Part shown: positions 1-64,000 of the stretch, piece after piece
Layout: each line of letters begins with the position of its first letter
Position numbering within the stretch: position 1 is the stretch's first letter
DNA from: Agarophyton chilense
Taxonomy: Eukaryota > Rhodophyta > Florideophyceae > Gracilariales > Gracilariaceae
Assembly: GCA_030374765.1 (NCBI GenBank)
Contig: JARGXX010000138.1
Span: 434,001-498,000 of the forward strand
Reading direction: 5' to 3'
Length of the DNA stretch: 64,000 nt
Translations under genes and position numbers: made by a program
The notes under the pieces: model-generated
What the model saw: only the letters and a program-made list of their open reading frames with translations
Told to the model about the DNA's origin: nothing
The model's database searches: none

Positions 1-3000
1 GTGGTAGTAAACAGGTTCTTGACGTCGAGGATGCGGCAGACGTCCTGGAAGAACTTAGAGGCGAACTGCTTACCGTTATCGGATAGAACCTCTATCGGAG
101 GGCCATAAACGAACGCCCAGTGCGTAACGAAGGCGTTCGCAACCGTGAAAGCGGTGATCTTCCGTAAAGGTACGGTGCGCACCAGCTTCGAAAAGCGGTC
201 AGTGATAACCAAGAGGAACTTGTTTCCCTTGCGCGTCTTGAGTAGAGGCCCGAGAATGTCGATTGCGACAAACTCGAGGGGCGCCCTTGTGGGGAAAAGC
301 TTCATCCGTTAGGAGTGCTTCCAAAGTTTCACCCGGTTCTTTGCGCATTGGGTGCAGAACTGCACCGTAGCGTAGCAATCAACCGCCACAGCGGGCCAAT
401 AAAAGTCCCTTCGCAAAGTTAGATAAAGTTTTCTCCCACCGGAGTGTCCCCCGAGGGTCGGGTAGTGTGAGAGGTGGAGCACCCTGGTTTGCAGGGTGTG
501 GGGGACCACGATCTGGGATCGGTGGTCCACCGTCCGGACGAGGTAACCGATGTCGTTTACCTCGAACGGGAGGTCCTCTCCACCGTTTAGGCGGGCCCGT
601 ATGCGCGTGCAGAACGGGTCGCCGAACTGTTCTCGGATCATCTCCTCGGTGGAGATGGGTACAAAAATCCCGGGTACGGGTGTTTCATTCTCGCGCGCTG
701 CGAGTAGCTCATCCATTTCCATGGTGTCTTCCCCGGTTTCGGGCCAATCCGACTCCGTCGGTGTTTCCCCTTCCAAGGTAAAGCACGGGATCTCGTCGAC
801 CTCCGGGTCGGCAAGTGCTTCACCTGTCGTAGGTAATCGAGAGAGGGCGTCTGCTTGGGTGTTCTGGACACCCTTTTTGTAGACGACCTCGAAGTCGAAT
901 TCCGCTAAGCGAAGGCGCCACCGCATTAAGCGGCCAGAAGGATCTGCGATGTTCAGCAGCCACCTCAACGAGGCATGGTCCGTGTACACGCTGAAATGAA
1001 CGCCCATGAGGTATGGGCGCAGAGTGGATAGCGCCCAGACCACTGCGAGGCACTCCTTCTCGGAGACCGAGTAGTTGCGCTCGTGGACGTTCAGCGTGCG
1101 GGACCAATAGCCAATTGGTTTGCGTTCCCCCTCGGTGGTGGTTTGGAACAGTGCGCAGCCCACCTGGTGGTCGCTGGCGTCGGTGTCGATGGAGTAGGGA
1201 AGCCCAGGTTTGGGCAAGGATAGGATGGGAGCTGTCGTAACTGCCTTAATCAAGGAGCGAAAAGATTCCGACTGATCGGTGGTAAATGGCGCAGGCTTCG
1301 GTGGCTGGCCCTTCCGCAGTAGCGCGTTTAGCGGAGAGGCGATATCCGAGAAACTCGGTATAAACCGTCGATAGACGTTGACCAGATCTAAAAAGGATCC
1401 GAGATTTGTTTGAGTACGGGGCTCCTTCGCCTCGCAGAGGGACTTGATACGAACTTGTTCGATCATTAACCGTCCTGGACGGATGACGTGCCCGAGATAC
1501 TTCACCGTGTCGGTGAAGAACTCGCACTTCCTCAACTTGAGGGTTATTCCTGCGTCTCGCAGTACGGTCATCACGTCCCGCACGTGGGTCAGGTGATCGT
1601 CCAGGTTTCTGGAAAAGACAATGATGTCGTCCAAGTAGACAAGGCACGTGCGCCACTTGAAACGCGACATCAGTATGTCTATAGCCCTTTGAAAGGTGGC
1701 CGGTGCATTGGTTAAACCAAACGGCATCCGCTTGAAGCGGTAGGAACCCGAGTGGCAAACAAACGCGGTTTTGTCTCGGTCCTCTTCCCGGACTGGGACT
1801 TGACAGTAGCCCCAGTTAGCATCCAGAGCCGTAAACACGGTAGCGTCCCCGAGCGAGTCTATACACTCGTCCATGCGCGGAATCGGGTAGGTGTCCCTCA
1901 CGATGACGACATTGAGGCGGCGGTAGTCAACGCAAAACCGCCACGTGCCGTCAGCCTTGAGGGCCAGCACCATTGGTGAAGCCCAAGGAGATTGGGCGGG
2001 CTCGATGACTCCAGCACGGAGCATCTTGTCCACCTGAAATTCTCCTCCTCCCGAGCTTTCGGTCCCGCCCTGTAAGGGCGTTGTGCAACCGGACGTGCGT
2101 CCGGTAGCAAGTCTATCCGATGTTCGTTTGTATTGATCTCACCCAGTGAGCCGTCCCACATTGTGGTGAACTCGCGTAGCATTCCGCGTAAGCGGTCCCG
2201 GTGTGAGACCGGTACATGACTCAGGTCCAGGTCCTCGAGGGCCTTGATCGGGTCTATCTTATCGTAGCTCGTGGGCTGTGCCCTGGTGTCAGGTGTGGGA
2301 ACCGACGAGGTCGGAAATGCATCCGTCTTGACGGTTTTATCGAGCGCCGACTGCTGTGCCTCCCCGGAGGTTTCTGCACCGGATACCGGAAGACCATCCT
2401 CGGTAGAGGGATTTATTCCGAGTACTTCGGCAGCCGTCACCTTTGTAGGGAGCATCGCGAGCGGGTGCGGCGTCACAGACCCAATGACTTGGTTCTTTGC
2501 CAGCGTCTGGGGAGCCTTTCCCAGATTGGCAACCAACACCCTGAGAGGGGAATTCGGCGTGACTTGCACGATTCCGTTCGCAACGGTTGACTGAAATTTC
2601 TCGTACAACGAGGGCAAGGGCTGAACAACCCGTAGACCGTGTTGACGGGAATTGACTGAAACCATAACCTGGCTCTCCGGGGGTATGGTTACTGACGAGG
2701 CAACGCGTAGCTTCGTAGAATCCCGGTTCGCCGGTGTGGGTTTCTGCGCAGCAGGTAGAGGAACGTGTTTCCTCGATGCCCGCTTCAGCGGTTGACGAAC
2801 AATGGGGACGGTCGATCCGTCCTCAAGTTCCATCTGCTTAAGGCGTGGGCGGATGGCGTCGACAAACCTGTCGCAGTAGTCACATCCCAGTATAACCGGC
2901 GCGGCCAGCGAGCGGCACACAATAAAAGTTAGTTTAACCACCATCCGCCCTAGCCTGACGACCAGGTCGATCACACCAGCCATTTTCAACGGGTTGTTAT

Positions 3001-3382
3001 TGGCGTCCGACACGTCGGGTACCGTTTCAGAACGGATGAGTGACCGCAATGGCGGGGGTAAAACCGATTCCACAATAAAGTTCGGCCCAGAACCTGTATC
3101 CAGGACAGTGAGATGTCTCACCATAAACTGCGTGTGCAGACCAAGGTCAGCGTAAACCTTGTAGTTACGCTTGGCCATTACCAAGACTCTATCCGGGATC
3201 CGGTTATTTCTAATCCGTATCCACGGTCGACGCAACACACCGAGGTGTTTAGAGTCCGCGTCTGCGGTGTCCTTCCTTGTCAGGATTTTCACCGGGGAGC
3301 GAGGCATCGGCGCCTCGGGCGTCGTCAGCCTCAACTCTGAGGACGCCTCTCCCGAAGGGGAGACTCCCTCTATTCTTTTCCC
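1..3382 (-). pseudogene. pol: G1 pol: protease, reverse transcriptase, RNase H, integrase (broken)
   Basis: This encodes the enzymes that copy the element RNA into DNA and integrate it. Reading down the minus strand there is a retropepsin with LDTGSGPN near 3100, then RT with FCVDYRRLN, PFGLTNAPATFQ and the YLDD catalytic box near 1640. RNase H follows with DTDASDHQVG and TDHASLRWLL near 950-1180. The integrase HHCC finger spans about 330-460. The integrase core continues to the edge with VVITDRFSKL-like and SDNGKQF blocks. Two lesions are visible: a one-base-type frameshift near 2035-2050, just before the RT start VDKMLRAGVIEP, and an in-frame TAA at 309-311 between finger and core. The frame entering from gag is -1. 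The element cannot make full Pol. Confidence 0.92.
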
Positions 3383-5481
3383 TGTACAGGGTCCTGGTCG
3401 GGCGAAGGCCCGACTTCCTCGGCAACGAGTGCATGATTCCGTTGCACGGTAGCTACCGCAGGAGCGGGTTGAGATCCACCAGCGTGGTTTGGCGCAGGTG
3501 CGGCGCGTGCCGTCTGAGCCGGTTTGTACCGAGAATTCGGAGTGTGAGCCAATGCGTTGGGGAAGTCCGTCTTCGCGCGGAGATATGACGTGAGTGGCAC
3601 GGAGCCCTTCTCCTGCGGGGAGAGGGCTTCGTAATTATCCACCACTCGCGCCATATCGCGTAGCGATAAAAGGCATTGCGGGGAGGTGTGCCCGCGCTCG
3701 TAGCACAAGTTGCACACCAACGTCACTCCCGCGTTTCGCAGTACGGCATTCCGAGAATCGGTGTATCTTCCGGGTTCCCGGTTTCCAACCCATCCAGGGC
3801 GCTGACTTCGTGTCATTCCGTTCGAGTACGGCATACGGGGGGCCGGGGTGCGGCGGTCATTAAGATAAAAGACCTGCCCGTTCTCCGTGTCCCTTGCGGT
3901 TGAGTCAACCGAGCCATCCGTCGTAGACGGTAATTCCGTTGTCGGAATAGATAAACCATCGTGATGGATGACATTCATATTGTCATAACCCTGTTTGGGG
4001 ATGCCGTCCGTCGCAAATGACGGTGAAGAAGAGTCTGACTCAAGCAGCAATGCTTTAGTGGCCTTCGACCAGGTTCCCGGATTGCGTGCACGTAGTGCAT
4101 CTCCCTCTGCGCGGGCAAACTGTACGAGTTCAAGGTAGGTCACCTTCGGCTCTTGTTCCCTGTAATGGGCGACAAGAGTCTTGATGGCTGGATCCAAGCC
4201 ATCAATGAACATCGTACAGCGTTCCCCAGCGGGGTATACATTACCACAACGGTGGGAAGCCTTATTCAGACGTACCGAGTAATCGGTCTCGAGCTCTCCG
4301 GTTCGTTGTCGAGTGTCTCGCAAAGCGAGTATCGCCGCTTGTATCGCGGAGTTGGTTGCGTAGGAACGCAGGAGGTACTGCACGGCCTCGGGCCAGCAGG
4401 TCACACCTCCTTCGGAGGCTCGCGACGAGCCCCGAACCGACAAAAACTGATCTTCAGCGACACCCCGTAGAAAGTGGGGTAGTGCCACGTAGGCTTGTCC
4501 TTCGTTCATTCCGAGTATATCGGCTTCCGCTACAAAGCGGTGTAGGAAATCCAAGACCAGAATTGGATCATCCCCAGTAAACGACTGGTTACGAAGGGAA
4601 AGCTCCATCCGCTTGATGCAGTCTTTCACTTTACCCGTGTCAAGCGGTGTCCGACCTAAAGAGGAATCTTCTAGCCGGTAATACCGGTAGGACAGGAGTG
4701 TCCTGTACAGAGGGTTGGTGGGCTTCAAGGGTTTGAGGCCCGGATGTCGCCGACCCTTGGGGCGCGACCGGATGGCCCCGTAGGTGGCAGAGGACCGCTT
4801 TGAGCGGGAAGAGCGCCCATAACGATCCTGTGGGTCATCGCTCACCGACGAATCGGAACTCTCCGAGTCACTCGGTTTACCGTCCGAATCAGATGATGAG
4901 TCGGACGGGTGTCCGTGCTTACGGTTAGAATCCCGGTTCTTCCGGCTCTTCCGGTTCCGCGACTGGGTCTCTCGATGAGAGACAACCGGTCTAGCCACGT
5001 TCGCGGGCGAGGTTAACGTCCTCTCGACCGACTCAAGTCGGCTTCGGAGACGCTCGAAGCAATTCTCCAGACCTTCTGCGAAGGAAGACAGAGCGCCAAA
5101 ACACTCGAGTAGTGTATTGACGTCCGACCGCAATACGCGGATATCCTCGGCTAACTCACTTGGAGGGGGGTAAGCGAGGCCTCCTCGTAAAGAGGTGAAC
5201 TCCCTCGAGAGGGTATTGTGAGCAGCCCGCAGGGAGCGGAGCTGCTCTTCCAAGCGTACAATTCGCGCTTGGTCGACCAACCGCGGAGGCGGAGAAACCA
5301 CCGTTGCGAAGGTCGTTAACCCGGAATCGGGCTGCGGGTCTTCAGGGCCGGTGAACGGTATCTCCCGGGAATGGGGTGTTGGAGCCAGGGCCTGTGGAAC
5401 ATCAGTGTCCCTGGCATCACCGCTTTAGCGAAAACGGCTGCGTGTTGCAGGAGGCTCCATGCTAGGCGGTTTCCTCGGCAT
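3370..5481 (-). pseudogene. gag: G1 gag: capsid-nucleocapsid polyprotein with one stop
   Basis: Gag builds the virus-like particle that packages element RNA. The best start is an ATG at 5481 (MPRKPPS), about 105 bp inside the PBS. The same frame then runs to TAG at 3370-3372, interrupted by one TAA near 5426. Visible parts are an N-terminal coiled-coil-like stretch (RIVRLEEQLRSLRAAHNTL), a basic then acidic serine-aspartate-rich linker near 4830-4960, a retrotransposon gag core, and a CCHC zinc knuckle CNLCYERGHTSPQC near 3680-3720 that binds RNA. The length, about 700 codons, suits a Ty3-type Gag. An alternative start downstream of the stop lacks an obvious ATG. Confidence 0.87.
3376..3382 (-). 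promoter_or_regulatory. Putative -1 ribosomal frameshift site in G1
   Basis: On the minus strand the end of gag reads CAG GGA AAA GAA TAG. G GGA AAA fits the X XXY YYZ slippery heptamer, and the stop follows one codon later. The protease frame is -1 relative to gag and is open through this site. The function is inferred; no downstream pseudoknot was assessed. Confidence 0.6.
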
Positions 5482-5587
5482 TGGCCACACCGTCTCGACG
5501 GAAGAATAGAAAGCAAACCGGTGAGACCGGAGAAAACCCGTTACAAGGAAAACAACCTCAGAGAGGACACAAGCGGTCTTGACTTCG

Positions 5588-5601
5588 AAGTCGGGAGACC
5601 A
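5588..5601 (-). other. G1 primer-binding site
   Basis: On the minus strand TGGTCTCCCGACTT begins 3 nt inside the LTR end. This is the usual place and TGG start for a site that pairs with a tRNA 3' end. The same 14 bases at the same 3-nt spacing occur in G3 (61429-61442), which strengthens the call. The tRNA species was not identified. Confidence 0.8.
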
Positions 5602-5604
5602 ATT

Positions 5605-6272
5605 TGTAGGACAATGCCCCCACGGGGGAAAACCTACGAAGACGTCCGGATCTTCCTCTCACGAGGTAACCGGCGCGGTAGAGCCCTCCCAGGGATCGGC
5701 GTGCAATGCCGGGTGTAAGCCGGAGCCGAACCGTCGGGACGGGCGCAGGGAGGCTGAAAGAAGCCGAGAATATCGGCCGAAGCGGTGCTTGCGTATCCTC
5801 TGAGGAGGCAAAACCCACGAGAGTGGCGAGCACGACAGGTGTCAGTGCGAGCCGCAAGAGCGGGAATTGCCCAATGAAAGGGAGGAAAAGGGAAGGAAAA
5901 TGGGAACGGAGGCAAGAGGGCGAGGTTGACCATGAGTCGCAAGAGGGGACTGGGGAATAGCCGGCACTGCCGGGTGTAGCAAACCGTATACACGGGCGGA
6001 ACCACGAAAGTGGGAATAGATACCCAACACACGAAGTCGGCTTGAACGTCGAAGGGGGTTGGGAAGCCGTGCACCACGGGAAATCCCTCCGTAAGGAGTT
6101 GTATATCCGCGCAGGCGGTTCGACCCAGAGCCAAGATCTGGAAGACCAAGATCACCCTTGTTGGGGAGACTTTACTGGACCGGCGGCCGCGAGGCCGGCG
6201 GCCTAAGTACTGTAGTCACCGTAGAATACAATAAATAAAGTCTATCCTAAATAGCTAAATGTCCGTCTAACA
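5605..6272 (-). repeat. G1 5' LTR
   Basis: The inner edge is fixed by the PBS. In plus orientation the LTR starts TGTAGGAC and probably ends GTCTAACA at 6272, giving TG/CA termini with a short imperfect inverted match. The outer edge is less certain because the second LTR is outside the window. The core, with GGGTGTAA-type and GAGCCAAGA segments, resembles degenerate sequences near 21.5-22.0, 37.3-38.1 and 62.05-62.2 kb. Confidence 0.65.
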
Positions 6273-6591
6273 AAAGGGGCCAATCTGGCGGCCACGTGTC
6301 GCACGGGCGCTGCGGCCACGTGTATGGCACCCGGTCCCGCCGGTGCATCACCGGCGTTCCGGCCATCGCCGTGAAACGGATTACTCCTACTCATAACGAG
6401 GTTGCACGCCGGAGGCTCCGGAAAAAACTTAAGTCCCCAAAAACCTCTCGGGAGGACGTTGCTCTTTATATAGCGACGACTGGGCGAGCCATATTGCTTT
6501 GCCAGACAACGCGATTTCGCGATATTCTACGGAAACCTTGTCCGAAGCCTGAACGCGGTTCACCAAGCTGATTTACCAGCGTCTTCATTGA
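6273..6591. other. Spacer between G1 LTR and G2 accessory gene
   Basis: GC-rich sequence of about 320 bp with repeated CCACGTGT motifs near 6292 and 6314. No gene or convincing LTR edge was seen. The 3' LTR expected for G2 should lie here or be the 5605-6272 LTR itself. Confidence 0.4.
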
Positions 6592-7737
6592 TTCATCAGT
6601 ACGGTTCTCCTGCCGCAGGATTGGGAACTAGATACTTGGAAAGCCCGTACCGACGCTGAAGGTTACTCGTATATCGAGACACTCGTTGAAGTCGATGTTA
6701 GCGGTTGGCGCGGTGTGCGCGGTGTGGCTGATGCAGCTCTCTGCTTTCAGCAACCTCTTCTCCCAGCGGGGTTCCGCTTCCTTCGAAAGCGTGACATTCC
6801 CCATAGGGATTATCCCCGTTGGGAACGTCGTACTTGATCACGTTTGGGCTCTTTGGTGCCGTATCAAATGATCGAGATTGACCGCATCCGGCGAAACGCG
6901 CGCTTTGGGCGCTACATCGGTATTCCGGAGCATTGGGCGGCGATCGAGAGTTCTCTTGGTTGCCCTGTGGAGCTCCCACCGGCGATCTCCTACATCGGGT
7001 CCGCGTTGGTTAAGGACCCGTTCTCGGGATATTGGACAGTGGTTTATACCGAGTTTATCGCCAAGATGGCCGTCTTTCTCCTATGGGATGCTTATGATAC
7101 CTTTAGAGTTTGGTACATGTTGCCCACAGCGCGAAAGTATGCGAAAGAACTCGATCTTTCCCTTGTCCTGGGATCCCGTGCGAACCATGCCGACTTCCTC
7201 CATCTTCTGGATTTGATCGACAGTGTCGATTGGTCTGGAGTGCCATCTGATCAATCCGCTTGCGGAACCCGTGCAAGACACCACGACCATTCTCCTGGAC
7301 GAACAGCAAGTGCTTGAGATTTCGTTTGGTACGACCCCTGGACGCGCCAGTTGATCACCTCCGAGCAGGCTCGCTTTCTTCGGGAGAACCCGCGTGACAT
7401 GCCACCGAACCAGCTTACGGGATAAGTGTAGGATGCTACTCCATCCGAGAACGGAGAGGGACCGTATGATGAAGCGCCGGGAGCTGAGACATAACTCGGT
7501 TACGAGGACGAGCCAGAGCTGGCAGGCGTAGCGACTTCCGTCGATCAACCCGCAGCGGCGGGAGTTGCTCAAGAGAACTTTCATGGGTTTACCCAACAAC
7601 CGAGTGCAGTGCCGGTCGAATATACAGGCTTAGATCCGCTGAGGCACTTCCTCTTAGATGCGGGCTTTCTCGTGGACCAAGTTGAGGGTGATCGCGCACA
7701 GCTTCTTGCGAACCTGCGTGCTCGCACGTCTCTTTGA
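6592..7737 (+). pseudogene. Antisense accessory gene of G2 (unknown function, decayed)
   Basis: A single plus-strand frame is recognisable for about 1.1 kb and ends at TGA near 7737, about 245 bp short of the convergent pol stop. It contains in-frame stops near 6829, 7315, 7423, 7429 and 7492 but needs no frameshift. It is homologous to the accessory gene of G3 (42162-44243). Shared blocks include FVWYD (7321 here, about 43314 there), a DTTTILLDEQQ-like stretch against DVEETEALLDHAR, and VVYTEFIAKMAVFLLWDAY against VLFDEFCVMSLMAFLDTAI. No known domain was recognised. The placement between pol and the 3' LTR on the opposite strand resembles the antisense extra ORFs described in some plant Ty3 elements; any functional link is inference. 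Confidence 0.68.
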
Positions 7738-7980
7738 TGATCCTAGAAAAGACTCCTAGTCAACATCCTTGCGGTGGTATCTCGATACCAATAAAACTTC
7801 GGTGACTTCGTGTCTTCAAGTTCCCTTCTTATCTTCTAGTCTTCATCTCTTCCCGCTTCAGGAGTTTGTCCAAGGTGATAATCAGTAAATGTCCTGTGCT
7901 TGCGTTTTTTCACGTTTCTTCCACATGACCGCTTCTTTTCTTCTCGCCTTTCGAGTTTTTACTACCTTTGTAGCCCATAC

Positions 7981-10665
7981 TTAGAAATGAGATGTGCCCA
8001 TGAGCCCGACTATCGAGGAGTCGATCTCCCTGGGGAGTGGTAATCGCATGCGTCGATGATATCGCACGAGCTGCGAACGGGGGATATGAGCTGTAGGTTC
8101 CCACGTATCCGCTTCCGGAGAAAAACCGTACCAACGGACTCGATACAGTAATTCTCTGGTATCTTCATGCTCGCCATGTTCGAATATGCGATCCAAAACA
8201 TATTCCTGGGCGTTTCCCAATGCTTTCGCTGTTGGCGCGAGACTCCTGTTAACAGGTTTGAAATGCCTTAGGGCTGACCCAAGCGTCTCTGTGTTAGCAG
8301 TCTCAGCGTCGCTAAGCGTTTGCTCGTCGACTAACTGTCGTTCTGCCGGCAGAGGCAGTGTACTCATTCCTTGAGAACCTTTCTCAGATAAAGAGCTATC
8401 CTGTTTTCCAGGTTCCATAGAAGCGTACTTCTTGCTACTTCTCATTTCCATTCGTGGATGAACTTCCCCCGGTTTATCCGATTCTGACCGCTGTCCGGTG
8501 TATGATGGTGCTTGCACCACGACAGAAGGCGATGCCTCTTCTTCTTCCTGCCAACGAGGGATGGGAGCCGATATCGGCGGAACAGCGAGTGGCACTTCAC
8601 CTGACGGTTCAGTCTGAAGCGGCAAAGGCGCATTTTCGCGTGCACTCGTTTCTAAGTCCTTTGGGCCAAATTCCAAAACATCTTTCCTGCTTTCAGGTTC
8701 CATTTCTGTACTTACGGGTGTGCGCGTGCCACGGGGCATATCCCGATATTTCGGAACATCTCCGTGATTGGCGTACGCAACCGTCGGCGGTGGGAGATCA
8801 GGAGTTTTCTCCTCCGCTCGAGCCATTGGTGGCGGTTCACTCTTTCCAGAGTCACTTGGGCTTTTGCCTTGGCGTTCCGTCGCACTTGCCTCCTTAGTTC
8901 TACCAGATACCTGGACTTCCACTCGCGGGTCAGGCGCGACTTCAACGCGATCGTGCGATACACGTTCAAGGTCCTCACCTGTCTTGATGACCACTGTGTC
9001 TTCATCAAGGTCCCCCACTTTGAAGGGTCCAGCCGCTATCGGCAAAAACTTATGACGCGACTCTTCCTGTTTGTCAGGTCTTTCGACTCGCATGAAGACG
9101 TGACCTCCTACTCGGATTGCCAGATTTCCTCTTCGCCTTCTGGCGTCATAGTTTCGCTTATAGCGAGCTTGTGTCTTTGATAACTCCGTAGCGGCTTCTT
9201 CCGCTCTGGCCTTCAGGTCATTCCTCCATTTCAGATGGTACTTAGCCGGGCCCGGCGCGTCCAATTTTGTCTCGTCGTCGAGCGCAACCGGTAAAGCCGG
9301 AGGGCTACCTGAGAGCACGAGGCCGAACGGTGCCGTCTTTGTAGAGGTATGCACTTGCGTATTGTACGCGTAGCACAGAGTATCAGTAAACATGTCCCAT
9401 TATTTCGCGTGGTGCGCGATGTAGTGTCGTAATGGTGCTTTCAGCGCGCGGTTGAAACGCTCCACCTGACCGTTGCATTGCGGATGATAGGTCGTGGTAA
9501 ACACGTTTCGAATGCCCATAATGCGGCAAGCACTCTGAAAGAACTTCGCAACGAAGTGCTTCCCATTATCTGATAACAGAACTTCTGGTGGTCCGTATAT
9601 AAATACCCAGTGTTTGATAAACGCCTGTGCGATTACGGTTGCGGATATCCGCTTCAGCGGCACAGTCTGCACTAGTTTCGAGAAGCGGTCGGTGATTACC
9701 AATAGGTATCGATAACCTCGCCTTGAGCGAATCAATTCCCCTAGGATGTCGATACTGACGTATTGTAGAGGCGCTTTCGCCTGGAATAACTTCATCGGTT
9801 TCCGCTTCCTGTAAAGCTTCACGCGATTCATCGCACATGTTGTACACAACCTCACTGTAGCATGGCAGTCCATTGCCAAAGTAGGCCAGTAAAAATCTCT
9901 CCTTAGAGTCATGAACAACTTCGTTCCTCCTGGATGACCAGACAGCCTGCTGTAGTGTGCCAGATGGAGTATTCGACTCTTCAGGACGTGTGGAATCACG
10001 ATTTGATCATGCTTTTCGACATGTCTTAACAGTATTCCTCGTGAATCGAGTGAAAAGGGGAGCTCCTCCCCCCCGTTAAGACGAGAGCGTATCGACGCAC
10101 AAAACGTATCGGCTTGTTGCTCATTGAGGAGCTCAGTGCACGAGATTCGCTCTAGTTGAACTGAAGGGTCAGTGTCTGCTAATGCAAGGAACGGGTCTGC
10201 ATCCGAATAATCATCAAGGGTCTCTTGTTTCTATTCTTCAAAACATGGTGAATGGGTCTCCATGTAGAAGCAAGGTATCTCTTCATCTATTTCGCCTTGG
10301 GTTTCGCCCAGTGTTTTTAGTCGCGATAGCGCGTCAGCTTGGACAATGGCCAATCCCTTCTTATACTTCAATTCGAAATCGAATTCAGAAAGGCGTATGC
10401 GCCATCGTGTGAGACTACCAGACAGGTCTGTAATGGACAGTAACCATCGTAGAGACGAATTATCCGTGTTGACGGTAAAACGTTCTCCTTGGAGATACGG
10501 TCGTAATGTGGTTGGAGCCCAAACGACTGCAAGGCATTCCTTTTCTGAAACTGAATTCTTCTTCTCAGCTGCGTTCAGCGATCTTGAACAGTAACCAAGG
10601 GGTTTGCGTTCACCATCAGGGTGTGTTTGAAAAAGGGCACACCCTACTTGGTACTCGCTAGATTC
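7981..10665 (-). pseudogene. pol: G2 pol 3' half: RNase H, integrase, chromodomain
   Basis: From the deletion junction near 10665 the minus strand encodes late RNase H (VGCALFQ, SVSEKECLAVVWA, WRIRLSEFDFEL). The integrase finger and DDE core follow at 9400-9999, with the finger starting HLAHYSRLSGHPGG, DILGELI and LSDNGKHF as the Asp positions, and NGQVERFNRA carrying the Glu. An in-frame TAA at 9400-9402 interrupts the protein, and the same frame then runs 9393 to 7981. The C-terminus carries a chromodomain (YVLDRIFEHGE, LYRVRWYGFSPEADTWEP). Chromodomains on Ty3 integrases are known to steer insertion toward particular chromatin. A further stop lies near 10265. Confidence 0.9.
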
Positions 10666-11063
10666 GGTATCCCAAGTGTCTTCACAGCATTTTTGTTGGC
10701 ATTCCGGATGTCCGGTAAAGGACCGTATCGAATACGTTCTAAGTCAGCAGGAGCGATCTCCGATTCCCGTATAAAGTTCGGACCAGCACCTGTGTCCAGG
10801 ATAGTCAATCGACGAGATAACAGATTACTGTCAAAGCCGATGTCGGTATAGACCTTAAAGTTTCTTTTAGACACTACCATGAGGTAACTTTCCCGTTTGG
10901 ACGGGCAAGTATAACGTCTCCAAGGACGATGTAACTTACAGTCAAACTGTACTCGCTTTCCGTCCGGCGGATTGATTCTGTACGGCGGAAATTTTGGAGG
11001 CCTCAAGAGAATCTTGGGCTTCCAAGCGCGGGAGCAGGGAGGCGAGCTCTCTCTGGTCAGCAC
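10644..11063 (-). pseudogene. G2 protease fragment
   Basis: This is the retropepsin part of pol, with the active-site block LTILDTGAGPNFIRES near 10780-10810. It sits in the -1 frame relative to gag, as in G1 and G3. It ends abruptly near 10660, where the RNase H part begins, so the C-terminal protease region, RT polymerase domain and connection are gone. The protein is non-functional for retrotransposition in cis. Confidence 0.85.
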
Positions 11064-11104
11064 TACGGGATCGACTACTGCCGACCCCCTAGGGGCTCCC
11101 TCAC

Positions 11105-13096
11105 TTAGTTTTCCGGTTGCACCGGCTGCTTCGCCTCAAAGGCGCCTCTTCCTACCGGGGTTCCGGGTTGTAACAATTCAGCATTCTGAGCAACCGGCTT
11201 GTCCGTCCGGCGCATTGGTGTCTGAGAAAACCAACTTTTGGCTTTCCAAGACATGCCCGCCGGTACACGGCTCCTTTCCTCTTCCGAGAGTGCTTCATAA
11301 TTCGTCATGATACGACTCAGATCCTTTGCAGGAAGCGTGCATTCTGCACTCAAATGGTGTTTTCCATAACCTGAATAACATATCAAACCGTCACGACGGT
11401 TGGTCAACATACGTTGTGAACGGTATGCCGTGCGAGTATCCACCCATCCGGGTTTCCCGTTCTTAAAACCTCCTTGTAGAGGCACCGTGTAGAGACAGTA
11501 CATAGAGCGACGGCCCTCCATAGCCATTAGGGCTTCCTCGTCCTGAGACTCCGAGTGTGAAAGATCCACTCTTTGTCCAGAAGAGTCCGTATATTGCATT
11601 AAATGGACAGCCTCCTTATACGAGTCACTCCCTTTGGGTGCCAACGACGAATCTCGTGAGTGCACTGGAGATTCCAGATGTAGCAGTTTGCTGCGCTGAT
11701 TAACTCTGGCGGAGATTTTCTCCTTACCCATTGAGGTTCCAAAAGCCACTGAACGACGGGGGCTATCACGCGCTCTGGCCGCGTCTCCTTCAGCTTTCGC
11801 AAGCTGAACTAACTCCTAAAAGGAGAGTCTTCCATTCTTCTCTCGATATCGAGCTACCAACGACTTGATGCTCGGGTCCAGCCCGTCGATGTACAAGTTA
11901 ATCTTGTCCTCTGTCGAGTGGACGTTTCCACAGCGGACTGAAGCTTTGTGAAGCCTTGAGCTGTACTCAGCTCCGCCCTCCTCAGGCTTTTGGTTCACAT
12001 ACCTTGCCTGTGGTTCACTCATCTCTAGAGTTTCTGCTTCGGCAACGAATCGAGTGAGAAACTCGATAGCGAGAATGGGAGTCTTCCCATCAAATTTTAA
12101 ATCATTAAGACCGATCTTCAATCGTTTGATGTGATCCTTCATCTTCGCGGTTTCGCGTCCTGAGCGCTTCTTGCTCTTCACCTTCAGACGGTAGTACCTG
12201 TAATTCAAGACCTTCCGATAAAGCGGATTCGTGCACGGGAGCACCTTCAATCCTCTGTAAGGTGAGCCTTTTTTTCTCATTAACCACGAGGACGTGTTCT
12301 TCTTCCGAGATCGAGACCTTCGATGACTATCATCACTGTCGTCGTCATCTGACGTATCTGAATCATCTGAATCATCAGAATCATCAGTACTGGAACTAAA
12401 ACCCTCCGTACTTGACGATTCATCACTCGAATCACGTGCGGACTTCCGCTTCTTACGTCGTGACTTCGACTTCTTCGAACGAGCTTCCTTCAAAGGAGGG
12501 CCTTCCTCTTCCAGCACGACTGGTTTAGCAGCAGTCTGCGCATGAGCTGCCGCCTCCAGGCGTTCTAAACAAGGGTTAACTCGAGTGAGGACTTCCTCTA
12601 CATCCACGGTTAAGCCGGGTAGCGCATCGGGCGTATTCCCGTACCTCCCTAGTAGATGGTTCAAATCCTCACGTAGTGTTGTCACTGATGCAGAAACCTG
12701 CTTCCCATCGTCTTGACGAATGAGTGCTTGATCCGCACTTCGTAATTGTTCGACATCAGCGATAAGAGCAGCGATCTGCGATTCAAACGCAACCATGCGC
12801 ACACGCGAAGCGCTTGACTCAGACATGAGACGACGCACTTGCCTAGGCAAATCATCCTCTTCTTGAGTTCCGACGACCACAGGGTCAACTACGGCTTCTG
12901 TGGTGGGCGTGACTGCCGCTGCCACAGGGGCCGGTACATCCGAGAGATCTCGTTCATCATTCACCGAGCGTGAGCCCGACATCGCTTGACGATACAGCCG
13001 CTCTCCGGCTTCAAGAGATGAGGCGAGCCTCGGTTTCGGGGGTGGTCTCGCAGGACCGGGGCGACCAGTACTCGACTGGCTTCGGGTCTTCGGCAT
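11105..13096 (-). pseudogene. gag: G2 gag with one stop and an internal deletion
   Basis: The likely start is the ATG at 13096 (MPKTRSQS), comparable to MPRKPPS in G1. The frame stays open to 11816, has an in-frame TAG there, then continues to TAA at 11105. The middle holds an acidic Ser/Asp run encoded by short tandem repeats near 12339-12395, flanked by basic RRKKRK-type residues, followed by a gag core ending LYIDGLDPSIKSLVARY. Compared with G1, a block of roughly 80 codons is missing between SEPQA and RYVNQ. The zinc knuckle is degenerate: ICYSGYGKHHLSAEC has lost its second cysteine. Confidence 0.83.
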
Positions 13097-13311
13097 CCTA
13101 GACGAAACCTGAGTCCAGGTGCGAACCAAATGGTGTCTTCGACTTCTCGACCACGTGTTCAACCACGATGAATTCCGCAATTGCCGGAGGTGGTTCGATA
13201 AACAATAACTGTAGTGATTCCACTTCTTCCAAGTATCGATATTGATTCCACGTTCCAGGAACGAATTGCTCAGTGCAGCTGACCACAGCGGTTCTAGGTC
13301 GGGTGACAACT

Positions 13312-13978
13312 TGTAGAATCCGCTCTAACGGAGAGAGCAGACACCTACGACAGCGTTCGGACTGCCGATGGGTCGCTTGCGGCGAAGGAAAAGGGGTGGT
13401 AGAGCTACAACACCAGCGAGCTGGAAGTGGGGTGTAAGGCCACTACTCGTCAGCGAGGGTGAATAGTGCAACTGTAAAACGTTGATGGGACGTAGGTACG
13501 AGACGGCTCGTGAAGTGTGTGGGGGCTGACTATCTATTATAGCTCGTCCGGATCTCCGGCTAAGGAATCCTAAGCGAAGAACAGAATAGTCATGATGTCC
13601 ATGTTGTTTCCTTTACTTGGAGTCGGAGCTCACCTCTGGTACACTATATACTGTGTGCCAGGGTGAGTGCCCAATTAAATATATAAGTAATACCCAGTGG
13701 TCAGCCACTTAGCCAAACCACTGTATGGGTACGGTCCCTAATGGACGTATAGCTACAAAGGGTAGTATAACCAGCCACGTAGATCGCCACTACATGCACC
13801 GTTGCAAGCCACTCCACTCGTGATACCACGTGTTCCAACAATGTACCCTGCCTCCTGGCATCCTACGCGGTGTGCCGTTTCATATCACAATGCTGATGAT
13901 ATCACTCACTTATGAGTTCCAACCGCGACTTCGCGAAAAACCAGCATATTGGATTCCCCGACATAGTAGAATACTACA
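13312..13978 (+). repeat. Solo LTR of family LTR-X (copy 1)
   Basis: 667 bp starting TGTAGAATCCGCTC and ending GTAGAATACTACA, nearly identical to the inverse of 17321-17986 and to 39944-40658. Flanks do not match (CAACT on the left, AAATC on the right). The left flank is G2 gag and the right flank is RT of element C, so this copy marks a recombination or deletion joint rather than a simple insertion. Confidence 0.88.
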
Positions 13979-16594
13979 AAATCCCTTGATAAAGCGACGA
14001 TAGAAGTTGGCCGAGCATATGAAGCTCTGAATATCCTTGATGCTCTGTGGCGTCAGCCACTCAAGAATAGCACACATTTGGCGACGTTGCATAGAAACTC
14101 CATTCTTGGATACACGGTACCCAAAAAAGTCCAATTCGTCGACCTCGATAGAGAACTTGCTGCTCTTCACGAAGATTTTGTTTGTACACAGTATTTGGAA
14201 AAGGCGTCTCAATTCTCCCGGTGCTCTTCACAAAAACTTACTGTACAACTGTACACCGTCCAAAAAAAGTACTATGCACTCTACATTTAGATCCCGAAGA
14301 ATAATGGACATAAGTCTTTCGAACGCAGTCAGTGCGTTCGTGAGCCCGAAACACAGTGCCCTCCACTCGAATGACTCAAAACCTGGTCCAAATGGAGATT
14401 TTGGCACAGTCTTTCTCCTTCACCGGCATTTGATGGTACGAACCAATCAAGTCTGTTCGTGAAAAGGTCTTGGCACCCGCCACTTGATCTAGAGCTTCAT
14501 TGGTGAAAGGTAGAAATTCGCTTCTGGTATGGTTATATTGTTTAACGCACGATAGTCGCATACCATTCTGAGCGACCCGTCTTTTTTCTTAATAAAGAAC
14601 ACTGGCGCTCTGTAAGGGAATGAAGATGGTCATATAAGGCCCTTCCGAAGTAGTGAATGCAATTGCTTTTTCAGTTCCTGAAGCTCTTCGATCGAAACCC
14701 TTATAACTAGGCGCACTGGCGGAGGTTCGGCCGGACTCGGCTTTACCTCGAAGTCTACGTCTCGTCGGGGTGGTAGCTCGTTCGGTAACTCGTCCACAAA
14801 TATGTCACTGATTTCATCAACCACGCCTTGAAACTGTTCTTTGACCACTGCGCTGCTCGCACACGGCCGCATGCGGACCGCGTACGGCTCGCACCGTTTC
14901 TTCTGGACTAGTTTCCTCAATCCCTTTAAAGAAATGAATTTGAACTGCAGAGTACCAGATCTCCTGTACCCCTATGGTAGATAGACCATTTGATTCCATT
15001 CTCGCGTACCGCCTAAATACAGTTGGTCTTCCAGTCGATAGCCGGGTTGAATGAATGAAGCCATCCTCGACCAACTATGACTCTCATATGGTGCTCATAA
15101 TTACTATCAGGAATGATGAACAGCTCTTCTTCTCGTGAAAGCCCTTGAACGTCAAGGGTCCCCTTCGCCTTACCAAGTAGCCCGACGATAGAGATAGCGC
15201 CGAGCTCAAGCTCACATGCATCTTCCTTCCCTGACAGTCCACAGGACTGCGCAGTCTTCCATGATGTGAAAGCATGGGAGGCTCTAGAATGAACAAAGAT
15301 GTTGACTGTCTTGCCATTCAGCAGTCCCTCATACGTCACCTCACCCTCACCTGCTGCCTCCAAGGACGATAGTTTGAGCGGCAATTTTTTATTATCGCTC
15401 CATTCTGCCGCTTTGGGGAGCGGTGCTACTAGTTTTTTGGATCATCGGAAGGCTTTTGGCCAGTCCTCTTCTGACGGCAAGGGTGGCCCGGGTCGCTCCA
15501 TCTTTTGCGGCCGCAATCCGTGCAGCGCCCAGTCTTAAAATACAGAGGTTTCTCTTTAGGCTGCGCAGGAACCCAACTCTCAAGGGAGTGGTCTGTTGTG
15601 GGTTTCTTGTTCTTACCCTTGCATTGGGCGGTGCTGCTTGAACCCCCTGACCCTCCAGAGCCCTTGCTTGTTTTTCAATCTTCCTGTTTCGCACTGAATT
15701 TAGAATTCTCTTAAGCACTCCAGTGTTTAGCGGTGGCCACATCGCGAGCGAACTTAAAAATATCTGACATTACGGTGTCTGCATTTGTTCTCAGCGTGGA
15801 AATTTCTTGTGGAACTTTTCCTTATACCGCGATGGAACACTCATGAAGAAGTACAAGTATGCCTCTTTTAGAGGCGTGCCAGTAATATCGATCAGCTTTT
15901 TGAATCTCTTAACATGTTTATCCATAGATCCCTTCATCAGGATGTCCATGAGCTCGATCTTAGCCCTTGCAGTCTCATTCGGGGGTACCAATTCCCTTTT
16001 CATTGCATCATTGAGTTAATCTAGCGTCTGAAGTTTGTTGTCCTCGTTCACGATTCTCTTCAACCATGACGCGGCTGAGTCCGTAAAATAACACTTAGCC
16101 AACGCGAGCATCATGCCCTAATCGAAGTTAGAGGAAGCGCCGGCCTCCTTGACATTGTAGATGGATCTCTTGAAATTAGCGAAGGTACAACTGTCCCCCT
16201 CCCCCGAAAAGAACGGAATACTGGGCGGGCGGGCAAATCCGGAGCTGGACGCAGACGATTTTTGCCGAGTTCGGCGGTTACTTTGCATCCCAGAGCTCAG
16301 CTCTGCCATCGTCTCCTTCTGCTAATCGAGCTTCTGTATCAACTCTTCCACAAGTGCCGCCATGTTTCCAGGGCCTTGCTCTGCACCATCGTCAGATTCA
16401 GGGCCCTCGTTGCTTGATGTCTTCGTTCTCGTGTTGGACACTCTTCTCGATGCCTCACCCGAAGCGATGCTACCAAATACAAGAAAGTGGTCCCGAATTA
16501 AACATTTTCTTTTACAAAAATACAACCACAACAACAACAATAACCAGAAGAAGAGGACTCCCCTTCGTCTGAAAGTCAGCGTATAAATACACAA
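13979..16594 (-). mobile_element. Decayed Ty3/gypsy element C
   Basis: The minus strand carries remnants of gag (about 16594-15791, with FARPPSIPFFSGEGD and a gag-core stretch around MKGSMDKHVKRFKKL), protease (15384-15013, active site degraded to VHSRASHAF) and RT. RT starts near 14780 with ELPPRRDVDFEV, then [10 protein letters not shown] near 14550, FGLTNALTAFERL near 14340, and FYRRFIKG next to the LTR-X edge at 13979. Many stops and frameshifts separate the pieces. RNase H and integrase are absent, lost at the LTR-X joint. The gag and RT types differ from G1-G3. Confidence 0.82.
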
Positions 16595-16639
16595 AACAAC
16601 TACAATACGATAGGTCTTAATAATGATGTAGTACTCGGG

Positions 16640-19600
16640 ATATGTTCACGACTGCTTAAAACAGATTCAAAGGTATTTAAAATCAAAGTTGCCGCCGTCC
16701 GTTGCTTCACCTTGGCTCACACGAGAGGCGCACCTACTATCTTACGAGAAACACCAACTCGATAAAAAAGATTGGTGACAAGCAACCTTCTTCTGACGAG
16801 CAGCTTTCATCCAAAGTCTTTGATGCATTCTTTTGGGATGTAAAACTGGAGACAGGTGTCACTGCAGATCAAAGAGAATCAGCTAATATAACGCCCAACA
16901 ATATCTATCAGCAGATCAGAGAGAAAGATGGATTCCGTGCTGTCCAAAAGTTAGCACGTCAAGCCTTTTTTGATGTTTACAACTTGGCGGCTCCTCCAAT
17001 TATTTGTGAATTCAAGAATACGGAGGAAATTGTATTAGAGATACCACATGTTCATAACACGATTTTTTCGTTCTGTTGACTGGTTGATCGCGAAGGAGAA
17101 CAAATCAACCATCATCATGGGCAGAGAGCTGCTGAAGTCCCTCTGTTTGAACAATGGGGTTTTATTAACCGCTGCAATACCCCATATCGGAGAAGATGTA
17201 CTCATTCCGATACTGTACGCTTCTTCAAATATCGAGGTGGAGCGCGATAGAAACGTCAACAAAGTCTCAATGGTGTCCACGTCCAGCGACATTCATGGCA
17301 TGGATAACGACCTGGGTCACTGTAGTATTCTACTATGTCGGGGAATCCGATAGGATGATTTTTCGCGAAGTCGCGGTTGGAACTCATAAGTGATTGATGT
17401 CATCAAACTTCCGATATGAAACGGCACACCGTGTAGGATGCCAGGAGGCACGGTACATTGTTGGAACATGTGGCATCACGAGTGGAGTGGCTTGCAACGG
17501 AGCATGTATTGGCGATCCACGTGGCTGGTTTTACTACCCTTTGTAGCTATACGTCCATCAGGGACCGTACCGATACAGTGGTTTGGCTAAGTGGCTGACC
17601 ACTGGGTAATATTTATATATTTATTTGGGCACTCACCCTAGCACACAGTATATAGGTACCAGAGGTGAGCGCCGACTCCAAGTAAAGGAGACAACATGGG
17701 CATCATGACTATTCTGTTCCTCGCTTAGGATTCCTTAACCGGAGATCCGGACGAGCTTTAATAGATAGTCAGCCCCCAACTACTTCACGAGCCGTCTCGT
17801 ACCTACGTCCCCTCAACGTTTTACAGTTGCACTGTTCACCCTCGCTGGCGAGTAGTGGCCTTAAACCGCACTTCCAGCTCGCTGGTGTTGTAGCTCTACC
17901 ACCCCTTTTCCTTCACCGCAAGCGACCCATCGGCAGTCCGAAGGCTGTCGCAGGTGTCTGCTCTCTCCGTTAGAGCGGATACTACAGTCACTTTGAGGAT
18001 GACGAAATATATTTAGATGTCTGTGAAAACTCTGAGGAAGGTATCAAGAGTGCAATGGACAAGTCGCTCGATAAAGGCATGGAAATTTGTCTCTCAGAAG
18101 GCGGTCAACAACGCCTTGAAGACAATTTCCAAAAGCACAAACAGATTTTTGAGTAAGACTGGATAAGTCAAGCCAGCCAGCTCTTTTCCGTTACTGATAG
18201 ATACCTACCAATTGCGAAAACCAATCATGTGGAAAGCGCGCAGATATACACCGACATAGTGTGTATTCTTAGATGAATTCCTGAAAAAATTCGTAGATAG
18301 GGATCTCATGATGCTCTATCCGGAAGCAAAATGGCCCATAGCTCAACTTGTCGTCGCGAAACGAAGCTTAAAATCCAAAAATAAGAATGAATGTTGACTT
18401 CCGCTTCATTAACCCTGAAACAGAGAAAAAAGTGTGGCATATGCCGCACGTTGAATCTGAAATTCATGATCTTGTGGGCAGTCAGGCCTTTGCTGTTATT
18501 GACTTCGTCTCAGAGTATTAAGAGGTGGTTTATATCACGATTCGTACGAAAAATGCCGAATGATTGGCCCTCCAGGCGTCTACTTATCCCATCGTGTACA
18601 TCTTAGACTGTAGAAGATTTCATAATACACGCGACAGACGAGAAAACCCTCTTCAATATCCTGGAAAGATTCTTTCAAATCGGCTTAGAGAATAGCTTGT
18701 TCACTTCGATAAAGAAGAGTCCATTCTTTCGGAAAGAAGTCAAATGATGTGGCCATGTAATCGACGCGTATGGAAACTGTCTGGATCCAACATAAGTTGC
18801 AGCATTGAAAGACATTGCTACTCCACAGAACGCAGCTGAGCTCTACGAGTTCGTACACTGTTTGCGGTGGATGTCGCAATGTATCTCAGAAGTCTACGAA
18901 GCTACTGTTAACGCTAAAAGAGGTATTTGAAGAAGCATACAAACGCTGATCCAGGAGGACCAAAAAAGTCGGTACAACGCATTCCGTTGAGCAGTGTGGC
19001 GTTGAAGATAGAACACCAAGATATTTTCGAACTCTTACAAAAAAGATTGAGTGACGCCGTCTATTTGTCTTACCCAAAGCCATATTACAAAATTTGTGTC
19101 ATGAGGGATGCTTCACAACGGTATTGGTCGGTGGTGGTGACACAAGTACCTTCTGTGGAACGTAAAAAGCCGCTGCGCGAACAGAAGCATGAACGGTTGG
19201 ATTTTGATGTACAAACGTTCTATACTTCACAGAAGAGGTGGAATACACATAAAAAGGAAGCATGTGCCATATACCAGGTGTTCAGGTGTTCAGCAAGTTA
19301 GAATAATTCTTTCTAGGAGAAAAGTCTGGACACGTTTTTAGCGATCAACATAACTTGTTGTTTTCTTTTAACTCTGAAGCAATTGAACCTATCCTTTGAC
19401 GATATGAGGTTATGAAAGTTCAAGATGGGTTTGATTTCTTGCCAAGATTCCTTACACTATCTGACATGTCGCTGGTAAACAAAATGTATTTTCTGATACG
19501 TTGAACAGATGGACAAAGTCATATAGAGTACGTGAATATCACCTTGGATCTATACACAGTCTGGTCACCAAGCCAAAAAAGATTGTACCGGCGCCATCGT

Positions 19601-20090
19601 TTTTTAGCTGGCCCACTATCGACAGCGTTCGAACTGCAAAAAAGAAAGCAGAATTGGCCGCAATGCACTGCTGAGATCAACAGTGGGATGCCGAAACCAG
19701 GACTTGAATTGTCAAAAAAGCATTCCTACTTCCCGAAACGGGCAACAAACTGTTGCTTAAATTTATGGTCGTAGCACATTATGGAATGGGTTGGAATCGT
19801 GACACAGACGCCGCCATGATCATAATGAAGGAGAATTTGTACTGGAAGACACAAAAGCTGGGTGTTGTAAGCTTCGCAAATAATTGTACAGACTGCCTCG
19901 TTTCCCGATGTGGCTGACACATACCACGACCATATGGAAGTGCCCTTCATGCAACAAGACCTAATGATGTTCTGCTTTACTACTTTCTATATATGGGCGA
20001 CAGCTAAACCACGCGAAAGTATACACTGATTGTCAGGGATGATTTATCTTCGTACGTCTGGCTTGGATATTGTCGAGAAAGCTGTAGAAA
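16640..20090 (+). mobile_element. Decayed Ty3/gypsy element D, split by a solo LTR
   Basis: Plus-strand remnants in order: a reading frame at 16702-17079 of uncertain gag/protease type, a protease-like stretch IIMGRELLKSLCLNN near 17120, then RT with VDFRFINPE near 18395 and VIDFVSEY near 18500. RNase H follows with VMRDASQRYW and HKKEACAIY near 19100-19260. The integrase finger lies near 19765-19900 (VAHYGMGWNRD, FANNCTDCLVSRCG) with a core start near 19960-20080. Stops and frameshifts are frequent. Removing the LTR-X at 17321-17986 with one GTCAC restores an open reading frame across the joint (DLGHFEDDEIYLDV). No LTRs of D were found. Confidence 0.8.
17321..17986 (-). repeat. Solo LTR of family LTR-X (copy 2) with TSD GTCAC
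   Basis: It begins TGTAGTATTC and ends GGATACTACA, so the ends form a short inverted repeat. The 5-bp duplication GTCAC lies at 17316-17320 and 17987-17991. It inserted inside the coding sequence of element D. It is in the opposite orientation to copies 1 and 3. The internal region of this LTR family is not present in the window. Confidence 0.95.
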
Positions 20091-21359
20091 ACAAAAGAAG
20101 GTAACAATAGAGATAGTTGGTTAAATAATTGGTAGAGGTAATTTTCCTCTTGATGTAGTCCGACTTCCTCGAAGCTGGGATACAGGTGTGACAGGCTACG
20201 GCCTCCTCGAGGCTGTGAAGTCAGATGCGTTGAAATGATAATCGTTATTCGTTGTTTTTTTGTAGAAGATGGTGTTCTTTACTAGAGCGCCACACAGAAG
20301 TAGCGGCTTTTATAGCGCTCTGCATGGTCCCTCATAATTCTAGCTCTACAGTGTACCGCTTTGTAATACCCTCTCTTCAACCCACGTAGAATAATATTCA
20401 CCCTCCTCTTCGATTCGCTAATGAACCCTCTCCAACCATGAATGATAAAGTATTTCATACGTCAACGTAATGAAAAGTTGAATGCCATATATGCGAATAT
20501 CTACAGATATGTATCAGAACATATAGTAAAGCAGTAGAAAAAGCAACCAGCACTTGGACTGCTTTGTTTGGAGGCTTGGAGTGATTAGAAACCGATCAAG
20601 ATACACATTTTAAGAACCACTTACTACACATGTTGTCCGAAGAATTCCATTATTATCAATTGTCGTACAATCACCTCTGGGTTATGCTACTGTCTTGTCT
20701 CGGGAGCGTAATGACGCTCAACCTTAGAAGGTAGACGTAGTAAACCTCGATGGTAACAGGGCACCGTGAAAACCCGCAGGAACAAACGGCGGGGCAACTA
20801 GCGTATACCGTGGTGGTGAACGATGGTAGGCGTCGACGCGCGGGAAAGCCTGTGTGGTAGTTGAGAAACAATAAACCAAAAGGTATAGTAGTGACCCAAG
20901 TTATGCCTGTATTTATCAGATTAGTATGGGGGAGGTGCAGTTTCCTATATACAGTGCACAGCACTCTCCAGATCACCCGGGAGGTGCCAGCAAGGCCCGG
21001 TCTCTGACCTAGTGTCAGAGACCTGGCCAGCACTGGCTATGTAGAGCAACGCCCAGTTAGGGGATACTTGAAGATGCAACTCATAGAATGAGGGTTGAAC
21101 CCTCCGAGGGTTATGATTATGATCCCCTCTAAGGTGTGCTGAGGTGGCACTGTTTTCTGGTTAGAGTTCGCCTATGAAGGGTAGATTCGGATGGCCCATG
21201 GTTGGATTGGCCCCGTGATACACGTGGCTTAATTTCGGCACCGATTTTCGGATATTTATTAGAACGTTGGACTTTTGGGCCCTGACAGTAGAATCTCCAC
21301 GTGTATGGCCCTGAGCAGGTGTGCACTACTGTAATTAGTAGAGTTTAGTTAGTGGGCCC
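20091..21359. other. Unassigned repeat-like sequence
   Basis: No gene was seen. A segment near 20930-21020 contains a TATATACAGTGCACAG-type stretch like that in the LTR-X variant near 41120, so part of it may be an old LTR. A short hairpin GTCTCTGAC..GTCAGAGAC lies near 20999-21022. Confidence 0.3.
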
Positions 21360-21985
21360 TACTTAGGGAGGCGAGATCTGGCAGTCCGAAGCTCAGAGTA
21401 AATGGGAACCAAGGTTGGTCTTCGATACCTTTAGAGGTTCTTCGTCGCCATCGTTTCGGCCTTACAACCTGGAACGGGCTCTGGTTAGCAACGCCTGCGT
21501 AGGGGCACGACTCCACTTGGAGAGTGCCCACGTTTGGGTTCCGTGCAACCACCCCCTTGGGACCGCTCAGACGACCTGCGTGCACGATACCCCGTGGGGG
21601 TTGTGCTTACTTGTTGCGTGCTTTTTGTGTTTCCTTTTGAGGACAGGTTTTCGCCCCTGTATTGGGTTTCTTTTGTTGTTTCGCCCCTTTTCTGGTTCTC
21701 GGGTCCGGTGCCTGTTAGTGCCCGACCCTCGCCCCGTTTTTCCTCTTCGCCGGATTTTCCCCCATTCTTTGGGATACCCAGACCCATTCCCGACCCAACG
21801 GTTTCTACCCCTCACCTCCGTCGGTACTGCCGGAATCCGCCGTGGGAGTTACACCCCACACTACGGGTGGAACGGAGGGCTCTGTCTCTGAGTCTGCCTC
21901 CCCTAGGGAGCAAGGCTTCGAACATCTTGAGAGCACTTCCCGTCGCCGGGTTTTGCTCCACAGGCTAAGGTGCGAGGTGGCCACT
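21360..21985 (-). repeat. Degenerate LTR related to the G1 LTR
   Basis: Read on the minus strand it has the same order of short blocks as 5605-6272: GAGCCCTCC, GGGTGTAA, a purine-rich GAAAAGGGG section. The part near 21930-21965 also matches 62056-62100 in the opposite orientation. The edges are uncertain. The pyrimidine-rich plus strand opens several long frames here, which are compositional. Confidence 0.45.
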
Positions 21986-22317
21986 CTACTACTGTACTAA
22001 AATGAATATAGTTACAACTACAAGTATTAACAATTACTCAACCAGAAGGTACATGTCAACAATACACGTGGCTGACAACACCTAGATGGTAGCTCGCCCG
22101 GAGCTGTATGGCCGATGATTCCTCGCATCCATCACCTACAAGGTCAGTGTAGTATATTGACAACCTCAAAGGTCAAACCTTCTGCCACTATACGACAACT
22201 GAGGAAGACCCGAGACGCTTTCAAGATTGTACGCCGTCTCGTGGCACAAATGTTTGAGATACCGGAACGACCTTGGAAAAGCACAAGCATTAATTTATTT
22301 GACAACTAACATAGGTT

Positions 22318-22602
22318 GAACAGCCCTCAACATGACCTTGAAGTCCGCGAAAGCGCTCGGAACACCAACAGGACTCACGTGGTCCGCGCAAGAGTAACTC
22401 CATCGTTTTCATTGGAACTGGCAGGAGCGAAACCGGAACTAAGGTCACCCGAGGAGCACACTGGACCACCCGAACCGGTTCCAGCAAGCCAAGCACGCAT
22501 CTTCGGCGGAGATTCGCCTGAGGAACTATTGTCACCATCGGAAGCCTCCCGGTCACTCAACTTTAGACCATACTGGGCATCCAAGTCGGCATCAACGATA
22601 AA
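22318..22602 (-). pseudogene. Remnant of the Ty3 accessory gene, 3' end
   Basis: On the minus strand this matches the last ~70 codons of the G3 accessory gene plus about 60 bp downstream of its stop, at roughly 80% identity by eye. The shared pieces include LSDREASDG, NSSSGESPPK and GSGGPVCSSGD. The NLS-like KKRAR of G3 reads KMRAW here. No pol sequence adjoins it, so it is an isolated fragment of a third accessory-bearing element. Confidence 0.8.
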
Positions 22603-22726
22603 GATTTCCGTTAAATACCAGAGTGTCTACGTTTCAGTCGTAGAATTGATGAGGCGGTAGAGCAGCCATGAGTGCCTTATGAATTTAATGTCCTATATTG
22701 AAAAGCACTGTATTTTGCGTGAAGCA

Positions 22727-22851
22727 AACCTGATCGGGCTATAGCGTCCACCGCGATTATCAGCACTAAACCTGACCGTGCAACAGGGTCCATTGCGATT
22801 ATCAGCACGATATCAGATCAGGCTATAGCGCCGACTGCTATTATCAGCACG
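22727..22851. repeat. Tandem repeat, about 42 bp x 3
   Basis: Three consecutive units each end in ATTATCAGCACK and share ATAGCG/ACAGGG-type middles. They probably belong to the promoter part of an undefined LTR. Confidence 0.75.
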
Positions 22852-23100
22852 AAACTAAAGTCAGTGCCCAAGCGAACGGGCACAAGCACATGTCGAAGAG
22901 GACATAAAAAGACCTAACCTTAGGTCTAGTAGACAGAGTTGAGCACTCGGAGAGAGCGAGCGGAATCCAGCGTTGTGCTAAATCTAGTCTTTCCCTATCC
23001 CAGACTCTATAGATATACCCCACTGTTAAAATGACTGGTAAAGTTGACTGTAACGTTACAAACGTACAGTATCTAAATGTGGCACATGAGTAACAATCGG
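22852..23100. other. Unassigned, possibly LTR-derived
   Basis: Contains GACCTAACCTTAGGTC (palindromic) near 22911 and GAGCACTCGGAGAGAGCGAG near 22940. No gene was seen. Confidence 0.25.
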
Positions 23101-24407
23101 CTAGAAAACACCTTTTCCCTCATTGCTAATCGAAATTAAGCTAGAGCTCTTGTTTCGAAAACATATGCCGTTTTTAGCGTGTTTACCTCTTCCTTTGTAG
23201 TGTGTTTTGTGTGGTGTTTTGTTTTTCTTTTTGTGATTCCATAAGTGTTGTCGAGCCGATTTCGTATTTCTTACGTACTGCCGTATTTGTAGCACTGGCT
23301 CTTTTCTACATGCACAGTTGCTTTTCTCAGATTTATCTTACCATCTTCCTTCACCATCCTTCTTTTTTCTTTTGAAAAATCAGTCGCTCGCAAGACGACG
23401 CCCGCTTTCTGCGTTGTTTCTATGAACATCCACCAGCTACCGGGATCTTTGCTGTCTCTCGTCGAATACTACATCAAGATTCCTAGAATTCACCAAGGCT
23501 TCCACTTGAGGTTTCGTGTGCGGCGAGGTACCAGAGTGCAGCATAAATAAATGGACTTGGGCTGCTTCCATGACTTTAGCTCGAGCAACTGCAGCACTTA
23601 TTTTGGAAAAATCCTTAAGATTTCCATTTGAGTTTCGGTTCTTTTCAAATTTTGGCTTTTGGCATGAATCAGTCTTTTGTTTATTTTTGAACTTGATGCC
23701 TAATTTATTCACAAGATTCATCGGATTTAGAAAACATCCGGCCGTTGAATGGTTGTTACGATGACATATTTTACAGTTGCAAAGTTTTTGGACAGCGTTG
23801 GATTGCAGGGAAGAGAACAGTAGCACAGTATCAATGTCTTGTGTGCATCGAGAAATCCAGCAGAAACAGTCTCCCAGGTTGATTGTTCATCCGAGAGCTT
23901 CTTAATTGCCACAAAAACTGCACAGAGTTCGAAAGCTTCAATAAAAGCAACCAATAATTCGATTTGCAACTCCTCGGAGAAAGACATCCGGGTATTTTCT
24001 AGTTTCGACATGAGGCTTCGGGTTTTGTCAATATGGATCCCTAGCGGCTCAGATATGGATTGAAAATTCAAGAAAACAAGCTCACACATCTTATTGATTC
24101 GAGACGCCGTGGATGATTAAATTAAAACGGGCGTCATGCATAGTCGCAATTTTGCAAGGATGGCCAATATTAAATCGACCTATTCGTAGATGTCGTTGGA
24201 TAGAGTTGCAACAATGATCTCACTTTCTCTTCTCTGGTCATCATCAAATTTGCGTTTTATCTCATTGTTCTGGCCATATGGGTTCCTCGATTTGTTAAGA
24301 ACTTTGGCAAGTCGTTTTGCTTCATATGCTGCTTCAACACGAATTTTCCACATACGATAGTCATCGTGTTCAAAAAGCAGATTGATCTTAAATCGATCGA
24401 GTTCCAT
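23101..24407 (-). pseudogene. Decayed copia gag and protease fragment
   Basis: The minus strand starts at 24407 with MELDRFKINLLFEHDDYRMW, a typical copia Gag start with a DDYRMWK block. It continues in shifted frames through a Gag core (24089-23727) to a zinc knuckle CKICHRNNHSTAGC near 23740-23780. A degenerate protease motif LHSGTS lies near 23530. Below 23437 the frame is hard to follow. No RT or integrase remains and no LTR was identified. It is a different copia lineage from the element at 24524-29153, whose zinc motif is unlike this one. Confidence 0.72.
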
Positions 24408-24518
24408 GACGAATTGATGGTAGAAAACGAAAAGAAAAGCCCCTAAGAGAAAGCGGAGGTCAAAGTGTGCAGGTCTACAAAAATATACCTATAACCTGTC
24501 TGATCTCATTACTGTGAA

Positions 24519-24523
24519 CAAAT
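24519..24523. repeat. Target site duplication CAAAT (left)
   Basis: CAAAT directly precedes the left LTR and is repeated at 29154-29158. Confidence 0.93.
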
Positions 24524-24613
24524 TGTGAGAGGAAGACTCTGCCTCCTTCTTTACTTGTCGCTATCGTCGTCGCTTGTGCGCTTAAGTGCGTCCTTGCACT
24601 GTAATGTTTGACT
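24524..24613 (-). repeat. Copia 3' LTR
   Basis: About 90 bp, aligned with 29069-29153 over the whole length with a few substitutions and small indels. Its inner first base appears mutated (AG instead of TG on the minus strand). Confidence 0.9.
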
Positions 24614-24640
24614 TTTCAGAAATGCGGCGCAGCAAGATGT

Positions 24641-27600
24641 TCATGATGGTGTTTGACAGTCCCCGGTTGCTGCGTCGCATTTTGTTGCTGAATTGGGGAG
24701 GATGTTTAGTTGTCTGCGAAGTTCTTGGAATCTTGCCTTATGAAGAGGCTTCGTGAAGAGGTCGGCGAGCATTTGGGCTGTGGGTGTGCGGTGCAGCGTG
24801 ATATGTTTCTCAGCAAGGTTGTGTTGTAAGTAGTGATGTCGAAGGTCAAGGTATTTCCTACGTTTTTTGGGAGCATGGTTCTCTGCGATGAGTATCGCTG
24901 AGTTGTTGTCGATGTAATGAGGGGTTGGATGGTCAGACTTGAAAGGGGTTGCTTCCATAAGGTTTCGAAGCCATTTTGTATGGCGTGTCGCATTTGTCGC
25001 TGCTATGTATTCCGATTCCGTTGTGGAGAGCGCTACTATATTTTGTTTTCTTGACAGCGAAGATATCGGTGTGTCATTGAAGAGGTGGACGTTGCCTGTG
25101 ATCGACTTTCGATTTTTGGAATTGGCGAAGTCGGCATCGCTGAAGACCGTGAGAAGCTGCTGAGGTTTTGGGGTTATCTGTTTGTAGAGTAGACCATGGG
25201 TGCGTGTGCCTTTCAAATAGCGGAGAAGGGATTTGAGGGCTTGTTGGTGGTGAGTTTGCGGGTGTGTCATGTGTTGGGCAAGCCTGTTCGTTGCGTACAT
25301 GAGATCCGGGCGTGTGCTGTCGGTAATGTAACGAATCTCTCCAAGTATCTGGCGGTACCTTGTTGCTTCTGCGTGAGTGAGGGGTGCGGTGGGGGGTTGT
25401 TGATCTAAATGCGCCAAGGAGTTGTACGGCGTTTGCGAAGGGTTGCAGTCTTGCATGTTTGCTTGCTGAAGAAGAGCGTCTATGCTGTCGGGTTGTGCCA
25501 CATGGATGTTGCCGTTGTTGGTGCGAGTTATGGTCCAGTTTAAGAACCTGGTGGGAGGGCCGAGCCTTTTGAGCTTATACTTTCGAAGAAGTTGTTGGTA
25601 TAAGTCGTCTATGTGTTGTTGGGTTGTGCCAAGAAATAGAAAGTCGTCAATAGTGGTGCTAAGGACTGTATGCCCCGTGGATGTCTTCTTTGTGTACAGG
25701 CAGGGATCATGCTCCGATGCAGTGTAGCCGAGTTTTATGAGGAACTGTTTGAGGCCATGGTTGTAGTAATACGCTGGTGGTGGAGAGCCGTATAGATTTC
25801 CTATTAATCGTCCGTACTTCCCTTCGTGTCGGTACGTGCCGTTGAATTTGGGCATTTGTCGTACATAAACTGGACGTTCGTATTGGTAGGACTCGTGAAG
25901 ATATGCTGATTGAATGTCAAAGTGTTCTAGAGGGTAACCATATGCGGCGTGTGCTGCTATAATCATGCGTTGTGTTGTGCGATCTGCAGTGTAGGTTGTT
26001 ATGTTTTTGGAGTCGAAAGGTAACCCCGGTTTCATTAGATCTCCTCGAAGATTACAGCGTGCTTTGCGCTGTAAGATGTGACCTTCCGCGGATCGTTTAT
26101 ATCGATATAGCATCATTAGGGGAATGATGGATTCCTTGGGCGGAACAAAACTGGCTGGCAGCCATTTTATGCTGGCATACTGATCTATGTTTTGAAGTTG
26201 GTCATCGTGCGCTTTTTGCCACTTTTGTGCATCGGGGTACTACCTGGCTTGTGGGAGCGTGGCCGGGGGTGGTGTGTCCAGCGTAATTTGGTGGGGTGGA
26301 CGTCTGGACCGATTAGCGTTCACTTTGAAGGCGGTCGTGGTCGTGCTGGCGGGGTCCGTTTGTAGATGATAGGGGTGAAAATCACTGGCTCGGAGGGCCT
26401 GATATTGGTTGTTGCGAAGGTTGAGCACTACTATGTGTTCAAATGTGGTTGGGTACATATATCGTGCTGGGGCAGCGCGAGCATCGAGCTTTTTCTTCGG
26501 TGAGTATATTGGAATGGTGCCTAATTGTCCGAAAGTGAAAATGTGTTGCAGCTGCGGTTTGATGCCGTACCACATGTAGTATGGTGATGTGCCTATGCCT
26601 GTGTGGTGAATCAAGTTGTATTTGAACAGTGCGTCCCTCGCGGCGTCTTCCCAGTACTCTTGGCCGAGCTTTGCCGTATGAAGGAGGGCACGTACTGAAT
26701 TCATGATCGTTCGATTGAAGCGTTCTGCTATGGAATTTTCCTGTGGTTGATGTGGGGTCCTAAGGTGGTGTTGGACTTTGTATTTGGCGTATATGTTTTG
26801 CATCTTGTGGGATGTGTATTCTTTTGCATTGCCAGTTCGAAAATCATGTAGTGGATGATTCATACGATGGCGGATGTGGTGCAGACTTTCATCTATGTGT
26901 TTCGGGATGTCTTTGCGGTCTTTGATGAAATGCCCTATTGCAAAGCGGCTTGCTGCGCAGATTAGGAGAAGGAGGTGGTTGTTGCCATGAGTGGACGTGG
27001 GGGATATTGGTCCACAAGTATCAGAGCTGATATATACTCCTGTTTTGTGTTGGTGCGTTTTGCGTTTGTGCGCTGTTGGGTGGAGTTTGGCGTGCTGACA
27101 TGCGCTGCAGCTAATGATGGTGTTGTGTACTAACTTTTGCGGCATGTTCGGAATGAGGCCTAGACCCGCGGATGTGGCGATTTTGTGGGGGTGAGCGTGA
27201 TTTAGGCGTATGTGCCAGTTGTATAGGAGATTCTGTGGGCTTGTGCGAAGCGAGGCTCTGTGGGGATTTGATAATTTGGAGAGGAGACGTGTACTCTGTT
27301 GTTTCGGAAGGTCCACCGTGACTGGTGAGGATGTAGCACGTGATTTTGGTGTTGTTCGACTGGTTGGTCGTGATGTTAAGGTGGTGGGATGTGACGGTAA
27401 ACATGGTATGTTGCGATCAGGTTTTGATTTTTTGTGTGGTTTATGACCTAGCGTGCGAGAGTTGTATGCTGTGCCGAGCTTTCCCTTAAATTGGTATTGA
27501 TTGTTCCGCCATGGAGCTTGAGCTACTATATTCGGGGGGTATCGATGTGTGTCGATTATGTACCCGGCATGAGGAGTGAACGTAACTAGTCCGTATGTGT

Positions 27601-28828
27601 TGGCTAAGTCGTTGACGGACAAGAGGTTATGCTTGATGTGTCGATTGGCTACCGCATAAACGGATATGATGCGGTTACTGTGGTTCGGTTGAATTTTGAT
27701 CTTCCCATGATGTGTGCATGGCGTCTTAGAGTTCGTGGCGGTGTTGGTTCGTACAGTGTGCGAGAGGGGTTGCATGGAGGGAGTGTGAGTGCTGATATGC
27801 GTCAGGTGAGCTCCACTGTCTAGCAAAAACGTACTGTGGGAATTGTTGTCGAGATCGGAGGAGTTGTCGACGGGGGTGGATGACGATGGAAGTGGTGTTG
27901 GAGCTGGATTGAATTGTGGATGCTGGTAGGATGATGGCGGAGGGTATAAGGGATAGCTTCCCTGAAGGTCTGTGTAATGGGCCTGTGGCTTCATGCGATA
28001 TTTGGGGTGTCGACGGTCGTTGCATTCTTCGTCGGTGTGAATTGATTGTATGCCTAGTGCAGTGTGGAATCGGCATGGAGTGAGGCCAGGCGGTAGACGT
28101 TGTGGGGTGTATGCGGGACGTCGATAAGGTCGAAAGGGGCGGTGATAACTCCCCCTGCCACGATAGTCCCCGGTGAAGCGGTACGGAGAATAGTCACCCG
28201 TGAAGGATGTGGAAGACGATGCTTGCGGTGTGGGTCCATAAATCGGTTGGTAAAGCGTTTTCAGTTCTTTGAATGTGTGGAGGAATTGTTTCACTGTTTT
28301 TGGTTTCTGAATGAGAATGAAACCGAGGATGGAGTTCAGTGTGCCGTTCTTTCGCAAACCGTGGATGACGAATTCGACGGTGGTTTCTTCCTCTTTAATG
28401 TTAGGGTACCTGGCGGCGATCATTTTTTGGCGATTAGCTATGTGTGCCTTGACATAATCTTCTATGATGGTATCATTTGTGAATGTGGCATTTTCCGCCT
28501 CGATCTTCAGAAAGCGGTGGTCGTCCTTTGTTGACTGATCAATGTGTTGTTTGATGGACCTGATGAGATCATACGGTCTAGGTCGATCATCTGGTACCAA
28601 AAAAAGTCCTAGAACATGAGCTGGGACACTACTAAGTACTGCCAATAGCAGTTTTGAATTTTTCATTGTGTATGCGTCAAGGTCAGCGGGATCAGTTGGT
28701 TCTGAAGGGTTTCCTCTAATGTGAGGTGTGGCTTTGATCGTGATGGCGTATGTTTCTAATGCCAATGACCAAGGTGCGTAGTTTGAAAGGTCGAGCTCTG
28801 GGAGTTTGGGAGGGCGATTTGTGTCCAT
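24641..28828 (-). CDS. Copia Gag-Pol polyprotein with one in-frame UAG
   Basis: The part from 28828 to 26240 (862 aa) holds a UBN2-type Gag core, a Cys/His motif (PCRFHTALG.. THTDEEC-like), protease LLDSGAHLTHI and an integrase finger (NWHIRLNHAHPHK .. CSACQHAK). The integrase core follows with SSDTCGP and QENSIAERFNRT. The middle catalytic position reads FRTGNAKEY where an Asp-Asn-Gly type block is expected, so the second catalytic Asp appears replaced by Gly. After the TAG at 26240-26242 the same frame continues (YPDAQKWQKAHDDQ) into RT with FDIQSAYLH and TIDDFLFLG. RNase H follows with SDADFANSKNRKS and STTESEYIAATNA. It is otherwise open throughout. Confidence 0.93.
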
Positions 28829-29068
28829 GTTGTGGTATTAATGTGGTTGTTGCATGATATCTTGTGGGACGGGAGTGTCGTTTTGTTCGGTGAGGGTATT
28901 GTGGTATAGTTCGGTGGTTATTTCAGTAATGTCTTTGTTGTGTTGCCGTCGTGCTCGACGGAGGGTGCGCTGGTCGTTCGAATTCGTGGTGCTGGTGGAG
29001 GTATGGAGAGGGGGTTGGGATTGACTACGATTATGTGTGCGGTAGTGGCAGCGAATGGGCGCATAACC

Positions 29069-29153
29069 TGTGGGTGGAAGACTGCCTCCTTTATTTGTCG
29101 CTATCGTCGTCGCTTGTGCGCTTAAGTGGGTCCTTGCACTGTAATGTTTGACA
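29069..29153 (-). repeat. Copia 5' LTR
   Basis: 85 bp, followed by the right target duplication CAAAT at 29154-29158. No clear PBS was recognised inside it. Confidence 0.92.
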
Positions 29154-29162
29154 CAAATCGCT

Positions 29163-30530
29163 GGATTACGACTACGGGAGGACAACTGTTGCACGCCGTT
29201 GGCGTTTACAGTAATAATACGAGAACACCACACACAGCACCTATAAAGGACACCCACTTTTCAGCTATTTCAGCTTTTCCGTTCAATTTTGAGACAAACT
29301 CTTTGACCCTTTTCCAACCGCTGGCGTGTTGAGAGGTACTTTTCAGGATTTCACGAGTGGGGTCACAATTCCGAGGAATGAAGTCCTGGTCGCTTGAAGC
29401 ATGTTTGCCAAGAGCGATATAGAAATTGTTGATAACTGCGCCCATCTCCATTTTGCTTCTTTTGTAATTTTGGACGTTGACGTTCAGAGACGCATCGTGG
29501 GGAATGTCAAGGGTGGGAACTTGTTCGATCCAATTTCTTAGTTTTTTTACATTCACATTTTCAAGGAAAACGTTCCTCTTCCCTCTGGCAGAGAGTTCGA
29601 ACTTCAGAACAGCAAAATGCGAAACGTTTCCGAGCGCATAGAACGGCATCAATACGTGAGAACGTGCCTTGATATAGGTGGCTTTGTTGGAAAGCTGCTC
29701 GTAGACCTGAGGCGGACATTTGTTGATAATGAGCATAAAGTTGATGTGTTCCTTGGGCACCACACCGCTGAGACCATCCAGGACGCAAGCCAGGGATGCA
29801 ACGTCGCCTTTTCGCACGCGTCCGCCCTCAAGCGTTGCCACGAACACGAGCCTGACGCGACAAGGACCACGCAGCGCGTTTGAAATCTGTGCAAAAGTGT
29901 TTCCGTTGGTGTCAATGTCCGCCAGACCGGGCGTGTCCACGCAGGTGAAACCGTGGCTACGCGCTGTTATGGCTTTTTGCGTGAGACCAGTTCCGAATGA
30001 GAGGCCGGACTGGGATGAAATTTTTCCAAGCAGGGTGTTGTGAATGGTTGACTTTCCAACGCCGGGGTTGCCAAGGAGCACGGTTTTGATGGGAACGCCT
30101 GCGCTCATGTTGTTTCGGGGGTTGATCGCTGCACAGAGATGCTGAATGGTGAACAGGGCGATGTGGAGAGAGTTGAAGCAGGGCGGGGGGGTTGTTTAAG
30201 TGCGCCGTGCTCGGGGAGGGAGAAGGCATTGGGGCTGAGAGCAATCAATTAAGGCGATGGGTAGTGTCTCTAGTCGTGTAGCATAACTTTTATTTGTGTA
30301 CACGTGCAAGGATGATGCGTTGCAATTGTTGTGACGAGACGGAATTGTGAGTTGAAGGAAAACGAACACGTTAAGTTGCTGACTTACGGCATTGTGATTG
30401 GAGTGGGCGAGTGTGTCGGCGTTATAGGCGCGCTGCTTCTTTTAAGGTTTGGTTGCGTCGGTGGTGCCATAGATACTGTCAACGTGAGCATGACACGTGG
30501 CAGCGTTCCTCCTTGGTGGTGTCTCTCCGA
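29163..30530. repeat. Left arm of a large inverted repeat
   Basis: About 1.37 kb that matches the inverse of 35023-36470 at high identity. It includes the complete GTPase gene, its 3' flank (GGATTACGACTACGGGAGG at the outer edge) and about 420 bp upstream. The arms differ by an ~85-bp block present only on the right, in the upstream region. The outer edge stops 4 bp from the copia target duplication. Confidence 0.93.
29206..30108 (-). CDS. AIG1/GIMAP-like tail-anchored GTPase (left copy)
   Basis: 300-aa protein. The P-loop GNPGVGKST is at residues 13-21, the G3 motif DTPGLAD at 58-64, and the G4 position reads NKCP (129-132) where NKxD is usual. The last ~16 residues (FIGAVCGVLVLLL) form a hydrophobic C-terminal tail, suggesting insertion into an internal membrane. 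Proteins of this septin-like/AIG1 type bind GTP and often oligomerise on membranes; that role is by family and not shown here. No intron is needed. A near-identical copy lies inverted at 35528-36427. The upstream neighbour in the same orientation is the unknown gene at 31201-31746. Confidence 0.82.
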   Translation of the reverse strand: MSAGVPIKTVLLGNPGVGKSTIHNTLLGKISSQSGLSFGTGLTQKAITARSHGFTCVDTPGLADIDTNGNTFAQISNALRGPCRVRLVFVATLEGGRVRKGDVASLACVLDGLSGVVPKEHINFMLIINKCPPQVYEQLSNKATYIKARSHVLMPFYALGNVSHFAVLKFELSARGKRNVFLENVNVKKLRNWIEQVPTLDIPHDASLNVNVQNYKRSKMEMGAVINNFYIALGKHASSDQDFIPRNCDPTREILKSTSQHASGWKRVKEFVSKLNGKAEIAEKWVSFIGAVCGVLVLLL

Positions 30531-31200
30531 AATGGAGCTACCTAACCACGCAACAGTGCTGTATATTCTACTTTGGCAAGCATCCCAGAATGAAAGTGAC
30601 TACTCTAAGAGACGCATATGCGTTCTCGTACCTAATTTGCAGATGCCAGATTAGGAACTTGTGCCTAGTAAAATCATTGACTACCCAAAAAGGCTGCTTC
30701 GAGTACTAAAACGTTAAGGCTCTAGTAGAATTGCCGAGGTTGTGTAAACATTACAACCTATATGACGACCATAACTTCATACAACCCTGTAGCCTACAAG
30801 AGAAGCACCTGCCTCCGCTTGCTCCCCCCGGTGTGCGGGCAAAAGCGCAAACGGAGGGCAATACTGACCTTCACCAATTATTGAGCATTTGCGTGCATTT
30901 GCACACAACCTCACAAGCGCCCTCACCTTCAACTTGAGGGAATCGAAGCAATTGTGCCCAGTTGCATTTCTCGTATTCTTCGTGTGCACTATGTTTGTCA
31001 AATTCTCTACTTGACAACAACTAGACATAGATTGACTGACAGAATTGTAGTTCCACCAACGCTTTCCACGTTCCAAGCGGGCTCACCAAGTACAGCTTAT
31101 GACATGCCATGAAGGTTTTTTAATCTGTAGTTTTGGTTCTGTACATGTCATGACTACGTTTCTATTTTTCCCCGAGATATTTGCTTGCTGAAGCGCAGTA
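30531..31200. other. Spacer between left unknown gene and left GTPase unit
   Basis: About 670 bp without a supported gene. It shows no clear match to the corresponding spacer on the right (34503-35022), so this part of the cassette has diverged completely or been replaced. Confidence 0.5.
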
Positions 31201-31746
31201 CTATCGAGGTTGGGTGCGTGACCTTCCAATCACAGTGGTAACCATTATCCCATTCCGAAACACCAGCATTGCTACGCCACCGCTGAGGTCGTCTTGTCCA
31301 TCATTGAGGCCGAGATCATCCATCGTTGATCGTAAGTAGACGCGATTCATTTCCACACCTTCTCTCACTCCATCCATCATTGCAAGCTCCATCACCCAGT
31401 CCATCATTTGTGCACCATGTAGCGTCTGTACAATGAAAGAAGAAGCAACGCAATCGCTATCTTGCGTTTCTACATTGAATGCACCCTCTCGCAACTGTCT
31501 TAGTGAAATTTGCAGTGCCATTCCGTTCATGTAAGACGACCAGTTCAGTATGCCTCGCCATGATCTTGATCGCATCATATTTAAGTCTGCCAAAGCTAGT
31601 TTGTCGAAGTCTAAATTTCTTTGGAAGTCCAAAGGCTCTTGGATTTCAAACGGAAATGGGTTGTTTCCCACGCTCTCCGCGAAAAAGAACTCAAACTCTA
31701 AGGCATCGACTGCTCTTATGAACAGGCCTAGGATTTCTAGGTTCAT
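31201..31746 (-). CDS. Unknown conserved gene, left copy
   Basis: 181-aa protein with no domain I recognise. It is a clear homologue of 33915-34502: FEFFFAE against FEFVFAE, SWRGILNWSSYMNGMALQIS against TWRRQLTWSSFMHGMALHIS, DDCVASSFIV against SDCVASSFIV, NGIMVTTVIGR against NAIMVTTVVGR. Conservation of protein while DNA has diverged points to a real coding gene under selection. The start is taken at the ATG giving MNLEILGLF. No signal peptide or membrane segment is seen. It heads the left half of a head-to-head inverted cassette. Confidence 0.7.
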   Translation of the reverse strand: MNLEILGLFIRAVDALEFEFFFAESVGNNPFPFEIQEPLDFQRNLDFDKLALADLNMMRSRSWRGILNWSSYMNGMALQISLRQLREGAFNVETQDSDCVASSFIVQTLHGAQMMDWVMELAMMDGVREGVEMNRVYLRSTMDDLGLNDGQDDLSGGVAMLVFRNGIMVTTVIGRSRTQPR

Positions 31747-33914
31747 TTTGTCTCTTGCGTATTTGTTGTCTTCTCAGATGCTTTTCAGATGTCGAAGTAT
31801 TTTCTGGGTGCTTGTGCCATGTCACGCCACGCCTTGCATTAAAATGTATGGATAAGTAAACTGCTTCGAGCTCCAATATTGTTGGGAAAAAGGGGAAAAT
31901 AAGATGCAGCTTGGAATATGAACAATAATTGACCCAAGGAATAGGAAACCTCTGCTTTAATTTCTCGTTGGTCTAGCATTATGAAAAAGGCTATGAACAT
32001 TTTTTTTCGAAAAGCTGCACTCGTTAACAATAAAAGCGATAAAAAGAATGTTTTGCATCCCTGTTCTCTACTTTTCTGAGTATGTGGCTGATCATAAGTA
32101 GTCTGATCGTCTTTTTTCTTCTCTTCATACAATTCCTTTTTTTACTGGCTTTTCAAGGGACGAAGAAGAAAGATGTTTTATCTTGCTGTGCGCATGGTGA
32201 CGTTTGGGCAAAGCAGTACGGGGCTGACAAATATATTTCAATGACACGATGACATTGACTGAGCATATGCACTGACATCGGACCAGGCACACGTACACAA
32301 ATCCACAAGAAGATAGCGTTGAAAGCTGGACAGTACAGTTTAATTAGATCAATCAGTCCGATCTAAGCATTTTCCATCACACTTTAACTTTAAGAGACGC
32401 TGTACCCTGTACATACCTAGTTCTCTGTCCTCTTGAACTCGATGCTGTGCTGGAAGATTACATCTCCTTCCGTGCTGCGTTCCCAGTGGCACACTGTGAA
32501 ACACAGAACAAGAAACACCTGCGGTCATTAAAACTGTTTTCATGTTTTATACTTGAGACCACCCATTACAATTTCGGCGTTTTGCTTCTCCTCCTTGGAT
32601 TGGTCGGCTTTTCTTTTGATATGGGTTTCATCCTTATTGTTCCAGAGGCCTCAATATGAATTTAATTCCAAACTGCGTCGTGCTTCTCTTTGTGTTTGGG
32701 AAGCTCAATTTGTCGACAGTTACCGAAGAAAGTGATATCTGGCCATTGATTCGTCTGTTCATGTGTTTGAGGAACTGCATCGACTTAATGAAATGGCAGA
32801 CATGACTTTTTTTGTGTTTCAGGGTTAAACAGAGTTCATGTTTTTGGCCCTATTCGAACACGATAAATGACAAAACTCTGGATCTGCTGATCTTTTTGTA
32901 CCTCACTATATGAATGAGAAAAAAACAACAAAAAATGGTGAGAAATCTGAAACTGCACTGGGATGCTTCTGCAGCCAGAAAAGGATGGCAAGTTAGAGCC
33001 ATCAACTTGGACTTGTGTGTGACTGCTTGCCCATTGGTTCACTGTCATCGACGGCACAGATGGAAAACTGTTTCCCGAACCAACGTTGTTACAAAACGTT
33101 ACCTTCAGACCAGAAAGCTGCCTCTCAGCCCTCTCCCCATACATGGGAGATTTGTAACAAAGATGCTCGGAATGGTGAAGCAAAGGAAACCGAAATGTGA
33201 TTCAGCACACCAAAGGTATATTGTGTAGTATTTTTGTATATTTTCACAACGGGCAGCTCGTCTCCAAGCAATCTGTTTTCAGTATGATAAGAAAACGAGC
33301 TCCTGGGCGCACGTGTGCGAGTGTTTTTGTAGACAGCTTAATGATTGCATTAGGCAATTACTCAGCCTCGCATCATGTGCACATTTTCATTGACAAAAAA
33401 ACGCATGAATTTGAGCTAATTTCAGTAAAGCACACTATGGATTTTGTGATTTTTCGAAAAAGGCGCGAAAACAAGATAGAAAGCAATGCATTAAACATCA
33501 TACAAGATGTATGTGTTGAAAGACTTTAGGACAAAACGCAGCATGTTTTGGCAAAGCGAGTAATTGGTTTTATTGTTTAAGCTTTTTCAAGAAATGAAAG
33601 AAATGGCAATATGATTAATAAAGGCACAACTGTTCGGGTGTGCGTTGGACAAAACTGTGATGAAATATTGAGTGCTGCAGCACAGGGGCGCTCATGCTTT
33701 TTTTCTTCTTTTTTCGAGTGATGCATTCATATGTTTTTCTTGGTTGTATCGAAAAATGCAATGAAGGGCATGAGCTATTTAACAGCTTGCTGCCAGTGTT
33801 ACTCATATCGCAGCGCAGGATTGGTGTTTTGCTCGCATTTGGAACAATGATGGTGGTGCCGCACAAGTGTTATACACATGAGACACATGAGAAGCAGAGC
33901 AATGGAGGAGAAAT
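31747..33914. other. Centre of the inverted cassette
   Basis: About 2.2 kb of AT-leaning sequence between the two divergent unknown genes. No supported gene or repeat was seen. It should hold the promoters of both genes. Confidence 0.5.
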
Positions 33915-34502
33915 TTGAAGCAACAAGAGTTGAATGCAACTGCAGCGATGAACAAAATGAGTGACGATATCATCAGCATTCTGACAAACTTGGAATTGCC
34001 AGAGTTTGAATTTGTGTTTGCAGAGCAGCAGCGGAACAGTGCGTTTCGGTTTTGCATTGAGGAGGGCAACAACTTTGACAGAACGTTGACAGTAGACAAA
34101 CAAGCGCTAGAAGACTTGAACCTGACGCGATTGCTGACGTGGAGAAGGCAACTGACATGGTCGTCGTTCATGCACGGAATGGCGCTTCACATATCACTAC
34201 GCCAGGTGCGGGAGGGCAAGTTCAGCGTGGAAACGTACGACGACGACTGCGTAGCTTCCTCGTTCATTGTGAAGACCTGCGTGGGCGGCGATATGACGGA
34301 CGTGATCATGTCACTGGCGCTGGACGACGCGTCGAGAAACGGCGTGCCTTTGGAAGACGTGTATTTGCGACGCACGCTGAGTGCGCCTTGTACGCCCGGC
34401 GAGCGCGTGGAGCGCGGGGGCGTGGCCGTGCTGGTGCTGAAAAACGCCATCATGGTGACTACTGTAGTTGGAAGGACGACCAACGCCGTGGGGCGGCGAT
34501 AG
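33915..34502 (+). CDS. Unknown conserved gene, right copy
   Basis: Up to 195 aa. Homologous to 31201-31746 over nearly its whole length, with the same block order and a Val/Ile-rich C-terminal strand followed by a basic tail (VVGRTTNAVGRR). The true start could be the later Met (MNKMSDD, 33949), which aligns better with the left copy. The right copy is markedly more GC-rich in its second half, where the reading frame uses many GC-ending codons; the left copy does not. The product is unknown. Confidence 0.7.
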   Translation: MKQQELNATAAMNKMSDDIISILTNLELPEFEFVFAEQQRNSAFRFCIEEGNNFDRTLTVDKQALEDLNLTRLLTWRRQLTWSSFMHGMALHISLRQVREGKFSVETYDDDCVASSFIVKTCVGGDMTDVIMSLALDDASRNGVPLEDVYLRRTLSAPCTPGERVERGGVAVLVLKNAIMVTTVVGRTTNAVGRR

Positions 34503-35022
34503 CCGTCTCGCACAAGCGCCGCGTGTGTCACAGCGCGCACACGCGGTACAGCGCGCACACGCGGTACAGCGCGCACACGTTCGAACTAGTCATCATCACC
34601 CCCCGTTTTGTACTTGAGAGGCGATCTCGGCAATGGCGTTTGACGAGCCAGCCGTCTCGACGCGCTCTTCGCAAAATGGCGCCTTCTCCGCAAGTCGTTG
34701 TCGCCGGCCGCCGCGCGGCGGGAGCGTGTTTCATTGTGGACCAAGTGCTCGGCAAGCGCCCACCAGCGCGCTGAGCACGTGCGAGGTGAACGGCGTGTAC
34801 CACTCGCTCACCGCCGGTTGCAAAACGGCCGTGTCGCCAACGTTCGGCGTCATCGCCAACAGGTGCGAGCCGCAGTTGATGCGCCTTTTGAGCAATCGGC
34901 GCAACCGCGTCGCGCCGGGGCGCTGCTTCAAACCGAGTGCCACTCCAACGCGCGTCGAGTACGTGCCGTGCGTGGCGGAGCGCGTGAGGGCCGCCGTGGC
35001 GGCTACGCCGTACTTGGGGCAC
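34503..35022. other. GC-rich spacer with an 18-bp tandem repeat
   Basis: About 520 bp. It starts with 2.7 copies of an 18-bp unit (CAGCGCGCACACGCGGTA) at 34531-34579. Long frames exist on both strands because stops are rare at this GC content; none shows recognisable domains. Confidence 0.5.
34531..34579. repeat. 18-bp tandem repeat, 2.7 copies
   Basis: Perfect units of CAGCGCGCACACGCGGTA immediately downstream of the right unknown gene. Confidence 0.92.
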
Positions 35023-36470
35023 TCGGCGAGACACCACCAACGAGGAACGCTGCCACGTGTCATGCTCACGTTGACAGTATCTATGGCACCACCGACGCAA
35101 CCAAACCTTAAAAGTAGCAGCGCCACTGTAACGCCGACACACTCGCCTTTGCGTAAAGTGTCCACCTCTTCGCCGTCCCCGCCGTCTCTGCCGTCCAATC
35201 GCCGCCCGCCCGACTTCCACGTCACACACTCACTCCAATCACAACGCCGCAAGTCAGCTACTTAACGTGTTCGTTTTCCTTCAACTCACAATTCCGTCTC
35301 GTCACAACAATTGCAGCGCATCACCCTTGCACGTGTACACAAATAAATGTTATGCTACACGACTAGAGACACTACCCATCGCCTTAATCAATTGCTCTCA
35401 GCCCCAATGCCTCCTCCCTCCCCGAACACGGCGCACTTAAACAACCCCCCCGCCCTGCTTCAACTCTCTCCACATCGCCCTGTTCACCATTCAGCATCTC
35501 TGTGCAGCGATCAACCCCCGAAACAACATGAGCGCAGGCGTTCCCATCAAAACCGTGCTCCTTGGCAACCCCGGCGTTGGAAAGTCAACCATTCACAACA
35601 CCCTGCTTGGAAAAATTTCATCCGAGTCCGGCCTCTCATTCGGAACTGGTCTCACGCAAAAGGCCATAACAGCGCGTAGCCACGGTTTCACCTGCGTGGA
35701 CACGCCCGGTCTGGCGGACATTGACACCAACAGAAACACTTTTGCACAGATTTCAAACGCGCTGCGTGGTCCTTGTCGCGTCAGGCTCGTGTTCGTGGCA
35801 ACGCTTGAGGGCGGACGCGTGCGAAAAGGCGACGTTGCATCCCTGGCTTGCGTCCTGGATGGTCTCAGCGGTGTGGTGCCCAACAAACACATCAACGTTA
35901 TGCTCATTATCAACAAATGTCCGTCTAATGTCCACAAGAAGATTTACAACAAAAACAAAGCCACCTATATCAAGGCACGTTCTCACGTATTGATGCCGTT
36001 CTATGCGCTCGGAAACGTTTCGCATTTTGCTGTTCTGAAGTTCGAACTCTCTGCCAGAGGGAAGAGGAACGTTTTCCTTGAAAATGTGAATGTAAAAAAA
36101 CTAAGAAATTGGATCGAACAAGTTCCCACCCTTGACATTCCCCACGATGCGTCTCTGAACGTCAACGTCCAAAATTACAAAAGAAGCAAAATGGAGATGG
36201 GCGCAGTTATCAACAATTTCTATATCGCTCTTGGCAAACATGCTTCAAGCGACCAGGACTTCATTCCTCGGAATTGTGACCCCACTCGTGAAATCCTGAA
36301 AAGTACCTCTCAACACGCCAGCGGTTGGAAAAGGGTCAAAGAGTTTGTCTCAAAATTGAACGGAAAAGCTGAAATGTGGGGGCCCTTTATAAGTGCTGTG
36401 TGTGGTGTTATCGTATTATTACTGTAAACGCCAACGGCGTGCAACAGTTGTCCTCCCGTAGTCGTAATCC
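35023..36470. repeat. Right arm of the large inverted repeat
   Basis: Inverse match of 29163-30530. An extra ~85-bp GC-rich block near 35145-35230 is the main difference outside the gene. Confidence 0.93.
35528..36427 (+). CDS. AIG1/GIMAP-like tail-anchored GTPase (right copy)
   Basis: 299-aa protein, nearly identical to 29206-30108. GNPGVGKST, DTPGLAD and NKCP are all conserved. Differences cluster in one patch after the G4 motif (PSNVHKKIYNKN here against PPQVYEQLSN on the left, with a two-codon length difference) and in the membrane tail (GPFISAVCGVIVLLL). Both copies are open and keep the reading frame through the indel, so both may be expressed. Upstream in the same orientation is the unknown gene at 33915-34502. 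Confidence 0.82.
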   Translation: MSAGVPIKTVLLGNPGVGKSTIHNTLLGKISSESGLSFGTGLTQKAITARSHGFTCVDTPGLADIDTNRNTFAQISNALRGPCRVRLVFVATLEGGRVRKGDVASLACVLDGLSGVVPNKHINVMLIINKCPSNVHKKIYNKNKATYIKARSHVLMPFYALGNVSHFAVLKFELSARGKRNVFLENVNVKKLRNWIEQVPTLDIPHDASLNVNVQNYKRSKMEMGAVINNFYIALGKHASSDQDFIPRNCDPTREILKSTSQHASGWKRVKEFVSKLNGKAEMWGPFISAVCGVIVLLL

Positions 36471-37330
36471 AAACAATTACGCTGCTGTCTAATATGTATT
36501 AATGATTCATTCGAGATTTTTGTTTCAAACTGTGCATCCCGTAATACGTACAGTTTTCCAGCATTGCTGCAACACACGTTTATGGAATCCCAGCAGGATC
36601 TGCACTGTATTTCACCGCTGGCTTTGAAAGCCATAATCGCGCATTAGGGACATTAATCTAGTTGTTATATTTTTATTGGTTAGTGTGCTGCTTTAAACGC
36701 TGCAAGCAGCGCTTAAAGTAACCTAGAAGCACATAGTAGTAACTATCGAGTATTAATGCGTTTCAGATCCGTTTTGGAGGTGCAAAATCTCTAAAAAACG
36801 GCTCTGATGTCTCCAAGTTCTCTCTCAAACAACATCGAACAAAAATCAACACCGTGAAACATTATTTTTCTTTCGCTGCGAGTTCTTCAAATTTGTCACC
36901 CTTTAAAGCGTTTGCCGCCTTAAACCCATCAGGGCGACTGATGCTTGGAGAAACCCCATAAAAATGTAAAAATCTGTTACAATATAGCCGCTGGGCCGAA
37001 CACCTCTTTCCAGCCCACTGTACCAGGTAAACCTTTGCAATGGACAGAAGATACTCTGTGTATACAAACGGTACTCGGTCTGTCTAGAAAGCGCCTATAG
37101 AGTGTAGAGCCTGTAACAATTGTAAAGACCTGGTGACAATCTGGGACCTCGAACTAAAACCGAGGCTGCCGCACGTAGTGCCACGGATCGTCTCAAGCAA
37201 AATGCCAGCTTTTGGTAAAAAGTAAAACGATATGCTTTAATTATTTGTTCTTCTCGAGAATCTTTGTAAAGATTATACACCTTTCTTTGAGGAAAACTTA
37301 AAAATCCGAAGGCTAAGGATATCTTTACGT
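36471..37330. other. Intergenic, nothing recognised
   Basis: About 860 bp outside the right arm. No gene, repeat or RNA signal was supported. Confidence 0.5.
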
Positions 37331-38110
37331 AGTTGGAGTATCTACTGGAGAACAACGCTTGGAGCGGAGAAACCATGAAGATGTTCGGGATCTTCCTCTC
37401 TTGAGAGACACGCCTCAGGTGGAGGAGCCACGTCCCAGCGTAGCACAGAAACAGAGCCATTCTGGAAAGGCACGACGGAGTCGGGTGTAAGACCGAGGCC
37501 AATCCGGCGGGATATAACTAGAGTGTTTAGGTGAGCACGGCACAGTCCAGGGTGTGACAAATCCTAGGCGGAGCGATATCACGGCGATTGTCAGAAAAGG
37601 AGCAGGAAAACACTCGTATGAGAGGAACGAGCGGGGTGAGTGAGGCGGCCACTCACGAGAGCCAAAAAGAAGAACAAGAGGAAAATGGGGGCGAAACCCT
37701 GTGAAGGGGCGAGACTACGACAAGGGTCGGCGATTAAATATGAACCCATGGTGGTGGTAGCACTCTGGTTGACAGATAGGTGGATGAACTAACGTGCGAT
37801 GGGCGCTCACGCAGTATGCGGTGAATATGCGCCGAAGGCGAAGAGTTCAGAGCCAAGACTCCCTCCTTGGTATATCCCAAGAGGGTGTTTACTGGGAAGC
37901 AGTGCTCAACCTCCTAAGTAGTGTGGCGCGCGGTCCCTGACAGTGGGCGCCCGCCCGAAAAATAGACACTAAATAGCGATAGCGTAGCCAGATAAATACT
38001 AAAAATTACTAAATAATACCAACCATTAGGTAGAATTCGGGCCACGTATGGCACGCCTCGCACTCGAGCGTCGGCATCCGTGCAGTCCACGTGTTCCAGC
38101 AGTGTGAACT
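37331..38110 (+). repeat. Degenerate LTR related to the G1 LTR
   Basis: Shares ordered blocks with 5605-6272: GGATCTTCCTCTC, GTCGGGTGTAAG, GAGGAAAATGGG, CAGAGCCAAGA and a final CTAAATA-rich stretch. Ends and target duplication could not be fixed. It is probably an old solo LTR. Confidence 0.5.
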
Positions 38111-39400
38111 TCCGGTCCTAACCGGCCGTCAGCACGCAACAGCGGTATAGCTTGTCATAGACTAAGCTAGTCCTCAAGCGAGCGAAATCTCTAAGTCCTG
38201 GGAAGAAACCCTCTTGAAGGGCATTTTCCTTCATCTACCTGGAAGCAAAAACGTTTGACCCTTAGTGACTATTGACAAAAATATTTGGTTGCGGTGGTTT
38301 AAGAAATTCAAGAAGGAAAAAAATTTAATCGGGATATTTATGTCTCATTACATCTATATAGGTCATAAAGTAACGGAAAAGGCTTTCTGATGCGGACATT
38401 TACCGTAATGTACAGCGCACAGCGTCACATCTGAAGATGGAGCCCACACAAACCCATTAACTACTGCTTTTGTTTGATAGTTCTTGCTCTTTTTCTTCGC
38501 ACTCTTGAATAATTGTGAAGACATGCTGAAAAGAAGCGACCGGCTGCACTGCACTGTTAGATCGCTGCGCGTGTGGTGGCGCGGCGTAGCTGCATTGCAT
38601 ACCAGCCCAAGATTATGGAGCGGTGGCCGCTACGTTGCCAGCATCGATTCATACTATGTCTTTCATACCTCCCTACCCGCTTCGAACCGTTATACTTCTG
38701 TTGTTTTCTTCATTTCTGTTTTCATGTTTCGAGAATCTGCGGTCCTTTTTTCGCTTTGTTGTATCTTGTTCTAGTCAACATTGTACAACAGCTTCGGTAA
38801 AACTCTATTTATAGGTCTTTATCTCCAAAAGAATCAAGTATGAAGTCAACTTATAGGTCCGAACTAGATTGTAAATTAGTCCTAACGTTTAATGTTCACA
38901 ACAAGTTGACGAGTACCATTTATTCTTTTTGCAGTTCGAATTCTTTGAATGATTTTATGTAAGAAATGGGTATAGTATACCATGTATTTGACGACAAAAA
39001 AGAGTGGACAAATGCTTCATGGTTATACTATAATTGCTTCTTTTTCTATAGAATGAAGTGCACTAATATTGCAGTGGCACGCTGTCTAGTATGCAGACTT
39101 ACGTTTGCAATACCTGCGTTGAACGCACTATATAACACCGCGAGAGGTGACAGATACTTTCATGTGTGTCTCCACACCACCAAAAAACGGGTCATGAATT
39201 CTTTGTTTTCCTTTGTGCGTATGCATCACGCCAGCTCAAGCAATGGCGAGAACCGGTGCGTTGAAAGCATCCCCATCCACGACGTCCAAACATTAAATTT
39301 ACTAGCAAGTGTTAGATGGTTATTTGCTAATTTAACAATTGATGATTTTGGGAACTATTGTAAAACTAAATTACCTCCACGGCTTTTACTTCCCTTCCCG
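38111..39400. other. Intergenic, nothing recognised
   Basis: About 1.3 kb. The reading frame at 38966-39415 has no recognisable domain and may be chance or a 5' part of the decayed transposase that follows. Confidence 0.4.
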
Positions 39401-40794
39401 CCAAAATGGAAATGACAGGATCCGACACCGACTCTGATTGTTCCCATAAGGAGACTGCTGCCCTTATTGCTGTCATACCTTGCTTAAGCTTGATTGATTA
39501 TGACATCAGACGCATGAAAAGGCGTAGTAGAGGAAGATCTGTGTAAGGCAAAGTTTCAAACCATGACTATTAATGCCTGCAAGCAATAAAAACGAACAGA
39601 AGATGGATTCCTTTGGCGCGCCCGACGCAACAAACAAACAAACGTTTACTGCCGCTTTGCGCCAACTTTCGTTGGGCATCTCTTCGGATGCGGTTGTAAA
39701 ATACATTAGACTTGCGGAATGTACGAATTTCAGTGTATTTAACGATTTTTCAAGGCCTTTATCAAGGACTTGAAAGAGAAATGTCTTTTTTCACCAACAG
39801 AAGCTGATCTTATTGACATCGAGATGCAGTACAGCCGGCTGCTCAAATTGTCCTGGTTCAAAACAAGGTATGTACAAAGACCAAAAAAAAAGTTCGTTTG
39901 TCGCAAGCAGGTAGTATGCGAAGACCATCAGCGCATATGGAATTTTAGTATCCGCTCTAACGGAGAGAGCAGACACCTGCGACAGCGTTCGGACTGCCGA
40001 TGGGTCGCTTGCGGCGAAGGAAAAGCGGTGGTAGAGCTACAACACGAGCGAGCTGGAAGTGGGGTGTAGGCCACTACTCGCCAGCGAGGGTGAACAGTGC
40101 AACTGTAAAACGTTGATGGAACGTAGGTACGAGACGGCTCGTGAACTGGTTGGGGGCTGACTATCTATAATAGCTCGTCCAGATCTCCGGTTAAGGAATC
40201 CTAAGCGAGGAACAGAATAGTCATGATGCCCATGTTGTCTCCTTTACTTGGAGTCGGCGCTCACCTCTGGTACACTATATACTGTGTGTCAGGGTGAGTG
40301 CCCAAATAAATATATAAATAATACCCAGTGGTCAGCCACTTAGCCAAACCACGGTATGGGTATGGTCCCTAATGGACGTCTAGCTACAAAGGGTAGTAAA
40401 GCCCTCCATGTGGATCGCCACTACATGCGCCGTTGCCAATATGGCATTCCCCTAGGAAGGGTCGCAACTATGCGCGCTCCGTGGTAAGCCACTCGACCCA
40501 TGACGCCACGTGTTCCACTAAGACATTCTGTCTCTAGGCATGCTATGCGGGATGCCGTTTCATATCACGATGCTGATGATATCACTCACTTATGAGTTCC
40601 AACCACGACTTCGCGAAAAACCAACCTATCGGATTCCCCGACATAGTAGAATACTACAGGAATCTTAACTTTGGTATGCCAGGTGCTTTCAACAATTACA
40701 CCATTATGGATCGTAGTTTGCTCTTTATTGCAATAATAAATAAAGCTGGCGTCCTATGCGTCCTGCCACATCTGTATCCGGGCTGGTGTTGAGC
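39400..40794 (+). pseudogene. Decayed Plant_tran/Harbinger-like transposase split by an LTR
   Basis: Plus-strand remnants near 39640-39750 read RQLSLGISSDAVVKYIRLAE, the N-terminal pattern of Plant_tran (PF04827) transposases. Near 39900 there is VVCEDHQRIWN, and after the LTR-X the frame resumes with NFGMPGAFNNYTIMDRSLLF, the family's GMPGSNND-type block. Removing 39944-40658 and one GGAAT joins RIWN to LNFGMPG in frame. The conserved middle segment expected between the two parts is shortened, and several stops exist. The element's own terminal repeats were not found. Confidence 0.72.
39944..40658 (+). repeat. Solo LTR of family LTR-X (copy 3) with TSD GGAAT
   Basis: Matches copies 1 and 2 along its length, with an extra ~45-bp block near 40438-40485. 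GGAAT flanks it at 39939-39943 and 40659-40663. Its first bases are mutated (TTTAGTATCC for TGTAGTATCC). Confidence 0.94.
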
Positions 40795-40829
40795 TGGTTT
40801 TACTATCTCGCAGATGGTATCTATCAGAA

Positions 40830-41300
40830 TGTAATATCCGCTCTGACGGAGAGATCAGACACCTGCGACAGTGTTCATGACTGCCGAATAGGTGCTTTCG
40901 GATAAGGGGAAGGTGTGGTAGAGCACAACACTAGCGAGCTAGAATGGTGGTTGTAAGGCCCCACTCGCCAATGAGGTTGGTTGGTACTTTTGAAACGGAC
41001 AACTACTTGTTGTAGCTCGTCCGGATCTCCGGTTTAATAATCCTGAATGAGGAACAAGATAGTTGGTAAACCCCTTGTTGTCTCCTTTACTTTGGAGTCA
41101 GCGCTCCCTTCTGTGCCTTAAATACAGTGCACAGGGGTGAGCTTCGCACATAATAGTATCTAGATATCAACTTGGTTAGCCGATTAACCCCTCTACAGTA
41201 CGGGGTAATGGTTGCCCGGTGGCTACCGACTACAGTATATGCGCCGTTGCAAATCCGGTATTTCCCTACAAAGGGTCAAATCGGATGCGCCGTGGCAGAC
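40830..41300 (+). repeat. LTR-X variant, left half, interrupted by G3
   Basis: Starts TGTAATATCCGCTCTGACGG and follows LTR-X block by block with clear divergence. It stops at the G3 insertion and resumes at 61897. Near-matching flanks CAGAA (40825-40829) and CAGGA (62046-62050) suggest an old target duplication. Confidence 0.82.
41296..41300. repeat. Target site duplication CAGAC (left) of G3
   Basis: CAGAC precedes the left LTR and is repeated at 61892-61896. Confidence 0.93.
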
Positions 41301-41744
41301 TGTAACGCAATGACTGTTGGCTCAGCTTACGAGTCTCGGCCGGTGGTAGCGTGGTAGAGCGGGCCCTAAGGTTCGAATCCTTGACGGCGGCACTCCCAGA
41401 GTACTTGGTGCTATGGGCTGGCGTTTACTGCGTAGTCCTACAAGTTGGAGCTACGGAAACGATGGTTTGAAGACCAAAGGGTGGAACTAATATACCAAAG
41501 GGGGTTATTTACTATCCTGACGGTGCCTACCTTACTCTAAGGGAGAAGCGTCACTCGAGCCAAGTAAATACTACTGGCGAGGCGCTGTGATCTCCCTGGC
41601 ACTGTAAAGATAATCTCTTACACTAATTAAAATAAATTAATAATCTGCATGAGTCAACCTGAGGTCGAACCGTCCACGTGTCTCCTGTAAGATTCCTCAG
41701 TGCCCGGCGGCTTACAGCGCTCAACGGTTATCATCGCTCCTTCA
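41301..41744 (-). repeat. G3 3' LTR
   Basis: 444 bp, starting TGTAACGCAATGA in plus orientation, about 90% identical by eye to 61446-61891. It contains a tRNA-like stretch with A-box-like TGGTAGAGCGG (41352-41362) and B-box-like GTTCGAATC (41371-41379). Confidence 0.93.
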
Positions 41745-42161
41745 TATATCTCCCTCCTTAGGATTCGGCAGTCACGGCGAAGTCCAGCTGGCCTCTTGAT
41801 TGACCCAGGGGACGCGAACACTTCGTTGCTCCCGATACCATTGGGCGCGACGGGACGTCACGTCGTCATCGCCTGCGGGGATGCGGGGAAGCGTGAGCTG
41901 ACGATTGGCACCGAACGGCAACTAAATTGCCTAAGGACTGTAACTCCCACGCGCCGTGAGAGCTGGCCATAGGGGCATCGCCGGTGTATTCCTCGCGTCG
42001 CGTTGCCGAGACGGTCCATTGGCTTCTTCCTTAGTCTCGGTTCTTTCTTTGGCGATCCTCCGCGCTTCGTCCACCGGTGTAATTTTACGCCTGTCAGTCC
42101 ATTCGGGTCCATTTCGTCACTCCGCCATACCATCGTGGTACTTTTCCATTGGTCGCGCGCG

Positions 42162-44243
42162 ATGCCGGACCCGCCTTATAAGCCCGTCGGATACGCCGTA
42201 CATCCCTCGGACTATGTCGCCTCCGTCGGCTCTCCCATCTATTTCCCGGCGGACCAACCCGGGGCAAGCGGTACCATGACTTCGAACAACCCAGCGGGGA
42301 GCTTCTCGGGATACCAAGTGGCCTACGGACGTCCTGGGGACCGCTATGACCATACCATCGGACGAAACCCGCAGGCAGTGCGTCATGCCGGTCTTTCGTC
42401 CTCTGTGGAAAAATACCAAAGGTTTTTTCATATGTATCTTGACGCCCGAGGGTTTGCCAAGATACTCGACTTCCAGAGGGGCAACAAGAATGCGCGCAGC
42501 GTCTCGTGGTATAACCGATCGTTGCATTGTCCTGGGAATCCGCGGTCGGCGACGCGATGTCGCACCCTCGTCCAAGCGGACAGGCCGTACGTTTGCTGCG
42601 AGGAGGAAGCCGACAACGAGTTCCGGGTGCACAAACTCCTCTCAGACCAATACATGGGTTTCATCTCGCCTCATGTGCGCTTTCCTCCGGCTGGTCACAA
42701 CCTCTTGGCGCTTATGTGCTTCCGGGCGCCGTATGACCGCTTGTTCTGGATTTCCAACCGGGTCTATTGTAACGGGATGCACGAGCCGGATGGTCGTCTG
42801 CGTCAATCCCCGGGGTTCTTCTTTTGTTGGCACCAAGTGGAGTTTCACGACATGAGCGCCGACAAACGCCTTCCGTGGTACCTTTCGCTTCCCCACGAGG
42901 GTGAGAACCAATGGACCATGTAGTGGCGTGTCTCACCGCTCCTTCTGGTTCCCACACCTTCCGTGGTGGAGTACTACTCGTCTCAACTCATGGGCGATGA
43001 CAATAACCGAAGGTCATGGCTGGCCTGGCAGGTACTCTTCGACGAGTTCTGCGTGATGTCCCTTATGGCCTTCCTGGATACCGCGATATACGGAATCCGT
43101 GGTAATGTCCGTTAGGAAGATTGGAGGGTATGATACGATGAGAACATACCTGGTCCTCGAGGTCACCTAATCCCGCTCCCGGACATCATGATCCGCTTCC
43201 TAAGGAACCTGGGCACCCAGAATATCGTCGGCGGGACTCAGATCGACGTCGAGGAGACAGAGGCCCTTTTGGATCATGCCCGACAGGTGGAGTGGGGCAA
43301 GCCTCCCGCGTTTGTTTGGTATGACTGGGATACCGACTCATTCACACCGATTCCGCTGCATCCTCAGGGTCGGGACGACGCTCGTGCCTACCCCGCCAAG
43401 CCTTTAAGGAATCAACCATCGGACATTCTGAGGCGTCATGTACCCGACTATTATCCGAAAGCCATTGGTTTCGATTCTTTGTCCTTCGAGCCTGATGTGG
43501 AAGCCACACCATCAATTCCTGCTGGTATGTCCGACGGAGAATCCTTCGATGAAGATCCCTTCGTGCTACCCGTGGAGGGTGTTCATCCTCCAGTCCAGTT
43601 CGTTGTAGTGGTGCAGATCGCTTCCCCTCTTCCGGCTCCTCTGAGCGCTGCCTCTCAAGATGATCTCTTAAGTGAGCCGCCCGTCGCCCAAGTAAATATT
43701 CCTCCCGGCGATGTTAATGTCGAAACCGAAAGTCCTGTAGGCGATGCACTTCCTCAAACGTCCACCGGGGGCGTCGATATCGCTCCGTCGTCTCCTTTGG
43801 TACACTTTCCTGCTTCGGTCACTGCTGCAGCCGCGGATCTTCGTCATGTCTGCTGTACCGATGGTATTATGGCCTCGATGGACATTGCGACAGTCTTGAG
43901 GGAAGCTTACTCCTTGGCGCATCGCTTGACTCGCTATGCCGCGGTTGTCCAGCAGGGTCAGGACCCGAAGACCGCCACGGTCAATCTCCTGCAGCAGAGT
44001 GCGCAGGCGATGTCCGGCAGGGTTACTGCCGACATGGATGCCCGGTATGGTCTAAATTTGAGTGACCGGAAGGCTTCCGATGGTGGCAATAGTTCCTCAG
44101 GTGAATCTCCGCCGAAGAAGCGTGCTCGGCTCGCTGGAGTCGGTTCAGGTGGTCCAATAGGCTCCTCGGGTAACCTTAGTCCCGATTTCGCTCCTGTAGG
44201 TTCCAATAAGGACGACGTAGCTACTCCTGCGCCACCCCAGTGA
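42162..44243 (+). pseudogene. Antisense accessory gene of G3 (unknown function)
   Basis: One plus-strand frame from ATG 42162 (MPDPPYKPVGY) to TGA 44243, about 694 codons, broken only by in-frame stops near 42921, 43113 and 43128. The last part, 43188-44243, is open for 351 codons. Homologous to the G2 accessory gene (shared FVWYD and DEF..FLDTA-type blocks) and to the remnant at 22318-22602. The C-terminus has a serine-rich stretch followed by PPKKRARLAG, a good match to a basic nuclear localisation signal. No enzymatic motif was recognised. It converges on pol and overlaps its truncated end by about 20 bp. Confidence 0.75.
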
Positions 44244-47110
44244 GTCCGGTTGGTGTTCGGAGCGCTTCCGCGAAACTTGAGGTCATACCGAGGGCTGTTT
44301 GGCCTCTGTGCGATGCACAGTTCCGTGCGGTTTGCCATAGATCCTGCACCATTAGTGGCCAGTAGAAGAATTCCTGTAGGGTCTGGTACATTGGTCGGCC
44401 TACAAATTGACCAGCCAAGCGGAGGAAATGTGCGAGGCATAGGAATCGCGCCCTTAGAGAAGTTGGTATTACCCGTTGGAGTGCGCCATCCAGCGGTGAG
44501 CGGCGACATAGTAGTCCAAATCGGTCATAGTCGAATAGGCACCCTGGGGTTCCTACCAATTGGCCTGTTTCCTTGCAGTACTCGTCGTCGACCTGCACCT
44601 GTAGGAGTTCCTCAATAGTTATAGGGAGGAGTTTTTTTTCCTCCAGTGCTATCGCATTAACCTGAGGTGGTGCCGAATTGGGCGGTACTGTCTCCCGGTC
44701 CAATAGGTATACTTCGTTCTCCCTTACCTCAGGATCTTCCGATCGGACCTTACCGATAAGGTCATCTGTTTTTGTATAGTTCTGAGGTCCTTCTTCTGTA
44801 AAGTGAGCGGGAATTAGGTCGTCCAATGGGGTGTCATCAATTCTGTCGGTAATGATTCGCGACAGGCATCCGCTGCCTGATGCTTGATGCCTCGCCTATT
44901 GGTTATCTCGTAGTCATATTCGGAGAGCCTGAGGCGCCACCTAGCGAGGCGACTCGTTGCATCGGTCATATTGAGTAACCAGCGGAGTAAATCATAGTCT
45001 GTCCTAATGGTAAACCTGGTTCCGTCGAGGTACGGACTGAGTTTCAATACGGACCATACGATGGCTAGACATTCCTTTTCGGTCGTACTGCAGTTTCGCT
45101 GCGCGCTGGTGAGCGTTCTGCTCCAGTACCCAATAGGTCGATAGGCCTTCTGTGACTCCTGTTCCTGTAGCAGTGCATAACCCACTCGGATATCAGAGGC
45201 ATCTGTGTCCAGAACGAAAGGCCTATTAGGGTTTGGTAAGGACAATATTGGTGGGTTCAGCAATTTGTCCTTTAGGGTCTGAAATATCTCGTACTGGTCG
45301 TCCGTAAGGGCTTGGAACTCCGAAGGTGTTCCCTTCTTCAGCATCGCGTTTAGAGGGGCCGAGATCCTGGAAAACCCTTGGACGAATTGTCGGTAAACGT
45401 TGCAGAAGCCCACGAAGGATCGTAGTTCCGTGTTGGTCCTAGGAGGCTTAGCCTGTCGAATCGCATTTGTGGTCCGTGTGGCCACCTTTAGCATTTCTGG
45501 GAGGACGACGTGTCCGAGATAGTTCACTGAGGCCTGGAAGAAACCGCGTTTGCGGAGTTTAAGGGTTTCTCCAGCGTCTTGTAGGATTTTTAGCACCTTT
45601 TTCACGTGGCGAAGGTGTTCCTTTACGGTCCGTGAGAAGAGTATAACGTCATCCAAATAGATGAGGGCGAACTTCCATTTGACTATGGACAGTCTAATGT
45701 ACACTATCCGTTGGAAAGTGGCTGGTGCTTTCTTCAAACCAAAGGGCATGCCAGTGAATCTGAACAGACCTTCATGGGTGGTAAAGGTTGTCAGAGCTCC
45801 CGTATCTTCGGCCAAAGGGATTTTCTAGTATCCAGAGTTATCTTTCAGTGTGTTAAATACGAGAGCTTCGCCTAAGGGATCCAGACAGTCGTCCATGAGG
45901 GGTATCGGGTATGAGTCCCTCCTGGTTACTTTGTTCAGCTTCCTGTAGTCGACACAGAATCTGACGGAGCCATCTTTCTTCGCCACGATGAAAAGGAGAC
46001 TTGCCCATGCGGATTCATTTAGAGGCCCCAGCTCTATGACTCCAGCTTTGTGCATCTTGTCCATCTGGTCGGCGACAATTTCCCTACCTTTATGGCCGGT
46101 ACGGTACGGGTGCTGGAACTATGGTCTACCATCATCCTGAAGATCAATGCGGGGTGTAGTGGCTCTGATTGTGCCCAATCTACCTGACCACGTGGCCTGG
46201 TATTTACTGAAGAGATCAAGTACCTGGGGTCTATAGGATTCGAATTCTGCGCCTATGGCGACCGTCTCCTCCCAAGAGTCGACGTCCACGTCGGGAGTTG
46301 GCGTCGCAAGGTTATCCATTCTGGCCTCCATAATGGCCACAGGCGCAGATAGAGTGATACCAGTCACTGTACCTTTAGGTAACCGCACGTGATTATCTCG
46401 GAAGTTGCTGATTGCGACCAAGAAGGACATGTTGGGGTGGCTGTCCATTTCTCCATTGGCCATCAAGGTAAGGTGCTTCAGAACTGTTTTCGGGGGGTTC
46501 TGAAGCGTTACGAGACCTGAGGACTGGGAATGGACCGATAATGCGATTTGGGTCATCAGCGGTATCGTTATGGCCTTTGACAGGCGAACCTTATTGGACT
46601 TCGTGTTTTCGGAGACAACCGCTGGTTTGCGGTTAGGTTGTGGCCCTGGGGCGGAACTTTCCTAAGGCCTGGATAAATGGAATTAATGTATCGATCGATA
46701 AAGGAGGTCCCTAGGATTGACTCAACGGCAAAGTTAAGACATACAAGGAACCACGTGCGGACTTTGAATTGTCGTAACTGGAGGTAAAGTGGTACTATCC
46801 CTTTAATGTCCATTGGTCTACGAGACGCATCGGTAATCCTTGGGGTCTTCCTTGCCTCAACGAAATCTTGCCAACCCAGTGGGAGCAGCTTAGGATGGAC
46901 CAAGTTGGGACCAGCGCCTGTGTCCAATACAGCTCTGGTCACTCGAGAGTTGTTGGCACGAAGTCCTACGGTTACTCGAACTTTATAGTTCTCTTTCCTG
47001 AGGGTACAGACGGGGTCGTTACTGTGTTCCAATTGTGGTTCATCCTGAGTGGTCCATTGTGGGTAGTTCGTTTTGGGAGGTGAAGAGCTCTTTGGCTCAT
47101 GACCGTCCAC
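44221..47110 (-). pseudogene. pol: G3 pol: protease, RT, RNase H, truncated integrase
   Basis: Protease VLDTGAGPNLVH lies near 46920. The frame then shifts, and 46556 to 44814 is one frame with stops at 46119 and 45825. RT shows VRFCVDYRKLNK, MPFGLKKAPATFQ and IYLDDVILF; the stop at 45825 falls where a Trp of SGYWQ is expected. RNase H shows LDTDASDIRVG and RTDYDLLRWLL. The integrase finger (CLAHFLRLAGQFVGR) has lost key residues, and the protein ends at 44221, reading antisense through the end of the accessory gene. The DDE core and chromodomain seen in G2 are missing, removed by a deletion with its joint near 44302. Confidence 0.9.
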
Positions 47111-47160
47111 TTGGTTGAGGCAGGGGCTTAAAGAGGGAGGATTTGCCTCGAGTCGTCCCT

Positions 47161-48013
47161 CTAGGAGTTTTCCGATGGGGTTTCTGTTTCTTCCTGAGGA
47201 TAGGGTTCTTCCAAGGGGTCGTGCGTAGAATCTAAAATGGCGTGGACCTGTGGGGCTTTGATCGGAGTGTCCGGGGGCGTGGCATAGCGTGAGCTTTCAG
47301 GGGTATCTATGGGTCGTGGCTGTGCCCTGTTATACATTCCTTTGGATCTCTGCACCCGGTAATTCTCTTCCCTTAGGGCTAGGAGGGTTTTACGTGCGTC
47401 CTCGGGCAGATACCTCGTATACTCACAAGGTTGGGTCACTGACAGGCAGAGGAAGCAGGCCCTTGGGGAGCGAACAAAATCGTCATTGCGGGGCGGAAAG
47501 GGAGGCTACTTGGGTGTGGGTGGTCCAGTGGTCGCTGTAGTTCCCTGGGAGGTATACGATGGGGGCCCGGACGGAGGAGCACTGAAATTGACCGCGAGGA
47601 CGTCTCCCGAATCATCTTAATGGAGTGAAGCATCCATGTCCGACTACGTGGAGCTAACGAAATGGGCTTCGTTCGGTTTACGCAATGGAGTTGCCTGTCC
47701 TCTGGTTAAATCAGCGTTGCGCCTGGAGGTCCTGTAGGTTTCGCCATAACCCTCGGCGTAGGTAACGAGCCTTCGGAAGGAGTATTGCGGGTTTTCCGTG
47801 TGGTAATTGCGCACATGTGTCCGAATGGCAGGGAGCAATCCCGTGATGAAGTGACGTTTAAGCCGTCCTTCGGAGAACACGTTTCCACATCGGTAAGCCT
47901 TCTTCTATAAGTCGTCTGCGAAAGCCGATTCGGTCATGTTAGAGCTCTGCCTAAAAAATATTACTTCCTGGATGGCATCCATTATAACGTCATCCGTGGC
48001 GTAAGTTTCCAAG
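47161..48013 (-). pseudogene. gag: G3 gag, C-terminal part
   Basis: Continues the gag interrupted by the TIR element: LETYATDDVIMDAIQ directly at the insertion edge, then KKAYRCGNVFSEG, matching KASHRCGNVYPAG of G1. In-frame and frameshift lesions lie near 47905 and 47640. The zinc knuckle region (CFLCLSVTQPC near 47460) has lost its histidine. Gag ends at TAG near 47161 after SENS, and the protease lies in the -1 frame as in G1 and G2. Confidence 0.8.
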
Positions 48014-48015
48014 AT

Positions 48016-48042
48016 CGTCTGTGTTCTCGGAAAGCTAGTATT
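48016..48042 (+). repeat. Left TIR of the 11.95-kb element
   Basis: 27 bp beginning CGTCTGTGTTCTCGG and ending in GCTAGTATT. GCTAG recurs at 48047 and 48144. Confidence 0.87.
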
Positions 48043-48474
48043 AGCCGCTAGTTTAGTATGCCGGAAGATATCCGGCGAAAAATCTGCGAAAAATGACGGA
48101 TCGCGGATGCAGAGGTAATTTCTGTTAATTTTTTAGAGTGCCAGCTAGTTTTGGCTTTCGATTCTACATCAAAAACCTGCACATTATGAATGGGAAACGA
48201 AGGCAAAAGCCCCTGCTAGTGTACCGCCTATGTTTGGATGCCAAACCCTAGATGTGAATGACAATAATCTTGCTCAAACACCCTCCAACAAACCCATATG
48301 ACAATGACATCTCCCAGAATTACCATCCGCAATACGATCTGGTGTCGTCCACCATCCCCTTGCACCCCTCATCCTCCTCTCCACTCCCCGCAATCCCCGC
48401 CACAAACCCTCCTTCTCCTTCTCTTCTTCCCCAACAGGCCTCATACTTCAACTGGGGTGTTCTTGTAATGCAAG
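48043..48474. other. Left subterminal region of the TIR element
   Basis: About 430 bp with GCTAG motifs and an AATCTGCGAAAAATGACGGAT stretch that is weakly repeated beyond the Tc1 element at 49809-49830. No gene was seen. Confidence 0.4.
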
Positions 48475-48476
48475 TA

Positions 48477-49776
48477 CAGTGCGTTTCAAAAACATATCTC
48501 TTTACAAAAACTGCGCCAAAAAGGCATTTCACGTACTGTAGAGCACATTTCACAACATATAAAAACCACTAAGTCAATAACACTGTTTCAAAAGTATATC
48601 CTTTATACAATCATTCGCTCAATTATGGCTCGTGGCGCACCTCTGACACGCTCTTAACAGCTGGAAATCATGGAATTAGTAGGTCAGGGTATGATTCCAG
48701 CAGATATAGCCCGAAAACTCAAGCGCAGCCCAAAAACAATCAGCAACTTCATCAAAAACCCCGCTACATACGGAACAAAGCGTTCAACCGGCCGTCCTAC
48801 GGCACTATCCCCGGCCGATAAGCGTGGAATTAAGCGAGAACTATGCCGCAACACTTCATCTTGCGGAAAATTTGTCAAAACTCTAAATTTGCCTCTATCA
48901 CGATCTACAATATGGCGTGAAGTCAACCCTCAAAAGTTGTTCAAGTACACAAAAAGAGGAAAATTTTTTTTTTAAAAGATAATCACAAGAAAAATCGAGT
49001 TGAATGGTGTGCTCAAAAGGCTTATTGGAAAACAGATTGGAATAATGTTATCTTTTCCGACGAAAAAAAAGTTTAACCTTGATGGTCCAGATTGCTATAA
49101 ATTTTATTAGCATGATCTACGAAAAGAAAAGAAGGAATTTGTGACTAGGCATTCAGGAGGCGCATCAGTAATGGTTTGGGCTGGAATCTCCACGAAAGGA
49201 GCAACTGATATGGATTTTGTTGAAACTACAATGAACTCTGAGAAGTATGCTGAGGTTCTAGAAAACTATCTTTTACCTTTTGCATACTGTATGCACGGAG
49301 AAGAATTCATTTTTTAGCAAGATAATGCACCTGTGCATAAATCTAATTCTATGAAACAGTGGTTCAATAGTCTAAATATGTCGGTTATGGAATGGCCTGC
49401 GCGCTCTCCTGACCTCAACCCTATCGAAAACATTTGGGGAATGTTGGCCCGAATGGTTTATGGGCAAGGAAGGCAATTTGATACAGTTTTTGATTTGAAA
49501 AATTGTATCAAAGATTGCTGGGAAAAGATTGACTGTAATGCTATCAATTCTTTTATAGAATCAATGCCAAAGCGTTGTATAAGTGTTATACAGGCTAGAG
49601 GAGCAAAAATAAACTACTGAACTCGCGTTAGAATAAAAAGGATGCAATAAAGGTTATGATTTTGAAACAGTTTTTTTACTTGAAAATTTTTTCACACTGA
49701 TTTTGTTAGTTGTACTGTAGCCAAAACGTCGATTTTTGGAAAATTTGCGCGAGGGATATGATTTTGAAACAGACTT
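48477..49776 (+). mobile_element. Tc1-type DNA transposon with IR/DR ends
   Basis: 1.3 kb flanked by TA (48475-48476, 49777-49778). Each end has two GTTTCAAAANNATA-type motifs: 48484 and 48586 on the left, and their inverses near 49766 and 49662 on the right. This gives the IR/DR layout known from Tc1/Sleeping Beauty-like elements, where each motif is a transposase-binding site. One transposase gene, broken, lies between. Confidence 0.85.
48625..49620 (+). pseudogene. Tc1 transposase, DD34E (broken)
   Basis: Start MARGAPLTRS at 48625. An in-frame TAA at 48655 is followed by an HTH region (MIPADIARKLKRSPKTISNF) and a second HTH ending TIWREV. A frameshift lies in the A/T run near 48966. The catalytic part shows IFSDEKKFNLDG, then QDNAPVH and SPDLNPIENIWG. 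There are 34 residues between the second Asp and the Glu, which is the Tc1 spacing. Further stops occur near 49108 and 49316 (TAG in front of QDNAPVH). It cannot make active enzyme. Confidence 0.93.
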
Positions 49777-49778
49777 TA

Positions 49779-50430
49779 TGAGGTGCAAGAAGCGCAGGGG
49801 GTAAAGAAAATCGTCAAAAAAATCTGCAAAAAATGAGGAATGGGCAATGTGCAAGCAATTAATTCAGATTTTTCGGATACCACACCTTCGCGCATTCACA
49901 CGAATCCTAGCAGTGGAGAATGCAGAACGCAAGGGCACTAAAGCGCTAGTTTTCATCTCATTCGATGTAAATGAAACGCTAGTTTACTTCCCTTTACTAA
50001 ACACTAATAAACTCTTGAATCACCCCACTATTTCTTCCCTTCAGAAGTACTTCCCGCCCGTTGTCGGCTGCGTTTCCGTTTCCGGGAACGTCAGCGCATA
50101 GGAGTCTTTCGGAGAACTAACCCTTTCCTCCTTCACAGCTCCACCCCCACCACGCTCCTCCTTTCGTTCAAGAGTATTCCACCTTTGCATCTCCTGCTAT
50201 GGTAGAACCCTCTCCGTCTTACTCACAGCAGTCGCCAACGTCCTGAACCCACCCAGCTCCCCTACTTCTCTCTTCCCTTCTTCTCCCTTACCTTCACCTT
50301 CACCCTCATTCTGTCAAGCTCCGTATCCCTCGCCACATTTGGCGTCTCCTCCCCAACTCTCCCTTTCCTCTTGCCCACCTCCTTCGTTGCCTCCACCTTC
50401 TCCACATCCTCCTCACTCACGGGAAACGCT
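49779..50430. other. Spacer inside the TIR element
   Basis: About 650 bp. The frame at 49847-50101 has no recognised domain. A pyrimidine-rich run covers 50120-50400. Confidence 0.35.
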
Positions 50431-51838
50431 CTAAGCCCTTCGATATACGCGTGTTCGCCGGTGGAACACAGCTGAGAGTGGGCTGTGCAGTTATGGTCAC
50501 GCAATCTGTTACTTGCATGCTCTTCATCGTAACCTGAACCATAAAATCACCCTCCATATTCGCAGCAAAGAGGGTTGGAGTCTCCTCGTCAAACCCTGGT
50601 AGACTCTAGCCGGTTCCATTTCGTCGGCGCTGATTAGTTCAAGCATCCTCGTAGCCGAAGTAAAAGTCTGAAGAAGGTACGAATCATATCTTTCATCGAT
50701 ATGACGCCTCAAAGAAAACATGTCCTTGATCCCCGGCAACTCCTCCGAGGCATGTTCAGAAATACCGATTCCTTTGCGGATTATCCTCAAAGATCAATCC
50801 TTTCCTTGAGCATGTGATCACCTGATTCTGTTCGTGTCGTAAGTATCCTACACCCTTCACCATACAAAAGTCAATTATAGGTCCCAAGTGAGGATAAGTT
50901 CGTACAATTTCTAAAAAACTTCCAGTTTATACGTTTCTCTCACGTCCTAGACGAACAAGCTGTGAATCGCCGGTATTAGAGCCCATGAACGCGAACGAAC
51001 TGTCCAAATAAGAGATGCAACAGGCAGTACTTGTCTCTCCAAGTGCTTCTAGTTTGATACCAGTAATGGTATTCTTTTGGTCTGTGATAAGCAAAGGAAT
51101 GCTAAGACAGCCCTTCTCATCACCGATGAGGTATCTAATGCCTTTCTCACCAACTTTGCCCACGGGAGTTATGATTGCGACCTCGAATGGTTACGATATT
51201 TGCCCACCATGAGCCGTAAGGTATGTCACAAAGTCCTCTCCAAATATGAGAACGCCGCCTATGGGATCTGGGACAGCAACGAGTTTCGAGGCGGTAATCT
51301 CCAGCGTTGCGCTCTTCCACGAACCCTCCGCAACGTCTTGGTCGTTCATACGGATTTCTTACGTTCGCAACTCGCGGCTCTCTTTTCCATGAGCACACAA
51401 GACGGCTACAGTGGGATACTGAAAGCCGTGGAGGAACACCATGTCGAAGATGGTTTCCTCAAGGAGCCTGACGTTAAAGGTGGTTTTGTCAGCATCGCGT
51501 TCGGTGGGAACTACTTTCAGCAGACGCTTGTACTGATGAAGCGCGACACATTTGGCTTTGGGGTCGATAATGCTCATATAACTTGTACTTTTCCGTGATG
51601 ACGATAAGTTGGTCCTGTGTCTTACCCGGGACTCGCATGAGGTGCATACCGGAAATAGTTCCATGAATTGGAAGTTCAATGACACATGCCTGCCCTTCCT
51701 TGGTTATAGTATACAATTGAATGTAGCTGACCTTGGCAACGAGCAGGTTGCGCTGATCCGGGGCCAAGAAGCTGCCCACGGCTGTGTGTCAGACGCGCGA
51801 CGCCTTGTGCGCGGTGACGACGTAGTTGTACATATTGC
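50431..51838 (-). pseudogene. DDB1: DDB1 gene fragment (5' third), broken
   Basis: DDB1 is the adaptor of CUL4 ubiquitin ligases and a damaged-DNA binding subunit built of beta-propellers. The minus strand begins MYNYVVTAHKASRV, matching the conserved DDB1 N-terminus. It continues IIDPKAKCVALHQYKRLLKV, LGETSTACCISYLDSSFAF, NTGDSQLVRLG, IIRKGIGISEHASEELPGIK, FAANMEGDFMVQVT. This covers roughly the first 400 residues of the ~1,100-residue family. There is a TGA after codon 14 and several frameshifts and stops. The rest of the gene is absent, so this is a captured 5' piece and not a decayed whole gene. Confidence 0.88.
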
Positions 51839-52319
51839 TTCAAGGACGGGTGCTCCAAAGCAGTGAAGACGAAAACGGACGCGAGAGAGGCAACTGAGAG
51901 ACTGACCGACAAACTACGTGAAAAGTCCCCATCGCGCCTCCGATATCCAAACAGCGTGAGCCATGCACGAGGGCGCATGTAATCGTTGTGTGGAACCGTT
52001 CGACTCCGAAGTTGGCCGAGACCGCTCATATTCTCGTTCACGGTGCAATTTGGCAGCCGGTCATGGTGTGTGCTGAGTCTTCAATGGTGACGCGGTTTGC
52101 GCTGGCCAGTTGCAAGCAAGATACTGACACCAGCCGGAAAGCGGATTTTTGTGAAACTAAGATACAAAAAAACTGTTGAAAGGCTCGGGAGCGTTGAAAA
52201 CTTTTGTATCGCAAGAAGTACAATCGCGTCAAGAAACGTGGCACAACGTCAAGCACGAGACAATTGGCTTACTGGATAGATTATTGGATCGAGTTCCTTC
52301 GCGGCCCTCTGGAAAGGAA
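51839..52319. other. Unassigned region between DDB1 and GH16 fragments
   Basis: About 480 bp that could include the DDB1 5' flank. No domain was recognised. Confidence 0.3.
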
Positions 52320-53132
52320 GGAGACTGGACTTTGATAGAGAGCGTAAGTGACGAATTCGAAGGCAATGCCCTGAACCTCGACAAGTGGGAGCCATTCAAC
52401 AGAAATAGGAAGGGTCGAGCTCCTGGATGGATTAACAGGGAGAATGGGACGGTTCGAGACGATTGCCTGCAGCTGCACTCGCGTCTACAAGCGCCTCCGA
52501 CTTGTTATCCTCCGGCCTACCACAAATTCTCAACCGCGTCTGTTCCAAGCAAGACAAAGGTGAGATATGGATATTTCGAAGCAAAGGTGGAGCTGGCAGA
52601 ATCCTGTGTTGCAAGTGCTTTCTGGTTCGCCTGCAACGACGCTCAGACGTGGAATCAAATCGGTGTGTTCGAGGTGAGTGGAAAGTGCGGTTACGAACGT
52701 AAGTTCACCATGAACGCACATGTGTTCCGCAAGGGTGGTCAAATTCTGGCAAAGAAAATTGCATCACCCTTAATCCACAACACTGCCGTTCCGAGTTTGT
52801 GATGAGACATTCATCACCGCCCTAGACTGCACGCCGGAGTACATTAGATGGATTGTGAATGGCAATATCGTTCGACAAATTCCTAATGAACACTGGCACG
52901 AGGAAATGTGGGTACAGTTCGATTGTGAGACGATGCCTAACTGGTTCGGGATGCCGAGCGTCGTAGTGCAGCTGATAAACTCTTACAAACTCAAAACGGG
53001 TGGAGTACATGTGGCATATGAGAGCGCAGCGCATGCCTGTTTGGTGGAGGGAGTGAGGACTGCGATACGGGCGGTTGAGCCAATGGTCATGAGTTTTGCA
53101 GAACATGGTGGTTTCGCTCTCCTCGGTGCATG
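52320..53132 (+). pseudogene. Glycoside hydrolase family 16 fragment, frameshifted
   Basis: GH16 enzymes cut beta-linked galactans or glucans (agarases, carrageenases, laminarinases). Visible family blocks are SDEFEGNALNLDKW, GRAPGWINREN, VRYGYFEAKVELAES and ASAFWFACNDAQTW, then WNQIGVFEVSGK where EIDxxE-type catalysis is expected. After a frameshift near 52800 come TPEYIRWIVNGNIVRQIP and FDCETMPNWFGMP. The catalytic motif reads QIGVFE, so the nucleophile Glu and the middle Asp are both replaced. The fragment lacks a signal peptide start. GH16 subfamily and substrate were not determined; in red algae such genes are plausible matrix-galactan enzymes. Confidence 0.83.
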
Positions 53133-54900
53133 ACTCCCGGATTCATAAGATTCTACAGTTGGTCGCAACGGTGGGTATCGCTCCAAAGATGATTCACGAC
53201 AGGATCACGAGGAATGACCCGCAAGAGGAGCCTGGTGAGAGACGCAAGCGTCGCGTGCAAGATTTCATGTGCTCAAAGACGCACTCGAGATTCAACGAGC
53301 GGAGGGGACATGTGCAGTGTTTGCAGTGGACGTGGGATTCATGGCCACCCAAAGCGAACTCAAAGCGATACACCGCGTTGTGATTTCGCACACGATTCAG
53401 TGTCGGGAATTGATCATGTGGGAGATTTGATGATATAAAAGATGAAAAGGTAGTAAGAGCGCGGATGACATAGTTTTCCACCGTGTGAAGTTTGTAACTC
53501 TTTGTCGAGCTGTGCCTCACATAGCGGCATTATCGATATGCTTGTGGAGCGACGAGAGCAGCGATCAGAGCGAGACTGGTGGAAACATGCTGCGGAGGCG
53601 CAGACGGGAGTGCAAGAAGAGTACGGCAGGAAAGTAGAGGACCAGGCAACCAAAACCGGGCGGCTACGACCATGCGACCACGATCATGGGTCATGGCCGT
53701 GCGAAAGGTCGGGGCGCAAGGGAGAAACAGAGGATAGGTCTCATAGCAGGCCATCACAGACGAAATGGCGTCAAACAAAGCGTCGTCGGGAACGCTAGCC
53801 ACCGTGCGCCGCGTCAGGAAGCTTCACCATGAACGCAAATGAACGAGGTGAGCACACGGACGGACAGACGCAATGGTCACACAGTAGACACGCGGAGCCG
53901 CTACACCGCGGGGACTACGCGGAGGAAGCGAAGAGCTGCTGCGTAGCAAAGAGATCAATTCCAGTGAGCAACGTTGATGGCGAGGCGAGTAGGAGAAATG
54001 TGCGAGAAAAGTGGGTGTTGCAGCTACTGGTGGCTACAGGCGGTGAAATCGGGCAGGAGGCCAATCGACAGGGCGTCGCTGACGTCGGACTTCTGACCAA
54101 TCAGAAAGCTAGGTTCAGGTCTCCGTACCTTGCAAATCAGCTCGTTTAGGCCGATCCGCTCTCCACCTACAGAAAGACTAGGCTCAAACATTGCTGGAAG
54201 TCGGACGTCAGCGACGCCGTGTCGATTGGCCTCCTGCCGGGTATCACTGCATACGCGCACGGCTCTTTGTCGAGGTCCAAAACACCCGGCAACCGCGATG
54301 CTCAAACCACCACCACAACTACCCCGAACGCAATCCCTCCCCTTCCCTGGACCCTCCTCCTCCCTCTCTCTCAACCCTAGTCATCCTTAAGCCCCAGCTC
54401 GACGCGCACCAAACATTTACCGCGCTGCTCGCGCCCCTGCATACAGCCGCATCCCGCCATCCCCATTTCCGCATTCCCCTCCTCCCTTCTCCCTCAGCGC
54501 TTTCACCGAGGGTGCATCCAACGCTGCACGTTACGCACCTTCCTTCCGAAAGCCAACCCTCCAACTCGCCATCTTGTTGGGATTAGCGCACCGACTGCTT
54601 CCAAACTTCATTTTACTTTGCCTCAACCGTCGTCACCGTGATCCACATTCTCTCCAGCGCCCTCCTCAGGGCAACCGTTCCCCGATCTCTTTCTGAATCC
54701 ACTGGAAACGCCAACTCAGCTTTCACATCCCACATTTGTACCATCTTCACCAAAACATCATCTTCCGCTGCAACCCCGTCCGCAACTAACCATTACATTG
54801 CCATTTCCTCTCCACCTCCTTTCTCAGTGCGACATACCTTCCCCGACTTCCTGCTAAATACAATGCCACACCCAACTCCGTCTTCAAAATCAACATTTGT
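53133..54900. other. Low-information interior of the TIR element
   Basis: Contains the inverted repeat at 54042-54247 and a weak BED-finger-like stretch on the minus strand near 53290-53360 (CKHC .. HMKSC pattern). That would be transposase-like if real, but the context is too short to call. No other gene is supported. Confidence 0.3.
54042..54247. repeat. Imperfect palindrome, about 51-bp arms
   Basis: Arms 54042-54092 and 54197-54247 share GGCAGGAGGCCAATCGACA and GGCGTCGCTGACGT on opposite strands, separated by 104 bp. Each arm has a CCAAT box. It could be a small inverted-repeat insertion or a duplicated promoter piece. Confidence 0.85.
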
Positions 54901-54944
54901 ACAACCACAACCAAACATCATCTGCCGCCGCTACCTCGTCCGCA

Positions 54945-55155
54945 ACCCCGTCCGCAACTCACCCCCGCACTAGCTCTCCCTTCACCACGGCCGCAACCCT
55001 GTCCCCACCTAACCCCCGCACTAAATCTCCTTCCACCACGGCCGCAACCCAGTCCCCACCTAACCCCCGCACTAATTCTCCCTCCAACACCGCCGCAACC
55101 CCGTCCGAAACTCACCGCCGCAACCCCGTCCGCAACTCACCCCCGCACTAACTCT
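54945..55155. repeat. 51-bp minisatellite, about 3-4 copies
   Basis: C-rich units of the type CCCGCACTAAATCTCC..ACGGCCGCAACC, period 51 bp (17 codons), partly degraded at the right end. Confidence 0.85.
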
Positions 55156-55217
55156 CCCTCAACCACCGCTCCAACCTTAACTCTGACTACGAACCCTCTC
55201 GCGAAGCCCCACTCCAA

Positions 55218-55966
55218 CTAGCCCGCCTTCACAAACGCCCAGTCCATCACCGCTTCCACTACACCCCTCGCGGCAAACCCCATGATCGCTTGCACTACAA
55301 CCACTCGTACCACCGCCCACCTCACTACCACCCCCCTGACCACCACCTCGAAGACCGCTTCGAACCAACATTGGTCTAGTTCCCGTTCTCCTGCACCTAT
55401 TCCAATGGCACTTTCCACAATAGCGTGCACAATGCCGTCATACCCACCCGCCTCCATTGAGATTGCTTCTTCGATCCATCTTTCCCGCGAAATGATCACG
55501 CATTTGAAGCCCTCCCTCATGATCCTCACCATTTCCTCCGTTTTCTTGGCATGTTCTATTTCTTCTAGCTGTGCAACTGTGATCCAAACCACTATGTGCC
55601 CAGGTACCACCCTCTGTGCTTGCTTCAGAACCGATCTTGCCCGCTCATAACTCTCTAGGTGCGCCAATGCAATCCACATATCTACCTCCTGGGGTACTCT
55701 TTCAACAGCCTTGAGAAGCAGCATGCGCACTCCAGCCGGATATTCCACTTCGATGGAAGCTTTCCACACATCTACCCCCTTCAGAATCACCTCCAACTCT
55801 TTTCGCAATACCCGCTTCTTCGCTGACTTGTCGACCTCCAGCGCCGCTGCTTGCAGCCAAATATTGCTCAACTTTGGCACGTTCTTCATTGCCTTCACCA
55901 GAATACGACCGGCGATCTTTCGGTCTTGATGCATGCGTGCCGCCTCAATCCAAACGTTCTCATCCT
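55218..55966 (-). pseudogene. PRPF6: PRP6/PRPF6 splicing-factor fragment (HAT repeats)
   Basis: PRP6 is a U5 snRNP scaffold built of HAT/TPR helices. From about 55966 the minus strand reads DENVWIEAARMHQDRK, then LSNIWLQAAALE, RRLLRKELE-like helices, VDMWIALAHLESYERARSVL, HIVVWITVAQLEE and SRERWIEEAISMEAGG, ending AIVESAIGIGAGEREL. Each ~34-residue unit has the HAT W..A..E pattern, and the order matches the middle of PRP6. The frame is open but both ends are cut: it starts just after a stop at about 55968 and turns into unrelated sequence near 55300. It is a captured internal fragment. Confidence 0.87.
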
Positions 55967-55969
55967 AAC

Positions 55970-56765
55970 AAGGGTTGTACAAACTCCACAGGTATGGAAT
56001 GATGAGCATCATGTATCGTATGATATACTTTCGTCCCAAACGGACTTCAATTTTTTCCCTGACACCTTTCGAGTAATCGATGATATCAACGCCACCATTA
56101 GGGACCACTCCAAGAAGGCAGAGGGCATCCGGTATTTCGTTCCATACCGAGAAAAGACGGTTATTCGCGCTGAAGATCAATACTGCATCTCCCTGACATG
56201 TAGTCATGAGAACGCTTGGAGGGATATTCAGGACGGAATACCAGACCAGTACGGGTTGCTCAAACTTTATTGGACGAACGCGGAGCTGAACTTGGTTTAG
56301 GTTGCACCATCGTCCTATGTAAAAAATTCGTCGGAACTCCACTGGTCTTTGTCGCTGCCAAATTTGTCTGGGAAGATCTCTGTAGACTTGTCGGAAATAC
56401 TTACTTCTGTACGAAAGAGCAAAAACAAACAGGATGTCGTGCATGGGAAAAACAGTGGCGCGTCGTACTTTCAAAAGTCACGAGCATCATCACTAGCGCA
56501 AAGAGTGCTTATTCAGTTTGAAACTTTCGTAGCCCATCACCCCAACATCTCTCCAGAAACAACGTCCCAGGGAACGAGGAAAGTCGTAGAGCGCACGATT
56601 CTTTCTGCTGGGAACAAATGTGAACTATCCGACAAGTTCAATTCAGATGATGACATGCTGTTCTTGGATGTCCCTGAACATGATTTTCTGGACTCTGTGA
56701 ATAGAAGTGAAATACGGTTTACCGCATCTAAGATCTCAATCTGCACCATAAGTCATCTTTCTTGA
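55970..56765 (+). pseudogene. Unidentified protein-coding fragment
   Basis: The plus strand stays protein-like over about 265 codons with one break near 56300. It starts VVQTPQVWNDEHHVSYD, has FFPDTFRVIDDINATIRDH, YFVPYREKTVIRAEDQ and HENAWRDIQDGI, and continues SELHWSLSLPNLSGKIS to FLDVPEHDFLD before TGA at 56765. Residue use looks like a real soluble protein, but I do not recognise the family. It abuts the PRP6 fragment with almost no gap, consistent with another captured piece. Confidence 0.45.
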
Positions 56766-57720
56766 ATCTATTTAGAAACTATGCACCCGGTGGATATCAT
56801 ACGATTTCAGCCGAAGAGAAATCTTGCATTGAGGAAAGGCGAAAGAAAACTTCTCTCCGTATCCTTAAGGCCGGTCGTTTGCCTACTTCAATATAGTGTC
56901 TAACAAAGCCCTTTCCAATGCTAAGAGTTGAAGAAAAGCAAAATGAAAACCTTGACGGAGGCCGCCCGATTTTTGGTCCTTCGCCCGAAAAGAGCAACAA
57001 GCTGGGCGAAGACAGGTTATGTTCCGCAGGAAATAACTCAATCAATTGTTACGGTCTTCCGACTGGTCATTCCCACATTTTGGGAGGGAACACCTTTCGA
57101 TGGACCACGAACTCATATCGAAAAGTAGCCTATTGCCAAAGTCGATCTAACCCTCGGTTTCAAGATAATTTATTGGGCGATGGCATCAGAAATTTTGGCC
57201 AACATGAACTTAGTGCACATCCAATGGTCCTTTCTGGAACTTCAGGATCAGCATTCATTCGAAATTCAAGTACCCCCACCAGTCATCACGCTCCACTGCC
57301 ATGTGATGCAAAAAAAAGTCTCAGTAGTTTTAAGTCATAGTCTCGGGTCGTGATTTCATGCATTGACAGCCACTCCTCCTGAACCTTCGTTGCATCGTAG
57401 GAATCTGCCGCCGAAAGTAGATGGAGGGCAGAGCGATCACCAGAATACCCTCCGCATTGAGAGCTGGAAAAACTCTCTTTAGCACCTTACTGCAAATGAT
57501 ACAATAACTGTGCCTACGTCTTGATCAAGGTTTGGTACGAGTATCTACTTCACCCAGGATGATGAGGGCTGAGTTCATCTTTTTTTTGTGTACCATTTTA
57601 CTCTTTCATCTGAGTCAGTCTCAACCAAGTGATGGCCATCCATCTTTTTCCATTTCCGAGGCCGACGACTGACGCAGCTCTTCGGACCAGATTCTCAGCC
57701 TATCGTCTTCACCTCTCAAC
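56766..57720. other. Interior of the TIR element, nothing recognised
   Basis: About 950 bp. Short frames on both strands near 56800-57340 show no domain. Confidence 0.35.
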
Positions 57721-58581
57721 GTGCCACCACCTCCAACAGGCCCCGGATCCCAAAACATTGTTCTGTCATCCGGCACCGCATCTCATCTGCCCCATCTGCC
57801 CCCCTCGCCCCCTCACTCCTTCTTCCTCCTCCATCCTCCGTCGCTTAGCATGGCACTGCATCGCCTCTCCGCCCGCTTTGGCCCTACTGACGTTCTTGTG
57901 CAAACCGATGCCGTCCCTTCCTCCCAGAGCGCCGACGATGCCGAGTTTCCCGACTTCCTGCCCGTGCCTTTTCAGTCCGTCACTCAACACTTCAGCTTGG
58001 CGCGCTTCCGCCCCCAAGACCCTGACTTTCTCACCGACGCTGGTATGCTCTCACCAGCTTAATCTGACGACGCAAGATGCAAAATCTGTTTTCATCCAGA
58101 TTCGTCCCCTTTACGCCCATGCCCGCAATGTCGCGTCACCGCCTTTCATCACTGTCTCCGCTCGTGGCTTCGCGTCAAAATCAAGAACGGTGATTTCAAT
58201 CATCTCTCCTGTTTTCTGTTCCATGAGCTCATCCCCGACGCAGAAGTGAGAAATATCGTGGGAGAGCTCGAATTCAAAAGGTGTCTTTTCTTTTGCTCCG
58301 ATATTCAGCATGGAAGCAACCCTACCGCAGCATGGTGTCCAAAGGTGGGATGTTGGAAACTGTTGCGGTGCAATGTGCGTAAACTATGCGTCAATACCGC
58401 GAACATGACCTGCCCGGATTGCGACACGCAGGTGTGCCCTCGATGCTTCAGCGAAGGTCATGGAGATGACATGTGTCCAGTACCTACCGTCGCCGTCCGA
58501 GAAAAGACACTCTCCCGTATCTGGGAGAGGGTTCACACCAAAAAGTGTCCAATATCTCGAATATCTCTAGTAACACTGTGA
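57721..58581 (+). pseudogene. RBR-type E3 ubiquitin ligase fragment
   Basis: RBR ligases pass ubiquitin via a RING1-IBR-RING2 module. One plus-strand frame carries a Ser/Pro-rich N-part, one TAA at 58060-58062, then RING1-like CKICFHPDSS..CPQCRVTAFHHCL. An IBR follows with WCPKVGCWKLL, TCPDCDTQVCPRCFSEGHGD and DMCP. The expected RING2 start appears as WERVHTKKCPISRIS, where the second Cys pair is already lost, and the frame stops at 58581. The catalytic Cys of RING2 is absent. It is a broken fragment with single-base lesions. Confidence 0.82.
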
Positions 58582-58904
58582 AGAACGATCGCTCTAGAAT
58601 GTATCCAATGCGCAAATTGAAATCCCAGGAAACAGAGACTTTAGTTTCCACAGGGGATGAGGAATCCGGTTTATATCAGAGAATAGCAGAAACAACTGCG
58701 GGGGAAACAGGGCCTCTTCGAAAACGGGCAAAGTGCATGATTCCAAGAGCCATAGTTCCTCCAGCATTCGAAAGTCCTCGCAGGCTTGTCGAAGAATCAC
58801 CAATCAGACATGTTATTTTTTGCTGCTGCGAAGCGACAGAAAGGAGCGATTAGGTGAAGAGGGGGACATTCTGGAAGGACTGGGCCGAGCAAGGATCTTA
58901 GGAG

Positions 58905-59333
58905 GTGAGTGCGTCATTTAAGTAATGTGGTTTCGATTTTGGTGGAAGTCTGACTTCTATTTCTTTCTTGTTACGACAGTGGTTGATCGGGAAATGGTGG
59001 CATCAAAGGTAAGTGCGAGCTTCATTCATATCTTGTATGCGTTAGGGAAGGATATCTGACTTGCCGTTGTTTGCTGCTGCAAGAGAACAGGGAGGCAAGA
59101 TTGGACAAGAGGTAGGGTAAGTGGTCGCTATAGAGGTGAGTGTGGTGCTGATGTGGTTTGGGTTTTATTTGTGACGGAGATCTGACTTTGGTCTATTTAT
59201 TGATGCGAATGCACAAAGTGGGAGCAAGACAAGGAGCACATATTTGGGAGAGGTAAGTTTGTTTATATGGAATTTGCTTGCATGAAGCGAGGAATTGGGC
59301 TCTAACTTGTGTGAGTTTGTGATGTCTATCTAG
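58905..59333 (+). other. Series of four intron-like segments with tiny exons
   Basis: Four donors (GTGAGTG 58905, GTAAGTG 59009, GTGAGTG 59136, GTAAGTT 59253) alternate with branch-point-like CTGACTT, CTGACTT, CTGACTT, CTAACTT. Acceptor-like ends lie near 58979, 59083-59090, 59219 and 59333. Implied introns are about 75-84 nt and implied exons 29-45 nt. Two acceptors are AAG rather than CAG/TAG. It could be the end of a spliced gene captured with its introns, or a diverged ~115-bp tandem repeat. Confidence 0.5.
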
Positions 59334-59419
59334 TAACATAGGAATTTGTGATTGATGAAGCGTGAACTCGTGTACCGCTTGGACGGTTCTCGGAGAATGG
59401 AGGGTTCTTTGCGTTGCGC

Positions 59420-59475
59420 TTCGCGCGACGCGAAGTGAAGCGCGCGACGGCGCGACGCGAAGTGAAGCGTAACGA
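59420..59475. repeat. Short direct repeat, GC-rich
   Basis: GCGCGACGCGAAGTGAAGCG occurs twice (59424-59443, 59451-59470), preceded by a partial inverted copy. Confidence 0.85.
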
Positions 59476-59526
59476 TCAGAGAACGTGATGCAAAGCGCAC
59501 GTGAATTGGGAAGATGTCATTTCACG

Positions 59527-59559
59527 TGCAACTGGGACCCGTTTCGGGTCTCAGTTGCA
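59527..59559. repeat. Hairpin, 14-bp stem
   Basis: TGCAACTGGGACCC and its near-perfect inverse surround a 5-nt loop; one position is a G-T pair. Confidence 0.85.
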
Positions 59560-59937
59560 GGATCGCCGTATTATGCACTGGCCATAGGGTCATTAGAGAA
59601 CATTAAATTGAATGTGCAAAGCATTTTAATGGTTCATACTAGCTACGATACCTGCACGAAATGAATGATCATGCGCTAGATAGCATTCAGTATTCCGTTC
59701 ATTGTCTGTAGAATTCATGGTCTAGGATAAATGAGTATCGAAAGATATCTCCCAAGTTTTCTTCCATTCTTTCTAGTGTGCCGGTGTTAGTACGGATGTT
59801 TGCTAGTTTCCTAGATTCTCCCCAAAATTCACTTGGGCTAGTATTTTTGCGCTAGATATTCTGGCATCAAAATTCTGCGAATTTTTGAATGCTAACCATA
59901 GACATTCTAGCACACCCAAAATAGAGATCTAGCACCC
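59560..59937. other. Right subterminal region of the TIR element
   Basis: AT-leaning, no gene. GCTAG or its inverse recurs at 59802, 59837, 59851, 59907 and 59929. Confidence 0.5.
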
Positions 59938-59964
59938 AATACTAGCTTTCCGAAAACACAGACG
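59938..59964 (-). repeat. Right TIR of the 11.95-kb element
   Basis: 27 bp, inverse of the left TIR with one mismatch; followed by AT and then G3 gag. Confidence 0.87.
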
Positions 59965-59966
59965 AT

Positions 59967-61243
59967 GTATTGAACAACCTGAGGGTATGACCTGAGGGGC
60001 TCACGGTCTTTAGCATCCACGAGGTCAGTTGTGCCAGATATCTTCGAAACCACTCGGTCACGCGCCTGTCCTGTAAGGAAGAATTGGAAAAGGTACAGAG
60101 CGGCCCCTCGTGGACACCGTTCTGATCAAAGGCCTTACGAAACAAACTGAGAAACCTAAGGACGGCAATGGGATTGAAACCCGAGAACTTGTCCGTAATG
60201 GTTAGTTGCATCCGTTTGGCCCATTTGGCGTGTCTGCAAGCCACCGAACCAGAATATTTCGCGGACCTGTCGGCCAGCCGGTAAGTCCGGTAGTCTAGAA
60301 CCTTAAGGAAAAGTTCGTTTGTGGTTGTCAGTGGTCTGAGGCCTCGAACGGCAGTCTCATCCACTTCCGAGTCGGTCGTTTCGGTCGAGGCCGATTCGGA
60401 ATAACTCCTGTCCGAATGGTCTCTGCTCTTGTTTTTTCTATTCTTCTTTTTCCTGCAGCTACTTCGTTTCTTCCCAGCAGAGTAGGGACATAAAGTTTCG
60501 ATCTTTCTATTAGATCCTATGGAGCCCTGAGGTCGTTGTTTCTCATATAATCCGTCGGGTGGGGCAAGCGGTCTCTCTTCTAGACGCGGAGCTTCTCTTC
60601 TGCTCCTCGCTTGTCCCTCTCTTGTATTCTCCTGACGGGCAACCTGTCTCTTTTCTAGACGGGGAGCTTCTCTTCTGCTCCTAGATTGTCCCACCACGGG
60701 GTTTTCCTGATGGTATTCCCGGTGAGGCGCGGATAACGCCGCCGCTCCTGGGGGTTTGGTAGGGGGTTGCCATATGGAAGCCAGATGGTTGACTTGTGGA
60801 GGACTCCTAGGGACCGTGTTGCCTGACTGGCTGGTGACTGCTCCTTGAACGGCCTGAATGAGGGAGTCTAAGAATAGTTCAGACTCCATGACCTTGGGGA
60901 TGATTCGCGTAATGAGGTAATCCGTATGGTTGGCGAATGCCGTGGCGAGTTGCATGTTTAAAATGCAACCCACATGGGCTGAGAAGAGCTCACGGAGACG
61001 GGGCCAGAGAAGGTCGGCAAGTCCGGCGGGAATGTTCTCTCTAATTTTTTCGGTCTTACGGCGTTCTTTTTATGGTGTTCCTGGCCTAGAGGTGGCCCTG
61101 GTGAGACGTTCTCGTAAATGCGCTGCTACCGTGGGTTTTCGGCGAATCCTTTCAGGGTCGTCCATGGGAGTCAGTACTCCTTGCGGCTGGCTTCCCGTGC
61201 TCCTGCGGTCGCTAACATTACCAGCCTGAAGTTCAGACGACAT
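59967..61243 (-). pseudogene. gag: G3 gag, N-terminal part
   Basis: Likely start MSSELQAGNVS at 61243, about 185 bp inside the PBS. One frame continues with an in-frame TAA near 61070, then VGCILNMQLATAFANHTD, a repeated-looking REAPRLE stretch, a basic NRKNKSRDH and an acidic SASTETTDSEVDE linker. A gag core follows (LFLKVLDYRTYRLADRS matches LYRTLLSYRYYRLEDSS of G1). After a frameshift near 60070 the sequence reaches VVQY at the insertion point. Two near-identical ~60-bp blocks near 60590 and 60660 encode the REAPRLE repeat. Confidence 0.83.
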
Positions 61244-61428
61244 CTTCGGCGATGCAGTGGCATCTGTTCCTGCCGTGGGTGTCCTATGGTCGGGCTGGTT
61301 GGGTGTTTTCTTGCATCCAGAATGGTGATTGCTTCTATACTTCCTGGTCGGTTGGGGAATTAAACCAAAGGTTGGAATCCGGATAATTCTTCGTTCCAGT
61401 GGTCCGTTCAATTATTCCAAAGGTTTCT

Positions 61429-61442
61429 AAGTCGGGAGACCA
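61429..61442 (-). other. G3 primer-binding site
   Basis: TGGTCTCCCGACTT on the minus strand, 3 nt inside the LTR end, identical to the G1 site. Confidence 0.85.
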
Positions 61443-61445
61443 AAA

Positions 61446-61891
61446 TGTAACGCAATGAGGGGTGAGTCAGCGTACGTGTCTCGACCGGTGGTAGCGTGGT
61501 AGAGCGGGTCCTAAGATTCGAATCCTTGACGGCGGCACTCCCAGAGTACTTGGTGCATTGGGCTGGAACTTACTGCGTAGTCCTACAGTTTGGAGCTACG
61601 GAAACGATGGCTTGAAGACCAAAGGGTGGAACAAATATACTAAAGGGGGTTACTTAGTATCCTAATGGTGCCTACCTTACTCTAAGTGAGAAGCGTTAGT
61701 TGAGCCAAGTAAATAGTATTGGCGAGGCGCTGAGATCTCCCTGGCACTGTAATGCTAATCTATTACACTAATTAAAATAAATTAATAATCTACATGAGTC
61801 CACCTGAGGTCGACCCGTCCACGTGTCGCCTGTAAGATTCCTAAGGGCCCGGCGGCTTAGAAAGCTCAACCGTTATCATAGCACCTTGACA
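61446..61891 (-). repeat. G3 5' LTR
   Basis: 446 bp; ends CCTTGACA in plus orientation, followed by the target duplication CAGAC at 61892-61896. Carries the same tRNA-like stretch as the other LTR (A-box-like 61497-61507, B-box-like 61516-61524). Confidence 0.93.
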
Positions 61892-61896
61892 CAGAC

Positions 61897-62045
61897 CGAG
61901 ATCCCACGTTTAATATACCACCTCATGGACTATCTGCAGGGTGGCGCTTCATAACTTCATCCTAGCCGTTGCACTCACCTTTAAGTATTATTATACTTAG
62001 CCAAAAAAATCTTCCATCGGTATTCCGACAGTGCAGAATACTACA
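61897..62045 (+). repeat. LTR-X variant, right half
   Basis: Continues the LTR-X variant broken at 41300 and ends CAGAATACTACA like the other LTR-X copies. Confidence 0.8.
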
Positions 62046-62400
62046 CAGGATTAAAGGATCTGTAGAGCAGTGCCCGGCGACAGGAAGTGCCCTATGAGAC
62101 GTTCGATACCCATTCTCAGGGAGAGACGAAACAGAGCAAAGATCCCTCGTCACACCACAGGTGTGGGTGTAACAACACTGTACAATCAGATAAACCTATA
62201 AGGTTGAAAAAACAGGCCAGCAAGGTCTCCAAAGATGGGAGCTGTGTATCAGTACGGAGGTTTACAACGAGTGAACCGTTGTCAGTAGATCCAGTGAACG
62301 GAAGGGAAGAAGAGGAAAGATCGAAAAGAAAACAGGCGGGTACGTCTTGTTAACGAGCGAAAATATTTAAAGAAAGAAATACCCAATACTGGGGTCGAGG
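62046..62400 (+). repeat. Degenerate LTR-like sequence
   Basis: GCCCGGCGACAGGAAGTGC near 62070 matches the inverse of 21930-21965, and GTGGGTGTAAC near 62163 fits the core of the G1-type LTRs. Edges are not defined. Confidence 0.4.
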
Positions 62401-63080
62401 TTGTACTTGGTCGGTAAAAGAAATATAATAAAGAACAAACATAAAAACATAAAACCCAATAATTGATATGCACGGTGTTTATCTCCCGAATGGGATTGTT
62501 TGTATAACAAAGCCGTACTCACAAAAGCTTCTCCAAGGAAATAAAGCTGTCGCGAAAACGAAGAAATTCAGTTCCGAACACGAATTGACTTAAAAAAGTG
62601 AGAGGAAAGCGTGAGCATACCTCAACGAAATATTTTACAACAGAGTGGCGGTGTGTAAATACCTATAAATATCTAGATTCCCACACGTATAATGTGCCAC
62701 TTTTGGCACAGTTAGCATACTCAAATGTGTACTACATTACAAAATTATGTTCCAGAATTAGAAGGCCACCATTTTAGTTTCTACAATCCTGACGGATTTG
62801 CCTCACATGAGGCCAGTTCTATTTTCCAAAAATTTAATAAGAATCGCCGGTTTCTATAATGCAGCGGCTTATTTTGTTTTCTTAGCGAAAAATAATTTTC
62901 TAAACCTGTTTTTTTAGCTCTACATTACATTTCGTTAGACAGTTGTCTTCAGAAATAGCAGCTCATTGATTTCACGACCTCTCGTGGACTGATAAACACA
63001 GGGTTCAAAACTCGCTGGGTTCAGTGTAACTCGAAAACGTTTACGGGAGCTCGACTAATTCTGAAATTTATTATGGCTTT
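62401..63080. other. AT-rich, nothing recognised
   Basis: About 680 bp without a supported gene. Confidence 0.45.
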
Positions 63081-63580
63081 TTAACCCATATGCGTTTCCT
63101 TGAAAAGAACAAAGAATAAAAAGACACCTTCGAAAGGGAGTATTTCGTCAGAAATCTCAATAAATTTAGCATGTTGAATAACGCCGGTTGAATAAGTACA
63201 GGGCTTAAGATAATTTGATTTTGAATTAAACAAATCGCCTGCAAAACCCCTTAAAACCGCATATTGACAAAGGGCCATAAATTTTGTAGACTTAATGGTG
63301 CTCAAAATATGATGAATGTTCCTTACATAATTTTTAAAACAACCACGTTGGGTTGCACTGTTCCATATAAAAAATATATTTAATTGGTTTTTTGACTTTT
63401 GAGCAAACAAATTTTGATTTGTTAGTGGTTTTGCACACTTTGCATCGTCCATTATATGTCTGAGACGTCATAAACCCATCAAATTTCATTTGTTTACGAT
63501 TGTTCTTTATGAAGGAAATGCCGATACCAGCCATATATGGGTTTCCTATTTGATTTTTCTCTCTACATGTTGTTTTCAAA
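63081..63580 (-). pseudogene. Possible piggyBac-like transposase C-terminal remnant
   Basis: The minus strand at 63579-63400 reads GRCKVCKTTNKSKFVCSKVK, resembling the C-terminal Cys-rich finger of piggyBac (DDE_Tnp_1_7) transposases with one Cys lost. The frames that follow are AT-rich and show no further motif. The evidence is a single motif, so the call is weak. Confidence 0.28.
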
Positions 63581-63750
63581 GTTCGAATATCATTTCAGTT
63601 GTTATCTATTAGTCCGTCCGCGAGATTTCAAGAGAAATTATGCAGTGTAAGATTCAATTTGTTTCCTGCAAAATTCTAATTTCATTATCGTATCTCAAAT
63701 TCCTTTAAACATTGCTCTATTTTTAAACAAAAGTCAACATTTTTCGTACC

Positions 63751-63984
63751 TTATATTCCAGAGAAGATTACACGAACGTTTCCTTCCTGGTATGCTTTTT
63801 TCGCCTCTTTCGCAGTCTTATTGCCAATAGAACGCTTCCTGATTCCTTGAATTTGGCTATGTAATATCAGTTTCTCTTCTGGTACTTCCAAAATTGCCGT
63901 TATGGCAGCTAGAAAATTGTTTGCGTCTGGATATGGAAACTTTTTCCCGATTTTGTAATTGGCATTACTAATAATATCGTACAA
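63751..63984 (-). other. Open frame of unknown nature
   Basis: 77 codons (KIGKKFPYPDANNFLAAI near the start) with protein-like composition that continues toward the right edge. No family was recognised; it may be an exon or transposon piece. Confidence 0.25.
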
Positions 63985-64000
63985 GTGTGACGTTATGCTA

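Follow-up and report, generated by a model that had tools for sequence, protein, structure and literature searches.

The window analysed here, a 64,000-nucleotide stretch of Agarophyton chilense DNA (contig JARGXX010000138.1, positions 434,001 to 498,000), contains a segment that has the inverted ends of a DNA transposon and pieces of several host genes between them. Phycobilisome linkers encoded on large contigs agree with a red-algal host. What kind of element is this, what moved it, and how did it come by its contents? We conclude, with considerable confidence, that it is a non-autonomous DNA transposon of the Plavaka family (CACTA/EnSpm-Mirage-Chapaev-Transib group) that was loaded stepwise with host DNA.

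The element, of Pack type, occupies positions 48016..59964 on the plus strand (11,949 bp, or 10,647 bp once a nested Tc1/mariner copy and one TA are subtracted). Its left terminal inverted repeat, CGTCTGTGTTCTCGG... (48016..48053, plus strand), was placed by end comparison and by its genome places; the right one, CGTCTGTGTTTTCGG... (59927..59964, minus strand), is of the end type that adjoins the transposase in relatives. The two agree at 33 of 38 bases and at 26 of the 27 bases at the tip, which bears out the inverted ends described in an earlier note made from the sequence, and the 25-base end matches twice within the window where none is expected (100 shuffles). The AT duplication claimed for both borders is also present, at 48014..48015 and 59965..59966, and agrees with empty-site spacing. 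Specifically, we searched the genome with 1-kb flanks and scored 40 of 573 and 40 of 577 candidates, the window itself included; window aside, 12 loci are common to the two lists of 40. In 11 of these the left match stops at base 999 and the right match begins at base 3, leaving a single base; C13, the twelfth, has a right match that begins at base 7, leaving 5 bases. Because of this match spacing, all 12 empty sites have space for exactly one 2-bp target. Together, the inverted ends, the AT duplication and these 12 uninterrupted retrotransposon paralogues confirm that 48016..59964 is one unit.

The recipient is a retrotransposon (Ty3/gypsy-like by eye) whose LTRs, at 41301..41742 and 61446..61887, are 89.6% identical to each other. 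The insertion point lies in the minus-strand gag, between residues ~309 and ~351 of a related gag. The earlier note had held that removing the element restores the gag frame exactly, but this was not confirmed: by arithmetic, the best gag alignments left and right of the element are in discordant frames once 11,951 bases are subtracted. The recipient gag contains an in-frame stop.

The genome check for further copies that the same note proposed shows that the unit is not unique. The 27-bp end occurs at 155 genome places at up to 3 mismatches, a count that includes the window's own two and pools two related end families (A and B), and the 25-base core of the end occurs at 102 places at up to 1 mismatch; a backwards-sequence control gave 0 places. 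The termini are CGTCTG..CAGACG in family A and CGTCTG../CGTCAG.. in family B. Of the 17 end pairs, 12 are flanked by equal 2-bp duplications, where shuffling would give 4.9 (P = 7e-5); in the pairs read the duplication is AA, TT, AT or CA. The remaining five pairs (C3, C4, C10 at 614-640 kb, C16 and C98), sibling C4 of the window copy among them, have unequal dinucleotides, which counts against our main explanation.

Whereas no family could be named with confidence from the window sequence, the relatives that share its ends allow the element to be assigned to Plavaka, a group related to EnSpm/CACTA. Distances were counted from 100 of the 102 places at up to 1 mismatch. Of the 56 family-A-like matches to the Plavaka transposase (PF18759), 16 have a right-type end on their own strand at a distance of 2.17-2.27 kb, and 28 are found no more than 25 kb inward of a listed end. 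Counting against the assignment, for 40 of them no right-type end is listed at 2.0-2.8 kb, and one of these has its nearest at 1.4 kb. This link between the transposase and family-A ends is drawn from distances and shared end sequences. PF18759 scores reach 74.2 bits in L065 (family A, inside the end pair C61:40325-59235) and 80.8 bits in L058 (family B), against a cut-off of 26.3. As described by Kojima 2025 (PMC12730594), the Plavaka transposase combines a D..D..E triad with two motifs, C(2)C and H(3-4)H, placed between its second D and the E; PlavakaA has TGT..ACA termini and a 2-bp target-site duplication, and PlavakaB has CATCA..TGATG termini and a duplication of 2-3 bp. All eight transposase proteins that we aligned show this arrangement, with D342, D456, C476-x2-C479, H754-x3-H758 and E778 invariant. 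The 12 of 17 equal 2-bp pairs and the empty-site spacing match the published duplications; the family-A termini match neither published pair, a point against the assignment. The family is filed under Plavaka by its transposase and, judged by termini, would fall in neither published sublineage.

The window copy has no transposase of its own. By blastn, its DNA matches to transposase-bearing loci end before the gene; genome-wide transposase searches, in which we scored 56 candidates of 581 and 116 of 338, listed no match in the window; and a Pfam search of 10 window ORFs found no transposase other than pieces of the nested Tc1 copy. Because the ends and the target-site duplication are shared and several copies exist, we infer that an autonomous relative mobilised the element in trans. 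The mobiliser would most likely be a Plavaka-type transposase that related elements of this genome produce.

What the window copy shares with these relatives lies at its two ends and in its middle. The left subterminal backbone (48016..48476, plus strand) is 94% identical over its first 267-268 bp to C61 and C21 at their far ends, and ~420 bp of it are common to C98, C3 and C40. It is followed by the nested Tc1/mariner copy (48477..49776, 1.3 kb), with TA at 48475-48476 and 49777-49778 and with HTH_38/Tc3 and DDE_3 pieces, which the earlier sequence-only note had overlooked. The stretch beyond it (49777..50440, plus strand) is probably more left subterminal sequence: positions 49781-50022 recur in C80 (83%), and all of it is present in the DDB1-carrying C109, C95 and C100 and absent from the listed match to the DDB1 parent. 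The right subterminal backbone (58804..59964, minus strand, 1.16 kb) is 87-90% identical to the corresponding end of C98 and C3, both of which bear the transposase, and its inner part is found at 85-90% in L061, L062 and L064-L066. A repeat-rich middle block (54237..55176) is common to some twenty other places, including C61 and C21, and many of its copies lie ~6.0-6.4 kb inward of a family-A left end (positions compared by eye). The subterminal repeats of the element are GCTAG-like, again by eye. On these alignments the window copy has retained its subterminal regions and middle block, with host fragments in the remainder.

The DDB1, GH16, PRP6 and RBR pieces reported earlier are real, and their parents lie on C10, C25, C88 and C117, respectively. 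In addition, the coding fragment listed as unknown in the earlier note can now be traced to a gene, here gene X, that is the divergent neighbour of DDB1; a Pfam search found no name for it. All five fragments have open-frame parents, which are spread over four contigs and are 92-97% identical to them. The DDB1 N-terminal coding fragment (50440..51913, minus strand; parent C10:724384-725954, open frame of 1144 aa) has a ~95-bp deletion, frameshifts and stops. The GH16 block (51905..53831, plus strand), gene and flanking DNA with 47- and 358-bp deletions relative to C25:257980-260310, sits within the captured DDB1 5′ region, and past it the C10 sequence resumes where it had broken off (DDB1 5′ flank, 53830..54043, minus strand). 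The PRP6 fragment (55358..55966, minus strand) matches its parent, an open frame of 947 aa, at 92.3% ungapped, and meets the gene X fragment (55965..56904, plus strand; 96% to C10:720887-721836) with a 2-bp overlap; the gene X parent is a 366-aa frame, open across the 1.1 kb read. The RBR (IBR) ligase fragment (57793..58559, plus strand) is 94.9% identical to its parent, a frame of at least 381 aa, and belongs to a block (56903..58800, plus strand) that is common to elements C6 and C80 at 92%. Splicing was considered as the cause of the 47-, ~95- and 358-bp gaps and rejected: none of the aligned boundaries shows GT..AG, and the two longer gaps delete coding sequence.

We saw no sign of this cargo being maintained as protein. 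The RBR, GH16 and DDB1 pieces carry stops or frameshifts, and pN/pS, from small counts, is 1.28 for PRP6, 0.68 for RBR, 0.63 for GH16 and 0.41 for a short part of DDB1. PRP6 may be an exception because its 248-aa frame has stayed open, both in the window and in C68, C113, C97 and C4.

The arrangement of these pieces supports the earlier view of a gene-capturing, Pack-MULE-like unit, with host fragments between inverted repeats and parents elsewhere. The claim of serial capture holds in that the fragments come from several contigs, but some pieces may have been captured together, because the DDB1 and X pieces keep the parental order and orientation of a single host locus. Capture appears to have been stepwise because the GH16 block is enclosed by DDB1 DNA that was itself captured; with one captured block inside another and open-frame parents available, part of the capture order can be read directly. 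The interior, host fragments included, has three more copies at 98% (C4, C68 and C113), the flanks of C4 differing from those of the window copy, and because of these copies we place amplification after capture.

We propose that a Plavaka transposase from a relative would bind the ends, excise the unit and reinsert it with a 2-bp duplication. Judged from the joints, the transposase region would have been swapped stepwise for host genomic DNA: a segment of the DDB1-X locus would have been captured before the GH16 block, which was then placed inside it with the surrounding DNA left almost intact, and the PRP6 and RBR pieces could have been added at any stage. Break repair or template switching at short stretches of homology is the probable means of uptake. 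Joints that overlap by 1-3 bp are common by chance, which counts against this. The loaded unit would then have amplified and diverged as its passengers decayed.

A different route of uptake within the same Plavaka family is local hopping, in which a host segment caught between two neighbouring insertions is mobilised, with all else between them, by the outermost ends. This is the published model for Pack-CACTA/Pack-TYPE elements (PMC8903248), and the derivation of DDB1 and X from one locus, in parental order and orientation, fits such a contiguous segment. However, even with 3 mismatches allowed the window shows no internal end, no family-A end lies near C10:720-726 kb among the ends listed (~100 places per list), and the GH16 block entered the DDB1 piece at almost no loss, resembling an insertion into captured DNA. 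We regard local hopping as possible but rather unlikely. The idea that a single host segment simply moved is far harder to sustain: DDB1 and X do adjoin in the host, and for that pair the reading stands, but the GH16, PRP6 and RBR parents are on three other contigs, not in the intact DDB1-GH16-PRP6-RBR block that the earlier note had named as its refutation, so in this assembly one block cannot account for the whole set.

Other transposase classes would explain the mobility differently. The element's size and GCTAG-like repeats (by eye) recall CACTA/EnSpm proper, the genome has 100 Transposase_21 matches, and Plavaka is related to EnSpm (PMC12730594). We nonetheless rejected CACTA as the driver on distance, and consider it very improbable: none of the 100 Transposase_21 matches lies at 2.0-2.8 kb, 4 are found no more than 25 kb inward of a listed family-A end, and the element's termini differ from CAC..GTG. 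A Mutator-like Pack-MULE would likewise hold several fragments of host genes within its inverted repeats. Mutator-like elements make target-site duplications of 8-10 bp; with duplications of 2 bp here and a Plavaka transposase linked to the ends, a Pack-MULE is scarcely credible. Finally, the HTH and DDE_3 pieces of a Tc1-like transposase inside the unit might be taken for its own enzyme. This reading can be virtually dismissed: these pieces form a nested copy with its own TA duplication, another copy is present in C98, and sibling C4 lacks the copy and has a single TA, which refutes it. Tc1/mariner was also rejected as the class of the whole unit, whose target-site duplications are AT here and AA, TT and CA in other copies, not TA.

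The Plavaka element with stepwise capture therefore remains our preferred reading, and it invites a broader, tentative proposal: that this Plavaka lineage of red algae may be a habitual gene packer, in which two end regions and a middle block serve as a chassis, host segments accrete in layers by repair inside earlier captures, and several dozen units, given 102 ends with no more than 1 mismatch, shuffle pieces of core host genes into new arrangements. Pack-type elements as such are already known, and work on how TIR transposons capture genes has centred on land plants, with animals added more recently (PMC8903248 and PMC8277862). A Plavaka-type serial packer with CGTCTG ends looks new: a literature search, with subscription papers mostly beyond its reach, found no report of a gene packer tied to Plavaka. 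Layered elements with siblings and empty sites would make break repair versus local hopping testable in a lineage far from plants and animals, and would link Plavaka elements, which the literature covered here reports mainly in fungi, to a Pack-type life style.

The following comparisons draw on the accessible parts of the sources cited. The family resembles Plavaka (PF18759) in its transposase domain, its D-D-E residues, its C(2)C and H(3-4)H motifs and, like PlavakaA, its 2-bp duplication; it differs from PlavakaA and PlavakaB (PMC12730594) in its CGTCTG..CAGACG ends, in its red-algal host and in a window copy that has several broken host genes in place of a transposase. Some fungal Plavaka encode a TET/JBP gene (PMC12730594). 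Like the Pack-TYPE elements of plants (Pack-MULE, Pack-CACTA, Pack-hAT, Pack-PIF and Pack-Mariner; PMC8903248), among which wider elements contain more loci, the window element is non-autonomous, TIR-bounded and multi-copy and contains gene fragments from one or more loci; between its TIRs we found no transposase of its own and host coding DNA with identifiable parents. Unlike the elements described there, it is tied to a Plavaka transposase, and its host is not a land plant. Animal Pack-TIRs (PMC8277862) likewise hold host DNA between the ends of TIR elements, with short microhomology at many breakpoints, for which gap filling or template switching has been proposed; they are mostly single-copy with parents often nearby, whereas the window element combines five genes from four contigs and is found at four places. 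Giant EnSpm elements with accessory genes have been reported in red algae (Petroll et al. 2025, as cited in PMC12477816); compared by citation only, they are alike in related transposase group, large size, cargo and host lineage, but their cargo is accessory genes, not broken ordinary host genes. The giant transposons without transposase of the brown alga Ectocarpus, which have been likened to Pack-MULEs (PMC12477816), and the Plavaka giant repeats of Amoebidium (PMC11244446) are also large and probably trans-mobilised, with non-transposase cargo; those of Ectocarpus belong to other superfamilies (KDZ, EnSpm and Sola-1), and those of Amoebidium carry tandem gene clusters, many for tyrosine recombinases.

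The inverted ends and AT duplication described in the earlier note are real. The terminal inverted repeats of the window element (48016–59964) are identical at 33 of 38 bases and at 26 of the first 27, no such end is expected in shuffled sequence, and AT lies on either side of the element. The insertion interrupts a minus-strand gag. The LTR retrotransposon to which this gag belongs looks Ty3/gypsy-like by eye, and its LTRs (41301–41742 and 61446–61887; 442 bp each) are 89.6% alike. To look for empty sites, we searched the genome with the 1-kb flanks, taking the best 40 of 573 and the best 40 of 577 candidates, the window's own included. Among the matches listed, 12 loci other than the window are common to both searches (two each on contigs C2 and C37, one each on C4, C13, C20, C27, C73, C88, C92 and C120); places matched by one flank only are uninformative either way. 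Eleven of these loci show a left match running to base 999 and a right match from base 3 onwards, with one base between; for the C13 locus the right match begins at base 7, with five bases between. This spacing is that of an uninterrupted retrotransposon copy with one 2-bp target. Exact restoration of the gag frame upon removal of the element, also claimed earlier, is not confirmed: the best gag alignments on either side disagree in frame once 11,951 bases are taken out, and an in-frame stop interrupts this gag. The gag also contains a 75-bp tandem repeat (80%; 60562–60711).

The genome search for the 27-bp end proposed in the earlier note returned 155 places at up to three mismatches (87 forward, 68 reverse), a total in which both ends of the window copy and some of those of family B, a second, related Plavaka family, are counted; the end written backwards gave 0 in the same assembly (79.8 Mb, 135 contigs). 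A 25-base core of the end occurs at 102 places at up to one mismatch. In 17 end pairs spaced up to 30 kb and read with both flanks, a sample biased both by its restriction to the matches listed and by a search pattern that started with AT, the flanking dinucleotides are equal in 12, against 4.9 on shuffling (P = 7e-5). Specifically, they are AA in seven pairs, TT in three, CA in the C21 element and AT in the window copy, and are unequal in C3, C4, C10 (at 614–640 kb), C16 (scored with the outer of two candidate left ends) and C98; C40, with the same flanks as C126, was omitted. The C126 element (35317–60152; L039–L042) has a single right end and two left ends spaced 11.0 kb, both preceded by the same 14 bp; C40, which has those flanks as well, shows a single left end. 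Either the left part of C126 is tandemly duplicated or the pattern stems from the assembly.

Family B ends are ATCGTCTGTGTTCTCGGAATGCTAGAT-like (also given as CGTCTGTG..) at one side and CGTCAGTG.. at the other. One AT-flanked copy of 4.8 kb, L051, contains a frame of 803 aa with a match to Plavaka (PF18759, E = 2.7e-19), and a search with its protein gave at least 58 matches (best 56 of 581 candidates scored), several in uninterrupted 1137-aa frames. This family (L051, L052, L058 and genome-wide) is compact, the two copies read being 3.0 and 4.8 kb, and its many copies with long open frames, at 93–97% identity, look young. The C98 element, a family-A member with window-type ends, contains a related N-terminal transposase piece (a likeness first spotted by eye) that finds at least 117 matches (best 116 of 338 candidates scored). 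In the family-A-like subset of these (n = 56; identity at least 59%, start within the query's first 30 residues), 28 of 56 are found inside a listed family-A end at a distance of up to 25 kb, 16 of 56 lie 2.17–2.27 kb from a right-type end (that of 59927–59964) on the same strand, and for one more the distance to a right-type end is 1.4 kb; this linkage test used 100 of the 102 core ends. Applied to 100 matches to Transposase_21 (CACTA), of which some sit in open frames longer than 1000 aa, the same test puts four inside a listed family-A end at up to 25 kb and none at the Plavaka spacing; these CACTA matches are apparently independent of family A. The family A protein at C61 occupies a stop-free frame of 981 aa, 776 aa of it in L065, and scores 74.2 bits against PF18759 (E = 1.4e-20). 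Eight aligned proteins (two algal and six database relatives) conserve D, D, C(2)C, H(3)H and E without exception, and the part of Kojima 2025 (PMC12730594) used here gives the same D/D/C(2)C/H/E signature for the Plavaka group.

The first 267–268 bp of the window copy match the far ends of two transposase-bearing elements, C61 and C21, at 94%. Its last 1.16 kb match the corresponding end of C98 and C3 (L010, L021) at 87–90%, and the inner part of this stretch matches L061, L062 and L064–L066 at 85–90%, directly upstream of the transposase. A DNA search placed a repeat-rich middle block of 940 bp (54237–55176) at about twenty other places, with many copies, including those in C61 and C21, ~6.0–6.4 kb inside a family-A left end (positions matched by eye). 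Because the ends and middle block match relatives and the DNA similarity to transposase-bearing loci ends short of the transposase gene, the window copy is, on sequence grounds, a deletion-and-replacement derivative. The segment 49777–50440, common in part to C80 and in full to the DDB1-carrying relatives, is provisionally taken as left subterminal sequence. A 54-nt inverted repeat (89%; 54040–54093 and 54197–54250, 103 nt between) lies where the DDB1 flank meets the middle block.

Parents of the cargo were located by one DNA search (query 49760–58800) and two protein searches, after which parts of them were read. The fragments are 92–97% identical to their parents. These are DDB1 on C10 (open frame of 1144 aa), PRP6 on C88 (947 aa), GH16 on C25 (293 aa; EIDVFE, against QIGVFE in the window), RBR on C117 (381 aa or more, with a frame that continues past the stretch read) and gene X (C10:720887–721836), whose frame is open over the whole 1.1 kb read and which has no match in Pfam. 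X and DDB1 are divergent neighbours on C10, and the window pieces are ordered and oriented as in the parent. Flanking non-coding DNA was captured too; therefore, genomic DNA was the source. Gaps of 47, ~95 and 358 bp relative to the parents are deletions, and the DDB1, GH16 and RBR pieces contain stops or frameshifts. The pN/pS of the pieces ranges from 0.41 to 1.28, on small counts, and the 248-aa PRP6 frame is open in five copies.

The joins between these pieces record part of the order of capture. The C10 sequence breaks at ~51913 and picks up again at 53830 at the same parental point, and the GH16 block fills the interval, with ~3 bp in common (a ragged BLAST overlap read by eye); because this block interrupts continuous C10 sequence, DDB1 was captured before GH16. 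The PRP6/X joint has a 2-bp overlap. The C6 element has the DDB1–GH16 join and RBR block of the window copy, and C80 has the end of the GH16 block and the RBR block, so these joins predate the window copy. The window interior is also found, at 98% and in one stretch each, at C4, C68 and C113. The C4 copy, with flanks different from those of the window copy, is without the Tc1 copy and contains a nested Ty3/gypsy-like element; C68 and C113 measure 10,621 and 10,622 bp end to end, against 10,647 for a copy without Tc1, which fits copies without it. The Tc1/mariner copy (48477–49776) is a later arrival in the window copy.

Recognisable host fragments occur in five of the seven family-A lineages examined (window/C4, C71/C79/C105, C6, C80, C98, C40/C126 and half of C3), in a scan covering 10 ORFs. 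Besides the window lineage, C71 carries an enoyl-ACP reductase piece (E = 2.1e-33), C6 carries DDB1, GH16 and RBR, C80 carries RBR and GH16-locus DNA, and C98 carries PDS5. The examined half of C3 gave only sub-cut-off matches, and the two ORFs tested in C40/C126 gave none. A Copia-type reverse-transcriptase piece (RVT_2; L031 3535–4302, minus strand) lies within the 11-kb C71 element; as the entire unit recurs in C79 and C105 at 99% identity, this retrotransposon fragment was amplified with the C71-type element.

The PBS linker (PF00427) has 13 matches in the assembly; of the 14 genomes used as controls, Synechococcus elongatus alone has a match. One match each lies on the large contigs C88, C10, C68, C16, C1 and C80, which also bear ends of families A or B, and the remaining seven are all on C39, which looks plastid-like. 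For a eukaryotic assembly of 80 Mb, this pattern points by a wide margin to a red-algal host. One linker region is present twice on C39, in direct orientation 186 kb apart; the contig is perhaps a circular sequence assembled beyond its end. The window also contains two near-identical (by eye) open frames for an MMR_HSR1/AIG1-like GTPase (29206–30195, minus strand; 35441–36427, plus strand), inverted with ~5 kb between.

In the parts of the literature used here, Pack-type elements are described in all main plant TIR superfamilies (PMC8903248) and, as Pack-TIRs, in animals (PMC8277862). Plavaka elements are described with TET/JBP in fungi (PMC12730594), as EnSpm-Plavaka in a green alga (PMC12633428) and as giant repeats in Amoebidium (PMC11244446). 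Giant elements without transposase in Ectocarpus have been compared to Pack-MULEs (PMC12477816), and giant EnSpm elements with accessory genes are reported from red algae (Petroll et al. 2025, as cited in PMC12477816). The termini of our family differ from those of both Plavaka sublineages in the portion of Kojima 2025 (PMC12730594) compared. Because searches of this literature, within the parts of the sources covered, found no report of a gene packer tied to Plavaka, we count the window element as a new form of the known Pack-type theme.
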